A stretch of DNA of 64,000 nucleotides from an uncultured Kordiimonas sp. (GTDB lineage Bacteria > Pseudomonadota > Alphaproteobacteria > Sphingomonadales > Kordiimonadaceae), in the NCBI GenBank assembly GCA_947492375.1, contig CANLMI010000003.1, positions 372,001-436,000 of the forward strand, in the 5' to 3' direction. The notes beneath the pieces were generated by a model that saw only the letters and a list, made by a program, of their open reading frames with translations, was not told the DNA's origin and did no database searches. Below are positions 1 through 64,000 of this stretch, in pieces. The translations under genes were made by a program, and so were the position numbers. Position 1 is the stretch's first letter; each line of letters begins with the position of its first letter.

Positions 1-2
1 AT

Positions 3-368
3 GAACTCGCGTATCAATATTTTATGCAAGCGGCGGAGGCAGGGTATGGCAATGCTGTCAACTATGTTGGGGTTTATCATGAAAATGGCTACTATGTTGA
101 TCAGGACTATACCAGTGCGATCAAATGGTATCTAAAGGCAATTGAACAGAAAGAACCGTATGCCTTGAATAATCTGGGCGGTCTTTATGCCCGTGGAAAT
201 GGCGTGGTGCGCAATGATGTGAAAGCCTTGATGTATTTCACCTTGTCTTTAGAGCATGGGTATGAAGGTGCGCAGCAAAATATCGATGCAATGAAAAAGG
301 TGATGAATAAGGTCCTTCAAAAGCGGTCAGCACGGCTTGTTAAAAAATGGAATGCTGATCATTCATAA
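3..368 (+). CDS. Sel1-repeat (TPR-like) protein, 5'-truncated
   Basis: The reading frame is already open at base 3 and runs to a TAA at 366-368, so the N-terminal part lies outside the window. The visible ~121 residues contain about two Sel1-like repeats of ~36 residues, seen in segments such as AIKWYLKAIEQ, ALNNLGGLYARG and ALMYFTLSLEHG. The family forms alpha-solenoid scaffolds for protein-protein contacts, often in envelope or signalling proteins; the partner here is unknown. The tail is basic (KRSARLVKKW). The convergent neighbour is a hybrid histidine kinase, but nothing shows that the two work together. Confidence 0.85.
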   Translation, partial: ELAYQYFMQAAEAGYGNAVNYVGVYHENGYYVDQDYTSAIKWYLKAIEQKEPYALNNLGGLYARGNGVVRNDVKALMYFTLSLEHGYEGAQQNIDAMKKVMNKVLQKRSARLVKKWNADHS

Positions 369-449
369 ATATAGGAATATTGACGATTATCATCACAGGG
401 TTGTTGGTTATGGTGGCGCAGTAAACAGTGTGATTTCAACTGTATTTTA

Positions 450-2429
450 TCAGTGAAGCGGGCGGTTTTCTTCGAAGCGATTAATTTGCTTGAGGAATTC
501 TGATATTTGCAAAGGTTTGGAAAAATAATCGTCGGCACCCATTTCTCTGTATTTTGTCTCTGCACCTGCCATCGAGTCTGCTGTGATTACAAAAATGGGA
601 ATGTCCTGATATGGTTTTTCCGAGTTTCTGATACGTTGAATTGCTTCGTCACCGTTCATGACAGGCATTTGAATATCCATCAATACCAGATCATAAGTTG
701 GATCGTGCTCCAGCGCATCCAGGGCCTCTTGGCCATTACCTGCGATTTTGATATCAATGTTTAATCTTTTAAGGCTTGCTGCTAATAATTTTTGATTGAT
801 TGGATTATCTTCGGCAATCAGTATTTTCAATTGGTTCTGGTTGTCCGTTTTGCTTGCAGGCGTTTGGTCGTTAGATGCTTGATGATCAATAGGCTGGCCA
901 TCGCTGGCATAGTTATCGTTTGCAAGCAGTGATGAGTTTTTGACAGAAGCCCTCAGGGCATCAATTTCATTATCAGCAGTTGCTGGTTTGATGAAGACAG
1001 ATGGATTAATATCTGTACTTGATGTTGTAAGGCCTAGACCATCACCGCTTTCATTATCATTCAGGTTATCTAACTTTCGAATAGGCAGGATAATTTTGAA
1101 TTCAGATCCAACACCAACAGTGCTTTCCAGTTCAATCCGCCCTCCCATCAATGCAATAATGCTGCAGGAAATGGCGAGGCCGAGGCCGGTGCCGCCGTGC
1201 TGGCGCTCTGAAGACCCGTCAACCTGATAAAACCGTTCAAAGATCAGTTGTTGTTCTTCATCCGGTATGCCAATCCCGGTATCTTTGATTGAAATAATCA
1301 GATTTTTATCATCGTAATTGGCAGCGTGAATATCAATATTGCCTTTATCTGTGAATTTAACAGCGTTCCCAAGAATGTTGATTAGAACCTGTTTTATTCT
1401 GACCATATCGCCTAAATACTCGCCTTCGAGCTCTTTTTTGATCGAAATACTGCTTGCCAGTCCCTTTTTTACCATCAGCGATCTGACAACTAAAGCTGAC
1501 TGTTCAAGCAAAGATCGAAGATCAAAAACACCCTCACGGAATTCCATTTGGCCGCTTTCAATCTTGGATATATCAAGAACATCGTTAATGATTGCGAGCA
1601 AGCTCTCGCTGGAAGAGAGAATGGTTTCTGTATAATCGCGTTGTTCACCTGTCAGGTCGGTAACTGTCAGCAATTGTGCCATACCGGATATGCCATTCAT
1701 GGGGGTGCGTATTTCATGGCTCATGTTTGCCAGAAACTCGCTTTTTAATTTATTTGCGGCTTCAACCCGTGCCGCATATTCCTCAAGCTCCTGGTTTTTG
1801 ACGCCAATAGCTTTTTCTGCTTCTGAAAGGCGGCGATAATCACCGTTGATTTTTGCGCTGGTTATGAAGCCAAAAATAGTGAGCAATAAGGACTTTCCAG
1901 CAATCACGAATATGGAAACAGTCAGAACAATAACCCCTGTTTCCTGAACATAAGGTTCGAATAAACTGGAATTATCCCGAAAGGAAGTAACAGACGTTTC
2001 GAGCGTCGAGACTAGCATATCCCGGTCTAGTTTGCCGCGCTCAAACATTTCGATTTGATCTATTGTATAGGAGGCAACATCGATATCATCCATACATATC
2101 TGTAAGGCTTCTGCTGTTCCTATCCAATTGAGGATCACTTCATCAAAAGCATTGATTTCATCGAGGCATGCTTCGGGTTGCTGGCGGATCAGAACCAGAT
2201 CATGCTTTAGTATTTGGGTGTCGTTGATGGTATCATTTTTGAATTTTAAGACATTTTCGAAGAATAAATGATTAAATTTCTCATGAAGAAAATTCAGTTC
2301 GTTCAGGCGGGCACCTTTTGCAATTTGAAAAGCGCCAATAATGCCGAGCAAACCTGCAATAATAATCAAGCCATTCATCAATGATAATTGACGAGAGACT
2401 CGTTTTGATCTTTTATCCTGCTGCTGCAT
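450..2429 (-). CDS. Hybrid sensor histidine kinase with C-terminal receiver
   Basis: This 659-residue protein is an inner-membrane sensor. TM helices at about 18-38 and 165-190 bracket a ~125-residue periplasmic sensing region that I do not recognise. A short linker leads to a HisKA domain with the H-box around His238 ([15 protein letters not shown]), then an HATPase_c domain with DTGIGIP and [10 protein letters not shown] nucleotide-binding boxes. A Ser/Asp-rich linker precedes a receiver domain (about 534-650) with the phospho-acceptor Asp585 in LVLMDIQMP and the conserved Lys of FSKP. There is no Hpt domain, so phosphotransfer to a separate Hpt or response regulator is expected. No regulator gene is adjacent, so it is an orphan hybrid kinase and its signal is unknown. 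Confidence 0.95.
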
Positions 2430-2536
2430 TACCCCATCGCTTTCAAATCAACAAAATCAGCGAAAATATATTGTATCCCCATGTGGCAAACAATATTCGG
2501 TAACTGGTTAATTTTTAATGAAGTCGATTTATGTGG

Positions 2537-2776
2537 TTATGTTTGGCTAAAATCGTGCTGGCGACCTAATGCAGCATCAAGAATCTTCTGCTTTTCTGTA
2601 TCACTGGCCCTTGACCATACGGTTAGCTCTTGTCTGGTGCGAAAACAACCTATGCAATAATCACCGCTAGAATCCAGTTTGCAAACGCGAACACAAGGAG
2701 ATTGAATCGTGGCCTTTTGAGGTGCAGCGGCTGTTTTTGTGGCTGTTGCCGCGGGGGGAGGTGATTGTTTTTCCAT
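2537..2776 (-). CDS. DUF1289 family protein
   Basis: This 79-residue protein has a low-complexity Pro/Ala-rich N-terminus followed by a compact DUF1289 domain. Four cysteines fall in the pattern SPCVRVC...YCIGCFRT, and a tryptophan follows in ELTVWSRAS. The spacing suggests metal or Fe-S binding, but the function of the family is not established. Members are common in proteobacteria as small cytoplasmic proteins. The gene stands alone between the kinase and an unknown secreted protein. Confidence 0.85.
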   Translation of the reverse strand: MEKQSPPPAATATKTAAAPQKATIQSPCVRVCKLDSSGDYCIGCFRTRQELTVWSRASDTEKQKILDAALGRQHDFSQT

Positions 2777-2889
2777 GAAAGTCTCGCGTTGTTTCTATTA
2801 CGCTAATACGGTGAAATTTTCCTGCCGGATTGATTGGTCTGATTGCCCGGCTTAATTATTCAGCATTCAAGGTTGGTTAGCGGTGCTTG

Positions 2890-3426
2890 TTATTGAGGCT
2901 GATTTCCATACGCTGTGTTATCGCAGCCGTTTTTAGCCATGACGGACTTCATTTGACTTCCTGACAAAGATGAAAAGTCATCAGAGTTAAAGGGCGTGAT
3001 GCAATACGCTGGGGGGCCATATGAAATACGCACTGTTTGAAAAACATTTTTATCAATAGTAAGCTCGATTGAAGTGGTATTAGACTTTGTTTCAAATTCT
3101 TCGAATTGGATATTAAGCATTGTATTACCGTTGAAGAGAATATGATATTTCAAACGCTCTTTGGTGTTCGGATCATAAGCAACATGACGTACCGAGCGGT
3201 TACCACTTTTGGTTGGAACCGCGACCTGATATAAGCCATTTGACATCAGGATCGCATTCCATACTTCATGAACGGGCCTTGTGTCTGTCGCGGGGCGCTC
3301 AAAATTGATCTGAATCCATTCGCCGGGATTGGCAAAATATAGGCTGGTTGGTGCATCAGCAATTACATAAGGGCTTGCTTTTACGCTTAAGGCAATCAGG
3401 GCAAAAAATATTGATATGATTTTCAT
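2890..3426 (-). CDS. Secreted protein of unknown function
   Basis: I do not recognise this 178-residue protein. I placed the start at the ATG at 3426, because GGAGAG lies about 8 bases upstream and the product then opens directly with a signal peptide (MKIISIFFALIALSVKAS). A longer GTG start at 3441 would overlap that Shine-Dalgarno. The mature part is rich in beta-strand-like sequence, with two cysteines near the C-terminus (YCITPF, NGCDN) that could form a disulphide in the periplasm. The leader and lack of other membrane segments point to a periplasmic or secreted protein. Confidence 0.7.
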   Translation of the reverse strand: MKIISIFFALIALSVKASPYVIADAPTSLYFANPGEWIQINFERPATDTRPVHEVWNAILMSNGLYQVAVPTKSGNRSVRHVAYDPNTKERLKYHILFNGNTMLNIQFEEFETKSNTTSIELTIDKNVFQTVRISYGPPAYCITPFNSDDFSSLSGSQMKSVMAKNGCDNTAYGNQPQ

Positions 3427-3649
3427 GTTGATACTCTCCACTTAATGCCCTTGCTTGATATTCTTAGAGGGGCAGTAACCCTATAGGGATCTAAACCGCA
3501 GCCTAAAATACCAGCATGACTATATCATGAATACATATATGTGGAAAAACGATTACGTGTAGTTCGGTGTTTTAATAAAATAGAGGCCTCAAGGTTGATC
3601 AATGAGCTATTTTCTTTGCTTCGTTTAAGGTGCTAAAGATTTGTTTTTA

Positions 3650-4258
3650 TTATGATGTTGGCGGGTTGAATGTATCGCGTGTTCGTGCTTTAGCATCGTT
3701 ATATTTGTCGACAACCGTTTGATAATGTTCAGGGCGTTCTCGTGCTATTTTGCCGCCAGCGAGATAGCCTAGATACGCCATTATAATCCAGACCCAGATA
3801 TGCTCGAGATCTAATTCTTTTTGCCAATATATAAACCAGATAAACGCGTTTACGAGGTTCATGACTGAATTGATGATAAATTGTACAAGAATATCAAAAC
3901 CAAGGTTGCTCAATATTTTTGTGATTGTCAGGTCTGCAAGTTTGCCAATAAACTGAAAAACTTCGATAATCTCAATATAGGCGTACGTCAGAAACGCCAT
4001 CAAGCCATAAAAGCCGCCACCAAAATCGAGCCACTTTCTGGCAATCAGGTTTTCTTCTTCAAGCTTTTTTTTCTTAGACTTGTCTTTCTTCAGTTTCTGT
4101 CGTTTATCGCGCATGGACTTCACGGCGCTTTCAAATCCTTTGCGGTCCCTGAAGTCTTTAAGTTTGCCGCTTTTCAGCGCCCACCCAATCAACAAATAAG
4201 AGACAACGAAAAGCGGGATAAAAGCAAAAAGAAATGCGCTGAAAATGCTGCCGACCAT
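3650..4258 (-). CDS. Membrane protein of unknown function with a polylysine loop
   Basis: This is a 202-residue protein with hydrophobic segments at about 7-28, 82-105, 115-140 and 152-168. A very basic stretch around residues 53-66 (KLKKDKSKKKK) lies between the first and second segments and is probably cytoplasmic. The C-terminal tail is soluble. No catalytic motif is evident and I cannot assign a family. It is a single gene with no obvious operon partner. Confidence 0.65.
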   Translation of the reverse strand: MVGSIFSAFLFAFIPLFVVSYLLIGWALKSGKLKDFRDRKGFESAVKSMRDKRQKLKKDKSKKKKLEEENLIARKWLDFGGGFYGLMAFLTYAYIEIIEVFQFIGKLADLTITKILSNLGFDILVQFIINSVMNLVNAFIWFIYWQKELDLEHIWVWIIMAYLGYLAGGKIARERPEHYQTVVDKYNDAKARTRDTFNPPTS

Positions 4259-4376
4259 TTTATATCCTACCCATCAGTTCGGTAACTTATCGTACCTTAG
4301 TTTATTATGTGGGAATGAATGTATGAATGTAAAGGGGAGGCTGGGTGATCATAAGCCTGAACAGGGTTATGTTAAA

Positions 4377-4420
4377 CTGCCTGTATGCTGCCTGTATGCT
4401 GCCTATATTCTGTCTGTATG
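4377..4420. repeat. 11-nt tandem repeat, about 4 copies
   Basis: Four units of CTGCCTGTATG-like sequence run head to tail in the 324-bp gap before the M3 peptidase gene. The first two are identical; the third and fourth carry two and one changes. The rest of this gap holds no gene that I can support. The 11-nt period equals roughly one helical turn, and it is one of many short tandem arrays in the window. Confidence 0.85.
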
Positions 4421-4582
4421 CTGTTTTGGTGTTACCCAAATTTGTTATTTTCATTTCAGTCATCTGTTCTATGAAACTATTTACCGAAAATATTTTGATT
4501 ATAGATAAGTGGGCCTTTAGGGTATTTACCATTATGGGTTCATCAGAACTGTATTGGGTACATAAAAGGGTAGGGGTCATCA

Positions 4583-6787
4583 ATGATCACAAAGACAATC
4601 AAGAATAGTTTAAAGCTAAGTGTTAGCGCAGCAGCACTTTTCCTCGCGGCATGCGCTGAGGAAAAGACAACACAGGCGCCAGCCGGGGAAAATAACACAG
4701 TGGCTGAAACAGCAGTAGAAGCAGCGACAACCGTAACGGATAATTTCCTGCTTGCTGAATGGCAGGGGCCATATGGCGGCGTGCCTGATTTCTCCAAGGC
4801 GAAGCTTGCCGACCTTAAGGCCGGGCTTGAGGCTGGTATGGCCGCCAATCTGGCAGAAGTTGAGGTAATTGCCAATAATCCAGAGCCGCCGACATTTGCA
4901 AACACTATTGCTGCGATGGAAGACACGGGCCGTGCGCTTAATCGGTTGTTTACATATTGGGGTATTTGGTCGTCTAATAATTCAACGCCAGAATTCCGTG
5001 ATATCCAGCGTGAAATGGCGCCGAAGTTATCGGCCTTCAATTCAAAAATTACTCAGAATGGCAAACTTTTTGCCCGTATTCAGGCGGTTTATGAAGGCGA
5101 AGAGATGAAATCCCTGCGCCCAGACGAACAGCGTCTTGTGTGGCTTACTTATGATGGGTTTGCTAGTTTTGGGGCAACGCTTTCGGGTGAAGCGAAAGAT
5201 CGTTATGCTGCGATCAACCAGGAACTTGCTGGGCTGCATACTAATTTTGCGAATAATGTGCTCGCGGATGAAGAGGGCTATGTTCTTTTCCTTACCGAAG
5301 ACCAGCTTGGTGGCTTGCCGCAGTCTTATATTGATGCGGCGGCTGCAGCGGCGACATCGCGGGGCAGCGAAGGCAAGTTTGCTGTCACCAACACCCGCTC
5401 GTCAATGGATCCGTTCCTGACGTTTTCAACCGAACGCGATCTGCGTGAGAAAGTATGGAACACCTATTATAGCCGCGGTGATAACGCTGATGATAAGGAT
5501 AATAATGCCAATATCGCAAAGATACTGAAACTGCGCGATGAGCGTGTGAAACTTTTGGGTTACGACAATTATGCTGCGTGGCGGCTTCAAAACCGGATGG
5601 CGAAAACGCCGAAACGTGCGCTTGAATTGATGGAGGCCGTATGGCCGGCTGCGATCGCACGGGTGGCCGAAGAGGTTGCTGACATGCAGGCAGTTGCCGA
5701 TAGCGAAGGCGCAAATATCAAAATCGCACCGTGGGATTATCGGTTTTACGCCGAGAAGGTCCGTAAGGTGAAATATGACCTCGATAGTAACGAAGTAAAA
5801 CAATATCTTCAGGTTGATAAGCTGATTGAGGCGATGCATTTTGTGGCAGGTGAGCTTTTCAATTTCAATTTCACACCAATCACAGATGGCAGCGTGCCGG
5901 TGTTCCACGATGATGTGAAAGTTTGGGAAGTTATCGATAAAACATCAGGCGATCATATCGGCCTTTGGTATCTTGACCCATATGCCCGCGCGGGCAAGCG
6001 CTCTGGCGCGTGGGCGCGCTCGTTCCGCAGCCATGAGACATTCAAGGGAAAGGAAACGGTTTTATCAACCAACAACTCAAACTTCGTTAAGGGCGCAGCC
6101 GGTGCACCAACGCTTGTGTCATGGGATGATGCCACTACTTTCTTTCACGAATTTGGTCATGCGCTTCACGCGCTATCATCAAATGTTGCGTATCCGACAT
6201 TAAACGGCGGCGTGCGTGATTATACCGAGTTTCAAAGCCAGCTTCTGGAACGGTGGCTTTCAACTGATGAGGTGATCAATACTTACCTGTTGCATGTTGA
6301 AACCGGTGAGGCGATGCCAAAAGCGCTCGTTGATAAAATCAAGGCCGCAGCCAACTTTAATCAGGGCTTTTCGACCACTGAATATTTGGCAAGTGCGCTT
6401 GTGGATATGCGGTTCCATACAGCCGAAGATGTCACGAATATCGACGCTGATGCGTTTGAACACGAAGCGCTTAAAGCCCTTGATATGCCAGCCGAGCTTG
6501 TGATGCGGCACCGCAGCCCACACTTTGGGCATATCTTCTCGGGCGAGGGGTATTCAGCGGGCTATTACGGGTATATGTGGGCGGATGTTTTGACATCTGA
6601 CGCGGCAGAAGCCTTCCGTGAGGCGCCCGGTGGCTTTTATGATAAGGATCTTGCCAAACGCCTTGTCGATAATCTGTTTGCCGTTCGAAATGCAGTTGAC
6701 CCAGCAGACGCATACCGTGCGTTCCGTGGCCGCGATGCCAAAATCGAAGCGTTGATGCGTGACCGCGGTTTCCCGGTTCCTGAGTAG
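4583..6787 (+). CDS. M3 family metallopeptidase (oligopeptidase A / dipeptidyl carboxypeptidase type), lipoprotein
   Basis: The 734-residue product begins with a lipoprotein signal peptide ending in a LAAC lipobox, so it should be anchored in the envelope facing the periplasm. The zinc site of M3 peptidases is present as HEFGHALHAL with His522, Glu523 and His526; the third ligand Glu is expected in the YTEF region. C-terminal blocks such as HRSPHFGHIFSGEGYSAGYYGYMWADV are characteristic of the Dcp/OpdA family. Such enzymes trim short peptides. The length fits the family plus a short lipid-anchor linker. The gene is monocistronic, with a strong hairpin terminator 35 bp after the stop. Confidence 0.95.
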   Translation: MITKTIKNSLKLSVSAAALFLAACAEEKTTQAPAGENNTVAETAVEAATTVTDNFLLAEWQGPYGGVPDFSKAKLADLKAGLEAGMAANLAEVEVIANNPEPPTFANTIAAMEDTGRALNRLFTYWGIWSSNNSTPEFRDIQREMAPKLSAFNSKITQNGKLFARIQAVYEGEEMKSLRPDEQRLVWLTYDGFASFGATLSGEAKDRYAAINQELAGLHTNFANNVLADEEGYVLFLTEDQLGGLPQSYIDAAAAAATSRGSEGKFAVTNTRSSMDPFLTFSTERDLREKVWNTYYSRGDNADDKDNNANIAKILKLRDERVKLLGYDNYAAWRLQNRMAKTPKRALELMEAVWPAAIARVAEEVADMQAVADSEGANIKIAPWDYRFYAEKVRKVKYDLDSNEVKQYLQVDKLIEAMHFVAGELFNFNFTPITDGSVPVFHDDVKVWEVIDKTSGDHIGLWYLDPYARAGKRSGAWARSFRSHETFKGKETVLSTNNSNFVKGAAGAPTLVSWDDATTFFHEFGHALHALSSNVAYPTLNGGVRDYTEFQSQLLERWLSTDEVINTYLLHVETGEAMPKALVDKIKAAANFNQGFSTTEYLASALVDMRFHTAEDVTNIDADAFEHEALKALDMPAELVMRHRSPHFGHIFSGEGYSAGYYGYMWADVLTSDAAEAFREAPGGFYDKDLAKRLVDNLFAVRNAVDPADAYRAFRGRDAKIEALMRDRGFPVPE

Positions 6788-6821
6788 ATCAAAAGTAGTG
6801 TAAACCTTCTAAATAATTCAG

Positions 6822-6851
6822 AAGAAAGGCCTGTATATACAGGCCTTTCTT
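6822..6851 (+). terminator. Perfect 30-nt palindrome, probable terminator of the M3 peptidase gene
   Basis: A perfect 15+15 bp palindrome with arms AAGAAAGGCCTGTAT/ATACAGGCCTTTCTT lies 35 bp after the peptidase stop. Its A-rich 5' arm and T-rich 3' arm make it able to act on either strand. The AT-rich centre would form the loop. Confidence 0.8.
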
Positions 6852-6941
6852 GCTTGCTTCATATTTCAAATTTGAATATTTTCTGTGAGTCATTACCATA
6901 TTTAGAGGTATTGGGTATTCAAAGCTATTTGTGGGGGAATA

Positions 6942-8384
6942 ATGATGTATTTCTTAAAAATTCGTATAGCTCTAGCACTTGTAATTGCAGCAGGGACTAG
7001 CTTGACAGCTAAAGCTAGTTTTAAAGATGCCGAGCAGATATTAACCGATAAAATCTCCTCGTTTGTAACCGTTGAATATGTTGATCAGGTAATTCGTGCC
7101 TCTTATCACCTTAGTAAGCCAGTTAAGGTGTTTGAGTTTCAGGCTAGTATAAACCCTTATATAGCTAAATCATGGCAGATTAATTCTGAAAATCTTATCA
7201 TAACTAAAGACAGAATTCAGGCGATTGATAATAATGAATTCGACGAGTTTTCTATTACAATTCGCCCAGAGCCGGAAGATACAGAAAATTCCTGGAGTTT
7301 AGTTCAGATTGGAGTGGACGGTGTTGTTTTGCAAACGGGTTATTTGTTAGGAAATCCCGATATATTTGATAATATTATTTGTATTCTTGATAAGCCCGGG
7401 GTCTGTGATGATGTGCCAGAGGTTCGCCCCGCATTCGATAATAAGATGAGTGGAGTCATTGACCAAATGACATCATTCCTTGGTGCAGCAGTTTATTTTG
7501 GAACGCAAAATTATGAGGATCACTATGATTATCGTTTCATGTTTGATGAAACTACGCCTGAGTGGTTAACCAAGGTCCTGCGTGAAGAACTGGCTTATAG
7601 CCTTAAATTCCATCAAGAAGAGCTATATTGGTCATTTGATACGCCGATTACAATTTTCACTCACTTTGATGCACTGCATACTAAAAATCAATGGCGATCT
7701 GATTCTACTGATGATGGTGCATTTGTATTTCGTTTTCGTGGGGGAGATTTTTTTGAGGATACGGATTTTGTTAGACAGTCTGTAAGCCGATATATCTATC
7801 AATCGCAAAATTATCGAATTGCTAATGGTTGGTTTCGGCAGAAAGATGCTGAGGAAAATAGATGGTTTTATATTGGGGTGCTGAACTACTGGACTGATAG
7901 CATGATGAAAACACGCTTTCAGTTTGCTGATCGTAAAACAAATCGTGAGTTCGTGAAAAATATGTATGCCTGCTCGATGAACAAGGCACAGATTGCTGAG
8001 GCAAAAAAAGTAGAAGAAAAATTGCCTTTTGTAACCCAAGAATGCGGCTATGTTTTTATGTGGCTTGCAGATGCCTTGATAAAGTCAAAAAGTGAAAATC
8101 GGTATGATATGTTTACAGTGTGGCAATCACTGCTTGGCGTTAACTTGCGCGAAGGGGGGCTGCGGAAACGGTTTTTAAGACAAATTTTAGATATTGATGA
8201 GGATGGTGCCCTCTTGAGGTTTTTCTATTCGCTTAATAAGCCAACACTTGAGTATGCTAATGCATTGCGGTTGGCGTTAATTTCGGTTGGACATCAGGAT
8301 ATGGCACAGCGCCATTTCCCAGAAATTACAGAAACATCACCGGCAGATGTTATATTGCGTATCCTTGACAGGGCGATACAGTAA
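6942..8384 (+). CDS. Secreted protein of unknown function, possibly a degenerate peptidase-MA-like domain
   Basis: This 480-residue protein has a signal peptide (LALVIAAGTSLTAKA) after tandem ATGs at 6942 and 6945, preceded by GGGGGA. I do not recognise the family. A central block (QSVSRYIYQ, then WFYIGVLNYWTD) is laid out like the HEXXH...WFDEGFGEYL block of the gluzincin proteins encoded at 19.3 and 23.1 kb, but lacks His and Glu zinc ligands. It may therefore be a catalytically dead relative; this is inference from spacing only. Two cysteines in IICILDKPGVC could pair. It is followed after 38 bp by a DUF2721 gene and may share its transcript. Confidence 0.75.
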   Translation: MMYFLKIRIALALVIAAGTSLTAKASFKDAEQILTDKISSFVTVEYVDQVIRASYHLSKPVKVFEFQASINPYIAKSWQINSENLIITKDRIQAIDNNEFDEFSITIRPEPEDTENSWSLVQIGVDGVVLQTGYLLGNPDIFDNIICILDKPGVCDDVPEVRPAFDNKMSGVIDQMTSFLGAAVYFGTQNYEDHYDYRFMFDETTPEWLTKVLREELAYSLKFHQEELYWSFDTPITIFTHFDALHTKNQWRSDSTDDGAFVFRFRGGDFFEDTDFVRQSVSRYIYQSQNYRIANGWFRQKDAEENRWFYIGVLNYWTDSMMKTRFQFADRKTNREFVKNMYACSMNKAQIAEAKKVEEKLPFVTQECGYVFMWLADALIKSKSENRYDMFTVWQSLLGVNLREGGLRKRFLRQILDIDEDGALLRFFYSLNKPTLEYANALRLALISVGHQDMAQRHFPEITETSPADVILRILDRAIQ

Positions 8385-8422
8385 AGTAACGATGTGATGG
8401 ACATTAAAAGGTAAAAATTCAC

Positions 8423-8860
8423 GTGACGAAATTTGATATTATTACCCTTTTACAAATATCGCTTGCGCCTGCCTTTTTATTGGTGGCTCTTGGTGGTTTG
8501 TTAAACCTGTATGCTATCCGTTTAGGGCGCATTGTTGATCGTTCGCGTGACCTTCAGGGACGTTTCGCAGACGCAAAAGGAGATAATCGTACCTTCATTG
8601 TTACCGAACTTAATGATCTGCAAAAGCGCATACAGGTGGTCAACAGTGCTATTGCATTCGGAGTTGTTGGTGCCTTGATGGTGTGCGTTTTGATCAGTCT
8701 GCTGTTTTTTATGGGTTGGTTTGGACTAGAGTGGACCATGCTGATCGCAGCCCTGTTTGTTGCTGCGATGCTGATGCTTTCCATCTCACTTGTGCGTTTT
8801 TTCCAAGAAGTCCAGATCGCCAACCGTGACATAAAAATCAGAGATGAGTTTTTGCAGTGA
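8423..8860 (+). CDS. DUF2721 family membrane protein
   Basis: This is a 145-residue protein with three predicted membrane helices (about 8-30, 72-95 and 99-120). The segment NLYAIRLGRIVDRSRDLQ between helix 1 and 2 is the family hallmark. It starts with GTG. The function of DUF2721 proteins is unknown; they are small inner-membrane proteins found in many proteobacteria. The gene is convergent with the AbiC-like gene, and the two stops abut at 8860/8861. Confidence 0.85.
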   Translation: MTKFDIITLLQISLAPAFLLVALGGLLNLYAIRLGRIVDRSRDLQGRFADAKGDNRTFIVTELNDLQKRIQVVNSAIAFGVVGALMVCVLISLLFFMGWFGLEWTMLIAALFVAAMLMLSISLVRFFQEVQIANRDIKIRDEFLQ

Positions 8861-9748
8861 TTAAATGGTTGTGGATACTCTGGGTATCCCGGAAGTAATA
8901 TTAGGTTCAAGAAATGCAGATTTCTCGTAATCTAAGTCATGCACTGAGTTAAAAAGTCTATCTTTTGGTAGATGTTTGAGAAGCGAATACCTCTCGACAA
9001 GAGGTTTGAACTTTTCAGAACCATGTATGGATAAACAGCCGTAAAAAATTAAAACCAACTCATCAGCAGATAGTTGTGCTCTGACGAGGTCAGTGTACCT
9101 TTTTCTATTAGAAACACCTGCTTCGTCGACTAACCGTATTAAATTGTATAGCAGTCTGAAATATGGGCCAAATTTAGAAAGGTTGCTATCAAACCATTTT
9201 TCGAATTGTTCTACCCATACAGCGTCATCTGCACATTGGTCATATTTGTTTTTAAGAATGTTTCTATTGTACGTAAAAACTTCTCGGCCAATGATCTCTT
9301 CAAAATTTCCTTTACCTATATGTTTTGTAGTTTTTAATGCTTCTACAAAGTCAATATGCAATTTTAGCATTGAAAAAAACGTGTTCTCAAAGCTTTGTAG
9401 TTTTAGAGTATCGCTCTGTTCTGACATTTCCTTGCGTTGTTCTTCCAACACATTTCGGGTTAGTTCTAGCTCTTTGCGTTGTAATTTCAATTCTATGCGT
9501 TGGAGTAAAATTGTGTAGATAATACCAACGAATGCGAAACCTGAGAAAAGAGCATTTAACCCGCCAAACATATCGCCGAATGAACCTCGGTCACCGACGG
9601 GTATGAATTGCCAATTTGATGGTATATTGAAGGCTACTAATGTAAATGCCCATAAAGCGATTATTGCGCCGGCAGCCTGTAACGTTCGCTTGTTTATTTG
9701 TTTTTCGTCACTATTAGTTTTAAAGCTTTCTAGGTCATCGTCGGACAT
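8861..9748 (-). CDS. Putative phage abortive infection protein (putAbiC family)
   Basis: This 295-residue protein has two TM helices (about 23-42 and 65-83) and then a charged coiled coil (about 84-120, QRIELKLQRKELELTRN...). A soluble C-terminal domain follows, with blocks FENTFFSMLKLH, YFRLLYNLIRLVD, RAQLSADELVLIFYGCLS and KFKPLVERYSLLKHL. These blocks match my recollection of the putative AbiC family, related to lactococcal AbiC, which aborts phage infection by an unknown mechanism. The gene is visibly more AT-rich than its neighbours and sits alone between housekeeping-type genes, which suggests acquisition. The Shine-Dalgarno is weak. A defence role is family-based inference only. Confidence 0.78.
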   Translation of the reverse strand: MSDDDLESFKTNSDEKQINKRTLQAAGAIIALWAFTLVAFNIPSNWQFIPVGDRGSFGDMFGGLNALFSGFAFVGIIYTILLQRIELKLQRKELELTRNVLEEQRKEMSEQSDTLKLQSFENTFFSMLKLHIDFVEALKTTKHIGKGNFEEIIGREVFTYNRNILKNKYDQCADDAVWVEQFEKWFDSNLSKFGPYFRLLYNLIRLVDEAGVSNRKRYTDLVRAQLSADELVLIFYGCLSIHGSEKFKPLVERYSLLKHLPKDRLFNSVHDLDYEKSAFLEPNITSGIPRVSTTI

Positions 9749-9823
9749 GCTTGATATTCACCAATTATAATAACTGGTACCTATGATTGTATATTGTACA
9801 ATCAAAATCAATCTGTTGTTTCG

Positions 9824-11572
9824 TTACCGCGCAATTATATCGGCACTACGTATTTTATCCATGGCCTGATACATACGGGTTTCATGAAGGTTAAGGGTCT
9901 CTACCTGATCAACAGGGCCAGCCTTCGGGGAATGCGCAAGCACCATCCATTGTTCGCCCTCACGCTTGTATCGCGGCCAGTTCGCAAGGCCAGCACCGTT
10001 TGGATTACCGGTTTTTGCAAAATTGGTCCAGTATTTCACCATATGGCGGCGCAGGTCATTATCGGCGTCTTCCGCGTAAATTGCCGTATTGAAATTATCA
10101 AAAACGAAGAAAAGTTCGGACGCATGGAACGCGCCGATCGTTTGGTCCTCATCAGGCGGTGTTCGGGTGAAATGATACAGATAAACATCTTCATTTATCT
10201 TCGCCTGCTCTGCCGCCACTCTGCGGATATGATTAATAAACAAGTCATCACCCAGCATATCTGCTTCGGCCCGTATACGGTTCTTGGCATTATCAAGGCC
10301 GTATAGCGCCATCAATTTTGGTGCTGCGTCGCCATAATGCTCAGTCATCCATTTGGTAAAGGCAACTTGATCCCGTGGTGCTTTACCGCCCCAGGTATTG
10401 GGTGCTTGATAGAAATCATAGAACAGGGTTGCTTCGTCTGCGTTACCGCCCGTGAGGAACGGGATGTTTGCCTGTTCGCTGTCTGCGAAAATCAACGATG
10501 CAGCCCGTGGCATCGACCAGCCATCAACAATCGGGTGCAAAACGCCAGTGTAACCTTGATAGGTATCTTGAGCTTCCTGAATAACATCGGCTGAAATTCT
10601 GCGCATATCAGCGGCACTCATGTTCTCTGTTACGCCGAAAGCTGCTGCAATTTTTACCCCTTCGCCTTCACCTGAATGCGGTGCAACCGGGGTGGTGCGC
10701 AAATGATGCAATGTGGAGGAGGCACCGCTTTCACCGATTGCCTTATGAATAAGCCCCTTTGCAAGCGGGGATGCCATAATCTCTGTTACTGCCCACGCGC
10801 CTGCGCTTTCGCCAAACAGGGTTACATTATCCTTGTCGCCGCCAAAGGCTTCAATATTGTTGTGCACCCATTTTAGGGCTTCGATCTGATCGAGAAGGCC
10901 ATAGTTACCAGAGACATTCCGGGCCGAGTCAGCAGATAGCGCTGGGTGCGCCAGATAGCCGAAAACACCAAGGCGGTAATTGATAGTAACCAAAACCACG
11001 CCTTCTTTTACAAGTGCATTGGATTGATACAGATCGTCCGAGCCCGAGCCACCCGTGTGGCTGCCGCCGTGAATCCAAACCATAACGGGCAGCTTGGCTG
11101 ATGTATTACCAGCCTCGGGTGTGCGGATATTGAGAAACAGGCAATCTTCATCTGTGGGGGCTGCTTCACCGTTTTTAATGATCGAGACGGCAAGCTCGGT
11201 CTTGAACCAGCTTAGGCCGAGCCCGCGAACAAGACGTTCAGCATAGCTGTTATCGCCGCGTTTGGTTGATTGCATACAGCGTGGGCCAAATTGGTTGGCT
11301 TCTAAAACACCGTTCCATGATGTTTTACTGACTGTTGGCTGCCAGCGAAGATCACCAACGGGAGCTTCTGCATAGGGAATGCCCATAAAGTTGGCGATAC
11401 CGTCATCGGCTGTCCAGACCCCGGTTATTTGGCCAGATGGGGTGTCGAAAACCTGAGTTGGTCCTTGATCTTCTGGCTTAGAGATTTGGCTGAAAACATA
11501 AATGCCTGCCCCTAAAAGTAAAACCAGACAGAGGCCAAAAACTATCCCTACTGCTTTTAATGCTTTTTTCAT
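9824..11572 (-). CDS. Type-B carboxylesterase
   Basis: I start this at the ATG at 11572, which follows a GGGGAGTGAG Shine-Dalgarno and gives a clean N-terminal membrane anchor or signal (MKKALKAVGIVFGLCLVLLLGAGIYVFS). A longer frame exists but runs through the divergent promoter. The 582-residue protein has the alpha/beta hydrolase layout of type-B esterases: oxyanion-hole HGGSH, nucleophile elbow GESAGAW, an acid in GGNADEATLFYDF and a catalytic His in IGAFHASELFFVF. It hydrolyses carboxylic esters in the envelope; substrate unknown. It is divergent from the PQQ dehydrogenase gene with a ~200-bp shared promoter region. Confidence 0.93.
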   Translation of the reverse strand: MKKALKAVGIVFGLCLVLLLGAGIYVFSQISKPEDQGPTQVFDTPSGQITGVWTADDGIANFMGIPYAEAPVGDLRWQPTVSKTSWNGVLEANQFGPRCMQSTKRGDNSYAERLVRGLGLSWFKTELAVSIIKNGEAAPTDEDCLFLNIRTPEAGNTSAKLPVMVWIHGGSHTGGSGSDDLYQSNALVKEGVVLVTINYRLGVFGYLAHPALSADSARNVSGNYGLLDQIEALKWVHNNIEAFGGDKDNVTLFGESAGAWAVTEIMASPLAKGLIHKAIGESGASSTLHHLRTTPVAPHSGEGEGVKIAAAFGVTENMSAADMRRISADVIQEAQDTYQGYTGVLHPIVDGWSMPRAASLIFADSEQANIPFLTGGNADEATLFYDFYQAPNTWGGKAPRDQVAFTKWMTEHYGDAAPKLMALYGLDNAKNRIRAEADMLGDDLFINHIRRVAAEQAKINEDVYLYHFTRTPPDEDQTIGAFHASELFFVFDNFNTAIYAEDADNDLRRHMVKYWTNFAKTGNPNGAGLANWPRYKREGEQWMVLAHSPKAGPVDQVETLNLHETRMYQAMDKIRSADIIAR

Positions 11573-11771
11573 GGTACTCACTCCCCTCAACCCCAGATAC
11601 TGCCCCGTCTTACTATCATAATCGACGATATAATCGATTACTCTAAACGCGTAGGTTTTATGAGACAGATTAATAATGATCGCAATTAATTTGTCATCGC
11701 TTTTGATGTGTGAAATGATCAAAATCATGTGTTTTGAGGGTATTTCAGCAAAGGTTCGGGGAGGAACGATT

Positions 11772-14003
11772 GTGGCAGTGTCAAAATACCAGTGGTTATC
11801 AATCGCAGTTACACTAACGCTTGCAGCAGCATGTTCTGAGACAAACAAACAGGATACAACGCCTGAAGAGCGCCCTGAGGGGAATTCTGAGACGAGTTCT
11901 GATACGAGTTCCGGGACGAGTTCTGGAAAGCGGCATGAAAATACCGGGCTAGGCCGGTTTGCCGATGTTGATGCTGCTCGTATTATAGCAGCCGACAGTG
12001 ATAATAGTGTGTGGTTGACCCACGGCCGAACCTACGCCGAAGATCGCTATAGCCCGCTTGATCAGGTAAACGCGGATACGGTCAAGGATTTGGGGCTTCG
12101 CTGGTGGTATGACCTCGGCGTTAGCCGGGGGATTGAAGTTACCCCGATTGTTGTAGACGGGGTTATGTATGTCACGGGGCTTTGGAATGTTGTGACGGCA
12201 CTGGATGCGACGACGGGTGAAAAACTTTGGGAATTTGACCCTGAAATTGACCGGAAAAAGGCTGTTCATTTATGCTGTGATGCCGTGAACCGTGGTGTGG
12301 CCGTTTGGAAGGGCCGTATTTATATGGGTACGATTGATGGCCGGTTAATTGCCCTTAATGCCCAAACAGGTGCGGTTGAGTATGATATCGTTACAGTGGA
12401 TCAGGCCAAACCATACACTATCACAGGGGCACCGCGAATTGTGGGCGGTAAGGTTATCATCGGAAACGGCGGTGCTGAATATGGTGTTCGGGGGTATGTA
12501 TCAGCCTATGACGCCGAGAGCGGCAGCCTTTTGTGGCGGTTTTATACTGTACCTGGCAATCCCGGTGATGGGTTTGAAAATGACGCTATCCGCGCTGCCG
12601 CCGAAACATGGAACGGTGAGTGGTGGAAAATTGGCGGCGGCGGAACCGTATGGGATTCGCTAGCGTACGACCCTGATCTCAATCTCTTATATATCGGGGT
12701 TGGTAATGGCAGCCCGTGGAATCAGGAAATCAGAAGCCCCGGCGGCGGTGATAACCTGTATCTATCATCAATTGTGGCACTGAATGCTGATACGGGGGAC
12801 TATGTATGGCATTACCAAACCACCCCCGGTGATACGTGGGATTACACGGCAACGCAGCATATGATTTTAGCTGACCTTGAGATCAAGGGCCGTATGCGCA
12901 AGGTGATTATGCAGGCGCCGAAAAATGGATTTTTCTATGTGATAGACCGCGAAACAGGCGAGTTTATTTCGGCGAAAAATTTTGTTCCTGTTAACTGGGC
13001 AACGCATATTGACGAGGGAACAGGCCGCCCAGTTGAAATTGAGGCCGCGCGCTATCCCGGTAAGGATCAACCTTATATTCAGTTGCCGGGGCCTCTTGGT
13101 GCGCATAACTGGCATCCCATGTCTATGAGCCGTGATACAGGCTATGTTTATATTCCGGCGCAAGAGGTGCCTTTTGCTTACGGCGAGGATAAGGCCTTTC
13201 AATACCGTCCGGGGCTATGGAATACGGGCACGAACCCGATGCTGAATAATTTTCCTGATGATGCCGCAACCTTAAAAGCGCTTCGGGCGTCCGCGAAGGG
13301 GCGCTTGATCGCGTGGGACCCTGTGAAGCAGACAGAGGTTTGGCGTGTAGAGCACAAAGGGCCGTGGAACGGTGGGGTATTATCCACTGGGGGTAATCTT
13401 GTGTTTCAGGGCACTGCTGGTGCCAGATTCAGCGCCTATGCAGCCGATACGGGGGAGCAATTATGGGGCTTTAATACCCGCACGGGTGTGGTGGCCGCGC
13501 CCATTACATACGAGATTGATGGCATTCAGTATGTGGCGGTGGCTGCGGGCTGGGGTGGGTCATACCCACTGATTTTGGGCGGCGTGTTCCCATCCGGCAG
13601 TAAGGAGCCGAAACTGGGCCGTATTCTTGTATTCTCGCTTGGGCCAACAAATGCACTGCCCCCACTGGTGAAGCCAACGAAGGTTGAATATACACCGCCC
13701 GCTGATTTAGGCGATGACGCGCAGGTGGCGCTTGGGCGGCAGGTGTATGCGGGCTTATGCTTTGTTTGTCACGGTGAACAGGCGCAGTCATACGGCAGCG
13801 TGCCAAATCTGAAATACGCTGGTGTTCTCGGTGACGCGGAGGCATGGAAATCGATCGTTGTGGACGGCGCGTTGGCTGAGAACGGGATGGCCGGGTTCGG
13901 TAAGTATGTAACGCCAGAAATGGCAGAAGCGATTAGAGCCTATGTGATCCGTGAAGCCAATTCGGATAAGGATGCTAAATATTATAAGGCAAATGGTAGT
14001 TGA
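11772..14003 (+). CDS. PQQ-dependent alcohol dehydrogenase-type quinohemoprotein, lipoprotein
   Basis: I chose the GTG at 11772, preceded by GGGGAGGA, because the product then opens with a lipoprotein signal whose LAAAC lipobox puts the modified Cys at residue 21. The first ~560 residues after a short repeat linker (SETS/SDTS/SGTS) form an eight-bladed PQQ propeller. It has repeated blades such as VTALDATTGEKLWEF and ALNAQTGAVEYDI, and a vicinal Cys pair (HLCCDAVNRG) expected next to PQQ. The C-terminus is a cytochrome c domain with CFVCH at 663-667. It should oxidise an alcohol or sugar in the periplasm and pass electrons to the respiratory chain. No PQQ synthesis genes are nearby. Confidence 0.93.
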   Translation: MAVSKYQWLSIAVTLTLAAACSETNKQDTTPEERPEGNSETSSDTSSGTSSGKRHENTGLGRFADVDAARIIAADSDNSVWLTHGRTYAEDRYSPLDQVNADTVKDLGLRWWYDLGVSRGIEVTPIVVDGVMYVTGLWNVVTALDATTGEKLWEFDPEIDRKKAVHLCCDAVNRGVAVWKGRIYMGTIDGRLIALNAQTGAVEYDIVTVDQAKPYTITGAPRIVGGKVIIGNGGAEYGVRGYVSAYDAESGSLLWRFYTVPGNPGDGFENDAIRAAAETWNGEWWKIGGGGTVWDSLAYDPDLNLLYIGVGNGSPWNQEIRSPGGGDNLYLSSIVALNADTGDYVWHYQTTPGDTWDYTATQHMILADLEIKGRMRKVIMQAPKNGFFYVIDRETGEFISAKNFVPVNWATHIDEGTGRPVEIEAARYPGKDQPYIQLPGPLGAHNWHPMSMSRDTGYVYIPAQEVPFAYGEDKAFQYRPGLWNTGTNPMLNNFPDDAATLKALRASAKGRLIAWDPVKQTEVWRVEHKGPWNGGVLSTGGNLVFQGTAGARFSAYAADTGEQLWGFNTRTGVVAAPITYEIDGIQYVAVAAGWGGSYPLILGGVFPSGSKEPKLGRILVFSLGPTNALPPLVKPTKVEYTPPADLGDDAQVALGRQVYAGLCFVCHGEQAQSYGSVPNLKYAGVLGDAEAWKSIVVDGALAENGMAGFGKYVTPEMAEAIRAYVIREANSDKDAKYYKANGS
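11885..11926. repeat. 12-nt tandem repeat in the PQQ dehydrogenase linker
   Basis: Three full units and a half unit of TTCTGAGACGAG-like sequence encode a Ser/Thr-rich tetrapeptide repeat (SETS, SDTS, SGTS) between the lipid-anchored Cys and the propeller. The period is a multiple of three, so copy changes would preserve the frame. Confidence 0.8.
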
Positions 14004-14389
14004 TGGCTGAGCAACAATATGTAGTTGCGGCCTATGAGAATGGCCGCATCACTGTAAAAATAGATGATTACGAACTAGAGGATATGTTCAGTGATATTTT
14101 TACAGAGCAGTTTGATTTAGATGTTGAGTATTTTACCGCGAATGGCGAATTTCCGAATGAGCAATATATTTTAACGTTCAAAGAAGGGACTTCATTTGAG
14201 AAAGTGCAAGAAGCCATAGCCTCTGTAAGTCAAATAGAAATTGAACGAGTTTGGCAGCTCAACAAAGTAAATCCATGGAAAGATGCTGTCCGTCCGCGAA
14301 ATAACGATTGGAAAACTATAAGAAAGTTGGCTTTTTATGGTGCAGGAATAGCCGTTCTTTTAGGGTATTGGCTATTTAGGGTTTTCTGA
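14003..14389 (+). CDS. Small protein with C-terminal membrane anchor, unknown function
   Basis: The ATG overlaps the TGA stop of the PQQ dehydrogenase (TGATG), which indicates translational coupling. The 128-residue product is acidic and soluble, with a single hydrophobic helix at the C-terminal end (FYGAGIAVLLGYWLF), so it is probably tail-anchored. I do not recognise the family. The sequence is clearly more AT-rich than the upstream gene. Despite the coupling I cannot link it to alcohol oxidation. Confidence 0.65.
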   Translation: MAEQQYVVAAYENGRITVKIDDYELEDMFSDIFTEQFDLDVEYFTANGEFPNEQYILTFKEGTSFEKVQEAIASVSQIEIERVWQLNKVNPWKDAVRPRNNDWKTIRKLAFYGAGIAVLLGYWLFRVF

Positions 14390-14434
14390 AAAACCTAGCT
14401 TTGTAATCGTAATAATTGTTTGATAGATAAAGTT

Positions 14435-14752
14435 ATGAATGAAAATTCTGAGATAGAACCATTATCCTTAGACGATATACACAAAATAATTGAGCATGTT
14501 TTTAGCCATTTGAAAGGCCGAGGAATTAAAGGTACTGGAAAGTCACCTGATGATTTTTATTGGCAAGTTGAGGCTGATGAAGCGTTTATCATGCTACAAG
14601 ATCCGGAATTAACAGTTGGGTCGCTTTATGATGATATTACAGAACTTCGAAAGTTAATAAATGGCGTGGATTGGGTGACACCTAATGAACTGGAACGTTT
14701 GGCAGCCATATTCTCCTACCTTACGAAGGTTGTTAGAAGTCCAGAAAACTAA
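14435..14752 (+). CDS. Small acidic cytoplasmic protein, unknown function
   Basis: This is a 105-residue soluble acidic protein with alternating helix-like segments (DDIHKIIEHVFSHL, YDDITELRKLING, ELERLAAIFSYLTKVV). I chose the ATG at 14435 over an in-frame TTG at 14420; neither has a strong Shine-Dalgarno. It follows the tail-anchored protein by 45 bp and shares its AT-rich composition, so the two may be one small cassette. No family is recognised. Confidence 0.55.
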   Translation: MNENSEIEPLSLDDIHKIIEHVFSHLKGRGIKGTGKSPDDFYWQVEADEAFIMLQDPELTVGSLYDDITELRKLINGVDWVTPNELERLAAIFSYLTKVVRSPEN

Positions 14753-14894
14753 AGTTTGTTTTTAATGATAATGATTATTTTTGCTTGCTCCTGATTGCGT
14801 GTAGTTATATGCCTGTATTGAACGAACAGTAATTTAACAGGATAAGGTGCACTTTATAAGAAAGAGGAGTGCGGCCAACCCGCGGGAGAGATCA

Positions 14895-15746
14895 GTGACA
14901 AATTTTGCAGGTAAGGTTGCCTTTGTAACGGGGGCAGCATCAGGGATTGGACTTTCTATTGCGACAGCATTTGCGCAGGCGGGTGCGAAGGTGATGCTGT
15001 GTGATATCGAAAAGGATGCGCTTGATGCCGCCCTTGCAGGCTTGAAGGCAACGAACGCAGATGTTGACGGTGTGCTTGCTGATGTATCCCTGAAGGATGA
15101 AATTCAAGCTGCGGCGGATGCCACAATGACGCGCTTTGGCAAGGTGAATTTTCTTGTCAATAACGCAGGCGTTGGCGGCGGCGGTGGTTACAGTGAATGG
15201 ACAGATGCCAGTTGGGATTGGACTATCGGTGTTAACCTGATGTCGGTCATTTGGGGCGTAGAGATTTTTGGGCCTTTGATTGAGCAAGCGGCCAAGACCT
15301 TCGGCGACAGCGGCCATATTGTTAATACAGCATCGATGGCAGGGCTCGTGTCTGGAGGGTCACCTTCTTATAATGTCACTAAATTCGGTGTTGTTGCCTT
15401 TAGTGAAGGGCTTCGTGCCCCCATGGCAGAACGTGGTATCGGTGTATCTGTGCTCTGTCCGGGTTTTGTGAAAACACGAATTATCGAATCTGCCCGTAAC
15501 CTTCAGGCGCGCCACGGCGAGCAACTTGAGGAAGTTTCCCCAACCAGCGAAGCGGGCAAGTTTGCAATGCTTGCAATGGCATCAATTCCGAGCGGCATCA
15601 GCCCCGATTATGTAGCAGAACTTGTTCTTGAAGGGATCGAGGGGGATTGGCCTTATATCCTGACAGATAATACATTCGAAGATGCGGTTGACGCGCGTTT
15701 TGACGCAATTAAGGCTGGTTTTGACAGGATCAGCGATCGCTCGTAG
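14895..15746 (+). CDS. Short-chain dehydrogenase/reductase (SDR)
   Basis: The GTG at 14895 follows GGGAGAG with good spacing and gives the usual SDR N-terminus. An earlier GTG at 14847 would add 16 non-conserved residues. The 283-residue protein has the classical Rossmann motif TGAASGIG, the NNAG motif (LVNNAGVGGGG) and the catalytic YNVTK, with a Ser in the preceding NTASMAG segment. It is an NAD(P)-dependent oxidoreductase of the classical SDR family, cytoplasmic, with unknown substrate. It appears monocistronic. Confidence 0.92.
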   Translation: MTNFAGKVAFVTGAASGIGLSIATAFAQAGAKVMLCDIEKDALDAALAGLKATNADVDGVLADVSLKDEIQAAADATMTRFGKVNFLVNNAGVGGGGGYSEWTDASWDWTIGVNLMSVIWGVEIFGPLIEQAAKTFGDSGHIVNTASMAGLVSGGSPSYNVTKFGVVAFSEGLRAPMAERGIGVSVLCPGFVKTRIIESARNLQARHGEQLEEVSPTSEAGKFAMLAMASIPSGISPDYVAELVLEGIEGDWPYILTDNTFEDAVDARFDAIKAGFDRISDRS

Positions 15747-15801
15747 CCCAAAGGGTGCGGCTGCGGAGATAGTGATTTCGGATTGGCCGCATGTTTATAA
15801 A

Positions 15802-15872
15802 TGTATTGATACAATACACAGGGCATTCTGGCAAAATAGATCAAAAAAGTGATATGTTAAGTATTGATACAA
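15802..15872. promoter_or_regulatory. Repeated GTATTGATACAA motif, possible operator
   Basis: The 12-mer GTATTGATACAA occurs exactly twice, at 15803-15814 and 15861-15872, 58 bp apart. The first copy is embedded in a 7-3-7 dyad (TGTATTG ATA CAATACA, 15802-15818). This ~280-bp gap lies upstream of the beta-barrel gene at 16028 and otherwise contains nothing I can assign. A regulator site is a reasonable guess; the protein is unknown. Confidence 0.4.
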
Positions 15873-16027
15873 GTTTAACTGCCTGTGGAATTGATATCTC
15901 GTAATTTTCATGCATTGTATTTTGGCAATATGGAAATTTGTTGGTATAACTGTTCCACTCTACATTCATATTCCTGACGTTCATTAATCGAGCAAAATTG
16001 AGAATAAAACAAATTTGGAGCCAATTT

Positions 16028-16537
16028 ATGCGGCGTACTTTGCTAAAATTTCCTTTTATTTTGTTGTTGATGATAGCAGGTTTTGTTTCCCCTGTTTATG
16101 CTCAGATTGATGTCGAGTTTGATGAAAGCAAACGGCATCATTTTTCGGTCGTTAATGGCAGTACGACAATTTTTGAAGCGGATGAAACGGCATTCACCCT
16201 TGGTTTTGATTATGAGTACCGCGTTAATAGTTTACTCGGTGTTGGTGTGGTGGCAGAACAGGCTTTTGGTGACATTGATGCAACCACCATACTGGCTGTC
16301 GCTGATATCCATTTATGGCGTGGGCTCGCCGTTCAAACCGGTCCGGGGGTAGAGTTTATTGATGAAGAGACTGGGTTCGGCGAAGAGGAAAACGTAACGA
16401 ATTTCGTCTACCGAATTGGTACTCTTTATGAAATTGAATTTGAAGGGGGGTATACTCTTTCCCCTCAGGTTCATTATGACATTTCATCGAGTGAAGATGC
16501 TCTTGTTGTTGGTGTTGCTTTTGGACTTGCTTTTTAA
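16028..16537 (+). CDS. Outer-membrane beta-barrel-like protein
   Basis: I start this at the ATG at 16028, which follows GGAG by 8 bases and begins a signal peptide (LLKFPFILLLMIAGFVSPVYAQ). The mature part of the 169-residue protein consists of alternating amphipathic strands (HHFSVVNGSTTIF, FTLGFDYEYRVN, LLGVGVVAEQAFG, YTLSPQVHYDISS) and ends in a terminal aromatic residue (VVGVAFGLAF). This pattern fits a small 8-strand outer-membrane barrel. No close family is recognised. Two copies of a possible operator lie upstream. Confidence 0.65.
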   Translation: MRRTLLKFPFILLLMIAGFVSPVYAQIDVEFDESKRHHFSVVNGSTTIFEADETAFTLGFDYEYRVNSLLGVGVVAEQAFGDIDATTILAVADIHLWRGLAVQTGPGVEFIDEETGFGEEENVTNFVYRIGTLYEIEFEGGYTLSPQVHYDISSSEDALVVGVAFGLAF

Positions 16538-16704
16538 ACTGCCGATTATCTTTATACCTGACCTATTCACCGTTTGTCGTAAAGAGGCTGTGTCTTGATG
16601 TTGTCGCCTTCTACTGCGGATATCAACAAACCGTTTGTTGAAAAGTAGCGATATTTATCGCTATAACCCGTGACGTGGGTTTTATTATCAAAGTGGGTGT
16701 TCGT

Positions 16705-19278
16705 ATGATCAGGGGTTTGAAAAGCTTTGCAGTATTCGCATGTATACTGACATTGGTGCTGGATACTATATCATTGGGCGATGTTTCAGCAGCAGATGCC
16801 AAGGTAGAAGCGGGGGTTTCGCTTGAACTGGCAAAATATCGGAAGTCGGTGCTTTCAAACATAAATTATCGCCTGCATTTCACCATCCCAGAAGATAAAA
16901 ACACGCCAATTACGGCAACAGAAAAGGTTACCTTTGACCTTGCTGACCCCGAAAAGGGCCTTCAGCTTGATTTCCGTGATGATGCTTCAAAAATTAAAGC
17001 TGTTCGTGTTAATGGTGCCTCTGTTCCTGTTCAGCATATGCATGAGCATTTGATCATTAATGCAGAGGCGTTAAGGCGCGGTAAAAACACCGTTGATATA
17101 GAGTTTATAGCGGGTGATACATCCCTAAACCGTAATGAAGGCTACTTGTATACCTTGTTTGTGCCGGATCGTGCCCGAACGGCGTTCCCGGTTTTTGATC
17201 AACCGAACTTAAAATCCACTTATGACCTGACGCTGGATGTGCCAGAAAAATGGACTGCGCTCTCAAATGGGCTAGAGGTTAGTAACGATGCGATGGCTGA
17301 CCGCCGTGTGTTTAAGTTTGCAACCAGCGATAAAATTCCAAGCTATTTGTTTTCTTTTGTTGCGGGTGAGTTTGAGCGCGTTACCCGAATGGTTGATGGG
17401 CGCGCAATAACTATGCTGCACCGCGAAACCGATGAAGAAAAGGTGGCGAACAATCTGGATGCCATTTTTGATCTGCATGGTGCTTCACTAAAGTGGTTAG
17501 AGGAATACACAGAGGTTGAATATCCCTTTCAGAAGTTTGATTTTGCGCTCATTCCTGCATTTCAATACGGCGGGATGGAGCATGTTGGGGCAATTCAATA
17601 CCGGGCTTCTACGCTTTTTCTGGATGAAGACCCATCGGACGCACAGTTGCTGAACCGTGCGAACCTGATTGCTCACGAAACTGCGCATATGTGGTTTGGT
17701 AATCTGGTAACGATGGACTGGTTCAATGATGTCTGGACCAAGGAAGTTTACGCAAACTTTATGGCGGCCAAAATTGTAAACCCAAGCTTTCCAGATATTG
17801 ATCATGATCTGAATTTTATGTCGCGTAGTTATCCGGCCGCCTACAGTGTTGACCGCACAGAAGGTGCAAACCCTATCAGGCAGCATCTTCCAAACCTGAA
17901 TGAGGCAGGTACGCTGTACGGCGCTATTATATATAATAAAGCGCCCATTATGATGCAGCAGCTTGAACTGTTGCTGGGCAAACAGGCATTCCGTGATGGC
18001 ATCCGTGAATATATGCAAAACTTTCAGGGGGGTAATGCGACATGGCCTGATTTGATTGCGATTTTTGATAAGCGATCAGACGCAGATATTACCAAGTGGA
18101 GTGATATCTGGGTAAATACAGCGGGCAGGCCGATGTTTGATTATGTTGAGGGATCACTCAATATGATTGACCCAAGGGAAAAAAGTAGATTTTGGCCTCA
18201 GACATTTGGAATAGCGTCCAGCGAAGGCGACTGGGTAAATCATTCATTCACATACAAACAAGATGTGGGTTCAATCAGTGAACCAAATCCTCAGTATTCT
18301 GAGGAGCCAGTGTTACTTAACGCCGACGGTAAAGGTTATGGCCTGTTCCCTGTATTTCCAGAGGTTTTGCGCGAGAATTGGGATAGCCTGACATCGCTTC
18401 AAAAAGGCTCGCTTCTTATTATGCTGAACGAGCAGCTTCTGGAGGGGCATAAGGATGTGCGACCACAGGATCATCTGCGGGATTTACTGCGGGTGATTGA
18501 AAGGGAGGATAACCAGATTGTTCTTAATCTGGCGCTGCGGCATATCACACGTATATATTGGTCTTTCCTATCAGGTGATGACCGCGCGGGCCTTGCCCCT
18601 CAGATAGAGGCGGTTCTATGGACCCTAATGGCAGAAGCAAAAAGCCCTGCGGTTAAAAAGGTCTTTTATCGCAGTTATGTAAATCTTGCGACTTCAGGCG
18701 CAGGTATAAAGCGCTTGATGGCCCTGATGGGGCGATCACTTATTATCGATAATCTGAGCCTATCGGAGGCGGATATCATTAACCTTGCTGCTAATCTGGC
18801 GGTTAAATCCCCTAAAGACGCAGAGATGCTGATAGCGGAACAGGAAGGTAGAATTGAAAACCCTGATCGCAGGCGGCGATTTGATTTTGTCAAGCCTGCG
18901 CTTTCGGCCGATAAAGGTGTGCGTGATGCCTTTTTTGAAAGCCTCAAGCAGGAAGAAAACAGGGCGGTAGAATCCTGGGTTTTAGCGGCACTTGGCTATT
19001 TGCACCATCCTTTACGGGTAGGTACGTCTGAGGCATATTTGCATGATAGTCTTGCCTTGCTTGAAGATATTCAACGGACGGGTGATATTTTCTTTCCTGC
19101 ACGGTGGACCGGGGTGACACTTGCTAATTACCAAAGCGAAAGCGCAGCTAAAACCGTGCGTGATTTTTTGAGAGAGCGACCTGATTATAATTATCAGCTA
19201 AAGCTTAAGATATTACAATCTGCTGATACGCTGTTCCGGGCGAGTAAAATACTTAAGGCAAATGGCGGTGCGAAATAG
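16705..19278 (+). CDS. M1 family aminopeptidase, secreted
   Basis: The 857-residue protein (ATG at 16705; an in-frame GTG at 16675 is also possible) has a signal peptide and an N-terminal beta domain. The M1 exopeptidase motif GGMEH and the zinc site HETAHMWFGNL follow, with His324, Glu325, His328 and Glu347 eighteen residues further on (DVWTKE). A helical ERAP1-like C-terminal domain completes the PepN-like architecture. Unlike cytoplasmic PepN this copy is exported, so it likely releases N-terminal amino acids from peptides in the periplasm, together with the other secreted peptidases in the window. It converges on the HEXXH-TPR gene through a shared hairpin. Confidence 0.93.
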   Translation: MIRGLKSFAVFACILTLVLDTISLGDVSAADAKVEAGVSLELAKYRKSVLSNINYRLHFTIPEDKNTPITATEKVTFDLADPEKGLQLDFRDDASKIKAVRVNGASVPVQHMHEHLIINAEALRRGKNTVDIEFIAGDTSLNRNEGYLYTLFVPDRARTAFPVFDQPNLKSTYDLTLDVPEKWTALSNGLEVSNDAMADRRVFKFATSDKIPSYLFSFVAGEFERVTRMVDGRAITMLHRETDEEKVANNLDAIFDLHGASLKWLEEYTEVEYPFQKFDFALIPAFQYGGMEHVGAIQYRASTLFLDEDPSDAQLLNRANLIAHETAHMWFGNLVTMDWFNDVWTKEVYANFMAAKIVNPSFPDIDHDLNFMSRSYPAAYSVDRTEGANPIRQHLPNLNEAGTLYGAIIYNKAPIMMQQLELLLGKQAFRDGIREYMQNFQGGNATWPDLIAIFDKRSDADITKWSDIWVNTAGRPMFDYVEGSLNMIDPREKSRFWPQTFGIASSEGDWVNHSFTYKQDVGSISEPNPQYSEEPVLLNADGKGYGLFPVFPEVLRENWDSLTSLQKGSLLIMLNEQLLEGHKDVRPQDHLRDLLRVIEREDNQIVLNLALRHITRIYWSFLSGDDRAGLAPQIEAVLWTLMAEAKSPAVKKVFYRSYVNLATSGAGIKRLMALMGRSLIIDNLSLSEADIINLAANLAVKSPKDAEMLIAEQEGRIENPDRRRRFDFVKPALSADKGVRDAFFESLKQEENRAVESWVLAALGYLHHPLRVGTSEAYLHDSLALLEDIQRTGDIFFPARWTGVTLANYQSESAAKTVRDFLRERPDYNYQLKLKILQSADTLFRASKILKANGGAK

Positions 19279-19305
19279 CTGCAAAATAAGGCGTCCATTA
19301 CACGT

Positions 19306-19330
19306 GGGTGACCAGATTGGCTGGTCATCC
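19306..19330. terminator. Hairpin between convergent genes
   Basis: GGGTGACCAG and CTGGTCATCC form a ten-pair stem (one G-T pair) around a five-base loop between the M1 aminopeptidase stop and the stop of the convergent HEXXH-TPR gene, which it overlaps. The T-run is poor, so bidirectional terminator function is plausible but not certain. Confidence 0.5.
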
Positions 19331-20863
19331 ATTTTCAGGGCCTTGCTCTATAGTGTCAGCGTTGAATAATGGCTGATAATATTCCTGATATTGTTTTTTA
19401 GCGTCGTCTGATGCAGCCCAGTCGATTAAAAGCTGCGCCTCTCTTCTGGCTTTCTCAAGGTCACCATTTTTCCATAATAGCGATATATGAATAGTCTTGG
19501 CATTAAAGTTATCAGGGGCAAGTTTGCGCGCCAGTTCGGCTATTTCAAGTACATTTGGCGTGACCTCTATGCCGTCATAGAAATAAAGCCGCGCATAGTC
19601 GAGGAGTGCGGGAACGTAATATTTGTCGGCTTTCAATGCCTTGGTAACAAGTGAGCGATATTCAGTTAATTCACTTCCCTGTAATTTTAGAGGATCTTTA
19701 CCGTGTGTGAATGCTCTGGATTGTATTTGCAGGGCAGGCGCATGAACCGGATTGTTTTTTAAAATATCCGTTGCATAAACCTTAGCCTGATCAGGATTAT
19801 TGTCATGTAAGGCAAGCTCTGCCAAATATATGCGCATATCATCCGGGCGAATGCCTGCTTCAAGGGCTTTTTCAAATGATTTTCGAGCTTTTTTAAATTT
19901 TTTTGCTCTATTGCCGGTAAGGTGCCTGGCTTCATCATGTTGAATATCTGCTTCTGTCTGCGACATTTCCCGAATGGTAATGTCAAAATCGGGCATACTG
20001 TTACTGAAGTCATATCCAAGATAGGCAAGCGATCCTTTTTTCCAATATGCGAGTAACTCATTCTCCATTTCTTTAAACGATTTTCCAAAGGCAGACTGAA
20101 AGGCAATATCATCATCAGCATTTGGTTCATTAAGGGCGAGCATATATTGATTTAGTGGTTCACGATATTCAGGTTTGTTATAAATATAATGGGTTAACAA
20201 CCAACCTTGAGCATATAAGCCATAAATTGCGTCAACCTTTCCTCTTTTACGTGAACGACCACGTTTGGGGTAAGCTGACCTTGCTCTGATGATATCTTCA
20301 ATTTTAACCCAATATTTTGGATCACGCAGATTAATGAAACGCGGAACAGCAGGTTCACCAATTTTTACCGTTTTTTCTTTGAAACTAATGGTACTGAGAT
20401 ATTCTCCAAATCCCTCATCAAACCAGACAGGATACCGAAAAGGGCTATAGAAATGAAGGATGTGATGCGAATATTCATGGAAAAGGATTTGTGTGCCTTT
20501 GAATTGCCAAACCTTTTTCCCATCTTGGAGAGAGAGTACTGCAACAGCGCGGTCATGGCGTTGACGATAAAACCCTAACATACTTCTAGTGGTTTTAAGT
20601 TGTTTGTTGAATTTTCGTGTGTAGCGGAAAGCATAAATTGTTAGAGGTGGTCTATTTTCAACACTGAGATCCAACCCTGTTAAGGCACCCAGTGTGAAGC
20701 GGAATTTTTCAAGGTCTTCAATGGTTTTTCTGGCTTTTTCCAAGTCCGCATCGGTTCGTAAAATGAAATGTTCGCTTTTGAGTTCTAGCCATTTATCTTT
20801 TGCATGTAGTGCATTGGTATTAATAAAAATAACAATAATTATGAAAATATGAAAATATTTCAT
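19325..20863 (-). CDS. Secreted HEXXH metallopeptidase-like protein with TPR repeats (paralogue A)
   Basis: The 512-residue product (ATG at 20863 after GGGGGT) has a signal peptide, then a peptidase-MA-like domain. It carries the gluzincin pattern HEYSHHILH followed by PVWFDEGFGEYLS, giving two His ligands, the catalytic Glu and a downstream Glu ligand. The C-terminal half is a run of TPR-like helices (AGIRPDDMRIYLAELALHDNN, APALQIQSRAFTHG). It should act in the periplasm or outside the cell, on an unknown target. A second copy with the same architecture lies at 23123-24619, on the same strand, across the hmp-nsrR locus. Confidence 0.85.
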   Translation of the reverse strand: MKYFHIFIIIVIFINTNALHAKDKWLELKSEHFILRTDADLEKARKTIEDLEKFRFTLGALTGLDLSVENRPPLTIYAFRYTRKFNKQLKTTRSMLGFYRQRHDRAVAVLSLQDGKKVWQFKGTQILFHEYSHHILHFYSPFRYPVWFDEGFGEYLSTISFKEKTVKIGEPAVPRFINLRDPKYWVKIEDIIRARSAYPKRGRSRKRGKVDAIYGLYAQGWLLTHYIYNKPEYREPLNQYMLALNEPNADDDIAFQSAFGKSFKEMENELLAYWKKGSLAYLGYDFSNSMPDFDITIREMSQTEADIQHDEARHLTGNRAKKFKKARKSFEKALEAGIRPDDMRIYLAELALHDNNPDQAKVYATDILKNNPVHAPALQIQSRAFTHGKDPLKLQGSELTEYRSLVTKALKADKYYVPALLDYARLYFYDGIEVTPNVLEIAELARKLAPDNFNAKTIHISLLWKNGDLEKARREAQLLIDWAASDDAKKQYQEYYQPLFNADTIEQGPENG

Positions 20864-21002
20864 AGCGACCCCCAAAACGCATTTTATTGCGAAGTGTTAA
20901 AATTTCAAAAGTAGAGAAATGCTATTCTGGGGTTATTATAATTTCAACTATATTCTATTATCAGCATACGGATATTAATGTCTTGGCATTACCCATTTTT
21001 AT

Positions 21003-21281
21003 TTATCGGTAAAACTCTACTTTAAATTTGGCGGGACCCAAAGGTTGTGCCCGGTGAAGTACAGTGGGTTCAATAATTGCAAAGTCACCTTCTGCCACGC
21101 GTTTGAATTCTTCGGGCGGTCCGGGGATTATATAATCTACAGTTCCTTCTAAAACGCATAACTTCCCCCAGACGCCCGGTTTGGTATCGTGGTTGTTTGT
21201 GATTTTTTCAGGCACCGTCTTTTCAGTGAATACGACAGTTTCACCATATTTTTCAACGCCCTCAGGTAGCTGGTTTTTCAT
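21003..21281 (-). CDS. DUF1971 family protein (YeaR-like), nitrosative stress-linked
   Basis: This 92-residue cupin-like protein matches DUF1971, with blocks KPGVWGKLCVLEGTVDY and FAIIEPTVLHRAQPLGPAKFKVEFY. Relatives include E. coli YeaR, which is induced by nitrate and nitric oxide and controlled by NsrR. Here the gene is divergent from hmp, and the 98-bp gap holds an NsrR-like dyad, so both genes are probably derepressed together by nitric oxide. The biochemical role of the family is unknown. Confidence 0.88.
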   Translation of the reverse strand: MKNQLPEGVEKYGETVVFTEKTVPEKITNNHDTKPGVWGKLCVLEGTVDYIIPGPPEEFKRVAEGDFAIIEPTVLHRAQPLGPAKFKVEFYR

Positions 21282-21336
21282 GATATTCCCTTAAGTTACC
21301 CCTGCGACGTGCTGTCACAGCGCTTTATAATTCTTA

Positions 21337-21359
21337 AAGATATATATGATATATATATT
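21337..21359. promoter_or_regulatory. Putative NsrR operator between DUF1971 and hmp
   Basis: AAGATATATAT and ATATATATATT form an 11-1-11 inverted repeat with one mismatch, beginning with the AAGAT found in NsrR sites. The site sits about 20 bp upstream of the hmp start and 55 bp upstream of the DUF1971 start, a position suited to repressing both. It matches the known NsrR geometry, and an nsrR gene lies next door. Confidence 0.7.
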
Positions 21360-21379
21360 TTAATTCAAGGAGTATAAAA

Positions 21380-22588
21380 ATGTTAACTACAGAAATGCTT
21401 GATCAAATCAAAGGCTCGGTTGATCTTTTGAAAAATGACGGCGAAGTTATTACACAGCGATTTTATAAAATCTTGTTTGAACGTAATCCTGAATTAAAAA
21501 ATATTTTCAATATGTCCAATCAGCGTGAGGGGGTTAAGAATGGCCAGTCCCGTGCACTTGCTGATGCAATATTTGCGTATGCCAGTAATATTGAAACACC
21601 AGAAAAATTGATGGCTGCCGTGAACCGGATTGCTAACAAGCATGCAAGCCTGTTGATTAAGCCAGATCATTATCCCCTTGTTGGTGCAGCTCTTCTGGAA
21701 GCGCTTTGCCAGCACCTTGGTGTTGATATGGAACATCCGGCCATTAAGGCGTGGGGCGCCGCATATGGTATTTTAGCTGATATTTTCATCAAGGCTGAGG
21801 AAGAGATTTATGTGGAAAACGAAGAACAAGAAGGCGGATGGCGCGGTTTTCGGCCATTCCGTGTCGCCCGTATTGTACGCGAAAGCGACCATGTTCGTTC
21901 ATTCTACCTGCGTCCAGTAGACGAGGGTGGCCTTTTGGCATATCGCCCTGGTCAGTATATTGGTGTCAAATTTGATATCGAAGGCCATAGCCAGACCGAA
22001 ATCAGGCAATATTCGCTTTCTGATGGGCCAAAAGTGTCGATTGAGGGTGGATATTACAGGATTACTGTTAAAGAGGAGCAAGGGGCGCCGGCTGGTGTTG
22101 TTTCTGCTTATTTGCACCGTAAGGTAAAAGTTGGAGATACTCTTGATGTATCGCCGCCAGTTGGTGATTTCTATCTGAACGAAGCTGGAACCCGCCCTGT
22201 GGTGTTGCTCAGCGGCGGTGTAGGTGTTACGCCGATGGCTTCTATGCTGAAAGTTGCGCTTGGTACCCGTGATAGTGCGGATATCACCTTTATCCACTGT
22301 GCGAAATCATACCGGGAGCACACAATGCACGGTACTTTTGCAGAGCGTGCAGAGCAAACGCATTTTAAGTATTTTACCGTTTATGAAGCAGACGATAGCG
22401 GCGATTATCAAGGTTTTCTCAATGACGCGATGCTGGATGATATGGGCATAGATTTTAATGCAGACTTTTATTTCTGTGGCCCGGTTCCTTTTATGCAGCA
22501 TGTGGCGGGATTGCTGCGAGCACGCGGTGTAGCACGTGACCAAATCCACTTTGAGGTATTCGGACCTAGTCTTGATGTAGCGGCTTAG
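21380..22588 (+). CDS. hmp: Flavohemoglobin, nitric oxide dioxygenase
   Basis: The 402-residue protein has the full flavohaemoglobin layout. The N-terminal globin carries Tyr29 (B10), Gln56 (E7) and proximal His88. The FAD-binding domain has RQYSLSD and the NAD(P)H-binding domain has GGVGVTPMASML, with YFCGPVPFM near the C-terminus. It oxidises nitric oxide to nitrate in the cytoplasm using O2 and NAD(P)H. A strong AAGGAG precedes the ATG. Neighbouring nsrR and the dyad upstream imply nitric-oxide-dependent derepression. Confidence 0.97.
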   Translation: MLTTEMLDQIKGSVDLLKNDGEVITQRFYKILFERNPELKNIFNMSNQREGVKNGQSRALADAIFAYASNIETPEKLMAAVNRIANKHASLLIKPDHYPLVGAALLEALCQHLGVDMEHPAIKAWGAAYGILADIFIKAEEEIYVENEEQEGGWRGFRPFRVARIVRESDHVRSFYLRPVDEGGLLAYRPGQYIGVKFDIEGHSQTEIRQYSLSDGPKVSIEGGYYRITVKEEQGAPAGVVSAYLHRKVKVGDTLDVSPPVGDFYLNEAGTRPVVLLSGGVGVTPMASMLKVALGTRDSADITFIHCAKSYREHTMHGTFAERAEQTHFKYFTVYEADDSGDYQGFLNDAMLDDMGIDFNADFYFCGPVPFMQHVAGLLRARGVARDQIHFEVFGPSLDVAA

Positions 22589-22690
22589 TGGCTTAGGGTG
22601 TTTTAATAGGTGGATATCCTATATCTGGAATATAGCTTTCCTCTTGTGGTAATGTTAGATCTCAATAGCAATAGATGAGAGGAAAGCCAG

Positions 22691-23122
22691 TTGCAGTTAA
22701 CAAGCTTTAGTGATTATTGCCTGCGAATTCTTATATATGCAGGTACAAAACACCCTGACCTCTCGTCAGTAAAAGAGATTGCTGCTGCCTATAAAATTAA
22801 TGAACCTCATGTGGTAAAGGCGGTTCATTTTCTAAGTAAAGCTGGATATCTGGAAACTGTACGCGGGCGCGGCGGTGGCTTGCGCCTTCAAAGGGCGGCG
22901 GATTTGGTTATTATCGGCGACGTTATACGGCAAACCGAGAATAACCTTGCTGTTGTCGAGTGCCTGGGAAGTGGCGGGATGTGCACGATCACGCCTGCCT
23001 GTAATATGAAGCCGATGTTTAAGAAAGCGCTGGATGCGTTTTTTGATGTATTGGATCATTATACACTTGCACAAATTTTAGGGCCAGAACAACAGCTCAA
23101 AGCCCTCTTAAAAATTGACTAG
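22691..23122 (+). CDS. nsrR: Rrf2-family nitric-oxide-sensing repressor NsrR
   Basis: This is a 143-residue Rrf2-type regulator with an N-terminal winged helix (MQLTSFSDYCLRILIYAG, and the wing GRGGGLRLQ). Cysteines 91, 98 and 104 are in position to bind the Fe-S cluster that senses nitric oxide; the first gap is seven positions rather than the five of E. coli NsrR. The start is TTG after GAGGAAAG. It probably represses hmp and the DUF1971 gene. The stop abuts the stop of the convergent HEXXH-TPR gene with no spacer. Confidence 0.93.
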   Translation: MQLTSFSDYCLRILIYAGTKHPDLSSVKEIAAAYKINEPHVVKAVHFLSKAGYLETVRGRGGGLRLQRAADLVIIGDVIRQTENNLAVVECLGSGGMCTITPACNMKPMFKKALDAFFDVLDHYTLAQILGPEQQLKALLKID

Positions 23123-24619
23123 TCAATTTGAGCTAGCCTTTAAAGCCACTGTGTTATTGATGCTTTCTAACAGTTCTTCATATCTTTTACGTTCGCGGTT
23201 CGACCGTGCCCAGTCAATCAGTTTTTGGACTTTGGCAACAGCTTCATTTTGTTTGCCTGCTTTGGCTAGCATGTTGACCTGTAATATTTTTGCACTTTCG
23301 ACATCAGGGACTAGAAAGCGAATAGTTTCCATTATATCAAGCGCATTGTCTGTTACTTTCATCTCGTCCAGCATAAATAGCCCAGCATATGCCATTAAAC
23401 CTGGAACATAGGACTGGTCTGCTTTGAGTGCTTTAATGGTTGCCTTACGAATATTTTTCATTTCCTCTTTGGAGATGTCATTTGGGCGTCTTCCCCGCCA
23501 CAACAAGCGTGTTTTCATGACAAGGGCTGGTGCGTAGTCAGGATTTTTTGCGAGTAACGCCTGAATGTGATTGTTAGCTTTGTCCCAGTTCTTTTGGTTT
23601 AATAATAAATTCGCAAGATATCTGTGAAGGTCAATAGGGCGCACTCCTTTCAGGAGCGCTTGTTCAAAGGTTTTAATGTACTCTGCTTCGTTGCCATAAG
23701 AGTAGCCTGATAAATGGCGTGCCTCATGATGCATTATAGCGACTTCGGCAGGGTCTAATTTTCTGGTTTCGATAGAGATCTCTGGTAAAATGCCTTCCAG
23801 ATTGATGGAATATGTGGGCAGTTCGCGATTATACCAATAGCGTTTAATCTCTTTGTCCATTTTAGAGTAGCTTTTGCCAAACGCTTTTTTAAAGGCTTTG
23901 TCATTATCTATGCCTGGCTGATTAAGCAAATTAAGATACATATTTAATTGCTTGGTATATTTTTCTGACCCTTGAAAAAAATGTGTTATTAACCATCCTT
24001 GTGAATATTGCTGCGTGCCTGCAAGATATTCACCTTTTGAGCGCATCAGGACTTTAAGTTTATGCCAGGCAGACGGCCTTTTTAAACTAGGAAATCGGTG
24101 AACAGCAGGCTTGCCTATGATCGCTGTGTCCCCATCAAATTCTGTCATGCCTAAATACTCACCAAAGCCTTCATCATACCAACGTGGATATTGCAAAGGG
24201 CTGTATTGATGTAGGATATGGTGTGAATATTCATGGAAAATAATGCGCAATCCATTTAGTTGCCATATTTGATCACCATCTTCCAATGACAGCATTGATA
24301 TGGCACCGTCTTCAAATGCGTTATAGAAGCCCAAGGTACCGCCTCTGATCGAAAATGTACGGCGGAAACGTTTTGTAGTATTAAACGCATAAATTACTAA
24401 CGGGGGTGAATAATCTTCGCTTAGGTCGAGGCCTGTAATAGCTCCAATGGTAAAGCGATATTTTTCAAGGTCCTCGATGGTTTTTCGTGCTTTTTCAAGA
24501 TTTGTATCAGTCCGTAAAATAAAATGGTCACTTACTAGTTCGTACCACTCGTCATTTGCCTTGGCTTCTGCATAAGAAAGAAATGCGATAGCAAAAAGCA
24601 ATTTGGTTATAATTTTCAT
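23123..24619 (-). CDS. Secreted HEXXH metallopeptidase-like protein with TPR repeats (paralogue B)
   Basis: The 498-residue protein (ATG at 24619, after a run of G) has the same architecture as the gene at 19325-20863: signal peptide, the block HFILRTDTNLEKARKTIEDLEK, zinc site HEYSHHILH, then YDEGFGEYLG and TPR-like helices. Long stretches are identical to paralogue A, so they are recent or strongly conserved duplicates. The zinc ligands are intact in both. The role is unknown; both copies should work in the periplasm or outside the cell. The 3' end abuts nsrR. Confidence 0.85.
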   Translation of the reverse strand: MKIITKLLFAIAFLSYAEAKANDEWYELVSDHFILRTDTNLEKARKTIEDLEKYRFTIGAITGLDLSEDYSPPLVIYAFNTTKRFRRTFSIRGGTLGFYNAFEDGAISMLSLEDGDQIWQLNGLRIIFHEYSHHILHQYSPLQYPRWYDEGFGEYLGMTEFDGDTAIIGKPAVHRFPSLKRPSAWHKLKVLMRSKGEYLAGTQQYSQGWLITHFFQGSEKYTKQLNMYLNLLNQPGIDNDKAFKKAFGKSYSKMDKEIKRYWYNRELPTYSINLEGILPEISIETRKLDPAEVAIMHHEARHLSGYSYGNEAEYIKTFEQALLKGVRPIDLHRYLANLLLNQKNWDKANNHIQALLAKNPDYAPALVMKTRLLWRGRRPNDISKEEMKNIRKATIKALKADQSYVPGLMAYAGLFMLDEMKVTDNALDIMETIRFLVPDVESAKILQVNMLAKAGKQNEAVAKVQKLIDWARSNRERKRYEELLESINNTVALKASSN

Positions 24620-24724
24620 GAATCCCCCCCACAAAAAATACAGCTTTTATTCCCAGTACCAGGCATTGCCTGCACAATTTTATGTTAATCCTTGGTTATA
24701 TATATTGCAACTGTTGGGGGTGTG

Positions 24725-25165
24725 TTAGCGCTGATATTTTATAAATGGTGTGCGTTTGGCAACATGATCATACAATCTGTGGGCAGTATGATTGAAATCT
24801 TCTGTCATCCAGTAAACAGTGGGGGCACCAATTATATCAGCTTCTTCATAGACGGCTTCGATCAGGGCTTTGCCAATCCCTTTGCCGCGTGCTTCACTGT
24901 TTGTAAATAGGTCTTGAAGGTAGGTTACATGCTCTTCGCGCCAGCAATGTCGGTGCAGCATATAATGTACAAGGCCGATGGGGCGGCCATTTTCAACAGC
25001 TAGAAAACCCCGTGGATCATAATATTCTTTGTTCACTAGCCGTTTGAATGTGGTTTTGTAGATCGTTTCGGGAAGCGTGCTTTTATAGTATTCCAGATAG
25101 CCCGTCCAAAGTTTGGCCCAGTCATCATAATCAGTTGCCTCGATCTTGCGGATGATAAGCGACAT
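24725..25165 (-). CDS. GNAT family N-acetyltransferase
   Basis: This 146-residue protein has GNAT motifs A and B: YLQDLFTNSEARGKGIGKALIEAVYEEAD provides the acetyl-CoA pyrophosphate-binding loop (RGKGIG), and VYWMTEDFNHTAHRLYDHVAKRTPFIKYQ is the typical C-terminal segment. I prefer the ATG at 25165 over a GTG at 25180. The acceptor substrate is unknown. It is a single gene. Confidence 0.9.
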   Translation of the reverse strand: MSLIIRKIEATDYDDWAKLWTGYLEYYKSTLPETIYKTTFKRLVNKEYYDPRGFLAVENGRPIGLVHYMLHRHCWREEHVTYLQDLFTNSEARGKGIGKALIEAVYEEADIIGAPTVYWMTEDFNHTAHRLYDHVAKRTPFIKYQR

Positions 25166-25269
25166 ATTTTTTCCGTTCACGATAAATTTGTAAGCATTTA
25201 CGAGTTAAACCCCGTATTTTACTTGTGCCAAGTCGGGCGCCGATGTTCAAGGCTCAAAAGAGGTATACT

Positions 25270-26304
25270 ATGAACGACGCAAAACCAGTTGTTTTAATTA
25301 CGGGTATCAGCGGCTTTATTGCCAAACATACCGCGCTTTGTGCGCTTAAGGCCGGATACCATGTGCGTGGCACTGTGCGCTCGTTGGATAAGGCTGATGC
25401 GGTTATTACCACCCTTGCGCGCTACGGCGGTGATGTTCATAACCTTGAATTTATTGAGGCTGATCTTCTGTCAGATGATGGCTGGGAAGAGGCTGTTAAG
25501 GGGGTGGATTATCTATTGCATTTAGCGTCTCCGTTTCCGAAGGTGCAACCCGGTGACCGTGAGGCCCTGGTGGGCACGGCGCGCGGCGGTATGTTACGGG
25601 CGGTAAAGGCAGCGTTGAACGCGAATTTAAAGCGTGTTGTGGTTACGTCATCGATTGCAGCCGTCATGTACCGTGGTGGCCGACCAAGCGAGCTTACCTG
25701 CTCTGCGCAGGACTGGAGCGATCCTGACTGGGTTGGCATGTCCGCTTATCTGGTATCGAAAACACGGGCCGAACAAGCCCTTTGGCAGTTTGCCGAAGAA
25801 GAAGGCGTGCGGGAGTGCATTACCGTTCTTAATCCTGCATTCGTTGCGGGCCCTGCACTCGATAGCACTATCGGTACATCGCTTGAACTGATTAAAGAGA
25901 TTTTGGCGGGGCCGTATCCTGCACTCCCGAAGGTATCATACCCTGTTGTTGATGTGCGCGATGTAGCCGCAGCGCACATAAAGGCCATGACAGCACCGAA
26001 TGCAGGCGGGCGGCGTTTGATGGTGTCTGCCAACACCCTATCCATGTTGGAGATGGCGAAGGTGTTGAAGGCGGAGTTCCCGGCGCGGCGTTGGCGCATT
26101 CCGGGTTTTGAAGTGCCCGATGCCGCGATCAAGGCCTTGTCGCTTATTGACCGGAAAATTAAAACCATTTTCCCGGATATGGGCGCACGGGTAACCATTG
26201 ATGTTCAGGATGCCCCTGAAGTTTTAGGGCTGGATTTCAGAAGCGCAGAAGAGGCCGTGAGGGCTGCTGCTCATTCCCTTATTGATGAGGGGATAGTGCG
26301 CTAA
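25270..26304 (+). CDS. NAD(P)-dependent epimerase/dihydroflavonol-reductase-like protein
   Basis: The 344-residue protein (ATG at 25270 after AGAGG) is an extended SDR. It has the glycine-rich ITGISGFIAKHT motif, the HLASPFP segment of dihydroflavonol/cinnamoyl reductases, the active-site YLVSK and the FVAGPALDS block. It probably reduces a ketone or aldehyde with NADPH in the cytoplasm. An earlier in-frame start at 25225 lacks a good ribosome site. The gene is monocistronic. Confidence 0.9.
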   Translation: MNDAKPVVLITGISGFIAKHTALCALKAGYHVRGTVRSLDKADAVITTLARYGGDVHNLEFIEADLLSDDGWEEAVKGVDYLLHLASPFPKVQPGDREALVGTARGGMLRAVKAALNANLKRVVVTSSIAAVMYRGGRPSELTCSAQDWSDPDWVGMSAYLVSKTRAEQALWQFAEEEGVRECITVLNPAFVAGPALDSTIGTSLELIKEILAGPYPALPKVSYPVVDVRDVAAAHIKAMTAPNAGGRRLMVSANTLSMLEMAKVLKAEFPARRWRIPGFEVPDAAIKALSLIDRKIKTIFPDMGARVTIDVQDAPEVLGLDFRSAEEAVRAAAHSLIDEGIVR

Positions 26305-26343
26305 ACAAATACGGCCTTTATCAAATATGGCTTTCATACAGTG

Positions 26344-27789
26344 TTATTGGGCCTTCGCGGCTATTGCCTTAATCGCAGCCTCTAGCTGACTATCAGCACC
26401 CTGTTTAAAATCGTTTATGTTGAAACGAACCAATAGGTCTGGCTGAATGCCGCTGCTGTCGAAACTATTACCATTCTTGTTAATGAAGCGCTCGTTTGGT
26501 AGGCCGAGCAAAAAGCCGTTTGGTAACACCCTTGGCAGAATATCTGAAAACGCGCCTGCTGTTGCCTCCCCCATATGGATAATTTGGGGGTGGCGGTTTT
26601 TCAGGCCCATGGTGAATGTTTCCCCGGCGCTTAAGGTGCCTGCATCGGTTAAGAGGACAATAGTGCCCCTGAAAGACGGCCCTGTTGATACTGATACAAA
26701 TACGGGCCGGGGCTGTGTCCAGCGGTGCTGTGATGCATAATCAACTGCAACTTGTTTCGAATAGGCATGGTGTACTACATCAGTGAAACGTGACAGAACG
26801 GTAAGGGCTGCCTTGTCCGAGCCGCCTAAGTTTGAACGAAGATCAAGGATCAGAGCGCCTTTGCCAGAGAGTGAGTGAATGATAGTATCGAGTATAGTAT
26901 TCAGGTTACCGGCACAATCGCCGAAGCTGTTTATCTTCAGGTATCCAATAGCGGCGTTTACGTTTGTATCGACTATGTCGCCAGCAGCAAATTCGCCAAC
27001 AGCAAATTGATTATCGCAGCTATAAACCAGCGGATTGGCAGCATAATTTGTCTCAATATTTTGTAATAATAGTTTTGTGCCATAGTCGAAATTTCCGACG
27101 AGCTGTTTGTTATCAAAATAGGCTGGCTTCCGCCGGAGGTGCTCGTTTCCAAAATAGAATTTTTCAAGAGCCGGCGCCGCCAGAATGATATGTGGATCAC
27201 GAAGGGGTTCAATTAAACTGAGCAGCAGGTCAAAGAGGCTGTTGTCATCGCTTATATTGATGGCTTTTGAACGCGCATCTTCCTTATCCCATTGAATATC
27301 AAAGGTATCGAAGAAGGGATAATGCTCGTCAAAAATTGCTGTAAAAATATCAAAGGTGTTAACAGCATTATTCGAAATCGCTTGTGTGCAGCGCGCGGGT
27401 AGTGCGCTGATCCGTGTTGCAGTCATTGGTGCGCCGGTGTCTGTCCGGAAAAAGGACTTTGTGTTGTCGCTGTCACCGTGACGGACTTCGATTGTGGCAT
27501 CAATAAAGCCGGGAACCGAAACCGGAAAGGTTGCGGCAACTTTTTCGTTTATCGGTTGCCTTGTTATCACTGATAGGGGGCCTGCGCTTAATATGCTCGG
27601 GTAACAGCTAATCTTTGTAGTTTCAAAGATGGTTACATTCTTGTCTTCAATCTGGAACAGAAAACCATAACCAGTTGTTTGCCAAATACCGTTAAGGCCA
27701 TTATCTGCCCATGCCTTATTGGCTGTTAGCGTGCAAAGGCCCAAAATTGTCAGGTAAATGATTTTTGAATAAGAATGTTTGATAGCCAT
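26344..27789 (-). CDS. S41 family serine peptidase, secreted
   Basis: This 481-residue protein has a signal peptide (ILGLCTLTANKAWA) and a C-terminal S41/tail-specific protease domain with LILDLRSNLGGSD, the nucleophile block TLSAGETF (Ser387, with Glu390 three residues on) and GEATAGAFSD. It lacks a PDZ domain, and the N-terminal ~140 residues resemble the beta sandwich often found before the helical bundle of retinol-binding/tricorn-core-type S41 proteins. It should degrade peptides in the periplasm. The gene is monocistronic, with GGGGCG just upstream of the ATG. Confidence 0.87.
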   Translation of the reverse strand: MAIKHSYSKIIYLTILGLCTLTANKAWADNGLNGIWQTTGYGFLFQIEDKNVTIFETTKISCYPSILSAGPLSVITRQPINEKVAATFPVSVPGFIDATIEVRHGDSDNTKSFFRTDTGAPMTATRISALPARCTQAISNNAVNTFDIFTAIFDEHYPFFDTFDIQWDKEDARSKAINISDDNSLFDLLLSLIEPLRDPHIILAAPALEKFYFGNEHLRRKPAYFDNKQLVGNFDYGTKLLLQNIETNYAANPLVYSCDNQFAVGEFAAGDIVDTNVNAAIGYLKINSFGDCAGNLNTILDTIIHSLSGKGALILDLRSNLGGSDKAALTVLSRFTDVVHHAYSKQVAVDYASQHRWTQPRPVFVSVSTGPSFRGTIVLLTDAGTLSAGETFTMGLKNRHPQIIHMGEATAGAFSDILPRVLPNGFLLGLPNERFINKNGNSFDSSGIQPDLLVRFNINDFKQGADSQLEAAIKAIAAKAQ

Positions 27790-27992
27790 ATCGCCCCCTT
27801 GGAATTGATCTTGTCACTATAGTGGTAATCGGATTATTATCAAAATGTTTAGTTTATACGGCCTTAACCGGGGTTGGTGTCACTTCCATGTCGCGTATGT
27901 GGCGGGTATTGACAGTGTGCTGACGTGGTAATTTGTGCGCAGACTTGCAACATTCCACTGACTTGATAGGTATGATGTTGTGGAGACAAAAT

Positions 27993-28472
27993 ATGAAAAT
28001 AAAACTAAACAATGACAGGGTTAAAAGCTGGCGTAAGGACCGTGCGTGGTCGCAGGAAGATTTGGCTGAATGTTCGGGCGTTAGTGTGCGGACTATCCAG
28101 CGAATTGAAAACGGTAATCCAACGTCACGCGATTCTGCTGCATCTATCGCTGCCGCCTTTAATGTGGATTTGAACACTCTTTTGGTTGATATCGACGGTG
28201 AGGTTGAAAAGGCCGTTGAGCAGCAATCGAAAAAATCTATCCTTGGGCTAAAGCTATCTGTGTGGATTCATGCTGTTTCTTATCTGTTTGTAGTGTTCGT
28301 TTGGGCTGTTGTCGATGTGGCTGGTAGTATCCATTATGCTAGGCCAATGTCATACTGGTTTATCATTCCGGCGCTTTGGTGGCTTGTTGGCCTTTTGGGG
28401 CATATGCTTGCGCTTTTTATCGTTATTTATGCCACGCGTTTTCAGCGTGAAATTGATGCGCTTGATAGCTAA
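27993..28472 (+). CDS. XRE-family regulator with C-terminal 2TM domain
   Basis: The 159-residue product (ATG at 27993 after TGGAGA) begins with a helix-turn-helix domain (SWRKDRAWSQEDLAECSGVSVRTIQRIENG) and ends with two TM helices in the pattern of the 2TM domain (IHAVSYLFVVFVWAVVDV and YWFIIPALWWLVGLLGHMLALF). It is a membrane-tethered regulator whose targets and signal are unknown. No adjacent target gene is evident. Confidence 0.88.
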   Translation: MKIKLNNDRVKSWRKDRAWSQEDLAECSGVSVRTIQRIENGNPTSRDSAASIAAAFNVDLNTLLVDIDGEVEKAVEQQSKKSILGLKLSVWIHAVSYLFVVFVWAVVDVAGSIHYARPMSYWFIIPALWWLVGLLGHMLALFIVIYATRFQREIDALDS

Positions 28473-28478
28473 ACCCAT

Positions 28479-28526
28479 CTTTGCCTGTTACTTTGCCTGT
28501 TACTTTGCCTGCTGTTTTACCTGTTG
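28479..28526. repeat. 12-nt tandem repeat after the XRE gene
   Basis: Four head-to-tail units of CTTTGCCTGTTA-like sequence occupy the start of the 273-bp gap after the XRE regulator; the first two are identical and the last two diverge. No gene is supported in this part of the gap. Confidence 0.8.
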
Positions 28527-28745
28527 TTTTAGACGTGCCATCTTTCCGTCTTATTAATGCCGCTTTTGGTTGTTATATATAAACTAAGAAGTAAGCAGGA
28601 TATTCCCGCCTATACATATTTTGACGATGAAGTACGGGCACTTTAACCAAAAGGAGTAGGGGGGATATCTGTGGCATAAAAGGCCCCTGCTTTAAAGGGA
28701 CTGAAATTTTTCCATAATCAGATAACAAATATCAGGCAGTATATT

Positions 28746-28967
28746 ATGAGTAGAATGGAAGATATATCAGCGAAATCCGCAACGTGCCTTACCATTGGCT
28801 CGGGCGGCAGGCTTTTTGGCGGCGGTGTGCACGGGGCGGCAAATGAAATGCCGATCTATGTGGATCAACCAAGTTATGAAGCCTATGCATTCGAAGCCGA
28901 GAAGCGTCACCGCGCACTGGTGAACAAACTCCGTGAACTTAGAGCCTATATGCGGAGCGTGAGTTAA
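28746..28967 (+). CDS. Small hypothetical protein
   Basis: This is a 73-residue frame with a glycine-rich centre (IGSGGRLFGGGVHGAA) and a charged helical C-terminus (YAFEAEKRHRALVNKLRELRAYMRS). Codon choice resembles that of neighbouring genes, which argues for a real protein, but there is no clear Shine-Dalgarno and I recognise no family. The following ~320 bp to the OsmC fusion gene show nothing I can support. Confidence 0.5.
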   Translation: MSRMEDISAKSATCLTIGSGGRLFGGGVHGAANEMPIYVDQPSYEAYAFEAEKRHRALVNKLRELRAYMRSVS

Positions 28968-29288
28968 GGCGGCGATTAGGGTATCGTATAATTCTGCAAG
29001 CCAGTTTTTCTCCTCTTGTTTTGATTGTAATTATTTGTCCTTCTCTCGAAGGTGGGAAGCTTCTTCATTGTAATTCCGGGCTTGATTGGTGGCCTTTTTA
29101 GCCTTAGCAACAAGATGTGTAATTTGATCAATCGATCCCTGATTTCGCGGGGATAACAGATGGATTGAGGTAATAGGTTACTTGCAAAGGAATGATTAGT
29201 TTGCCGCAGGGCGACAGGCATGCCAAGGGGCGGTAGATTTGCTAAGAAATGACATGCCTATAAAGGGAGTAACGCCTTAAGCGATACT

Positions 29289-30512
29289 TTACGATGTTGC
29301 TTCTGTTTTTTCTTCGGTTGTGATAACCACTTCGCTATGAAGCGTGCGGTGAACAGGGCATCGATCTGCAATTTCAATCAGGCGCGCACGCTCGCTATCG
29401 CTCAGGTTCCCTTTAAGCACAATCTGGCGGGCGATTTTATCCAGTTTACCTGTTTTGGTTTCGCACGTGCTACAGTCTTCGGCGTGAATTTTCTGGTGGT
29501 CCAGATAAATCTCTACGTCATCCAGTTCAATGCCTTTGCGTTCTGCATACATTTTGATTGTCATGGATGTGCAGGCGCCTAACCCTGCAAGCAACAGATT
29601 ATAGGGAGTGGCGCCGGTTTCTTCGCCGCCGTAAGCTCTGGGCTCATCCGCCAAAAGCGTATGCGGGCCAGCGTGAATATGCTGTTGAAACTTGCCGTAC
29701 CCGGTTGGGTGCACTGCAACCCTGCCGTATGGGATATTGATTGTATCCTCGTCTTTCAGGTTAGGGATATAGGCAGCGGCCCAGGTGGCGATTGACTGTG
29801 CAACATATTCGGCTGCACCGGGGCTGAACAGCAGGTGGTCTGCCTTATCAAGCGATAGGAAACTTTTCGGGTGCTTTGCTGCCATAAATATTTCACCCGC
29901 GTGATCAACGCTTACGGTGTCATCGATTGGGCTGTGGGCAATCAATAGCGGTTTTTTAAGGCGTGCAACCGCATCCAGTACATTCTGATCTTTGATATCA
30001 TCAAGGAATTGCTTTTTGATTTTAAACAGGCGCCCTGCAAGCTTAACATCAGCTTCACCAGTGCTTTCGATCGTACCAATATTGGCAGCAAACTGTTTCA
30101 TAACGTTTGTGGCATTGGAAGGGGAGCCAAGGGTGGCAACAGCCTTCACCTCGGGAACGTCAAGCGCTGCAAGCAGGGTGGCTGTACCGCCGAGTGAATG
30201 ACCGATCATCAGGCTGGGGGCTTCAAAATGCTCGCGCATGTGATTGGCTGCTGTAATAAGGTCCGCAACATTTGAAGAGAAATTGGTGTTTTCGAACTCA
30301 CCGCCGCTTTTGCCAAGGCCAGTGAAATCAAATCGCAGAACTGCAATGCCGTCGTTATTTAATGCTTTGACGATCCTGTTGGCAGGTTGAAGGTCTTTCC
30401 CGCAGGTAAAGCAATGGGCAAAGAGGGCATAGGCCTTGATGGGGCCTAGTGGTTTATCCAGCCGGGCTGCTAGTTCGAACCCTTGTGAACCCATGAATGT
30501 AATTTTCTGCAT
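29289..30512 (-). CDS. Bifunctional alpha/beta hydrolase-OsmC family protein
   Basis: The 407-residue protein (ATG at 30512 after AAGGGA) joins two domains. Residues ~1-255 are an alpha/beta hydrolase with nucleophile Ser106 in GHSLGG and a late His in DKADHLLF. Residues ~270-400 are an OsmC-like peroxiredoxin domain with the two redox cysteines Cys314 (GLGACTS) and Cys385 (DRCPVH). OsmC proteins reduce organic hydroperoxides with thiol electrons. The same fusion is known in other proteobacteria, and the hydrolase may supply or process an ester peroxide, which is inference. An extra DCSTC motif lies between the two catalytic cysteines. Confidence 0.93.
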   Translation of the reverse strand: MQKITFMGSQGFELAARLDKPLGPIKAYALFAHCFTCGKDLQPANRIVKALNNDGIAVLRFDFTGLGKSGGEFENTNFSSNVADLITAANHMREHFEAPSLMIGHSLGGTATLLAALDVPEVKAVATLGSPSNATNVMKQFAANIGTIESTGEADVKLAGRLFKIKKQFLDDIKDQNVLDAVARLKKPLLIAHSPIDDTVSVDHAGEIFMAAKHPKSFLSLDKADHLLFSPGAAEYVAQSIATWAAAYIPNLKDEDTINIPYGRVAVHPTGYGKFQQHIHAGPHTLLADEPRAYGGEETGATPYNLLLAGLGACTSMTIKMYAERKGIELDDVEIYLDHQKIHAEDCSTCETKTGKLDKIARQIVLKGNLSDSERARLIEIADRCPVHRTLHSEVVITTEEKTEATS

Positions 30513-30730
30513 CGAAATTCCCTTCATCTATTGATCAAGCTGGACGCTTTGGTAGCCGTGATCATCAGTTTATGCAACTATGTTCTTTCTAATGCCGTTT
30601 AAGTTTCTCTGGCAAGTGGGTAGGGAAGGTAACGGCAATCACTTGAGATCAGAGGTTGCGTTGAATTGGCTTGGCCCTGTAGTTTGGTATTTGTGCAGCG
30701 CAGGCGCATGATAGGTTGAGGGGATGACCA

Positions 30731-32158
30731 TTGGGGAATGGACACAGTAAAAATACTATTGATGATAACACACCAGCGTACGGCCTGACGGCAAAATCGC
30801 TGTCGAGGCGCGGCTTTTTAAGCGGGTCGGCAGTTGCTGCTGTTACTGCTTGTAGCGCTGTGGCCGTAAGGGCCGACAGTGATAGCAATAAGCGAAGCAT
30901 GCAGGGTGAAATTAAAGAAGCGGAAGCAACAGACATATCATTGGGTACTGCAACGACTATCAAGCCGGATGACGAGGCCTTCTGGTGCGAGGTTGCACGC
31001 ATGTATGATGTCACAGATCAGATCACTAATTTGGAAAATGGCTATTGGGGTGTTATGGCGCGCCCTGTTCTCAGTGAATACCAGCGCCAAAGTGCGTGGG
31101 TGAATAAAAACAATACAAATTTTGCACGCTTTAATCTGGGTGAAACATACAGGGGCCTTCGGGCGCAGGTGGCAAAGTTCCTGAAGGTTGGGACGGATGA
31201 AATTGCCCTTACGCGCGGTGCAACCGAAGCCTTGCAGGCGCTTATTGCTGGATATAATAATCTTTCTGCCGGCGATACGGTTCTGTATGCTGATCTTGAT
31301 TATTCCGAAATGAAGAATGCTATGCGCTGGCTTGCGCACCGGCGCGGGGTGAATGCGGTAAAGGTTAATTTTCCAGAACCAACCAGGGATCGCCCATTAA
31401 CAGAGCATGATATCATCCGGTTTTATAAGCGAGCGCTCGACAATAACCCGAAAACCAAACTGCTTTTACTGACCCATTTGAATAATTGGACCGGGCTAAT
31501 TATTCCTGTACGCAAAATCGCCGAGATGGCGAAGGCACGCGGGGTAGGGGTGATATTGGATGCGGCCCATTCGGTTGGACAAGTGGATTTTGATATCAAA
31601 TCGCTTGGCTGTGATTATGTTGGGGTGAACCTGCATAAATGGGTGGGTGCGCCTATTGGCTGCGGGGTAATATACATTAATAAACCGCGCGTTCGCGCTA
31701 TAGACCCCTATATGGGTAAAAATATGAAGCCGGACGGCACTGGCAGCGATAACGTTCGTGACCGGATTGATACAGGCACTGCCAATTTTGCGGCTCATAT
31801 GACGATCCCGTCCGCGATTGAATTTCATCAACAGATCGGAAGTGCCTTGAAAGAAGCGAGGCTTCGTTATCTGCGCACTCTCTGGGTATCGGAGGCGCGG
31901 AAAATGAAAGGGTTGACGGTGTTAACGCCGGATGATCCAGCTATGGTTGCGGGGCTTACCTCCTTCCGGTTAGACGGTGTAACGACAACAAAAGCGAATA
32001 ATGCGCTAATGAAGCGATTGGCGGATGAGTTCGGGGTGTTAACGACACGTAGAACCGGGCCTGCTGCTGGTGATTGTATTCGTGTAACGCCGTCTTTTTA
32101 TAATACGCCGGACGATATGCATAAGCTTACTAAAGCGCTTTGGGCTATCACGGGGTAA
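30731..32158 (+). CDS. Class V aminotransferase-fold PLP enzyme with Tat signal (isopenicillin-N-epimerase-like)
   Basis: The start must be the TTG at 30731, because an in-frame stop lies two codons upstream and GAGGGG precedes it at good spacing. The 475-residue protein has a twin-arginine signal (SLSRRGFLSGSAVAAVTA) and a class V aminotransferase-type fold. TRGATEALQALI binds PLP phosphate, VILDAAHSVGQ carries the Asp, and the Schiff-base Lys is in NLHKWVGAP. Export of a folded PLP enzyme fits the Tat pathway. Likely activities are epimerase, desulfurase-like or lyase; the substrate is unknown. It heads a probable operon with a NUDIX and a PPOX gene. Confidence 0.88.
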   Translation: MGNGHSKNTIDDNTPAYGLTAKSLSRRGFLSGSAVAAVTACSAVAVRADSDSNKRSMQGEIKEAEATDISLGTATTIKPDDEAFWCEVARMYDVTDQITNLENGYWGVMARPVLSEYQRQSAWVNKNNTNFARFNLGETYRGLRAQVAKFLKVGTDEIALTRGATEALQALIAGYNNLSAGDTVLYADLDYSEMKNAMRWLAHRRGVNAVKVNFPEPTRDRPLTEHDIIRFYKRALDNNPKTKLLLLTHLNNWTGLIIPVRKIAEMAKARGVGVILDAAHSVGQVDFDIKSLGCDYVGVNLHKWVGAPIGCGVIYINKPRVRAIDPYMGKNMKPDGTGSDNVRDRIDTGTANFAAHMTIPSAIEFHQQIGSALKEARLRYLRTLWVSEARKMKGLTVLTPDDPAMVAGLTSFRLDGVTTTKANNALMKRLADEFGVLTTRRTGPAAGDCIRVTPSFYNTPDDMHKLTKALWAITG

Positions 32159-32187
32159 CCGTTTAAATTAAGATTGGAGTTTTGGGT

Positions 32188-32592
32188 ATGGATATTATTA
32201 AAATTGCAGCGGCAATCATTCAGGATAATGATGGCCGGCAACTATTAGTTAGAAAAGCGAACACCTCTGTTTTTATGCAGGCAGGTGGTAAAATTGATAC
32301 GGGCGAAGCTGCGAGTGCGGCCCTTATCCGTGAGCTAAAGGAAGAATTGGGCGTTGATGTCGCCGTTGAGGCAATTAAATCGCTGGGCACTTATCAAGCG
32401 CCTGCTGCTAACGAGGTGGGGCATATAGTAGAAGCTGACTTGTTCGAAGTGACTTTGACAGATATACCGAAAGCACAGGCAGAGATTGCAGAATTAATCT
32501 GGCTTTCGGACGATGAGTTGGATCAGGTGCCTTTGGCGCCGCTTACAAAAGATATCATTTTTCCCTTAGTAGCGCAGTTGGGTAGGGTATGA
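32188..32592 (+). CDS. NUDIX hydrolase
   Basis: This 134-residue protein contains a complete NUDIX box, from GGKIDTGEAAS through ALIRELKEELGV, which binds Mg2+ and hydrolyses a nucleoside diphosphate linked to another moiety. The ATG at 32188 is 9 bases after GGAG; a TTG six bases earlier is too close. It follows the aminotransferase by 29 bp and precedes the PPOX gene by 18 bp, so the three are likely co-transcribed. Confidence 0.93.
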   Translation: MDIIKIAAAIIQDNDGRQLLVRKANTSVFMQAGGKIDTGEAASAALIRELKEELGVDVAVEAIKSLGTYQAPAANEVGHIVEADLFEVTLTDIPKAQAEIAELIWLSDDELDQVPLAPLTKDIIFPLVAQLGRV

Positions 32593-32610
32593 CCAGTTTA
32601 GGAGTGATAC

Positions 32611-33213
32611 ATGACGTATATTGAAACGATTGATGAGCTGGAAGCAATTTACGGTGATGCGGTGCCCGCTGCAAAAGCCAAGACGCAGTATCATATTACC
32701 CCGCTTTACAGAAAATGGATCGAGGCGTCGCGCTTTCTTGTGCTTGCGACCGTTGGGCCTGAAGGCACGGACGCCAGCCCACGCGGTGATGATGGGTGTG
32801 TAGTGAAGATCATTGACGAGAAAACCGTGATGTTGCCTGACTGGCGCGGGAATAACCTTACAGATTCGCTAAGAAACATTATCAGGGATGCGCGCGTTAG
32901 CTTGATGTTTATGGTACCGGGGTCGAATAATGTGGTGCGCCTGAACGGTAGGGCCAAATTGAGTATTGCCCCTGATATTACGGCCAGTTTTGAGCGAGAT
33001 GGAAAGCACCCCAGGTCAGTTGCTGTGATTAAATTGGATGAGATCTATTTTCAGTGCGCCAAGGCCCTTATGCGCTCAAAATTATGGATATCAGACGATG
33101 AAAGCGCAGATTTACCCACAGCCGGGCAATTTGTGCAGGAAGTAAAAGCTGATTTTGATGCGGCCGCTTATGATAGTGGTTATGCCGAAAATGCGAAAAA
33201 GCGAATGTGGTAA
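32611..33213 (+). CDS. Pyridoxamine 5'-phosphate oxidase (PPOX) family protein, MSMEG_1061-like
   Basis: This 200-residue protein has the split-barrel flavin-binding pattern: FLVLATVGPEGTDASPRGDDG, then TVMLPDWRGNNLTDSLRNIIRD and VSLMFMVPGSNNVVRLNGRA. Members bind FMN, F420 or haem. The gene follows a TTTAGGAG ribosome site and closes the operon. PPOX proteins next to NUDIX enzymes are common, but the substrate here is unknown. Confidence 0.9.
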   Translation: MTYIETIDELEAIYGDAVPAAKAKTQYHITPLYRKWIEASRFLVLATVGPEGTDASPRGDDGCVVKIIDEKTVMLPDWRGNNLTDSLRNIIRDARVSLMFMVPGSNNVVRLNGRAKLSIAPDITASFERDGKHPRSVAVIKLDEIYFQCAKALMRSKLWISDDESADLPTAGQFVQEVKADFDAAAYDSGYAENAKKRMW

Positions 33214-33277
33214 ATGTGGTAAGTTTAAGAGAATAAAAAGTCAGCTCCGTAGATGTATATCTATTATGTCCCCGGTT

Positions 33278-33340
33278 ATTTCAGTGATTTCAGTGATTTC
33301 AGCGTTTTCAGCGTTTTCAGCGGCTTCAACGTTTTCAGGC
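33278..33340. repeat. 9-nt tandem repeat, about 7 copies
   Basis: Seven units of ATTTCAGTG/TTTTCAGCG-like sequence lie in the 359-bp gap between the PPOX gene and the amidohydrolase gene. Two sub-types occur, grouped as three copies and then two, followed by two diverged units. No gene is supported in the gap. Confidence 0.85.
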
Positions 33341-33572
33341 CCAGCGTCAGGATGGCTATCTTCTTTGAGAGTTATCGCGGGGCAAAATCGTCATTTTAGA
33401 GCAAAACTTTGCCGCTCAATCAAAGCAATTTGATGACGTCAGTAAACTTCAGAAGCTTAGCCACAAGATATGCGTTAGATGAAATAACGCTCGCGCGCAT
33501 TGCTGATCGTTATAATTAATGATAGGCATTATATGATTTTGGCATCAAGAGTACAGCCGGGAGAGTTTTCTT

Positions 33573-34388
33573 ATGATCATAGATGCGTGGGCGCAGCACC
33601 CGACGGCACGGCATACATCAGACCCTATGTTTAAGTCGCTTCGTCGTTGGACAAAAGACGAGCAACCACATCCCGACAGGGAAATTCCCGTTGCCCTTAC
33701 GGTTGCCGCGATGGATCAGGCGGGGATTGATAAAACGCTCATTAGTGCATGGTATGCCCCTGGAAATATTATGATCTCCAACGATGAGGTTGCGTCTTTT
33801 GTGGCCGAGGCGCCAGACCGTTTGATCGGTGTTGGCTCGGTTGATATTTCAAAGCCGATGGAGGCTGTTTACGAGGTTCGGCGCTGTGTGAAAGAGCTTG
33901 GGTTCAAGGCTATTAGGGTTTTGCCGTGGCTTTGGGCGGTGCCACCTACAGACCGGCGGTTTTATCCGGTATATGTGGCCTGTGCTGAACTGGGGGTGCC
34001 GTTTTGTACCCAAATAGGCCACACTGGCCCCTTAATGCCATCCGAGGTTGGGCGGCCTATTTATCTCGATCAGGTTGCTCTTGACTTTCCCGAGCTTAAA
34101 ATCGTTGGTGGTCATATTGGATACCCGTGGACGGAAGAGGCAATTGCAGTTGCGACCAAGCATGAGAATGTGTTTATTGATACTTCGGCTTATACGGTGA
34201 AGCGCTATCCTGAAACACTGGTGAAATTTATGCAAGGGCACGGCCGCCGTAAAGTTCTGTTCGGCACCAACTATCCTATGATAACACCTGCAAAAGCTTT
34301 GGAAGGCCTCGATGGTTTAGAGCTTGATGAGGACGTGAAGGGTTTGTTTCTATCTGGCAATACAGCACGAGTATTTGATGTTTTATAA
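33573..34388 (+). CDS. Amidohydrolase family (amidohydrolase_2) protein
   Basis: The 271-residue protein has a TIM-barrel amidohydrolase_2 pattern (GFKAIRVLPWLW, QIGHTG, GGHIGYPWTEEAIAVATKHENVFIDTSAY, VLFGTNYPMI). The usual first metal-binding His-x-His near the N-terminus is replaced by IDAWAQH, so the metal site is changed, as in some decarboxylase or lactonase relatives. GGGAGAG precedes the ATG. It heads a probable operon with an EamA transporter and PanE-like reductase, suggesting catabolism of an acid or lactone, though this is inference. Confidence 0.88.
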   Translation: MIIDAWAQHPTARHTSDPMFKSLRRWTKDEQPHPDREIPVALTVAAMDQAGIDKTLISAWYAPGNIMISNDEVASFVAEAPDRLIGVGSVDISKPMEAVYEVRRCVKELGFKAIRVLPWLWAVPPTDRRFYPVYVACAELGVPFCTQIGHTGPLMPSEVGRPIYLDQVALDFPELKIVGGHIGYPWTEEAIAVATKHENVFIDTSAYTVKRYPETLVKFMQGHGRRKVLFGTNYPMITPAKALEGLDGLELDEDVKGLFLSGNTARVFDVL

Positions 34389-34448
34389 AGTAAGAGGTGT
34401 GATAATTTCAAAGCGCTGGAATTGATCAGCTCTTGTCTGGATAGGTTT

Positions 34449-35369
34449 ATGTCGCTGCAAAATTGGGTTTTACTGCTTTTTTTATCCGCGCTTTGGGGGG
34501 TATCTTTCGTTTTTATCGAATTGGCGCTATCGGCGTTCGATCCATTTACGATTGTGTTTCTGCGTGCATCAATCGGCGGGCTTATTTTATTTGGGTTTAT
34601 GAAGGTTCGCGGGGCGGTGTTTCCGCGTGGATTGAAAGTTTGGTTTGATTACGGCGTTATGGCGGCGTTGATCGTTGTTATTCCGTATTCCCTTATTACT
34701 TGGGCACAAACCCATGTAACGGCGAGCATGGCCTCAATTTTGAATGCCATGACGCCTATTTTTACCGTAATCGTTGCGCATTTTACAACAAAGGATGAGC
34801 GGCTGACAGGCTTGAAGGTTTTTGGCACTCTTGCGGGTTTTGTCGGGGTTGCACTTTTGGTGGCACCAAATCTGGAGGGCGGTATTCGTTTTGAAGGGGT
34901 TAGTCAGCTTGCTGTGATCGCAGCTACTATCGCGTATGCTTTTGCAAATGTATGGGGTAAGCGATTGAGCGTATACAAGGCGGAGGTTAACAGCACAGCC
35001 ATACTGCTGATTTCAGGTGTGATATTGTTTGTGCCAAGTATTTTACCTGGGATTTTACCTGAAATTTTGACTGGCACTGACATGTCGTTTGATGCGGTTG
35101 GTATTGTTCCAATTCTGGCAATTCTCGGGATCGGTACATTAAGCACGGGGCTTGCGTATATTTTGTATTTCAAAATTCTTGCAGAAGAGGGGGCAACTAA
35201 TATTGTCTTAGTGACATTTTTAATCCCCGTTAGCGCTGTTATGTTGGGTGTCGTTTATTTGGGTGAAAAATTATATGCGCATCATTTTTACGCGGTACTA
35301 TGCATTTTCATTGGCCTTGTTGCCATCGATGGTCGTTTGGTGCGTCGCTTAAAGCCAGCTAAGTCATAA
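34449..35369 (+). CDS. EamA/DMT family transporter
   Basis: This 306-residue protein has about ten hydrophobic helices and two EamA repeats. The first is marked by SALWGVSFVFIELALSAF and FLRASIGGLILFG, and the second ends in TFLIPVSAVMLGVVYLGEKL. Family members export metabolites or amino acids across the inner membrane. I preferred the ATG at 34449. A short 12-nt tandem repeat at 35040-35075 encodes ILPGILPEIL in a loop. It lies 60 bp after the amidohydrolase and 23 bp before the PanE gene. Confidence 0.92.
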   Translation: MSLQNWVLLLFLSALWGVSFVFIELALSAFDPFTIVFLRASIGGLILFGFMKVRGAVFPRGLKVWFDYGVMAALIVVIPYSLITWAQTHVTASMASILNAMTPIFTVIVAHFTTKDERLTGLKVFGTLAGFVGVALLVAPNLEGGIRFEGVSQLAVIAATIAYAFANVWGKRLSVYKAEVNSTAILLISGVILFVPSILPGILPEILTGTDMSFDAVGIVPILAILGIGTLSTGLAYILYFKILAEEGATNIVLVTFLIPVSAVMLGVVYLGEKLYAHHFYAVLCIFIGLVAIDGRLVRRLKPAKS

Positions 35370-35392
35370 TATTAGGTAGAAGGAGTTTTACC

Positions 35393-36430
35393 GTGAAGGG
35401 CAAGCAATTGAATGTAACCATATTCGGGGCAGGCTCGATCGGTTGTTATCTAGGCGGGCAGCTCGCGAGTGCGGGTATGAAAGTACGGCTTATTGGCCGT
35501 GAGCGTTTTAAAACGGCAATTGAAGAAAACGGCCTTACCCTTACCCATTATGCTCGGGATACGATCACAGTCAGGGAAAATCTTGTCTTTGATTTGGATG
35601 TGTCGAGCCCTGAAGATGTTGACAATATTGATACCGATATCGTTTTGATTACTGTCAAGTCGCAGGATAGTGAAACAGCAGGTAAGGCGCTTGCTGGTAT
35701 TCTCAAAAAGGATACGATCGTTATCAGTTTTCAAAACGGTGTTGGAAACGCTGAAACACTGAAGAGTGCCATGCCCGGCCATACCGTGCTTGGCGGGATG
35801 GTGCCCTTTAATGTCACTGGCAAAGGGCCCGGGCAGTTTCACTGCGGCACTGAGGGAAATTTGGCTATTGAAGCCATAGATGATGAAAATCTGGTTGCTT
35901 TACAGGCCGCTTTTGCACGGGCGGGGCAGGACTGTGACCTGAGCGAAGATATTAAGGCTGTCCAGTGGGGCAAATTGTTGGTTAATCTGAATAATGCTCT
36001 TAACGCTCTTGCGGGTGTACCTTTGAAAACCTGTTTGGCAGAGAAAGAGTACCGAACCGCGCTTGCAAATATGATTGAGGAAGCCCTTGAGATTTTAAAA
36101 ACTGCAGGGATAAAGCCCGCCAATTTTGGAAAAAACTCAATTGATAAAACACTTAAGGTCTTGCGTTTACCAAATTGGCTATATCGATTGATCATGAATA
36201 GTATTGTGAAAATTGATGCGAGTGCCAGATCGTCCATGCTGGATGACCTTGAGGCTGGCCGTATGCCTGAAATTGATTATTTGCAAGGCGAGGTGGTTAG
36301 GCTTGCAAATGATATTGGAATGAGCGCTCCCATTAATGAGAAAGTGATCAAGCTGGTTCATGCAGCCTTTGCTGAAGAGCGCTCTCCAAAGATGAGTGGT
36401 CGTGAAATTCTGCGTGCGATAACACAGTAA
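35393..36430 (+). CDS. panE: 2-dehydropantoate 2-reductase
   Basis: The 345-residue protein begins with GTG after AAGGAG. It has the ketopantoate-reductase NADPH-binding motif GAGSIGCYLGG, the block VLITVKSQDSETAGKAL, FQNGVGNAETL, and the catalytic Lys region AVQWGKLLVNLNNALNALAG. It reduces 2-dehydropantoate to pantoate in vitamin B5 synthesis, or, as a paralogue, a related 2-keto acid. The amidohydrolase and transporter neighbours leave room for a catabolic role instead. Confidence 0.9.
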   Translation: MKGKQLNVTIFGAGSIGCYLGGQLASAGMKVRLIGRERFKTAIEENGLTLTHYARDTITVRENLVFDLDVSSPEDVDNIDTDIVLITVKSQDSETAGKALAGILKKDTIVISFQNGVGNAETLKSAMPGHTVLGGMVPFNVTGKGPGQFHCGTEGNLAIEAIDDENLVALQAAFARAGQDCDLSEDIKAVQWGKLLVNLNNALNALAGVPLKTCLAEKEYRTALANMIEEALEILKTAGIKPANFGKNSIDKTLKVLRLPNWLYRLIMNSIVKIDASARSSMLDDLEAGRMPEIDYLQGEVVRLANDIGMSAPINEKVIKLVHAAFAEERSPKMSGREILRAITQ

Positions 36431-36499
36431 GATGGGATAGATAGCGATATATCCCTGTCTGGAAAGCGGGTTGGTTTCTTAACTTCACGGATAATATTT

Positions 36500-36529
36500 T
36501 TTTAAAAGCCAGTGTTTTAAAAGCCAGTG
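36500..36529. repeat. Exact 15-nt tandem duplication
   Basis: TTTTAAAAGCCAGTG occurs twice head to tail in the 262-bp gap upstream of the ArsR-type gene. It does not overlap the operators of that gene. Confidence 0.85.
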
Positions 36530-36627
36530 TAGAGGAAAGCTCGTCTGCCTAGCCAAAATCGCACCGTTGGATGCACATTCTTTGATAAATTTTATGTTTT
36601 ACCGGCTTTGAAAACATGCAGAATACT

Positions 36628-36689
36628 CATTAATTAGATGTTTAGCTAATTATCTATTGACATTAATTAGATGATTAACTAAATATCTA
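36628..36689 (+). promoter_or_regulatory. Autoregulated promoter of the ArsR/SdpI-like operon: two 29-bp operator copies
   Basis: Two 29-bp direct repeats (36628-36656 and 36661-36689) match at 26 of 29 positions and start 33 bp apart, three helical turns. Each contains TTAATTAGATG, a CTAA, and a TAGAT/ATCTA dyad. A perfect -35 TTGACA (36657-36662) sits exactly between them, with a TAAATA-like -10 inside the second copy. This is what an autorepressor promoter would look like; the first gene starts 3 bp after the second copy. Confidence 0.75.
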
Positions 36690-36692
36690 ATC

Positions 36693-37094
36693 ATGAACAA
36701 AGTATTTAAAGCATTATCAGACCCAACTCGGCGCCGTGTCCTTGAATTATTGAAGCGCGGCCCGATGACTGCTGGTGAACTATCGGCAGAATTTGCAGTC
36801 TCAAAGCCAACAATGTCAGCGCATTTTTCTGTCCTTAAGGAAGCGGACCTTGTGGAGGCAACGAAGGTTGGCAAGGTTGTTACCTATCAACTGAAAATGT
36901 CGGTTCTGGAGGAAGCTCTGATGGGGTTTGCCAAAATATTTGGTATTCAGTTGATGGGTGACCTTGGAATTGAGCACATGGGCGATGAACACAGGCATGA
37001 TGAACACGGGCATGACCCAGAGACACTGAATACAAGAAAAGAACCAGGTGCAAAGACGCCGGGTCACAACAGCGACCTTAAACAGGAGGGATAA
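36693..37094 (+). CDS. ArsR/SdpR-type autorepressor with His-rich tail
   Basis: This 133-residue regulator has an ArsR winged helix (KALSDPTRRRVLELLKRGPMTAGELSAEFAVSKPTMSAHFSVLKEADLVEATKVGK), closest in style to autorepressors of the SdpR group. No metal-binding cysteine pair is seen in the recognition region. A His/Asp-rich tail (HMGDEHRHDEHGHD, partly a 15-nt tandem duplication at 36984-37013) follows and could bind metal. It is followed by an SdpI-like membrane protein 2 bp later, so the two are translated together, as in Bacillus sdpRI. Confidence 0.85.
   Translation: MNKVFKALSDPTRRRVLELLKRGPMTAGELSAEFAVSKPTMSAHFSVLKEADLVEATKVGKVVTYQLKMSVLEEALMGFAKIFGIQLMGDLGIEHMGDEHRHDEHGHDPETLNTRKEPGAKTPGHNSDLKQEG
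36984..37013. repeat. 15-nt tandem duplication in the ArsR-type gene
   Basis: GATGAACACAGGCAT is followed directly by GATGAACACGGGCAT, one change between them. The two copies encode a repeated Asp/His unit (DEHRH, DEHGH) in the C-terminal tail of the regulator. Confidence 0.75.
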
Positions 37095-37096
37095 AA

Positions 37097-37738
37097 ATGA
37101 CGAAGCCCCTTACAATGACAAAAGTAATGATCTTTTTCTCGGTACTGGCGTTTATACTTTCCGGTGCTTTCTGGTTAGACGGCGGTGAAAGTGCCATTGA
37201 GCCAGCGATGAAAATACTGGCCTTACCTGCAATCTATGCTGTTAGTCGGTTTGTGGTTATACCATTGATTATCCGTATAGAGAAAACCAGTAAGCCGGAA
37301 CATGCAAAGGCCGGGATCATGATCCTTGATGTTGCGATTCTTATTACCATGCTATACGCAATTGCGGATATGACGTCTATTTACATGGCGAAAGAAGGAT
37401 GGATTGCAGCAAGCCTGAGTGATGAAACCCATGAACGCTTCAACGGTATTTATATGGGTATTATCTTCATCGTTATGGGTAATTATATGCCCAAGATAAT
37501 CGCCCCCCTAACCGAAAATGGATGTAATCCAGCGAGGCATCAGGCATTTCAGCGCCAGGTTGGCTGGTTATTTGTGCTGACGGGTATTTTATATGTAGCT
37601 GTCTGGTTGGCTTTGACGCCAGAGCTTGCAAATATTATCGCAACATCAGCCCTTGGCCTTTGTTTCCTTTTGGTGATGCCGCGCGCGGTCTATTACATGG
37701 TGAAATCCGCGCGTCGTAAAAATACAGTTGATACATAA
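37097..37738 (+). CDS. SdpI-family membrane protein
   Basis: This 213-residue protein has about six membrane helices. The block IYMGIIFIVMGNYMPKI matches the SdpI signature (multi-pass protein with a G-N-Y-P-K loop). In Bacillus subtilis SdpI gives immunity to the SdpC toxin and sequesters the SdpR repressor at the membrane when toxin is present. Here the ATG follows GGAGGG, 2 bp after the SdpR-like gene, but no sdpABC toxin genes are near. It could sense an incoming peptide or envelope stress and control its own operon. Function is family-based inference. Confidence 0.8.
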   Translation: MTKPLTMTKVMIFFSVLAFILSGAFWLDGGESAIEPAMKILALPAIYAVSRFVVIPLIIRIEKTSKPEHAKAGIMILDVAILITMLYAIADMTSIYMAKEGWIAASLSDETHERFNGIYMGIIFIVMGNYMPKIIAPLTENGCNPARHQAFQRQVGWLFVLTGILYVAVWLALTPELANIIATSALGLCFLLVMPRAVYYMVKSARRKNTVDT

Positions 37739-37743
37739 ACCTA

Positions 37744-37770
37744 TTGGTTACCGCACGGATCGGTAACCAA
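37744..37770 (+). promoter_or_regulatory. 10-bp hairpin between the SdpI-like and TraB/GumN genes
   Basis: TTGGTTACCG and CGGTAACCAA form a perfect 10-bp stem around a 7-base loop just after the SdpI-like stop. There is no T-run, so it is not a canonical terminator. It could stabilise or process the transcript and set the ratio of the downstream gene. Confidence 0.55.
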
Positions 37771-37830
37771 CATCAAACAAAAATAAATACGAACAGCCTG
37801 CACATATCGTGTGCGGAAAAGGAGAAAGCT

Positions 37831-38814
37831 ATGTCTTGTTCAAAAGCAAAATCAATGACAGTTAGAAACAGTCTTTTGTCAGCGGCAGCTATTTTAATGG
37901 CAGCGTGGTATTCAGCAGAATCCGAAGGGGCAGCAGCACCGTTCGTGGATAGGGATACTGTCAAAGTCTCGTCAATTCCAGAAACTGTTGCATTAGAGGT
38001 TACCCCAAGCCCTGCTATTTGGAAGGCGTCAGACGCGGATACGAATGTCTATCTCTTTGGCACGGTCCATTTGCTGAAGGGCGAAACCAAGTGGGAAACA
38101 GGTGCCTTTCAAGATATTTTTGATGAGGCGGCAGCAATCTATATGGAGGCTGATACCAGCCCTGAGGCGCAGGCAAAGCTTGGGCCGATTGTACAGAAAC
38201 ATGCCTTTTTTCAAAATGGTGAAACGCTGTCCGGCGTTCTTGGTGATCAAAAGGATATTGTAGAAGCGGGGGCAAAAACCCTTGGTTTGCCTTATCAGCA
38301 GTTAGAAACGCTTAAACCATGGTTCGTCGCTATTCAGTTTGCCGGGAAGCAAATGATAGATGCCGGGTATCAGCCGGGTGCAGGTGTTGAAACTGTTATC
38401 ACCGCTAAGGCAAAAGCCGCTAAAAAACCGATGCGTTTTTTTGAAAGCGCTGACGAGCAGCTTACTATTCTTTCATCATTTCCAATGGACGGACAGGTTC
38501 GTTTTCTTAGTCGTGCAGCGAAGGAAATTAACATGCATGGTATGCAGCAGCTTGATGAGCTGGTTACGGCTTGGCAGGCTGGTGATGTGGATGGTATCCA
38601 GAATGTTGTTCTAAAGGATATGGCGTTAAGCACACCTGCGGTATATGAAAAAATTATCGTTGAACGAAATACCAACTGGACGGATCAGCTTAAGAAATTA
38701 ATGGATAATGAGGCAGGTACTTTCCTTGTTGCGGTGGGTGCCCTCCACCTTGCAGGCAAGGATAGCGTTATCAATATGTTAAAGGCAGAAGATGTCAAGG
38801 TCGTGCGGCAGTGA
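37831..38814 (+). CDS. TraB/GumN family secreted protein
   Basis: The 327-residue protein (ATG at 37831 after AAGGAGAAAG) has an N-terminal signal segment and a TraB/GumN domain. The two hallmark Gly-x-x-His motifs are GTVHLL and VAVGALHLAGKDSV near the ends, with ETADT-like and EQL blocks between. These proteins resemble the Tiki metalloprotease fold and act outside the membrane; a peptidase role is suspected. It lies 93 bp after the SdpI-like gene and is probably in the same operon, behind a hairpin. A strong terminator follows. Confidence 0.88.
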   Translation: MSCSKAKSMTVRNSLLSAAAILMAAWYSAESEGAAAPFVDRDTVKVSSIPETVALEVTPSPAIWKASDADTNVYLFGTVHLLKGETKWETGAFQDIFDEAAAIYMEADTSPEAQAKLGPIVQKHAFFQNGETLSGVLGDQKDIVEAGAKTLGLPYQQLETLKPWFVAIQFAGKQMIDAGYQPGAGVETVITAKAKAAKKPMRFFESADEQLTILSSFPMDGQVRFLSRAAKEINMHGMQQLDELVTAWQAGDVDGIQNVVLKDMALSTPAVYEKIIVERNTNWTDQLKKLMDNEAGTFLVAVGALHLAGKDSVINMLKAEDVKVVRQ

Positions 38815-38857
38815 TTGGTTGTTGGCAGAGATTATGATTGATATTCAAAAGGGAATA

Positions 38858-38877
38858 GGGGGCGAAGGCCCCCTTTT
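38858..38877 (+). terminator. Rho-independent terminator of the ArsR-SdpI-TraB operon
   Basis: GGGGGC-GAAG-GCCCCC followed by TTTT gives a six-pair GC stem with a U-tract, about 45 bp after the TraB/GumN stop. The remaining ~400 bp before the sortase-target gene show no gene or clear regulatory motif to me. Confidence 0.9.
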
Positions 38878-39283
38878 AGTCAGGATATAATAAAATAATA
38901 GTTGGTTGATACTCATCATAGCACCAACAACTATAGTTATTATGGTAACAACAAAGGCAGCGACCCGGTTTTGGAAATATTGTTTGTTTCAGCGATACAA
39001 TGGAATAGTAACCAGATGAATATCGCTATAATGGAAATATGGTTGATCATTTAAGGGTGGGTGTTAACCATGTTTTGCCATAATTCCCTATGTTACAGGG
39101 TGTTACGGGCCTAATTGGCGGGTGTTTGCCACACTTGGCTGGGATATGACACGATTAACCGCACTTCGGCACAATTTAACAAATTTCGGCATAGTTTTCT
39201 TATCACAACCATAATTCAGGCAAGGCCTTGTCATCATTGCCTTTCATAACGTTTCGCACACCATTTTGAAAGCGAGGCGCACC

Positions 39284-41794
39284 ATGACACTTCCATCGCA
39301 GTCTACTATTAAACGATCCAAATCTTTTTCCGAACCATCATTAAATGCACGCTGGGCAAAACATTCCAAAAGGTCTGCAAAAACAGCACCTGATACGCAA
39401 ATATCTGATGCGCGACTGCCCGTTAGAAGAAAACCAGAGGTCGGTCAAAAGTCATATGTGAGGTGTAAACCGCAAATAGCGCGGAAGCAACGCGGTAGTG
39501 ATCTCGATACGGCAACTATGCTTCAGAAAATCGGAACCATTATTCAGATCGCTGTTTTGCTCTTTTCGCTTGTTTTTGCCTTTAGCACTGTGTCGGCACA
39601 GCCGCAGGAACGCCTGAACGCCAAGTCAAATAAGCCTCTCGGCGGCATGAAAATAGTGCCAGTCAGGTCTGCAAATGACCCTTTGCAAGGTGCCCGGTCT
39701 GCTGAGGGGCATGAAATAGGGCAACAAGAGGCCTTAGCCCCAATACTGCAAGCCCCGATACCGCAAGCACCTATCATACAAGATGCACTTTTGTTATCGA
39801 GCGAAATTTCGGTTGAGATCACCGGTATGATTGTCCACACAACCGTTAAGCAAACCTTCAAAAACCAAACAAATGACTGGATTGAAGGAATGTACAGATT
39901 TCCCCTGCCGGATCAGGCCGCGGTTGATAGCATGACAATGCTGGTTGGTAATCGGCGTATTATTGGCAGGATAAAAGAAAAAGAAGAAGCAAAAAAAACA
40001 TACAGAGAGGCGGTGAAAGCCGGGAAAAAAGCTGCGCTTTTGCAAGAACATCGGCCAAATATGTTTTCAACCCGTGTTGGTAACGTGGCACCGGGAGCGG
40101 TGATATCGGTTGAGCTTACTTTTCTTTCATACGCTTCGCAGAACGGAATGGTGTTTGACTGGGCGATGCCACAGGCGATTACACCGCGCTTTAATTTTGA
40201 TCAGCCGCTTATTGATGGGGATGGGGCTTCTGTTACGCCGAGTGGTAGGGCCTTATATACCAGCAATGTTTCCGGGGCGGGCAGAACAGTCGGTGAAGCA
40301 AACCCAACATCCTTTAGTGTTCACCTACAGGCAGGCACGCCCGTTAGAAACCTGCTGAGCAAAAGCCATGACCTTGCGGTCACAAGCTTTGGCCCTGGTG
40401 ACTATACTATTACCCTAAAGGACGGGATGATGCCTGCTGACCGTGACTTTAAACTCTCGTGGGAGCTGACGCCGGATAGCAGCGTTAAGCCGATTTTATT
40501 CAGGGAAAAGGGCCCTCTAATTGCGGGAGGAGAAGGTGAATTACACGAAAATGCCGACTATGTGTTGGGCTTTGTGCTGCCACCGCAGCAATCTGAAAGT
40601 CTGTATGTGGCGCCGCGTGATGTTGTTTTTATCATTGATACATCTGGGTCGATGGGGGGTGTTTCTATCCGGCAGGCGAAAACAGCGCTTTTGCATGCAC
40701 TTGACCTGCTTCGGCCTGAAGACAAGTTTGATATCATTGAATTTAACAGTCATCACACCCGTCTGTTTGGGAAAAGCGAACAGGTAAGTTCTGATGCACT
40801 GGCTCGCGCCCGCCATTTTGTAAGCCGATTGGATGCCAGCGGTGGCACAAATATGATGCCTGCGCTCGATAGCGCTCTCACTGATGCTTATGATCCTGAA
40901 GCAGAACGGCAAATAGTGTTTCTAACGGACGGCGCTGTTGGACATGAAAGCCAGATGTTCAAGCTTGTAGAAGAAAAGCTTGGGCAGGCACGATTGTTTA
41001 CTGTCGGGATTGGCAGTGCTCCAAATGGCTGGTTTATGCGTAAGGCCGCAGAATTTGGCCGAGGCCTTCATATCCAAATCAGCGATGTTGCAAAAGCTGG
41101 AGAAGAGCTTGCAAGCCTCTACAGTGCAATGGCGGTTCCAAGTCTATCGAATCTTGATTTAAAATCCGAAGTTTCCGCAGATATTTCCAATAGCCAGAGT
41201 GACAGTGACGGGACCAGTGACAACGATGGGAAGAACCACTTTATTGAGAGCTATCCTGCCAGATTGCCTGACCTTTACGGAACAAGGCTTGCAGTTTTCA
41301 TTGCACGGGTTACCGAAGGCGGTAGGCTTGCCCCGCTAACGCTATCCGGTAAGCAACCAACGGGTGAGGTGTGGCAGGCAAGCCTGAACTTTAAAGATAT
41401 TCCTGAAGGTAAGGGAATTGCCAAAATGTGGGCACGCAAGAAGGTTGAAAGCCTGATGGATGCACGCGTGCGCGGTATGAACCCGGATGCAGTGCGTCAG
41501 GAAATACTGGATGTAGCATTAAGCCATGAAATACTAAGCCCCTTTACAAGCTTTGTTGCCGTGGAAGAGGAGGTTTCAAGGCCGGACGCCGACACGCTTA
41601 AGCATACGAGGGTTAAGGGCAATCTGCCGCATGGTACAGAAACCAAAAAGTTTTTTGGGCCACGCACTGCAACACCATTATCTTTCAAATTTATGAGTGG
41701 GTTATTGGCACTGTTTATCGCGCTTATTGGATTGTTGGCACTGCGATATCCACTATCACACGCCCGCTCGTTCACCGCGAGAAAACTACCATGA
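39284..41794 (+). CDS. Marine proteobacterial sortase target protein (VIT and vWA domains)
   Basis: This 836-residue protein combines a VIT domain (about 160-290), a vWA domain with MIDAS motif DTSGSMGG at Asp452, and a C-terminal sorting signal. The signal is GPRTATP at 792-798, followed by a hydrophobic helix and a basic tail (ARSFTARKLP). It is the lone-target type known from marine proteobacteria and is displayed or processed outside the membrane by the sortase next door. The start is ATG 39284 after GAGG; a long basic stretch then precedes the hydrophobic signal (IQIAVLLFSLVFAFSTVSAQ). A shorter start at 39521 remains possible. A 15-nt repeat (39740-39784) encodes Pro-Gln-Ala units. Confidence 0.92.
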   Translation: MTLPSQSTIKRSKSFSEPSLNARWAKHSKRSAKTAPDTQISDARLPVRRKPEVGQKSYVRCKPQIARKQRGSDLDTATMLQKIGTIIQIAVLLFSLVFAFSTVSAQPQERLNAKSNKPLGGMKIVPVRSANDPLQGARSAEGHEIGQQEALAPILQAPIPQAPIIQDALLLSSEISVEITGMIVHTTVKQTFKNQTNDWIEGMYRFPLPDQAAVDSMTMLVGNRRIIGRIKEKEEAKKTYREAVKAGKKAALLQEHRPNMFSTRVGNVAPGAVISVELTFLSYASQNGMVFDWAMPQAITPRFNFDQPLIDGDGASVTPSGRALYTSNVSGAGRTVGEANPTSFSVHLQAGTPVRNLLSKSHDLAVTSFGPGDYTITLKDGMMPADRDFKLSWELTPDSSVKPILFREKGPLIAGGEGELHENADYVLGFVLPPQQSESLYVAPRDVVFIIDTSGSMGGVSIRQAKTALLHALDLLRPEDKFDIIEFNSHHTRLFGKSEQVSSDALARARHFVSRLDASGGTNMMPALDSALTDAYDPEAERQIVFLTDGAVGHESQMFKLVEEKLGQARLFTVGIGSAPNGWFMRKAAEFGRGLHIQISDVAKAGEELASLYSAMAVPSLSNLDLKSEVSADISNSQSDSDGTSDNDGKNHFIESYPARLPDLYGTRLAVFIARVTEGGRLAPLTLSGKQPTGEVWQASLNFKDIPEGKGIAKMWARKKVESLMDARVRGMNPDAVRQEILDVALSHEILSPFTSFVAVEEEVSRPDADTLKHTRVKGNLPHGTETKKFFGPRTATPLSFKFMSGLLALFIALIGLLALRYPLSHARSFTARKLP
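39740..39784. repeat. 15-nt tandem repeat in the sortase target gene
   Basis: Three units of CCAATACTGCAAGCC-like sequence encode PILQA, PIPQA and PIIQD in the linker after the signal region. Divergence rises along the array. Confidence 0.7.
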
Positions 41795-42798
41795 TCAAAC
41801 GCTTTTGGATGTTGAAGGCAGGGTTTTCGAATGTGGGGATGACCGGTTTACACTCCCTTTTAAACCGGATTTCCTCAGATTGGGGGCTTGGGCGGCTGTT
41901 TCATTGCCTGATGAAATTTCGCGCTCAAGGTAAAAAAGGGGAGGGCGCTACTGGCGCCCTCTCTAGCGTCTTCTCTGGCGTCTTTTTTAGCGCTTCTCCT
42001 AGTGTCCGCTCTGCTGCTGCTCGCCCTTCTCATTTGCTTCAGGGCCATATTGTAACAGACCATAAGGTATTTTTAGTTAAGGGCATGCCGCGCCGCCGCA
42101 CTCCTATGACAGTTAAAGTTGTCGTGTGCTTGTTGCTCGCTTTTACGGGATATCAGTGGTTTGGTGCCGGATTAATCGCTTTTAAGGCATGGCTTGCCCC
42201 CATATTGATCGAACATGCATGGGAGCAGGATATGAGCGCGAATGCCACTATAAGCGCCAGTATAAATGCCGGTGTAAATACCGGTGTAAATACCGGTGTA
42301 AATACCGGTGTAAATACCAGTGTGCTTTCCAGTTTGGATGCGGGCTTTGCCCTTGCCCTCACTAAACCCTGGCCCTGGGCGGATACCTACCCGCAGGCAA
42401 AGCTTACATGGTTACGATCGGATGGTTTGAATAGGCACCCGCAAGGGCATCGTTATATTTTAAAAGGAACGGATATGGCAGCTCTTGCCTTTGGGCCTGT
42501 GCATCTTGAAACCGACGGGGCGGATGTTCTTTTTGGCCATAGGGAAACCCATTTCAACATGTTAAAGGATGTCCGGAAAGGTGATCATTTAACGCTAGAG
42601 GGGCGATCTGGCCATGTTCAAACCTATGAGGTTAAAGATATATGGGTTGCCCATATGGATGAAATGTACGCACCAGCGGTGGGCGATGCCCGCAAGGGAT
42701 TGATGTTGGTCACCTGTTATCCTTTTGAGGCGATTACAGTATCTGGTGTGATGCCCGAAGAGCGTTATGTGGTTTGGGCAGAACCAGTGTTATCTTGA
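41791..42798 (+). CDS. Class GN sortase with unusual N-terminal extension
   Basis: The ATG overlaps the TGA of the target gene (ATGA), so the two are coupled. The catalytic triad is visible: His250 in FGHRETHF, Cys309 in LVTCYPFEAI and Arg325 in EERYVVWA. A TM anchor lies at about 110-135. Class GN sortases are usually near 200 residues; this one is 335 because of a Ser-rich, repeat-derived N-terminal extension of ~98 residues and a Gly-Val-Asn-Thr insert at ~160-178. If translation instead began at ATG 42085 the extension would vanish, but that ATG has only an AAGGG too close to it. It processes the adjacent vWA protein at the inner membrane. Confidence 0.9.
   Translation: MIKRFWMLKAGFSNVGMTGLHSLLNRISSDWGLGRLFHCLMKFRAQGKKGEGATGALSSVFSGVFFSASPSVRSAAARPSHLLQGHIVTDHKVFLVKGMPRRRTPMTVKVVVCLLLAFTGYQWFGAGLIAFKAWLAPILIEHAWEQDMSANATISASINAGVNTGVNTGVNTGVNTSVLSSLDAGFALALTKPWPWADTYPQAKLTWLRSDGLNRHPQGHRYILKGTDMAALAFGPVHLETDGADVLFGHRETHFNMLKDVRKGDHLTLEGRSGHVQTYEVKDIWVAHMDEMYAPAVGDARKGLMLVTCYPFEAITVSGVMPEERYVVWAEPVLS
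41954..42013. repeat. 12-nt degenerate tandem repeat in the sortase extension
   Basis: Five units of GCGTCTTCTCTG-like sequence run within the N-terminal extension of the sortase, giving a Ser-rich segment (ALSSVFSGVFFSASPSVRS). Identity between units is moderate. Confidence 0.6.
42247..42323. repeat. 12-nt tandem repeat in the sortase linker
   Basis: About six units of GGTGTAAATACC-like sequence encode a Gly-Val-Asn-Thr repeat between the TM anchor and the catalytic domain. The central four units are identical, so copy number probably changes often. Confidence 0.9.
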
Positions 42799-42849
42799 AT
42801 TTGCTTCTGAGGTTTCTGATGATTATTGCCTCAAAACAGGAATTGTATA

Positions 42850-43374
42850 TCAGGTGATTTTACGGCGCATCATAAAGTCACTTTGTGGTTCATCGCCCAT
42901 CAGAAAATTGTGCGTGCCAAAAATTTCGAACCCTTGTTGTTTATAAAATTCAATCGCGTGCGTGTTTTTTTCCCATACACCGAGCCATAACCACCGAACA
43001 TTGGCCGCACTGGCCAGTGTTATCGCATGTTGCATCAGCGCCTTGCCAACCCCTTTGCCGTGATAGGCTTTGGCGGCGTAGATGCGCTCTATCTCCACCG
43101 CGTCCGCGAGGCCTTGCTCGGTCTGTGCCTCTCCGGTGTTAACCTTCAGGTATCCGGCGATAGCGCCTTCGGTTCGCGCAAAATAAAACTGTGAATTCGT
43201 ATTATTTAATTCGCTATCCAGCCTTTGAACGGAAAATGACTTTGCCAGATAGGCATTAATATTTTCAGGGGTATTGACTGCTGCATATGTATCAAGGAAA
43301 GTTTGGATGGAAAGGCTGCGCAGAATATCCTTTTCGCTATTTTTAATGGCAGTGATGTGAATTTTTTTCGTCAT
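42850..43374 (-). CDS. GNAT family N-acetyltransferase
   Basis: This 174-residue GNAT protein has the acetyl-CoA loop YAAKAYHGKGVGKALMQHA and the C-terminal block WLWLGVWEKNTHAIEFYKQQGFEIFGTHNFLMG, typical of ribosomal-protein or small-molecule acetyltransferases such as the SpeG/RimI range. GAGAGGA precedes the ATG. Substrate unknown. Single gene. Confidence 0.92.
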   Translation of the reverse strand: MTKKIHITAIKNSEKDILRSLSIQTFLDTYAAVNTPENINAYLAKSFSVQRLDSELNNTNSQFYFARTEGAIAGYLKVNTGEAQTEQGLADAVEIERIYAAKAYHGKGVGKALMQHAITLASAANVRWLWLGVWEKNTHAIEFYKQQGFEIFGTHNFLMGDEPQSDFMMRRKIT

Positions 43375-43432
43375 ACATATCCTCTCAACCTTCCGCTATT
43401 TGAAGGCGCATGAATAATCAACGGGTACTGAA

Positions 43433-43472
43433 TTTTTATGAGAGAGCCAAGGTTTTTATGAGAGGGCTAAGT
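43433..43472. repeat. 20-nt tandem duplication
   Basis: TTTTTATGAGAGAGCCAAGG is followed directly by a second copy with three changes, in the ~250-bp gap before the P450 gene. A short frame that crosses it is not convincing as a gene. Confidence 0.75.
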
Positions 43473-43627
43473 ATATTTTGCGTCAAGGAGCAAGTATGGT
43501 TTTGCTGTCTCGTGGTAATGAAAGGCCGTTTTACATTGCAGTTTTCGGGATGCAGAGCTAGCATGAAGTGCATCTATGCTGGGTGTAGTGGGAAGGCTAT
43601 TAAAAACTTTTAAAGATAGGTGATACC

Positions 43628-45190
43628 GTGAATGAAACGCTCATAACACCGCCTTTAACGCCTCTTTTGGTTCCGCCGATGCCGCCGCGTCCGTATATTG
43701 ACCCTGAAACCAACGTCATTAAGCGCTACATTCGGTTTTTCCGGAAGCTTGCCCATAATCCACTGGAAATTTATTCGAAGGCTTTTTTCGATGAGGATAT
43801 TGTCAGCGGAGAAATTTTCGGTGCTAATTTCTCAACTATTTCAAACCCTGACGGGGTTAGGCATTTCCTTGTAAGCCATGCGAAAAATTATGGCTTTAAC
43901 CGCCTGCGTGAAGAAATATTGGTGCCTTTACTGCGTGAGGGATTATTAGTCGCAGAAGGTGACCTGTGGAAGCACACGCGTAGTGCACTCAGTACTGTAT
44001 TTACCCCACGCTATGTTGGTGGCTTGGCGACAACAATGGCGGTTGTCGCACGTGAGCACGCGGATACTGTCAGGCGTGATAATCTAAATGCAGCCCCTTT
44101 GAAAATTTCGGATGCGATGGTTGATATCACCCTTGATGTGCTGATGCGCTGTATGTTTCCAACCAGTATGCTACCGAAACACACAGGGGATGATAATAGA
44201 GGGCAATTTGATGCCAAGCGGTTCACTCAAAATATTGATGCCTTGGTCACAAGCTATGGCAGCCCGCATTTTCTCGATTTCCTGAATGCACCTAAATGGA
44301 TACCGCGAACCGGCCATGCGCGGCGTGACCGCATTGTTTGCGATGTTCAGGATCAGTTACAAAGGGTGGTCGCGGCACGGCGCAGCGAAATAGAAGGTGA
44401 TAACGCGGACGCACCAGCGCAAAATCCAGTGGATAATTCAGGGAAAAAATTCGATCAAAATTTGGGTCAATCCTCAGGCCAATCCTCGGGCCAAAACTCA
44501 GGCGATAACCCGGCAGATAATAATGACCTCCTTAGTCTTCTTTTAACTGCGGGGCGCAACGAGGGCACCATGCTGAGCGATGATCAGGTGATCGATAATA
44601 TGATTACATTTTTGGCGGCAGGGCATGAAACCAGCGCCCGTTCGCTTGCCTGGGCATTTTATCTCGTGTCACAGTCATCAGATTGGTCAGGGCGGATTAA
44701 CGAAGAATTGGACAGCGTTGATCTGGATACGATGCCACCAAATGAATGGCAAAATGCCTTACCGATTTTAACGGCTGTGCTGAAAGAAAGCATGCGGCTT
44801 TATCCGGCGGCTGGTGTGGTGTCGCGTGAAGCGAAATTGGATGATGTTATCTGCGGCGAAAGCATCCCCAAGGGTACGCTTGTGAGTGTCTCGCCCTGGG
44901 TTTTGCACCGCCACACTAAACTCTGGGAAAACCCTGACGCTTTTGATCCGAGCCGCTTTATGGGCGAGCGCGTTAAATCCATCCCGCGCTTTGCCTACTT
45001 GCCGTTTGGCGCAGGGCCGCGCGTGTGTATCGGTGCGAGCTTCGCGTTGCAGGAGATGATTATTATTCTGGCAATTTACCTTAAAGAATTCACCTTTACA
45101 CATATGGGTAAAGAGCATCCCATGCCAATCATGAACCTGACCGTCCGCCCGTCAACCGATTTACCGATGCAAGTGGATTTGCGAGAGTAA
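43628..45190 (+). CDS. Cytochrome P450
   Basis: The 520-residue protein starts with GTG after AGGTGAT. P450 landmarks are present: the I-helix oxygen-activation motif AGHETSARSLAW, the K-helix ExxR in LKESMRLYPAAG, and the haem loop FGAGPRVCIG with the ligand Cys467. It is cytosolic or loosely membrane-bound and needs separate redox partners, none of which are in the window. A Ser/Gln/Asn-rich linker of about 45 residues, partly a 12-nt repeat, is inserted before the I helix and is not normal for the family. The substrate is unknown. Confidence 0.94.
   Translation: MNETLITPPLTPLLVPPMPPRPYIDPETNVIKRYIRFFRKLAHNPLEIYSKAFFDEDIVSGEIFGANFSTISNPDGVRHFLVSHAKNYGFNRLREEILVPLLREGLLVAEGDLWKHTRSALSTVFTPRYVGGLATTMAVVAREHADTVRRDNLNAAPLKISDAMVDITLDVLMRCMFPTSMLPKHTGDDNRGQFDAKRFTQNIDALVTSYGSPHFLDFLNAPKWIPRTGHARRDRIVCDVQDQLQRVVAARRSEIEGDNADAPAQNPVDNSGKKFDQNLGQSSGQSSGQNSGDNPADNNDLLSLLLTAGRNEGTMLSDDQVIDNMITFLAAGHETSARSLAWAFYLVSQSSDWSGRINEELDSVDLDTMPPNEWQNALPILTAVLKESMRLYPAAGVVSREAKLDDVICGESIPKGTLVSVSPWVLHRHTKLWENPDAFDPSRFMGERVKSIPRFAYLPFGAGPRVCIGASFALQEMIIILAIYLKEFTFTHMGKEHPMPIMNLTVRPSTDLPMQVDLRE
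44465..44500. repeat. 12-nt tandem repeat in the P450 linker
   Basis: Three units (GGTCAATCCTCA, GGCCAATCCTCG, GGCCAAAACTCA) encode a Gly-Gln-Ser-Ser repeat in the hydrophilic insert before the I helix. Confidence 0.75.
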
Positions 45191-45264
45191 GTACCAAGGC
45201 TATTCTTACCTTTTATGTGTTATTCTTTTAATGTGCTATTCTGGTCTTGACCCAGAGCCCATTT

Positions 45265-45320
45265 TTACAACAGACTTGCATGAATTCCAGTTTTTACGGG
45301 AATGAGGTGGGATAACTCAA
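45265..45320. repeat. Dispersed intergenic repeat (REP-like)
   Basis: The stretch CATGAATTCCAGTTTTTACG and its continuation GGAATGAGGTGGG resembles the widespread intergenic repeat whose translation reads like IPVKTGIH. Together with related copies near 49.2 and 50.9 kb, it looks like a REP-type family. The rest of this 192-bp gap has no gene. Confidence 0.5.
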
Positions 45321-45382
45321 CAGGTGAGCGATAAATCCAGCCGTCTGAAACCCGGTATTGAGTGCGGGAGTGGCGGGCCGTT

Positions 45383-46528
45383 TCATTGTCCTGCAAATAA
45401 CTCCCGTGCCTTATCAACAACAGGGGTCTTACCACCACCGTGATTTGAAAGAACGACAATAATCAAACCCGTGTTTGGGTATATATCCAGATTAGCATCA
45501 ATGCCGATAAAGCCGCCACTGTGGCCCACTCGCAGGGTTTTATCGCTTCCGTGCACCCTAAAGGCGAAACCATATGCCTCGTTATGAAATTCTGATTTTG
45601 GGGTGATCATAAGTTTGGTATTCTTTGCTGTTAGAAATTTATTATTGATGAAACTGAGTGCGAACTTGTGAAGATCATGCACTGTTGAATAGCAACCACC
45701 AGCGGGGCCGCCTTTTACTGGATGCCAGAGGATATTGGTTTCCCAGCCAGTTTTCTTATCGCTGTTTGCATTATATCCAATTGCCAGATTTTTTATGGGC
45801 TGGTCCATCTCAAAACATCCAGTGTTTTTCATGCCTGCAACTTTATAAAGCGTGTTATCCAAATGATCGAAATAGCTTTCGCCCACAACGCTCTCAATCA
45901 CTGCACCTAATAGAAATATGCCAGTATTACTATAGCGATAGGATGTGCCGGGTGTGAATTTGGCCTTGTCAACAACCACGAAGGGTTTGAAATCACGAAG
46001 GTGACGATAGTGGTTTTTGGCGCCGTTGAAAAACTCTTCGGTGAAATAACTACCAAGGCCAGAGGCGTGAGTCATCAAATGCTGAATTTCGATTTGGCTA
46101 CTGGTATCATGGGACAACCATGTTGCATCCAGGTATTTGGATAGCTTGTCGTCGAGTGATATGTCTCCGGCCTCAACAAGGCGCATGATCGCGGTTGTGG
46201 TGAACATTTTATTAATGGACCCAAGGTTGAATTTGGTATCAATTTTATTGGGGACATTAAAGCGTTTGCTGGCAAACCCGCCTGCATATTCGAAAAGTAT
46301 TTTATCATCTCTCGCCACTAATACTGTGCCTGAAAAGCCAGTGTAATTGTCGGGCGCAGCTTTGTTGGTTTTGATAAAGTCAAGGAGTTGTCTGGCTGCG
46401 GGGACGAGCTTTGTGCTGTTATCAATTGGTTCTGCATGTAATCGCGGCATCAATAAGGTCAGCCCGTCTGTAGGTACTATAAATATTAGGAATAAGTAAA
46501 CTATGAAAATGTGATTGATTTTACCCAT
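45383..46528 (-). CDS. Beta-lactamase-fold serine hydrolase (class C-like), secreted
   Basis: This 381-residue protein has a signal segment and a class C beta-lactamase/esterase domain. The catalytic SINK motif is at 104-107 (Ser104, Lys107), with YRYSNTG supplying the second motif and RVGHSGG the third. Members cleave esters, D-peptides or beta-lactams in the periplasm. An AT-rich gap lies upstream. Its C-terminal sequence (DIYPNTGLIIVVLSNHGGG) is repeated in a broken copy at 51.5 kb. Confidence 0.92.
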   Translation of the reverse strand: MGKINHIFIVYLFLIFIVPTDGLTLLMPRLHAEPIDNSTKLVPAARQLLDFIKTNKAAPDNYTGFSGTVLVARDDKILFEYAGGFASKRFNVPNKIDTKFNLGSINKMFTTTAIMRLVEAGDISLDDKLSKYLDATWLSHDTSSQIEIQHLMTHASGLGSYFTEEFFNGAKNHYRHLRDFKPFVVVDKAKFTPGTSYRYSNTGIFLLGAVIESVVGESYFDHLDNTLYKVAGMKNTGCFEMDQPIKNLAIGYNANSDKKTGWETNILWHPVKGGPAGGCYSTVHDLHKFALSFINNKFLTAKNTKLMITPKSEFHNEAYGFAFRVHGSDKTLRVGHSGGFIGIDANLDIYPNTGLIIVVLSNHGGGKTPVVDKARELFAGQ

Positions 46529-46790
46529 TATTGCGCCTCGTTATCTATATTAAGATATGATATAACATAATTAAATAATAATGACTATGGTATTTGAAAT
46601 AAAGATTTAGGCAAAATAATTCATTAGTTATGTGATAACAAAAACATCGGTTATAAAGTAAAAGTATCGTTTTATAAATAATTAAAATATAAATGAAGTA
46701 TTTGTTACTGGTAATAAGTAATTCAATTATAGTATTGAATAGGTATAATTTAATTTTTGCAATCATTTTACATAAATATAGGATTTTGAT
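46529..46790. other. AT-rich intergenic region
   Basis: This ~260-bp gap is far more AT-rich than its surroundings and holds no gene. It forms the shared upstream region of the divergent serine hydrolase and His-rich protein genes. An AATTATA...TATAATT dyad (46735-46751 area) might be an operator or a promoter element, but I cannot assign it. Confidence 0.5.
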
Positions 46791-47198
46791 ATGAAAAAAA
46801 GAACTCTATTTGGAGGGCTTGTACTCGGTAGTGTTGTCGCTCTTGGTGTTGGTCCTGTTTTAGCACATGAAATTATCCACTCGGATCATCATGGGAAACA
46901 TTCAGCAACAGACGGACATACCGTCATTAAGCATGACGGTCATATGGATCATATACATAATGGTCATTTGCACCATGTGCATGATAGTCATGTTGATGAG
47001 CACAGTATCGCTGTTTCGGATACTAATCCCGCAGGGGAACATGAAGGCAGCCATTCAACCGATCACGCACATAGCGATGACGACGGCCATGAAAAAGTCC
47101 AGCATGGTGATCATTTTGACCATTTGCATGACAAGCATTTACATCATGGCCATGAAGATCATGTTGATGAGCATGGTACAGTCATGATCTTTAAATAA
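46791..47198 (+). CDS. Periplasmic His-rich metal-binding protein
   Basis: The 135-residue protein has a signal peptide (GGLVLGSVVALGVGPVLA) and a mature region with 31 His and many Asp/Glu. Two related blocks are visible, KHDGHMDHIHNGHLHHVH and QHGDHFDHLHDKHLHHGH, each ending in HVDEH, so the protein arose by internal duplication. It probably buffers or delivers zinc, nickel or copper in the periplasm; the metal cannot be read from sequence. A strong terminator follows. No transporter gene is adjacent. Confidence 0.8.
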   Translation: MKKRTLFGGLVLGSVVALGVGPVLAHEIIHSDHHGKHSATDGHTVIKHDGHMDHIHNGHLHHVHDSHVDEHSIAVSDTNPAGEHEGSHSTDHAHSDDDGHEKVQHGDHFDHLHDKHLHHGHEDHVDEHGTVMIFK

Positions 47199-47221
47199 AA
47201 TCAAGTATCATAATGTTGATG

Positions 47222-47259
47222 AAAAGCCAGTGCTCCATTGTGATCACTGGCTTTTTTTT
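47222..47259 (+). terminator. Rho-independent terminator of the His-rich gene
   Basis: AAAAGCCAGTG and CACTGGCTTTT form an 11-bp stem around a 12-base loop and run into a tract of eight T. It lies 23 bp after the stop. Confidence 0.93.
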
Positions 47260-47396
47260 CGGCTGATCCCGGATGGATTATTGTGACCCTCAAAAGATTT
47301 AGCGCCTTTTGCATTTGCTTTCAGCCGTTGGTCTATGGTTAGCTCATAGAATGTAAAGAACGGTGGGTTCTATATCCCCTAACTCATGAGGTATGT

Positions 47397-48683
47397 ATGA
47401 AATTTTTCTCACTTGCGGCGGTGTGTGCGCTTATGGCCTCAGTTAATCTGGCTTTTCCTTTTGGTGCGGTAGTCGCAGATGCTGATGGCGCGTTTGACGG
47501 TGCGGCACTTGATCAGATGTTGGGCCGTGCGGTTAAATCCGGTGAGGTTGTTGGGGTTTCTGCGCTTGTTTTTGATGGCGGCGAAATTGTGTATGAGGGT
47601 GCGTATGGTATGCGCGACCGCGAGCGCGGTAAACCTGTTGAGCTGGATAGTGTTTTTCGTATTTACTCGATGACGAAGCCAATAACATCCGCGATTATCA
47701 TGGACCTTGAGGAAGATGGCCTCTTGAATATCAAGGACCCGGCGGCAAAATACATTCCCGAACTTGCTGATATGCAGGTGATGAGCGTGGGGGAAGATGG
47801 CAACCCCACCTTTGCACCGCAGATAAACCCCATGACGATAGAGGATCTTTTGTTGCACCGCGCGGGGCTAGGCTATGGTATTTTTGGGCCAGTCCATCCG
47901 GTTGGTAAGGCATACGGCGAGGCCGGGTTGTTTGACCCTGCGGAGGACCTCAGCGTAAAAATGACCAAGCTATCCAAATTGCCGCTGATCGCGCAGCCGG
48001 GAACAAGCTGGTATTATAGCTATTCTATTGATGTGCTGGGCCGCATTGCAGAGGTGGTAACAGGCAAAAGCCTTTATGATGTGATGAATGCACGGATTTT
48101 TACCCCGCTTGGGATGCATGAGACCAGCTTTAGTGTGAGCGCTGATCAGCGCCCGCGCTTTGCCAGTAATTATTTCCGCAAGGACGACGGCAGTTATGTG
48201 TTGCAGGAAGACGGGCAGGATGACGAGGCGGCCTTTCGTTTCATGCCGTCGGCAAAGTTCCAGTCGGGTGGCGGGGGGCTTGTCTCCACGCTGCATGATT
48301 ACGCGAAGTTTGCTGAAATGATGCTGAACAAAGGGGAGTATAAAGGGCACCGAGTGCTGAACGTGGCAACAGTTGAGCGAATGATGGCAAATCACCTGAC
48401 ACCCGACACCTTATATATGTTGCCGTGGATTGGCGGCAAAACCAATAATGGTTTTGGCTACGGCGGTAGTATTGTAGTTGATGACACACCCGAGCAAATT
48501 GCTGATAACGGCCAGATTACAGGTCACTGGGGCTGGAACGGTGCGGCGCGCACCACCTTTTGGGTCGATCCGGCAAACGGTGCCTTTGCTATTATGATGC
48601 TTCAGTTTTTTGGCGGTGATGACCCTGATATTCATAAACGATTTCGTAAGCTCGTGACTGTTGAGGTGGGTAAGGAGAATTAA
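47397..48683 (+). CDS. Beta-lactamase-fold serine hydrolase (class C-like), secreted
   Basis: This 428-residue protein has a signal peptide and the class C fold with catalytic SMTK (Ser91, Lys94), YSYS as second motif and GHWGWNG as third. Blocks such as IYSMTKPITSAIIMDLEEDG and FMPSAKFQSGGGGLVSTLHDYAKFAEMML are typical of esterase or D-aminopeptidase-type members. It is not closely similar to the hydrolase at 45.4 kb. A SnoaL-like gene begins at its stop, likely in the same operon. Confidence 0.93.
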   Translation: MKFFSLAAVCALMASVNLAFPFGAVVADADGAFDGAALDQMLGRAVKSGEVVGVSALVFDGGEIVYEGAYGMRDRERGKPVELDSVFRIYSMTKPITSAIIMDLEEDGLLNIKDPAAKYIPELADMQVMSVGEDGNPTFAPQINPMTIEDLLLHRAGLGYGIFGPVHPVGKAYGEAGLFDPAEDLSVKMTKLSKLPLIAQPGTSWYYSYSIDVLGRIAEVVTGKSLYDVMNARIFTPLGMHETSFSVSADQRPRFASNYFRKDDGSYVLQEDGQDDEAAFRFMPSAKFQSGGGGLVSTLHDYAKFAEMMLNKGEYKGHRVLNVATVERMMANHLTPDTLYMLPWIGGKTNNGFGYGGSIVVDDTPEQIADNGQITGHWGWNGAARTTFWVDPANGAFAIMMLQFFGGDDPDIHKRFRKLVTVEVGKEN

Positions 48684-48684
48684 T

Positions 48685-49062
48685 ATTAGGGATATTCCTG
48701 CAATTATTGAACAATATATAGATGCATACAATAGTATGAATGTGGCTGGTATATTGGCGTGTTTATCGGATACGGTTGAGTTTCAAAATATTTCAAATGG
48801 CGAAGTTAATGCGAGTGCAAGCTCGAAAGCCGAGTTTAAGGAATTAGCAGAAATAGGTGCCAAGGCGTTTAAGAGCCGCCGACAAACTGTGATTGAGCAT
48901 CTTTCAGCGGGGCCTTTAACGCTTATTCGAATTAGCTATGAAGCTGTTGTGGCTGCGGACTTGCCAAACGGTTGGAAGGCTGGCGATATGCTTAGTTTCA
49001 CAGGTTCGTCAGCTTTTGAAACAGCGGACGGTTACATCACACGAATTATCGATGAGAGTTAG
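48685..49062 (+). CDS. SnoaL-like / NTF2-fold protein, possible ATT start
   Basis: The 125-residue protein has the SnoaL/nuclear-transport-factor-2 pattern, DIPAIIEQYIDAYNSMNVAGILACLSDTVEFQN, with a cone-shaped binding pocket expected. The only strong ribosome site (AAGGAG at 48672) is 7 bases before an ATT codon at 48685, which would give a family-like N-terminus; the nearest standard start is a TTG at 48661 that overlaps the upstream gene. The role is unknown: enzyme or binding protein for a small molecule. It is coupled to the hydrolase just upstream. Confidence 0.75.
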   Translation: MRDIPAIIEQYIDAYNSMNVAGILACLSDTVEFQNISNGEVNASASSKAEFKELAEIGAKAFKSRRQTVIEHLSAGPLTLIRISYEAVVAADLPNGWKAGDMLSFTGSSAFETADGYITRIIDES

Positions 49063-49157
49063 AGACGCAATGGTGGCTGTTATCAGTCCCCATGTGTGCG
49101 GGCATGACATGAGATATTTCAATGGTTATATCTGCTTAAATTGTTATTCCGGCTCAG

Positions 49158-49215
49158 TCTCGTCATTCTCTTAACTTTGGGCTTGATCCGGAACCCAGAA
49201 ACACCGGCTTTTCAT
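49158..49215. repeat. Dispersed intergenic repeat (REP-like)
   Basis: Contains CGTCATTC followed by GCTTGATCCGGAACCCAGAA and ACAC. It shares its order of motifs with the copy near 50.94 kb. It lies in the 286-bp gap after the SnoaL-like gene, which otherwise shows no gene. Confidence 0.55.
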
Positions 49216-49348
49216 GGTAAACTGAGCTAATAGGGCGATTGGATATCCATAAAATTCCTATGGCCTTGATAGCCTTTCGCAGATCCGCATAGACTTCGGC
49301 ATTTGATGTATGATCAAATACCGAAATCATAAGGTTTTAGCTGTTCCA

Positions 49349-50761
49349 TTACTGTGCCTTAAAGGCGCGGTGGCGGATTGTTTCAAGGCTGTCTGTGATC
49401 AGCATTTGCCCGTTGCGGTAGACAGTGCGCAAGTGGTTTTGTCCTTCGTTTCGGCTGGCTACTGCACTTTCTTTGCTGTCTGCACGCACGGTTTTATACT
49501 CGTCGTTTTCCTTGATTAATTTCAAGATGCCGCGCTTTGATGCCTTGCCGCGGTCGGTAACCGGGTCCTTAAAGACGTCACGCATTTCGCCGGCTACTTC
49601 TACGGCCGAGCATTTCATGGCAAATTTCTGAGTATCGCGGTTACATTGCTGCAATAGGCCAGCCCCCATACCGAATACGATATTCTCTGCCGATAGGCCT
49701 TCTTCTTTTATGCGTTCCAGAATAATGCCGATTGTATCTGGGGTGATCCCGTCGCCCTGTAATACACGGATATGATCCGGTAACAGCTTGTAACCTTTAC
49801 TATTGGTGCTGGAGCCAAATTTTGCCATCAGCTTTTTGATGATTTCTATGGGTGTTTCCACAGGGTCACCGCTATCGGGCCGAATAGTCAGTCGGGTGCC
49901 ATTTTTTGCATTTTCCAGGATTTTTGCTTTCAGGTTTTTCCCGAAAATTGTTTCCACAGCGTTATGAATATCGTAGCTGTCGGCAACAATGGAAATGATA
50001 TCACTGCCGGCAAACTGCTCCAGCATATTTTGGTAAGCGGCTTCTTCGCCGGATTTGGTCCAGCTTGTCATGGTGCTGTGCTCGGATGCGGGGACAGAAA
50101 AGCCTGCCATCGGCTCCCGGTAATATTGCTTGGCAGCGACAAGGGCACTCATGGTGTCGGTGCCTCTGAAGTTAATCAAGTGTGCGAGGCCGCCGAGCGC
50201 TGCGCTTTCCTCGGATGATACACCGCGCGCACCGAAATCATGCAACATAAACTGGGCGGTTGCCTCCGCTTCCGCATCTGAGGTTTCATCTAGATACTTC
50301 AGGATCGTTTTCTTGGCATAAAAACTGTTGGTTGCCACTGTCGTTGGGTACCAGATGGCCCGCAAAAGTGTGGTTTCAATAAAGTTAGTAAGCCAATAGC
50401 AGGCAGGGTCAGTATTTTTGACTTGTAGCATCACATTGCCCGTGGGGATCAGCTCGCCCTCTGGCGCAGCTTCGATTTCCAGTGGCAGGAAGCCGTTGTG
50501 CTCCCGAATGATATGTTCCCACCCTTCGCGGTTACAAGGGATGCCGTGCTGATTACAGAACCATGCAGATTCGTCCACATCCGCAAGGGTGACCGGGTTT
50601 TTTAAAACCTTGAAAAGCCATGCCTGTAGCCCAAAGAAAATGGTGGCAGGGTGCTTCCCGCCCCGGCTTTCCACATAAGAGCTAACCATTGTGGTGTTTG
50701 GTGGATATTGCAAATAGTGACTGTGTTTATAACTATCTGTATCCAGAATAATATTTGCCAC
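49349..50761 (-). CDS. nadV: Nicotinamide phosphoribosyltransferase
   Basis: The 470-residue protein starts with GTG after AGGAGA. It matches NAMPT/NadV through its N-terminus (ILDTDSYKHSHYLQYP), FGARGVSSEESAALGG, the catalytic-His block PASEHSTMTSW, and the ribose-phosphate loop RPDSGDPVETP. It converts nicotinamide and PRPP to NMN, allowing one-step salvage to NAD in the cytoplasm. The family also includes phage-borne and plasmid copies, but no phage genes are near here. Single gene. Confidence 0.95.
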   Translation of the reverse strand: MANIILDTDSYKHSHYLQYPPNTTMVSSYVESRGGKHPATIFFGLQAWLFKVLKNPVTLADVDESAWFCNQHGIPCNREGWEHIIREHNGFLPLEIEAAPEGELIPTGNVMLQVKNTDPACYWLTNFIETTLLRAIWYPTTVATNSFYAKKTILKYLDETSDAEAEATAQFMLHDFGARGVSSEESAALGGLAHLINFRGTDTMSALVAAKQYYREPMAGFSVPASEHSTMTSWTKSGEEAAYQNMLEQFAGSDIISIVADSYDIHNAVETIFGKNLKAKILENAKNGTRLTIRPDSGDPVETPIEIIKKLMAKFGSSTNSKGYKLLPDHIRVLQGDGITPDTIGIILERIKEEGLSAENIVFGMGAGLLQQCNRDTQKFAMKCSAVEVAGEMRDVFKDPVTDRGKASKRGILKLIKENDEYKTVRADSKESAVASRNEGQNHLRTVYRNGQMLITDSLETIRHRAFKAQ

Positions 50762-50919
50762 CCACGTTCTCCTAGGCCTTCAGTGTCGCTATTCATATAA
50801 GGTGAAAAGCAAGGGGCGTCTATTGCTGTTTTACTATGCACGGTTATTGGCTTGGTGATGTGAAAATATGAAAGGGCCGCTGAATGGAGAGCGCTTAAGG
50901 ATTACCGCTTTCATAGGAA

Positions 50920-50985
50920 TGACGAACCGACCTCAATCGTCATTCCAGATTTGATCTGAAATCCAGAAACACAAGCGTTTTCGAA
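50920..50985. repeat. Dispersed intergenic repeat (REP-like)
   Basis: AATGACGAACCGACCTCAAT, CGTCATTCCAGATTTGATCT and GAAATCCAGAAACACA follow each other here. The second half matches the element near 49.2 kb, and its reverse-frame translation reads SGFQIKSGMT, a hallmark of such repeats. Confidence 0.6.
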
Positions 50986-51150
50986 AATTAAACTACTGGC
51001 CCTTATATTCAGTATAGGTCGTACAATAAAGTATGTGCTTATGGCACTGATTCTGTTTTTATTTTGTTCTCGTATGTTTTTTACAGTAATAGCAATACAT
51101 TTTGTATTGTTCACGAACGGAAATCGTACATTTTGTGTTTGTCCAGTGGG

Positions 51151-51171
51151 TTTTCCACAGGCTTATCCACC
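51151..51171. other. Pair of DnaA-box-like 9-mers
   Basis: TTTTCCACA and TTATCCACC lie 12 bp apart on the same strand, each one base off the DnaA consensus TTATCCACA. Two boxes alone do not make an origin, and no replication gene is near, so I list them only as a DnaA-binding possibility. Confidence 0.3.
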
Positions 51172-51239
51172 ACTAGAAAAGATAACGAGTTTAATTGAGA
51201 CAAACGCTTGCCGGAGCCTAGTAAATATGCTTTTGTATA

Positions 51240-51346
51240 TAGGTGCTTGACGTAATAAGCGTTGCAAACCCCTTCCAAAAGGGTTTGCAAGCACGGTATA
51301 TATCTTTTGCGGGATATACGGGGCAGGATCCAACCTGTCCCTTTTT
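51240..51346 (+). ncRNA. Candidate structured small RNA
   Basis: Three hairpins follow one another in ~100 bp of gene-free DNA: TTGCAAACCC/GGGTTTGCAA (51262-51290), GTATAT/ATATAC (51296-51319), and a terminator stem GGGGCAGG/CCTGTCCC with five T (51320-51346). An alternative stem GTGCTTG/CAAGCAC (51243-51249, 51288-51294) competes with the first. No coding frame fits well. The family is unknown to me and transcription is unproven. Confidence 0.5.
51320..51346 (+). terminator. Terminator of the candidate small RNA
   Basis: An eight-pair stem (one G-T pair) with a six-base loop ATCCAA, followed by TTTTT. No gene ends just upstream on this strand, so it probably ends a non-coding transcript. 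Confidence 0.7.
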
Positions 51347-51444
51347 AATAGCCCTTGTTATTATCGATTTAATAACAAAAGTTATTACTGTACGAATTTT
51401 TCGCACAATAGTGCGTATTGGTCAATTTCAAAATGGGAAATATC

Positions 51445-51565
51445 CTATTTAATTCGCTTTCTTTCAAATAATTCCTGCGCTTTCTTAATCAGTGCGTCGA
51501 TGCCGCGGCCTAGGTTCGATAGTACGGCAATAATCAGCCCTGTGTTTGGGTAAATATCCAAGCGT
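51445..51565 (-). pseudogene. Remnant of a beta-lactamase-fold hydrolase gene (3' end only)
   Basis: The reading frame ends LDIYPNTGLIIAVLSNLGRG and then IDALIKKAQELFERKRIK, clearly homologous to the C-terminus of the intact hydrolase at 45383-46528 (LDIYPNTGLIIVVLSNHGGG). Upstream of this piece the similarity is lost and a new frame follows, so only the last ~40 codons survive. It is the trace of a deleted or rearranged paralogue and not a functional gene. Confidence 0.8.
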
Positions 51566-51652
51566 GATTTATAACTGATTTTCAAACAACACACTTTCAA
51601 TCTTTTATTGTTTGAACCTATAGTGTTGGCAACATTGATGAGGGAGCGGAAG

Positions 51653-53428
51653 ATGATTAAAAAACTGGGGTTGGGTGTGGCAGTGATTGCCTTATCGTTC
51701 CGCGTGTTAATGGGCGGTGCGATTGCTGACGACGGGGCTGGCAATGAGGCTGGCAATGGGGCTGACGGTAAGGCAAGTTTTCATGCGCTCCTAAGCGAGC
51801 ACTGGGCGCGTGCCAATGCTGAACAGATATTTTTCCGTACCGATCCTGATGCCTTCCGGCCTAACGGGAAGCTGCCTGAGTTTACACGTGACGCCCGCGC
51901 GCGGCGGCAGGCGTATAACGAGGATGTGCTGGAGCGCTTAAAGGGTATTGATGAGGCGGCGCTATCGGGGCAAGACCGGATCAGTTATAAGCTTTTTAAA
52001 TATGAGCGCGAAACCGAGGCCGAGAGCTACCGCCAGCCTGATCATCTGTTCCCGATCACCAAGCTGTTTGGGTATCATACCTATTTTGCGAACGCGCCCT
52101 ATAATATGTCGTTTAGCACACAGGCTGATTATGATCGGTATCTTGTAAGCCTTGCGGACTTCGCGCGTTATAACCGTGAAAATATTGACCTTCTTAAAGA
52201 AGCGACCGTGCGTGGCTTCACCCATTATTGCGCTTCGATGCGAGGCTATGAAGCAACGATTAGCATGCATGTGGTTGATGACGCCGCTGAAAGCAATCTT
52301 TACCACCCGTTTACTGTTTTCCCGGCAACTTTTACAGACGCAGAAAAAGCGGACTTGGCGGCCAAGGGGAAGGCGCTTGTAGCGGATAGTATTATCCCTG
52401 CTTACCGTGAATTGTATGAGTTTTTTACTGAGGAATATATGCCCACATGCCGCACTGGTGTTGGTATTACAAGTGTTCAAGGCGGTGATAAATATTATCA
52501 GTATTTGATCAATTATTTCACAACAACCGATATGAGCCCCCGCGAAATTCACGAACTGGGCCTTGCAGAAGCCAAACGCATTCGCGGTGAGATGGAGGCG
52601 ATTATACGCCAAGTTGGCTTTGATGGTACGTTTAAGGAGTTTCTGAACTTCCTGCGCACTGACCCGCGCTTTTTCGCGAAAAACGGGCAGGAATTGCTTG
52701 AGAAAACAGCCTTTATCGCCAAAAAGATGGACGGTCAGATGCCGCGCTTTTTCGGGCGCCTTGCGCGCAATACCTATGAAATCAGGGGCGTGACGGGCCG
52801 CGGTGCTTATTATGTATCTGGAAGCGGTGATGGCCGTACACCGGGCACCTATTTTATCAGTGTTGGGGATTTGAAATCACAGCCGCTTTATAATCTGGAG
52901 GCGCTTTCGTTGCATGAAGGTGTGCCGGGGCACCATCACCAGACAGCAATCGCGTTAGAGCTGGATGTGCCGGAATTTCGCAAAACCCTGTATCATTCGG
53001 CGTTCGGCGAAGGCTGGGGGCTTTATAGCGAGGCGCTTGGGAAAGAGGCAGGGTTCTACACTGACCCCTACAGCGATTTCGGCCGCCTGACGTATGAGAT
53101 GTGGCGCGCTAACCGCCTTGTGGTGGATACAGGCATGCACGCACTTGGTTGGTCACGCGAGCAGGCAATTGCGTATATGTTAGAGAGTTCCGCCCTTACA
53201 GAAGGCGAAGTAACGGCAGAGATCGACCGCTATATCACATGGCCTGCGCAGGCGCTTTCCTACAAAATTGGCGAACTTAGGATCAAGGCCATGCGCGCCA
53301 AGGCTGAAAAAGAACTCGGTGCTAAGTTTGACCTCCGCGCTTTCCATGACACGGTTGTTGGTAACGGCTCGCTTGCGATAGCCGTGTTGGAAGAAATCGT
53401 TGACGAATGGATTGCGGGGCAGAAGTGA
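51653..53428 (+). CDS. DUF885 family secreted protein, metallopeptidase-like
   Basis: The 591-residue protein (ATG at 51653 after GGGAGCGG) has a signal peptide followed by a repeat-derived linker (GAGN, EAGN, GADG). The DUF885 domain shows the family hallmark LHEGVPGHHHQ and SALTEGEVTAEIDRYITWPAQALSYKIGEL near the C-terminus; the HEGxPGHH block resembles a zinc site. Members are thought to be metallopeptidases, but the activity is not settled. Two short overlapping frames follow the stop. Confidence 0.92.
   Translation: MIKKLGLGVAVIALSFRVLMGGAIADDGAGNEAGNGADGKASFHALLSEHWARANAEQIFFRTDPDAFRPNGKLPEFTRDARARRQAYNEDVLERLKGIDEAALSGQDRISYKLFKYERETEAESYRQPDHLFPITKLFGYHTYFANAPYNMSFSTQADYDRYLVSLADFARYNRENIDLLKEATVRGFTHYCASMRGYEATISMHVVDDAAESNLYHPFTVFPATFTDAEKADLAAKGKALVADSIIPAYRELYEFFTEEYMPTCRTGVGITSVQGGDKYYQYLINYFTTTDMSPREIHELGLAEAKRIRGEMEAIIRQVGFDGTFKEFLNFLRTDPRFFAKNGQELLEKTAFIAKKMDGQMPRFFGRLARNTYEIRGVTGRGAYYVSGSGDGRTPGTYFISVGDLKSQPLYNLEALSLHEGVPGHHHQTAIALELDVPEFRKTLYHSAFGEGWGLYSEALGKEAGFYTDPYSDFGRLTYEMWRANRLVVDTGMHALGWSREQAIAYMLESSALTEGEVTAEIDRYITWPAQALSYKIGELRIKAMRAKAEKELGAKFDLRAFHDTVVGNGSLAIAVLEEIVDEWIAGQK
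51734..51769. repeat. 12-nt tandem repeat in the DUF885 gene
   Basis: Three units of GGGGCTGGCAAT-like sequence encode Gly-Ala-Gly-Asn-type tetrapeptides right after the signal peptide. Confidence 0.8.
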
Positions 53429-53517
53429 TGAGAGAGGAAGCTGCTCCCGCTAAACATAAAACTTGGAAAGATATTGTCCTGCTTCAAATAGTTTTTCAGC
53501 TTTTATATTCTCGCTAA
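53428..53517 (+). CDS. Very short frame coupled to the DUF885 stop
   Basis: The ATG at 53428 overlaps the TGA of the DUF885 gene (TGATG) and gives 29 codons (MREEAAPAKHKTWKDIV...LLYSR) before a TAA. The next frame starts at the overlapping TAATG. It could be a tiny coupled protein or the 5' part of a frameshifted gene with the next frame. I cannot tell which. Confidence 0.3.
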   Translation: MREEAAPAKHKTWKDIVLLQIVFQLLYSR

Positions 53518-53708
53518 TGCTTTGTATGCCCCCTCTGGGAGAGCGTTACCTTGGTGCAAGTAGGGATATTATAGTATCGGTTGCTGGGTTTGTTGATTTG
53601 CTCAAAGTTAGGTGTGATGAATGTCATTATCCAATAATTTTGAGATTGGAGATGCCAAGATTTAAAGCTCAGAAGAAATGCCCTGAATGTTGTTGTAGCT
53701 TTCATTAG
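53517..53708 (+). CDS. Zinc-ribbon-like small protein
   Basis: This 63-residue frame starts at an ATG that overlaps the stop of the preceding tiny frame (TAATG). Its C-terminal half has two CxxC pairs, in VRCDECHYPI and KKCPECCCSF, spaced like a zinc ribbon, and the block IILRLEMPRFKAQ between. The pattern suggests a real domain, but it could also be the tail of a longer gene disrupted by a frameshift near 53515. The rest of the gap to the next gene has nothing I can assign. Confidence 0.45.
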   Translation: MLCMPPLGERYLGASRDIIVSVAGFVDLLKVRCDECHYPIILRLEMPRFKAQKKCPECCCSFH

Positions 53709-53809
53709 AAGTAAAATTAACACTTTTACGTGAGCTATGTTGAGTATTTGATGAGTTTCTATTCCGTCAGTATCGTTTAGCCTTCTATTTTGAAATATTG
53801 GGAAGAGCT

Positions 53810-55111
53810 ATGATAGGTATGAGAGCTTTCAAAATAATCATGTTAGTTATGTGGGCGATGTTTTTATGGCCTGATAGTGTTGAGGCGAAGGCCATTAATT
53901 CAAATACCGAGGCCGCCTCTGATGTTATTGACCCTCAAGTGCGTGCACTTATTTTGGGGCGAAATTTTTTTAAGCTTCAGCACTATATAAGAACGCTGTC
54001 TGAAAATGATCGGTCTGTCACTGCGATCATAGCACGGGCTCAGATCTCGGCACTTGTTTATGATTTTGAAGGTGCTTCAAACCTTTTGCAATTGGCTGAA
54101 GCGTTGCTTGCAAACACTGATGATGAAAGATTGAAGAGGCATGTATCGTTCCTTGTATATTTAAACTATTCTGCACAAGAGGATTACCAAGGGTATCTGA
54201 ATAGGCCGGAGGATAAGCAAATATCGTTTCCTACGGCTTATAAACGTGAAATACAGCGCCGCAATGTATCTGGGCCAGTGGCAGCGACTTTTGAAGGTGC
54301 CCCGGTTTATCTGGAAAATATGACACCTGATGGCCCGTATATTATGCTAGGTGGTTTGATAAACGATAAAGCGGCATCCATACTGTTTGATACTGGAAGC
54401 GATCAAACACTGATGTCCAGTGGGAGTGCGGAAAAATATCGCCTGCCAGCCACTGGGGAAGCACAGATTACAGGGCCTGCTGCTGAATTTAGGAACTTTG
54501 GCTTCAGTCAATTGGACACCTTGCAGCTTGGTAATGTTCAGCAAGTAAGTATACCGGTTTCTGTTCCCATTTCAAAAAGCTTTGACCAACAGGTTGCAGA
54601 TACAGGTGATATGATTATGGGTTTCCGGGATATCAGGCGATTTGGTGGTGTAAAGATTTTTGTGGATGAAGAGAAAATTAAAGCTGTTGAACGTTTTACC
54701 CCGGTTTTGGCAAAGCTAGGCCCACAGAACGCAAGTATGTTGATTTATAATAGTAAACCGATTGTTCAAATTGATATTAACGGTGATGTTTATAGCTGTT
54801 TAATCGATACAGGGGCACCTTCTTCCTTTGTATCTGAAGCTATATTCAGGAAATATAAGAATGCACTAGGTTTAAAATCAGGCAAGAAGACGCGAAGCCA
54901 GTTATTAGGGACGGAAAAAAGTGAAAAATTAAAAACAGTGAAGCGACTTCCTTTGATTGTAAATGGTGCGTCAATTACTTTAAGGCAGGTAGGGCGAAGA
55001 AGGAATAGTGATGCTGAATATTGTTTTTTAGGTGCTGATGCGATTAAAGCTGCGGGCGGATTGACCTTTGATTTTATTAATATGACAGCCCAATTTGGGC
55101 AGATAAATTGA
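53810..55111 (+). CDS. Secreted retropepsin-like aspartic protease with two DTG motifs
   Basis: The 433-residue protein (ATG at 53810 after GGAAGAG) has a signal peptide, an N-terminal helical region, and two aspartic-protease-like half-domains. Each carries the active-site triplet, ILFDTGSDQTL (Asp194) and CLIDTGAPSSF (Asp333), with a following hydrophobic-hydrophobic-Gly stretch in the second (YCFLGADAI). Bacterial retropepsin-like proteins normally carry one DTG and dimerise; two in one chain may form a bilobal enzyme. Located just upstream of the BlaI/M56 operon but separated by its promoter. Confidence 0.85.
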   Translation: MIGMRAFKIIMLVMWAMFLWPDSVEAKAINSNTEAASDVIDPQVRALILGRNFFKLQHYIRTLSENDRSVTAIIARAQISALVYDFEGASNLLQLAEALLANTDDERLKRHVSFLVYLNYSAQEDYQGYLNRPEDKQISFPTAYKREIQRRNVSGPVAATFEGAPVYLENMTPDGPYIMLGGLINDKAASILFDTGSDQTLMSSGSAEKYRLPATGEAQITGPAAEFRNFGFSQLDTLQLGNVQQVSIPVSVPISKSFDQQVADTGDMIMGFRDIRRFGGVKIFVDEEKIKAVERFTPVLAKLGPQNASMLIYNSKPIVQIDINGDVYSCLIDTGAPSSFVSEAIFRKYKNALGLKSGKKTRSQLLGTEKSEKLKTVKRLPLIVNGASITLRQVGRRRNSDAEYCFLGADAIKAAGGLTFDFINMTAQFGQIN

Positions 55112-55130
55112 TGTTGTCAGGTATCAAGTA

Positions 55131-55197
55131 TTACAAGTGTAAAATTATAATATTGACATGGAATTACACTTGTAATAGTTAAATATTACATTCGTAA
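55131..55197 (+). promoter_or_regulatory. Three BlaI-type operators around a -35 box
   Basis: TTACAAGTGTAA (55131), TTACACTTGTAA (55164) and TTACATTCGTAA (55186) are three TTACA-NN-TGTAA dyads, spaced 33 and 22 bp, i.e. three and two helical turns. The first two are perfect and the third has one change. A TTGACA -35 box at 55153-55158 sits between the first and second. The geometry matches BlaI/MecI repressor sites upstream of the blaI-like gene itself, so autoregulation is expected. Confidence 0.85.
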
Positions 55198-55215
55198 TAA
55201 ATAGAGTTGTCTGTT

Positions 55216-55587
55216 ATGTCAATCGCCGTCAGTGACGCTGAAAAGATTATCCTTGATGCCTTATGGATTGAAAGCCCTTTAACCGCCGAGCAAATTGTTG
55301 ACCGGGTTGCAGCCGTTAATGGCTGGGAGCCGACAACTGTGCGGACGCTTCTAAATCGTTTGATGAAAAAAGAAGCAATCGCGGCAGAACGGGTTGAGCG
55401 CAAATATCATTACCGGCCTTTGATTGAACGCAGCGCCTTTTTAAAATCGGAAAGTCAGGCATTTTTGGGTCGTTTATTTGACGGTAAGCTTGCGTCCTTT
55501 GTTTCGCATTTTGCAGAAGACCGTCAATTGGGGGCAAAGGATATCGAAGCGCTTAAAAAACTCATCAAGGAAGCTGAAAGTGATTGA
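55216..55587 (+). CDS. BlaI/MecI/CopY-family repressor
   Basis: The 123-residue protein has a winged helix (ILDALWIESPLTAEQIVDRVAAVNGWEPTTVRTLLNRLMKKEAIAAERVERKYHYRPLI), matching BlaI and MecI in sequence and length. The C-terminal half contains the dimerisation helices. In the paradigm the M56 sensor triggers repressor cleavage and so induces the operon. Three operators lie just upstream. The stop overlaps the start of the sensor gene by 8 bp. Confidence 0.93.
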   Translation: MSIAVSDAEKIILDALWIESPLTAEQIVDRVAAVNGWEPTTVRTLLNRLMKKEAIAAERVERKYHYRPLIERSAFLKSESQAFLGRLFDGKLASFVSHFAEDRQLGAKDIEALKKLIKEAESD

Positions 55588-57256
55588 TAGTATCATCATG
55601 TATTTGTTGACCTTGAACGGCGTTATTGTTGCTGCGATTTTGGGTGTCTTTTTGCTGCGGCCACTGGTTCGTTTTGCATTTGGTTCTGTGGCGGCTTACC
55701 GGCTTTGGCTTATGGTTCCCTTTGCTTGTGCGGGATTGATAATTGCTGCGAACTTACCTGCTACTAACCTTAAAGGGCAGGGCGAGCCTGCGCCGGCACA
55801 GGTTGACAGAGTATGGGACAGCGTTGCGCCCTTGCACACTGTGCCTGCCAAGCGTGTTCCTGTTGAAATTTGGGCAGACATGGCGGCCTTGGCAAAAGGG
55901 CAGGCTTTTCAATTCGGTTTTCTGTTTGTTTGGGTGGTTGGTGGCTTGTCTGCCTTTGGCCTGATTATGATACGGCAATATAAATTGCGGCAGACTATTG
56001 GGGCAATTACGTATAACGAAGCCGGGTATTATACGTCAGAAAATGCAACAATAAGCCCGATGCTGGTCGGTGTTATAGCGCCCAAGGTTATTGTGCCTAA
56101 TAATTTTGATACATGTTATTCTAGGCACGAGCAGGTTTTGATCCTTGCCCATGAACGAGCCCATTTGCGGGCAGGGGATCATATAGTAAATGCAGTTATC
56201 GTTTTCTTTCAGTGCCTGAATTGGTTTAATCTGTTTATTTATAGCGCGCGCCCCAAAATACTCATGGATCAGGAATTGGCGTGCGATGCGCGCGTGTTAA
56301 CGCGTAGACCGGATGAGAAAAAAGCCTATATGCGTGCGCTCTTGAAGGCCCAGCATGTTTCATATGACGGTCTTTTGAAGGCTGCCTGGAAGCCGGCGGG
56401 GGCCCACCCACTTGTTGCGCGGGTTATGCAGTTGGGGCGGCCGGTTGATGGTGCTTTATCCGGCGTAAAGTGCCGTGTGGCAATTGTTGGGTTGTTGATG
56501 ATTATAAGCGGTACAGTAGCCTTTTTATCGCCGTTTCAAAGAGTTTATCATATCACAGATGGTGCCCTTAGCATTGCAAGTGCGGACGAGCGCCGATTGA
56601 TCGAACTGGTGCAAGCTGGCCGCGTGGCTTTGGTGCAAGGTCTTCTTGAAACCGGCCTTGATCCCAACGTGAATATTCTCCCTTATGGCACTCCGCTTAT
56701 TATTGCGGCAAGGAACGGCGACATTGATCTTATGGCAATTTTGGTGAACGCTGGTGCTGATGTCAATTATGCAGCACGAGGGCAGGGCTTTCCGCTTCTT
56801 GCTGCTGTCGAGAGTGGCCATGAACGTGCGGCCAAATACTTGCTATCACTCGGTGCACGCTCAAACGCGCGTGCCCTTGAAAATGATGCCAGCCCGCTTG
56901 TAACCGCCGCAAAGCAGGGAAATACCAAGCTTATTACAACGTTGATAACATATGGTGCTGACCCTAACATGACTGTGGAGGATGAAGGTACGGCACTTAT
57001 TGCAGCAAGCATGGCAGGGCAAGACAAAGCAGTAGACCTTCTGGTTAAACAGGGCGCTGATGTTAACCAAAAAGCGTATGTTGAGCGGCAGCATATAGAT
57101 GGTGACCGAAATAGTAACCGAAATGGTGGTCAGAATGGTGGCCGCTATCATGAGCCGACAACAGCGCGTATAGAAGCACAGCGCGGCAACCACAAAATGA
57201 TATCTGACTATTTTATGAGTCTTGAAAAAGTAGGCTTATCAGAGCCGCCACCATAA
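55580..57256 (+). CDS. M56 (BlaR1-type) membrane peptidase with C-terminal ankyrin repeats
   Basis: The GTG at 55580 overlaps the BlaI stop by 8 bp and has AAGGAAG upstream. The 558-residue protein has membrane helices at about 8-28, 37-58, 112-132 and 300-320, and the M56 zinc-protease motif HERAH (191-195) in the loop before EQELACDARVL. After the last helix, residues ~335-540 form about five ankyrin-type repeats (e.g. TPLIIAARNGDIDLMAILVNAGADVN). Classical BlaR1 carries a penicillin-binding sensor domain there instead. It should sense a signal outside the membrane and relieve BlaI repression, but through ankyrin repeats. The signal and the regulon are unknown. Confidence 0.9.
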   Translation: MIDSIIMYLLTLNGVIVAAILGVFLLRPLVRFAFGSVAAYRLWLMVPFACAGLIIAANLPATNLKGQGEPAPAQVDRVWDSVAPLHTVPAKRVPVEIWADMAALAKGQAFQFGFLFVWVVGGLSAFGLIMIRQYKLRQTIGAITYNEAGYYTSENATISPMLVGVIAPKVIVPNNFDTCYSRHEQVLILAHERAHLRAGDHIVNAVIVFFQCLNWFNLFIYSARPKILMDQELACDARVLTRRPDEKKAYMRALLKAQHVSYDGLLKAAWKPAGAHPLVARVMQLGRPVDGALSGVKCRVAIVGLLMIISGTVAFLSPFQRVYHITDGALSIASADERRLIELVQAGRVALVQGLLETGLDPNVNILPYGTPLIIAARNGDIDLMAILVNAGADVNYAARGQGFPLLAAVESGHERAAKYLLSLGARSNARALENDASPLVTAAKQGNTKLITTLITYGADPNMTVEDEGTALIAASMAGQDKAVDLLVKQGADVNQKAYVERQHIDGDRNSNRNGGQNGGRYHEPTTARIEAQRGNHKMISDYFMSLEKVGLSEPPP

Positions 57257-57356
57257 TTGGCTTTCATCATGGCTGATAGGTAAACCATAATCTAACGGCC
57301 ATTCAGATCAAACATTTCCATCTTTTATTTTAGCTAACTTTAGCGAAGGGTTACTT

Positions 57357-58427
57357 ATGTCTTTTTTCTTAGAAATCTTGTTATCAACAGGCCGTATGGT
57401 GCTGTTCATCCTATTGGTATTCTATTTTGAGACCTCCGCCGCCAATGCACAGCAGGTTGCGGGTATCACAGTACCTGAGCAGCATAATGTGCCCTCAATG
57501 GCACTTGGTACACAAAAGGGAATATTGGTTCATGTACCAAATGGATACCGGGATGAAGGCTTTGATCGTGCGTATCCGGTTATGTATGTATTAAATCGGG
57601 CAGAGAATTTTATTCTTGCCAGCCAGATAACCGATTATCTTGCGAGTAAAGGCAATATACCGGAAATGATTGTGGTTGGTGTTCCGCACTCGGGTAATTC
57701 ACGCGGTGAGTATAAACCATATGAAACAAAGGAACCGGGTAAGCGCCGCCCGGCGGTTGATAACCTTCGACAGTTTTTCAAGGATGAATTGATCCCGTTT
57801 GTTGACAAAACCTATCGCACGAAGCCGTCAAGAATTCTTGTTGGCCATTCGTTGGCCGGGTTGTTCACAACTGATGTGTTTTTAAACGATCCTGATTTGT
57901 TTAATGCATATGTTGCCTTAAGCCCATCTTATCATCACGGGCACGCGATTATAAAGGCTGCTAAACGTTTTATGGAAAGCGGCCGAGCACAGCAAAAGTC
58001 TGTTTTTTATAGTAATATTGGCGGCGATGAATTTTATAAAATCTTTGATCAATATCGCCGCATGCAATCAGTATTTAAAAGCCATGCGCCGGGTAGTATT
58101 CGGTGGATTATGAAAGAGGTCGATAATAATTCACACCGTGTTATGCCGCTGATTGGCCTTTATGATGGCCTGACCACTATTTATGCTGGTTATAATCTCT
58201 CGATGCCGCAATTTCAGCACCAACGTTATCAGGGTATTATCGATCATTATAATAAACTGTCAGAGGAAATGGGATATACCCATCAACCAACCAAAGATGA
58301 TTTGGAAAGTTTACACAGGTATTTTGCAAACCCTGATCAGCAGAATGACCCTGTGGTTGCAGAAGATGGAGCTGCTTATGTGGCGGACGCCAATAAATTA
58401 CTCAGATATTATTATGGGGGGCAATAA
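57357..58427 (+). CDS. Secreted esterase, alpha/beta hydrolase fold (PF00756-like)
   Basis: The 356-residue protein has a signal segment and an esterase-D/enterochelin-esterase-type fold, with the nucleophile elbow GHSLAGLFTTDVF and a late His in DNNSHRVMPLIG. The blocks YPVMYVLNRAEN and FFKDELIPFVDKTYRT are typical. It hydrolyses a small ester in the periplasm. A GAAGGG precedes the ATG. The gene is convergent with a small membrane protein. Confidence 0.9.
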   Translation: MSFFLEILLSTGRMVLFILLVFYFETSAANAQQVAGITVPEQHNVPSMALGTQKGILVHVPNGYRDEGFDRAYPVMYVLNRAENFILASQITDYLASKGNIPEMIVVGVPHSGNSRGEYKPYETKEPGKRRPAVDNLRQFFKDELIPFVDKTYRTKPSRILVGHSLAGLFTTDVFLNDPDLFNAYVALSPSYHHGHAIIKAAKRFMESGRAQQKSVFYSNIGGDEFYKIFDQYRRMQSVFKSHAPGSIRWIMKEVDNNSHRVMPLIGLYDGLTTIYAGYNLSMPQFQHQRYQGIIDHYNKLSEEMGYTHQPTKDDLESLHRYFANPDQQNDPVVAEDGAAYVADANKLLRYYYGGQ

Positions 58428-58438
58428 GGTAATTTGAG

Positions 58439-58918
58439 TTATGTATTGCTGGCTTTCTGAGGTCTTTTTAATGCCCTGAAAGCCACCGCATACCCAATGC
58501 CGATCGTTAGCACATAAAGCGATAATAGCCCGTGAAATAAAATCTGGTTATTGGACTGCCAGTCAAATGACAGGAAGTAGGGAATAACGAAACCACCGCG
58601 CAGGATCAGCACAAGTGCAATAAGGCCGTTTCCGACCCGTAACAAAGGTAGCCTGAGGATATAACCCAGTGCAGACAAACCATAGAGCGACCAAATAAAC
58701 AAAAGCGATGCAATGGTAAGCGTTGAAACCGGCGCGAGCCAAGTGCCATCACTGGCCGATTGAATAACCGCAGGCGGCGCGCCTAAAAACTCCATCCAAT
58801 AAGGCCCCGCCATCAGCGCGAGAATATGAACAAGGCCACCAAGTATGCAGCCGCTAACAGCCCAAAGTATAAGAAGCTGTTGCCATTTGGTGATAGGGGT
58901 GTTTTCTGGGTTCTTCAT
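58439..58918 (-). CDS. Small multi-pass membrane protein, unknown function
   Basis: This is a 159-residue protein with four hydrophobic helices (about 14-36, 63-83, 93-113 and 125-146). No conserved domain is recognised; the overall look is that of small inner-membrane proteins with a conserved charged tail. It stops 11 bp from the convergent esterase stop. Confidence 0.65.
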   Translation of the reverse strand: MKNPENTPITKWQQLLILWAVSGCILGGLVHILALMAGPYWMEFLGAPPAVIQSASDGTWLAPVSTLTIASLLFIWSLYGLSALGYILRLPLLRVGNGLIALVLILRGGFVIPYFLSFDWQSNNQILFHGLLSLYVLTIGIGYAVAFRALKRPQKASNT

Positions 58919-58997
58919 GATATTTCTCTATCAGGAACATGTGTATTTCTTTGAGGAAATTGCCAGGATTTATTGACAGGCATGGTGCTATAAAATT

Positions 58998-59834
58998 TCA
59001 ATAGGTGATGATTTTGGGTTGTCTTCGAGTTTTGATCTTGTTGCCGCTGAGGCTTGTGCCAAAGGCTGCATGCGTGCATTTGGTGTTTTTGGCAGTTTCT
59101 GGTGCGTCGCCAAAGAAAAAGTCAATGTTGAGGTCATATCTGTTTTTGCTCACCCCGTCCTTGATGAATGGGGTATATTTCCATTGTTTAAAGGCCTTGA
59201 TCGCTGCGTCTGAAAACTCGGGTGCAGATGTTGATGAAGGCACGACAGAGATAATTTTACCCGTAGAATCGAGGTTAACTATTAACGTTACTTTACCGGA
59301 TATCTTGTTGTTATCCTGTTCTTTCGGCATGTTTGGAGGGATACACTGCGATAGATTGTCAAACGGGTTTTGAACATCGCCCGCGTGTGACAATAACCCC
59401 GCATAACTAATGGTACAGGAATCATTATCCTGTTTTTTATGTTCTGTGGCAGGTTTTCGAAATTGAAAGGTTAGGGTTACGTCGCTGCGCGGGCTTTCTG
59501 TACCATCCTTTAAATAGGCAAAATATCGCCAATTTTTCAGAGCGAGCTTTACAGCATTCAAATATGTGTTGGTGTTTGCTTCTGATACTGTTTGAATAGT
59601 AGGGGCAAGGCGCACATCATGAATATATCCATCGGCATTAATATCAAATAGAACCGTAATATCTATATTATCTGGGTTGCGAGCAAGACGGGAAGGATAG
59701 CGCGGGTTCCTGCATGATTGCATTAGCCAAAGCCCATCTTCTGCTTTTTGTTCTTCAGAGATTACGGGTAATGAAGCAAAGGAAAGTAATGATCCAATCA
59801 ATAGTGCAATAAGCGATTTTTCTATTACAGGCAT
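58998..59834 (-). CDS. Secreted protein with two TonB C-terminal-like domains
   Basis: The 278-residue protein (ATG at 59834 after GGGGAG) has a signal segment and two TonB_C-like units. The first is NPRYPSRLARNPDNIDITVLFDINADGYIHDVRL and the second is KISGKVTLIVNLDSTGKIISVVPSSTSAPEFSDAAIKAFKQWKYTP. The long proline-rich region of true TonB is absent, so it is a soluble periplasmic relative and not a full energy transducer. Function unknown. Confidence 0.85.
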   Translation of the reverse strand: MPVIEKSLIALLIGSLLSFASLPVISEEQKAEDGLWLMQSCRNPRYPSRLARNPDNIDITVLFDINADGYIHDVRLAPTIQTVSEANTNTYLNAVKLALKNWRYFAYLKDGTESPRSDVTLTFQFRKPATEHKKQDNDSCTISYAGLLSHAGDVQNPFDNLSQCIPPNMPKEQDNNKISGKVTLIVNLDSTGKIISVVPSSTSAPEFSDAAIKAFKQWKYTPFIKDGVSKNRYDLNIDFFFGDAPETAKNTKCTHAAFGTSLSGNKIKTRRQPKIITY

Positions 59835-59938
59835 TATTAGCTCCCCAGTTTCTGACACATGAAAAGGTAGAGCTTTTAGAAATAAAGTTCAAATACTAAC
59901 CTGGTTAGTTAACCTGCCAAGCAATGTATCATGATGTT

Positions 59939-61144
59939 TTATTCTACGAGCTGGGTTGATTTACCTTCCCGGAATATGACAACACCGTCAAAGGCCTTGC
60001 TCCAATCGCTGGTGACCGGGTTATTGTTGTCGATATTGCTTGTTACCTTGCGAAGCTTCATCAAGGCCTCATGATTTAGGAATACTGTATTTGCAGCCGT
60101 ATCTTTAAGCGCTAAAGCTTCGAGCGAGCTATCTGTTGCCTTGGGGATACTTTTGACAGTTCTGCCAAACTTGTATGTGCCACCTGCTGCTGTGAAGGCG
60201 AGGGCATAGATATCATTGCCGTATTTTTCACGCATGTATGCGCCGAGGTTCTTACCACCCCTGAAATTTTGAAAGCCATCAGTTGATTTGGCTGCATGGG
60301 CATTTACGCTCCAGACAATGAATTTTGCGTTCTTTCGTGCCTCGTTTATCAGCCAATCGAGTGTGGTAAACATCGATTTATCGCGTTTGAAGCGAAGTGT
60401 GCCTGTATCTGTGAAATCACGGATCACGGCGCGTTCCATCGTGGCGGCCATGATGTAAAACTCTTTGTTTGTTTGTGCAGGGGCATCGGTCGCGGTCGTT
60501 TTCGCTCTGTTTGCCGTTTTAGCTTTGGACTTTGTTGCAGTCTTAATCTCACTAAGGCATTCGAGTACTCGTTCTTTTTCTGCTTCATTATAGGGCGCGT
60601 TATCGTCATATCGATACCAAAGGCGCTTGTAGAGAATTGAAGCGCATTCACCTTCTCGCTCGCCCTGAAGGTAGTTTGCAAAATCAGCGCTCATATCGCC
60701 GAGAGTATAAAATGATCCAACAATTGATATTTGATCATCCATACCACTGATGGTGAGCGCACCCGATTTTACCCGTTCCGTTACAAAAGGTATCAGGGGG
60801 GCAATACCCTTCGTGTTATAACGAATGCTGCCCATCGCAGATTTGATCATATCGGATGTGACGGGGTTTTGCTGACGTACCTTTTGCATGATTGCCATGC
60901 TGTCATAAAAACTAGCCTCGAATACTAAGTTGTCGAAACCGCACTCGTCAATCAGCCGTTTGGTAAGCGCTGTTTTGAAAGCAGGGGAATTCCCATCCCC
61001 GTGATTATTTTCACCGAGCAGGACAATGCGACTGTTGCACATTTCATTGGTGAGGGTGTTGATAATGCTATTCTGCACATTAGTGTTTGCTTCTACTTGC
61101 GTAGTTAACAGGAACAATAACGTATAGAATAGCCCCCTGATCAT
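59939..61144 (-). CDS. Erythromycin-esterase-like protein, secreted
   Basis: The 401-residue protein has a signal peptide (LFYTLLFLLTTQVEA) and the EreA/EreB-like fold, with IVLLGENNHGDG near the N-terminus, VFEASFYDSMA, and the late VWSVNAHAAKS. The second half has a Lys/Thr/Ala-rich linker insert. Family members hydrolyse macrolide lactones or related esters, but many act on other substrates, and resistance cannot be claimed. Its ATG overlaps the TAA of the upstream HD gene, so both are one transcript. Confidence 0.9.
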   Translation of the reverse strand: MIRGLFYTLLFLLTTQVEANTNVQNSIINTLTNEMCNSRIVLLGENNHGDGNSPAFKTALTKRLIDECGFDNLVFEASFYDSMAIMQKVRQQNPVTSDMIKSAMGSIRYNTKGIAPLIPFVTERVKSGALTISGMDDQISIVGSFYTLGDMSADFANYLQGEREGECASILYKRLWYRYDDNAPYNEAEKERVLECLSEIKTATKSKAKTANRAKTTATDAPAQTNKEFYIMAATMERAVIRDFTDTGTLRFKRDKSMFTTLDWLINEARKNAKFIVWSVNAHAAKSTDGFQNFRGGKNLGAYMREKYGNDIYALAFTAAGGTYKFGRTVKSIPKATDSSLEALALKDTAANTVFLNHEALMKLRKVTSNIDNNNPVTSDWSKAFDGVVIFREGKSTQLVE

Positions 61145-61836
61145 TATGCCTCCTCCAGTGCTTCCATATAGATGCTGCGTTTGGGGGCTTTGAATAGGCG
61201 CTCGACCATGGGGGTGAAAAATTCTAGGTTTTCGCTTTTATAGGCTGGGTCGAAGGCCGCTTGGTCATACTTATGGCAGAACTCTGCGGTGTAATCGAAC
61301 CATTCATGGCCCTTGTGAACATCACGCATATTTTTGTCTAATCCCAAATGATGAAAGAAATAATAGCCCTGAAACAGGCCGTGGTTCGCAACCATCCAGT
61401 GGTTCTGCTCTGACACAAAGGGTTTCAGGATCGCTGCCGCCACGTCAGGGTGGTTGAAGGAACCGAGCGTATCACCAATATCATGCAATAGCGCGCAGAC
61501 CACATATTCCTCATCGCGGCCATCGCGGTGGGCGCGGGTTGCCGTTTGTAGCGAATGCGAAAGCCGGTCGATCGGGAAACCACCATAATCACCGTCCAGA
61601 AGGCGTAGGTGATCGAGCACACGTTTCGCCAAGCCCTTATTAAAATCCTTGGCATGATCCGCAATGATTGCCCAGTCTTCAACCGTGCCTTCGATCATTT
61701 CCTTGAATTTAGCCTGCCCTGTGTTTGCCTGCCCTGTGTTTGCCTGCCCTGTGTTTGCCTGCCCTGTGTTTGCTTGATTGGCGTTTGCCAGATTGGCGTT
61801 TGAGTGTTTAGCGGGGCCAGTTTTCATGTCGTCCAT
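61144..61836 (-). CDS. HD domain phosphohydrolase-like protein
   Basis: The 230-residue protein (ATG at 61836 after GGAGGGAGAG) has a tandem repeat-rich N-terminus (NTGQA units) and an HD domain with HSLQTATRAHRDG, LLHDIGDTLGSFNH and a later His-rich MVANHG/YYFFHHLGLD segment. The HD couple marks a metal-dependent phosphohydrolase, often on nucleotides or phosphonates such as the PhnZ-related group. It is coupled to the erythromycin-esterase-like gene downstream. The substrate is unknown. Confidence 0.88.
   Translation of the reverse strand: MDDMKTGPAKHSNANLANANQANTGQANTGQANTGQANTGQAKFKEMIEGTVEDWAIIADHAKDFNKGLAKRVLDHLRLLDGDYGGFPIDRLSHSLQTATRAHRDGRDEEYVVCALLHDIGDTLGSFNHPDVAAAILKPFVSEQNHWMVANHGLFQGYYFFHHLGLDKNMRDVHKGHEWFDYTAEFCHKYDQAAFDPAYKSENLEFFTPMVERLFKAPKRSIYMEALEEA
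61712..61803. repeat. 15-nt tandem repeat in the HD gene
   Basis: About six units of TGCCTGCCCTGTGTT-like sequence (read on the + strand) encode Asn-Thr-Gly-Gln-Ala repeats; four are nearly identical and two have diverged to NANQA and NANLA types. They form a low-complexity N-terminal tail before the HD domain. Confidence 0.9.
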
Positions 61837-61895
61837 CGGTGCTCTCCCTCCGTATTCCATATGAAACGCTATCAGATCGCGGGCTGTGGTGCAAT

Positions 61896-61911
61896 TGTCC
61901 GCTTTTGGACA
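61896..61911. promoter_or_regulatory. TGTCC-N6-GGACA dyad, possible activator site
   Basis: A perfect inverted repeat TGTCC/GGACA separated by six bases lies about 90 bp upstream of the sigma-54 promoter. Bacterial enhancer-binding proteins bind such dyads at this distance, so it is a candidate activator site for the promoter downstream. Confidence 0.5.
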
Positions 61912-61995
61912 GAGAAGTGTTCAATATCGTACACAGTATCAGCGTGATCGAATGCAGGAAAAATTTAAGTGACTGATTTATATGACTTTTATCTA

Positions 61996-62012
61996 TTGGC
62001 ACGCTTCCTGCT
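61996..62012 (+). promoter_or_regulatory. Sigma-54 promoter for the ABC permease gene
   Basis: TTGGCACG-CTTC-CTGCT matches the sigma-54 consensus with a perfect -24 element and one change in the -12 element. The critical GG and GC are 10 bases apart. It lies 145 bp before the permease ATG, in a region with no other gene. Confidence 0.75.
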
Positions 62013-62156
62013 GTTATAGGGCTATACATGTGCTGATACAAAAATGAAACGGCCGTCACGACAGCGAGGCCATAGATACCCAAACAAGGCACATGTTGAA
62101 AACACAACCCCGATAAACGGGTAAAAGTAATAAAAGCGACGGCGAGGATAGAAATT

Positions 62157-64000
62157 ATGATTAAGCATTATTTGATGATGGCCGTTCGGTCCTTCAAGCG
62201 TGATAAGCACCTAAGCTTGATCAACATCTTCGGCTTATCTGTTGCCCTTGCGGCAACGATGTTAATCGGGCTCTTTATCCGTGACGAGCTATCCTTTGAT
62301 GACTGGGGTGCTGTTGGTGATCAGTTGTACCGCATGGAAGGCTCGCTGACATTTGCAAATGGTGATCAGGAATATATCGCCGTATCACCGGGGCGCATCC
62401 GTGACCCTTTACTAAAAGACTTCGACAACGAATTCGAAGCATTATCAAGATTATATAACGAGACATTAGTTATAAAAAACGACGCAGGAGTATTTATCGA
62501 TGACATATCATTTGTTGATCCGGGATTCTTTGAGATTTTTGACCTCCCACTTCTTAAGGGCGTACGCGAGCCGGCGCTTGATGACAACCAGTCTGTTCTC
62601 TTAACCGAAGCGACCGCTAAAAAATATTTTGGCGATACTGATCCGATCGGGCAAACCATTGCGCCCGAAAATGAAGACTATGCCTTTAGAGTTGTCGGCG
62701 TGATAGCTGACCTGCCGGAGTATACCCATCTGGACCTTGCAATGATTGGGCTTTTTGACCCGGCGCGCTATCTGGATGCAAAACCTATTGCCACTTATTG
62801 GATGTCGAACAATGTGTACACTTATGTGAAGCTTAGGGAAGGTGTAAACCCCAGCGCGATCGAGCAAGCGTTGCCTGATTTTCTGGACCGTAATGTAATT
62901 ATGAGCGAAGCACCCGGTTTGATTGGCCCCTTAAGCGATATTGTTCGTATTCGTATGATGCCGGTTTCTGATATCCACCTACATTCAACAGGGCGTTTTC
63001 AGATGAAGCAGGGCGGGGATATTCGTCTTGTGATCAGCTTTGCAATCATTGCGGCGCTTATCCTGTTTATCGCCTGCGTGAACTTTATCAATCTGGCGGC
63101 AGCGCGTGCCAGCAAACGGGCGCGCGAAGTAGCGCTGAGGAAAGTAGTGGGCGCGAAGGGTATTCAGTTGATGAACCAGTTTATGGTGGAAACCGTTTCG
63201 GCGATTTTGGTTGCGCTTATGATTGCTGCAACAATTGTTGAACTGGCGCTACCGATGTTTAATGAATTTGTCTCAAAGCTTTTAAACCTTAACTTGATTG
63301 ATGATCCGGTTGCTCTTTTGATGATGGCTGGCCTTTTACTGGTAATTGCACTTGGGGCAGGGCTTCAGCCCGCGTTCCAGATAACACGGGTGCGCCCAAG
63401 TTCGGTGCTGCATTCAGGCAACAGCGCCCGCGCTGCCGGGTCAAAAATTCGCGCGCTTCTGGTGACCATTCAATTCGCGATCTCGATCGGTCTGATTATT
63501 ATCACGCTGGTTGTGTCGGCCCAGACCGAATATTCGCGCAATAAAGATCTCGGCTTTACAACTGAAAATCGTTTCATGCTCTATAACCTTGGTTACGGTG
63601 AGGTTGTGCCTGTTGCTGATGTGATCAGGCAGGAGGTTGAGGCGCTGCCGGGTGTGGTACAGACGGCGATGGCGCTTCGTGCTATCCCGCTTAATGGTCA
63701 GTGGGGGACTGCATTCCAGAAAATGGATGAAAATACAGGGAAAACCTATAACCCTGAAAATGTTTATGTTGATTTTGGTATGCTCGAGTTTCTGAAGGCC
63801 AAGCTTATTGCCGGGCGTTTGTTTGACAAGGAACGGACGCTTGATAAGCGCCATCAGTCTGAAACCGATCCTGACCTCCGCGTTAGCCATCAGGTGATTA
63901 CCCGCTATACGGCCAAATATTTAGGTTTTGAAAGCCCTGAAGCGGCGATTGGACAAAGTATCGATTATTTAGATGATGGTAGTCGACAGCAGATGGTGAT
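62157..64000 (+). CDS. ABC transporter permease, FtsX/MacB type, 3'-truncated
   Basis: The frame opens with ATG at 62157 (after AGGATAG) and stays open to the window end, giving at least 614 residues. It begins with a cytoplasmic start and TM helix (SLINIFGLSVALAATMLIGLFI), then a MacB-type periplasmic core (FFEIFDLPLLKGV, DDNQSVLLTEATAKKYFGDTDPIGQTI). An FtsX domain follows with RASKRAREVALRKVVGAKGIQL, and a second permease module is starting. It works with a separate ATPase in export or envelope signalling. The sigma-54 promoter and dyad upstream imply control by an enhancer-binding regulator. Codons around 62385-62500 look more AT-rich than the rest. Confidence 0.92.
   Translation, partial: MIKHYLMMAVRSFKRDKHLSLINIFGLSVALAATMLIGLFIRDELSFDDWGAVGDQLYRMEGSLTFANGDQEYIAVSPGRIRDPLLKDFDNEFEALSRLYNETLVIKNDAGVFIDDISFVDPGFFEIFDLPLLKGVREPALDDNQSVLLTEATAKKYFGDTDPIGQTIAPENEDYAFRVVGVIADLPEYTHLDLAMIGLFDPARYLDAKPIATYWMSNNVYTYVKLREGVNPSAIEQALPDFLDRNVIMSEAPGLIGPLSDIVRIRMMPVSDIHLHSTGRFQMKQGGDIRLVISFAIIAALILFIACVNFINLAAARASKRAREVALRKVVGAKGIQLMNQFMVETVSAILVALMIAATIVELALPMFNEFVSKLLNLNLIDDPVALLMMAGLLLVIALGAGLQPAFQITRVRPSSVLHSGNSARAAGSKIRALLVTIQFAISIGLIIITLVVSAQTEYSRNKDLGFTTENRFMLYNLGYGEVVPVADVIRQEVEALPGVVQTAMALRAIPLNGQWGTAFQKMDENTGKTYNPENVYVDFGMLEFLKAKLIAGRLFDKERTLDKRHQSETDPDLRVSHQVITRYTAKYLGFESPEAAIGQSIDYLDDGSRQQMV

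Follow-up and report, generated by a model that had tools for sequence, protein, structure and literature searches.

Does a strong intrinsic terminator in an 891-bp gap between two divergent genes mark the 3′ end of an RNA with a life of its own, of a leader belonging to the gene downstream, or of nothing that functions? A sequence-only reading of the 64-kb stretch of DNA analysed here (the window) had proposed a candidate terminator-ended small RNA with competing stems, as would suit a regulatory switch. Judged by fold, terminator and place, the small RNA holds up as the best reading of the locus, whereas the switch does not, as its stems coexist. The candidate and its neighbours are as follows.

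49349..50761, minus strand: nicotinamide/nicotinate phosphoribosyltransferase, the divergent neighbour (Pfam NAPRTase and NAMPT_N)
51240..51346, plus strand: candidate small RNA of about 107 nt, whose fold beats shuffles and whose 5′ end is approximate
51320..51346, plus strand: intrinsic terminator, GGGGCAGG-ATCCAA-CCTGTCCC-TTTTT, with an 8-bp stem (6 G-C pairs) and a 6-nt loop
51653..53428, plus strand: DUF885 protein, the downstream neighbour (Pfam PF05960, E 1.7e-153)

The divergent gene lies 478 bp from 51240, and no plus-strand gene stands upstream of the candidate within the gap. On the other side, 306 bp separate the end of the terminator from the DUF885 start at 51653 (261 bp if an upstream TTG start is used); short open reading frames (ORFs) aside, the DUF885 gene is the next on this strand, which bears out the earlier statement that the strand ahead is gene-free for about 300 bp. 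The stretch 51028-51447 has a GC content of 0.37, lower than that of 50762-51027 (0.43) and of the window (0.46). A DNA search found the candidate as a single copy in its own genome.

The candidate ends in a Rho-independent terminator of a kind that is rare in this DNA. Under a strict rule (a perfect stem of at least 7 bp with at least 5 G-C pairs, a loop of 3-8 and T at 4 or more of the following 5 positions), such sites occur at three distinct places of the 64-kb window: at 19305-19331, at 6827-6846, where both strands scored, and at 51320-51341. The first two are found 27 and 40 bp past the ends of plus-strand genes; the third falls in a gap between divergent genes, and hence no listed upstream gene needs it. 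When the 891-bp gap was shuffled 300 times, one shuffle contained any strict site and none a site equally strong. A looser scan of 1.8 kb counted 5 terminator-like sites where 2.7 (sd 1.7) were expected, so that only the strength of the terminator at 51320-51346 is unusual. On the minus strand there is no T run after the hairpin, making the terminator one-sided. Most simply read, a transcript that starts in the gap would end at this terminator.

Fold of the candidate RNA

The minimum free energy (MFE) of the candidate is -41.3 kcal/mol, compared with -26.8 on average for its shuffles (sd 3.25; z -4.46), and none of 200 shuffles folded as low. Set against the window as a whole, the fold is unusual (about 0.1%), and others equal it: after GC correction, 5 of 4734 sliding 107-nt windows, at four places and counting both strands, were equally extreme, two of the five sitting within long ORFs. 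The bounds of the candidate had been picked by the sequence-only reading and lie off the sliding-window grid, which somewhat favours the candidate in this comparison. Ensemble folding resolves the region upstream of the terminator into the following elements, all on the plus strand.

51243..51294, plus strand: closed three-way junction, from ensemble pair probabilities, with about 2 bp contested at the junction
51243-51248/51289-51294, plus strand: outer stem of the junction, GTGCTT/AAGCAC (pair probabilities 0.73-0.99)
51249-51253/51259-51263, plus strand: small hairpin of the junction, GACGT/GCGTT (pair probabilities 0.77-0.99)
51264-51271/51281-51288, plus strand: hairpin of the junction, GCAAACCC/GGGTTTGC (pair probabilities 0.97-1.0 at its base)
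51296..51319, plus strand: middle (second) hairpin, weak and AT-rich, with several near-equal registers and pair probabilities of at most 0.63

The earlier description of structured units leading up to a clean plus-strand terminator agrees with this fold. What does not agree is the idea of a GTGCTTG/CAAGCAC stem that forms in competition with the first hairpin, since in the ensemble the two coexist as parts of one three-way junction, in which no unpaired bases lie between the three stems; the switch reading is for this reason unsupported. Constrained folding leads to the same view. Forbidding the outer stem raised the energy to -36.7 kcal/mol and forcing the longer hairpin raised it to -38.1 kcal/mol, from the MFE of -41.3 kcal/mol; the forced hairpin costs 3.2 kcal/mol and even then 4 bp of the outer stem are kept. 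Neither the ensemble nor constrained folding of the candidate yielded a pair of structures that exclude each other at comparable energy, and the ensemble contained no mutually exclusive terminator/antiterminator pairing, the terminator pairs standing at 0.99-1.0. We therefore reject a regulatory switch with competing stems. This is a useful correction: the stems taken for a switch make up one composite junction.

The locus in related genomes

It is informative to compare the gap with the corresponding place in G001, the sole same-genus genome compared, in which both flanking genes are kept and the block that carries the candidate is absent.

50973..51464, no strand assigned: block without counterpart in G001, 492 bp against 73 bp (about 51028-51447 by eye)
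51445..51579, minus strand: relic of a beta-lactamase-family gene, covering its C-terminal end and matching at 51466-51579, with the frame continuing to a stop at 51445

In a blastn comparison with G001, aligned pieces at 50918-50972 and 51465-51516 flank the block, the second of them weak (E 0.013). The relic resembles the C-terminus of an intact paralog at 45383-46528 in the window (61% identity over 38 aa, E 4e-12, from a single comparison), and the order in G001 is the phosphoribosyltransferase gene, a weak trace of the relic (locus L016, about 3031-3082; DNA E 0.013) and the DUF885 gene. From these matches, a whole beta-lactamase-family gene probably once stood between the candidate and the DUF885 gene in an ancestor.

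Two further observations concern palindromic DNA. A palindrome-like element occupies the same place in both species, at 50918-51027 here and at 2903-3020 of locus L016 in G001, where it reads TCATTCCGGA...TCCGGAATCC; its part at 50918-50972 aligns to G001 at 84%, and the remainder was compared by eye. Elsewhere in the window, very strong AT-rich palindromes at 36600-37093 lie directly upstream of a short gene that starts near 36690 and that by eye is like an ArsR-type repressor. These palindromes are probably operator sites and not RNA.

Beyond the genus, the phosphoribosyltransferase is present in 13 of 59 genomes. Among the neighbourhoods of this gene scanned with 1.5-kb flanks (loci L002-L012, without L013-L015), the DUF885 gene was seen by eye only beside L002, which is the own genome, and L003, which is G001, and the terminator only at L002. 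Relatives of the DUF885 protein occur at 16 loci (L030-L045) of the named genomes with identities of 35-75%, and so no near relative exists among these genomes. Closest are those from two Marinicaulis MAGs (72-75% identity), from a Lysobacterales MAG (70%) and from Haliea-like bacteria; the DUF885 protein of an Emcibacteraceae MAG stands at 45%. It is possible, going by these relationships, that the DUF885 gene was horizontally transferred; a plasmid search with the DNA of the gene gave no match.

Searches for the candidate itself returned its own genome. Rfam gave no match at gathering score in the whole window, and with E values up to 10 the gap showed four matches, all on the minus strand, below their gathering scores and at chance level, of which GlsR5 (E 9, minus strand) is one that overlaps the candidate. 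A DNA search of 59 genomes found the own genome and no match in the 58 related ones. In a class-wide DNA search with scoring limited to two first-look candidates per genome, 11 of 385 genomes (the own included) had matches at E of 0.01 or below; what matched in the ten others is limited to short pieces (22-55 bases) lying outside the candidate, of which one touches its last base and none covers it. A covariance model, which is in effect one sequence and has limited power for diverged relatives, gave under strict filters hits at E of 1 or below in 5 of 98 genomes, namely the own genome and four at chance level (E 0.1-0.64), and order-wide a hit at E of 0.1 or below in 1 of 296 genomes, the own one; these two genome sets overlap. 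When the model was rerun on seven sources with E values up to 10 allowed, nothing appeared in L016 (G001) or in L018, a locus of the own genome, and the four weak loci came up again at E 0.003-0.02, values that are circular given that these loci had been picked for the re-search. By these searches the candidate is an orphan, so far of one species.

The absence of the block from G001, the failure to find conservation and the position of the block in decaying DNA that holds a gene relic are all compatible with hairpins that serve no function, that is, a terminator left from a lost gene and a remainder that folds by chance. We consider this unlikely, if not strikingly so: the shuffles of the gap and of the candidate described above produced no equal terminator and no equal fold, and terminator and junction are both intact.

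The same comparison bears on whether the candidate is a leader of the DUF885 gene that acts as an attenuator or is riboswitch-like, starting before 51240, mostly ending at 51346 and sometimes reading through. It lies on the same strand ahead of that gene, and a structured RNA does precede the terminator, which is the likeness to riboswitches and attenuators. However, riboswitches and attenuators use mutually exclusive stems, and here the stems coexist and the ensemble lacks an antiterminator; the next gene lies beyond 306 bp and a gene relic, and matches to Rfam families in the gap are chance matches only. The relic, which lies between the two on the other strand and has its weak trace in G001, speaks against a leader, and it lends support to the earlier view that this is not a plain leader of the DUF885 gene. 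In G001, moreover, the DUF885 gene occupies the corresponding position with the block absent. A leader thus seems to us improbable.

Coding potential and upstream signals

Two ORFs of 69 aa touch the candidate.

51243..51452, plus strand: ORF of 69 aa from GTG, crossing the candidate and its terminator (codon score 0.04)
51041..51250, plus strand: ORF of 69 aa from ATG, ending within the candidate (codon score -0.19)

Either could in principle make the locus a short mRNA, with the hairpins as the 3′ end of the message in the case of ORF 51041-51250 or with the reading frame running across them in the case of ORF 51243-51452. Codon scores, for which each gene was omitted from its own training, lend this some weight: the score of ORF 51243-51452 is borderline, as low as that of 13 of 199 gene stretches and is equalled by none of 398 off-frame stretches, and that of ORF 51041-51250 exceeds 383 of the 398 (15 being equally high). 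On the other hand, just one of the 199 gene stretches scores as low as ORF 51041-51250, and the codon scores of minus-strand ORFs in the gap range from -0.35 to -0.04, several of them above that of ORF 51041-51250. Shuffling the gap 1000 times gave an ORF of 60 aa or longer in 667 cases, and in 38 cases such an ORF scored at least 0.04. Neither ORF matched a Pfam family, ORF 51243-51452 has no relative among the 58 other genomes and would pass through the terminator, and by eye no Shine-Dalgarno-like sequence precedes either start. A short mRNA is accordingly a poor prospect, and the candidate, to judge from its sequence, is probably non-coding.

Upstream of the candidate, two kinds of signal were considered.

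51195..51224, plus strand: weak promoter-like match TTGAGA-18 nt-TAGTAA (8/12), placing a start near 51231; too weak to serve as support
51151..51171, plus strand: DnaA-box-like 9-mers in tandem, TTTTCCACA at 51151-51159 and TTATCCACC at 51163-51171, by sequence match

No promoter match of 9/12 lies within 100 bp upstream of the candidate. Matches of that quality occur only at least 130 bp upstream, at 51080-51108 and 50981-51009, and would imply an RNA longer than the candidate. The tandem 9-mers, about 70 bp upstream, resemble the DnaA-box consensus. Sites of this kind with at most one mismatch number 24 in the window against 16 expected, a count that 5 of 100 shuffles reach. With at most two mismatches, the tandem pattern recurs at one other place in the genome (L018, about 1512-1540), upstream of a dnaB gene with a Pfam DnaB N-terminal domain. 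We read the DnaA-box-like pair as no more than a hint. A replication origin in the window was rejected, as the GC skew is positive throughout.

That the candidate belongs to a small element, mobile or extrachromosomal, for example as a control RNA of a lost replicon, is highly improbable: the block, at a site conserved in both species, is present in just one of them, has the lower GC content given above and contains the DnaA-like 9-mers, which are also covered by the sole phage match (32 bases, in a gene annotated as a replication initiation protein), but that match is at chance level (E 0.5), the plasmid DNA search and two exact patterns run against viral contigs gave no match, the candidate is single-copy, no replication gene was recognised among its neighbours, and the gap's best inverted repeat, rejected as the end of a mobile element, pairs 18/23 and is equalled by 42 of 100 shuffles. 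We would give just as slim a chance to a young, species-specific regulatory RNA with a linkerless three-way junction, newly arisen or acquired at a decaying locus and possibly controlled by DnaA through the two DnaA-box-like sites; if this were true, control by DnaA would tie the candidate RNA to the replication cycle.

A candidate trans-acting small RNA

The reading that we favour, at somewhat better than an even chance, is a stand-alone non-coding small RNA of about 105-120 nt, found in one species, with its own transcription and acting in trans. It would be transcribed from a promoter within the 478 bp that separate 51240 from the divergent gene, its 5′ end would form a compact three-way junction, followed by a weak hairpin and then the intrinsic terminator, and it would not be translated. 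In its favour are the z score of the fold, the rarity and one-sidedness of the terminator and the gene-free gap upstream, together with the relic that precedes the DUF885 gene and the lack of a Pfam family or a relative for the crossing ORF. It is weakened by the lack of a 9/12 promoter nearby and of a homolog, hence of conservation and covariation, by the 5 of 4734 windows that fold equally, by the weak middle hairpin and by a crossing ORF whose codon score falls within the low range of genes.

Small RNAs of such build usually act by base pairing in trans, and the size of the candidate and its possession of a terminator are typical of trans-encoded small RNAs. By analogy, the candidate RNA is probably a trans-acting base-pairing regulator. 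It would pair with its targets in trans, and the most open long loop available for this in the predicted fold is the 9-nt CUUCCAAAA at 51272-51280. The complete set of 7-nt complements of this loop gave one match in the start regions of the 42 genes of the window, just inside the coding part of the gene at 41791-42798, and this single match may be due to chance; GGAAG occurs in the region from -25 to -1 of 3 of these 42 genes. The closest known kind is the trans-encoded small RNAs of Alphaproteobacteria, for example those of Sinorhizobium (PMC3927594), the likeness being one of size and terminator.

The host looks like a member of a little-studied alphaproteobacterial lineage, and a literature search on small RNAs in Kordiimonas turned up one paper, which by its title concerns coral-associated bacteria. 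If the candidate is transcribed, it would be one more orphan small RNA and a candidate lineage-specific regulator.
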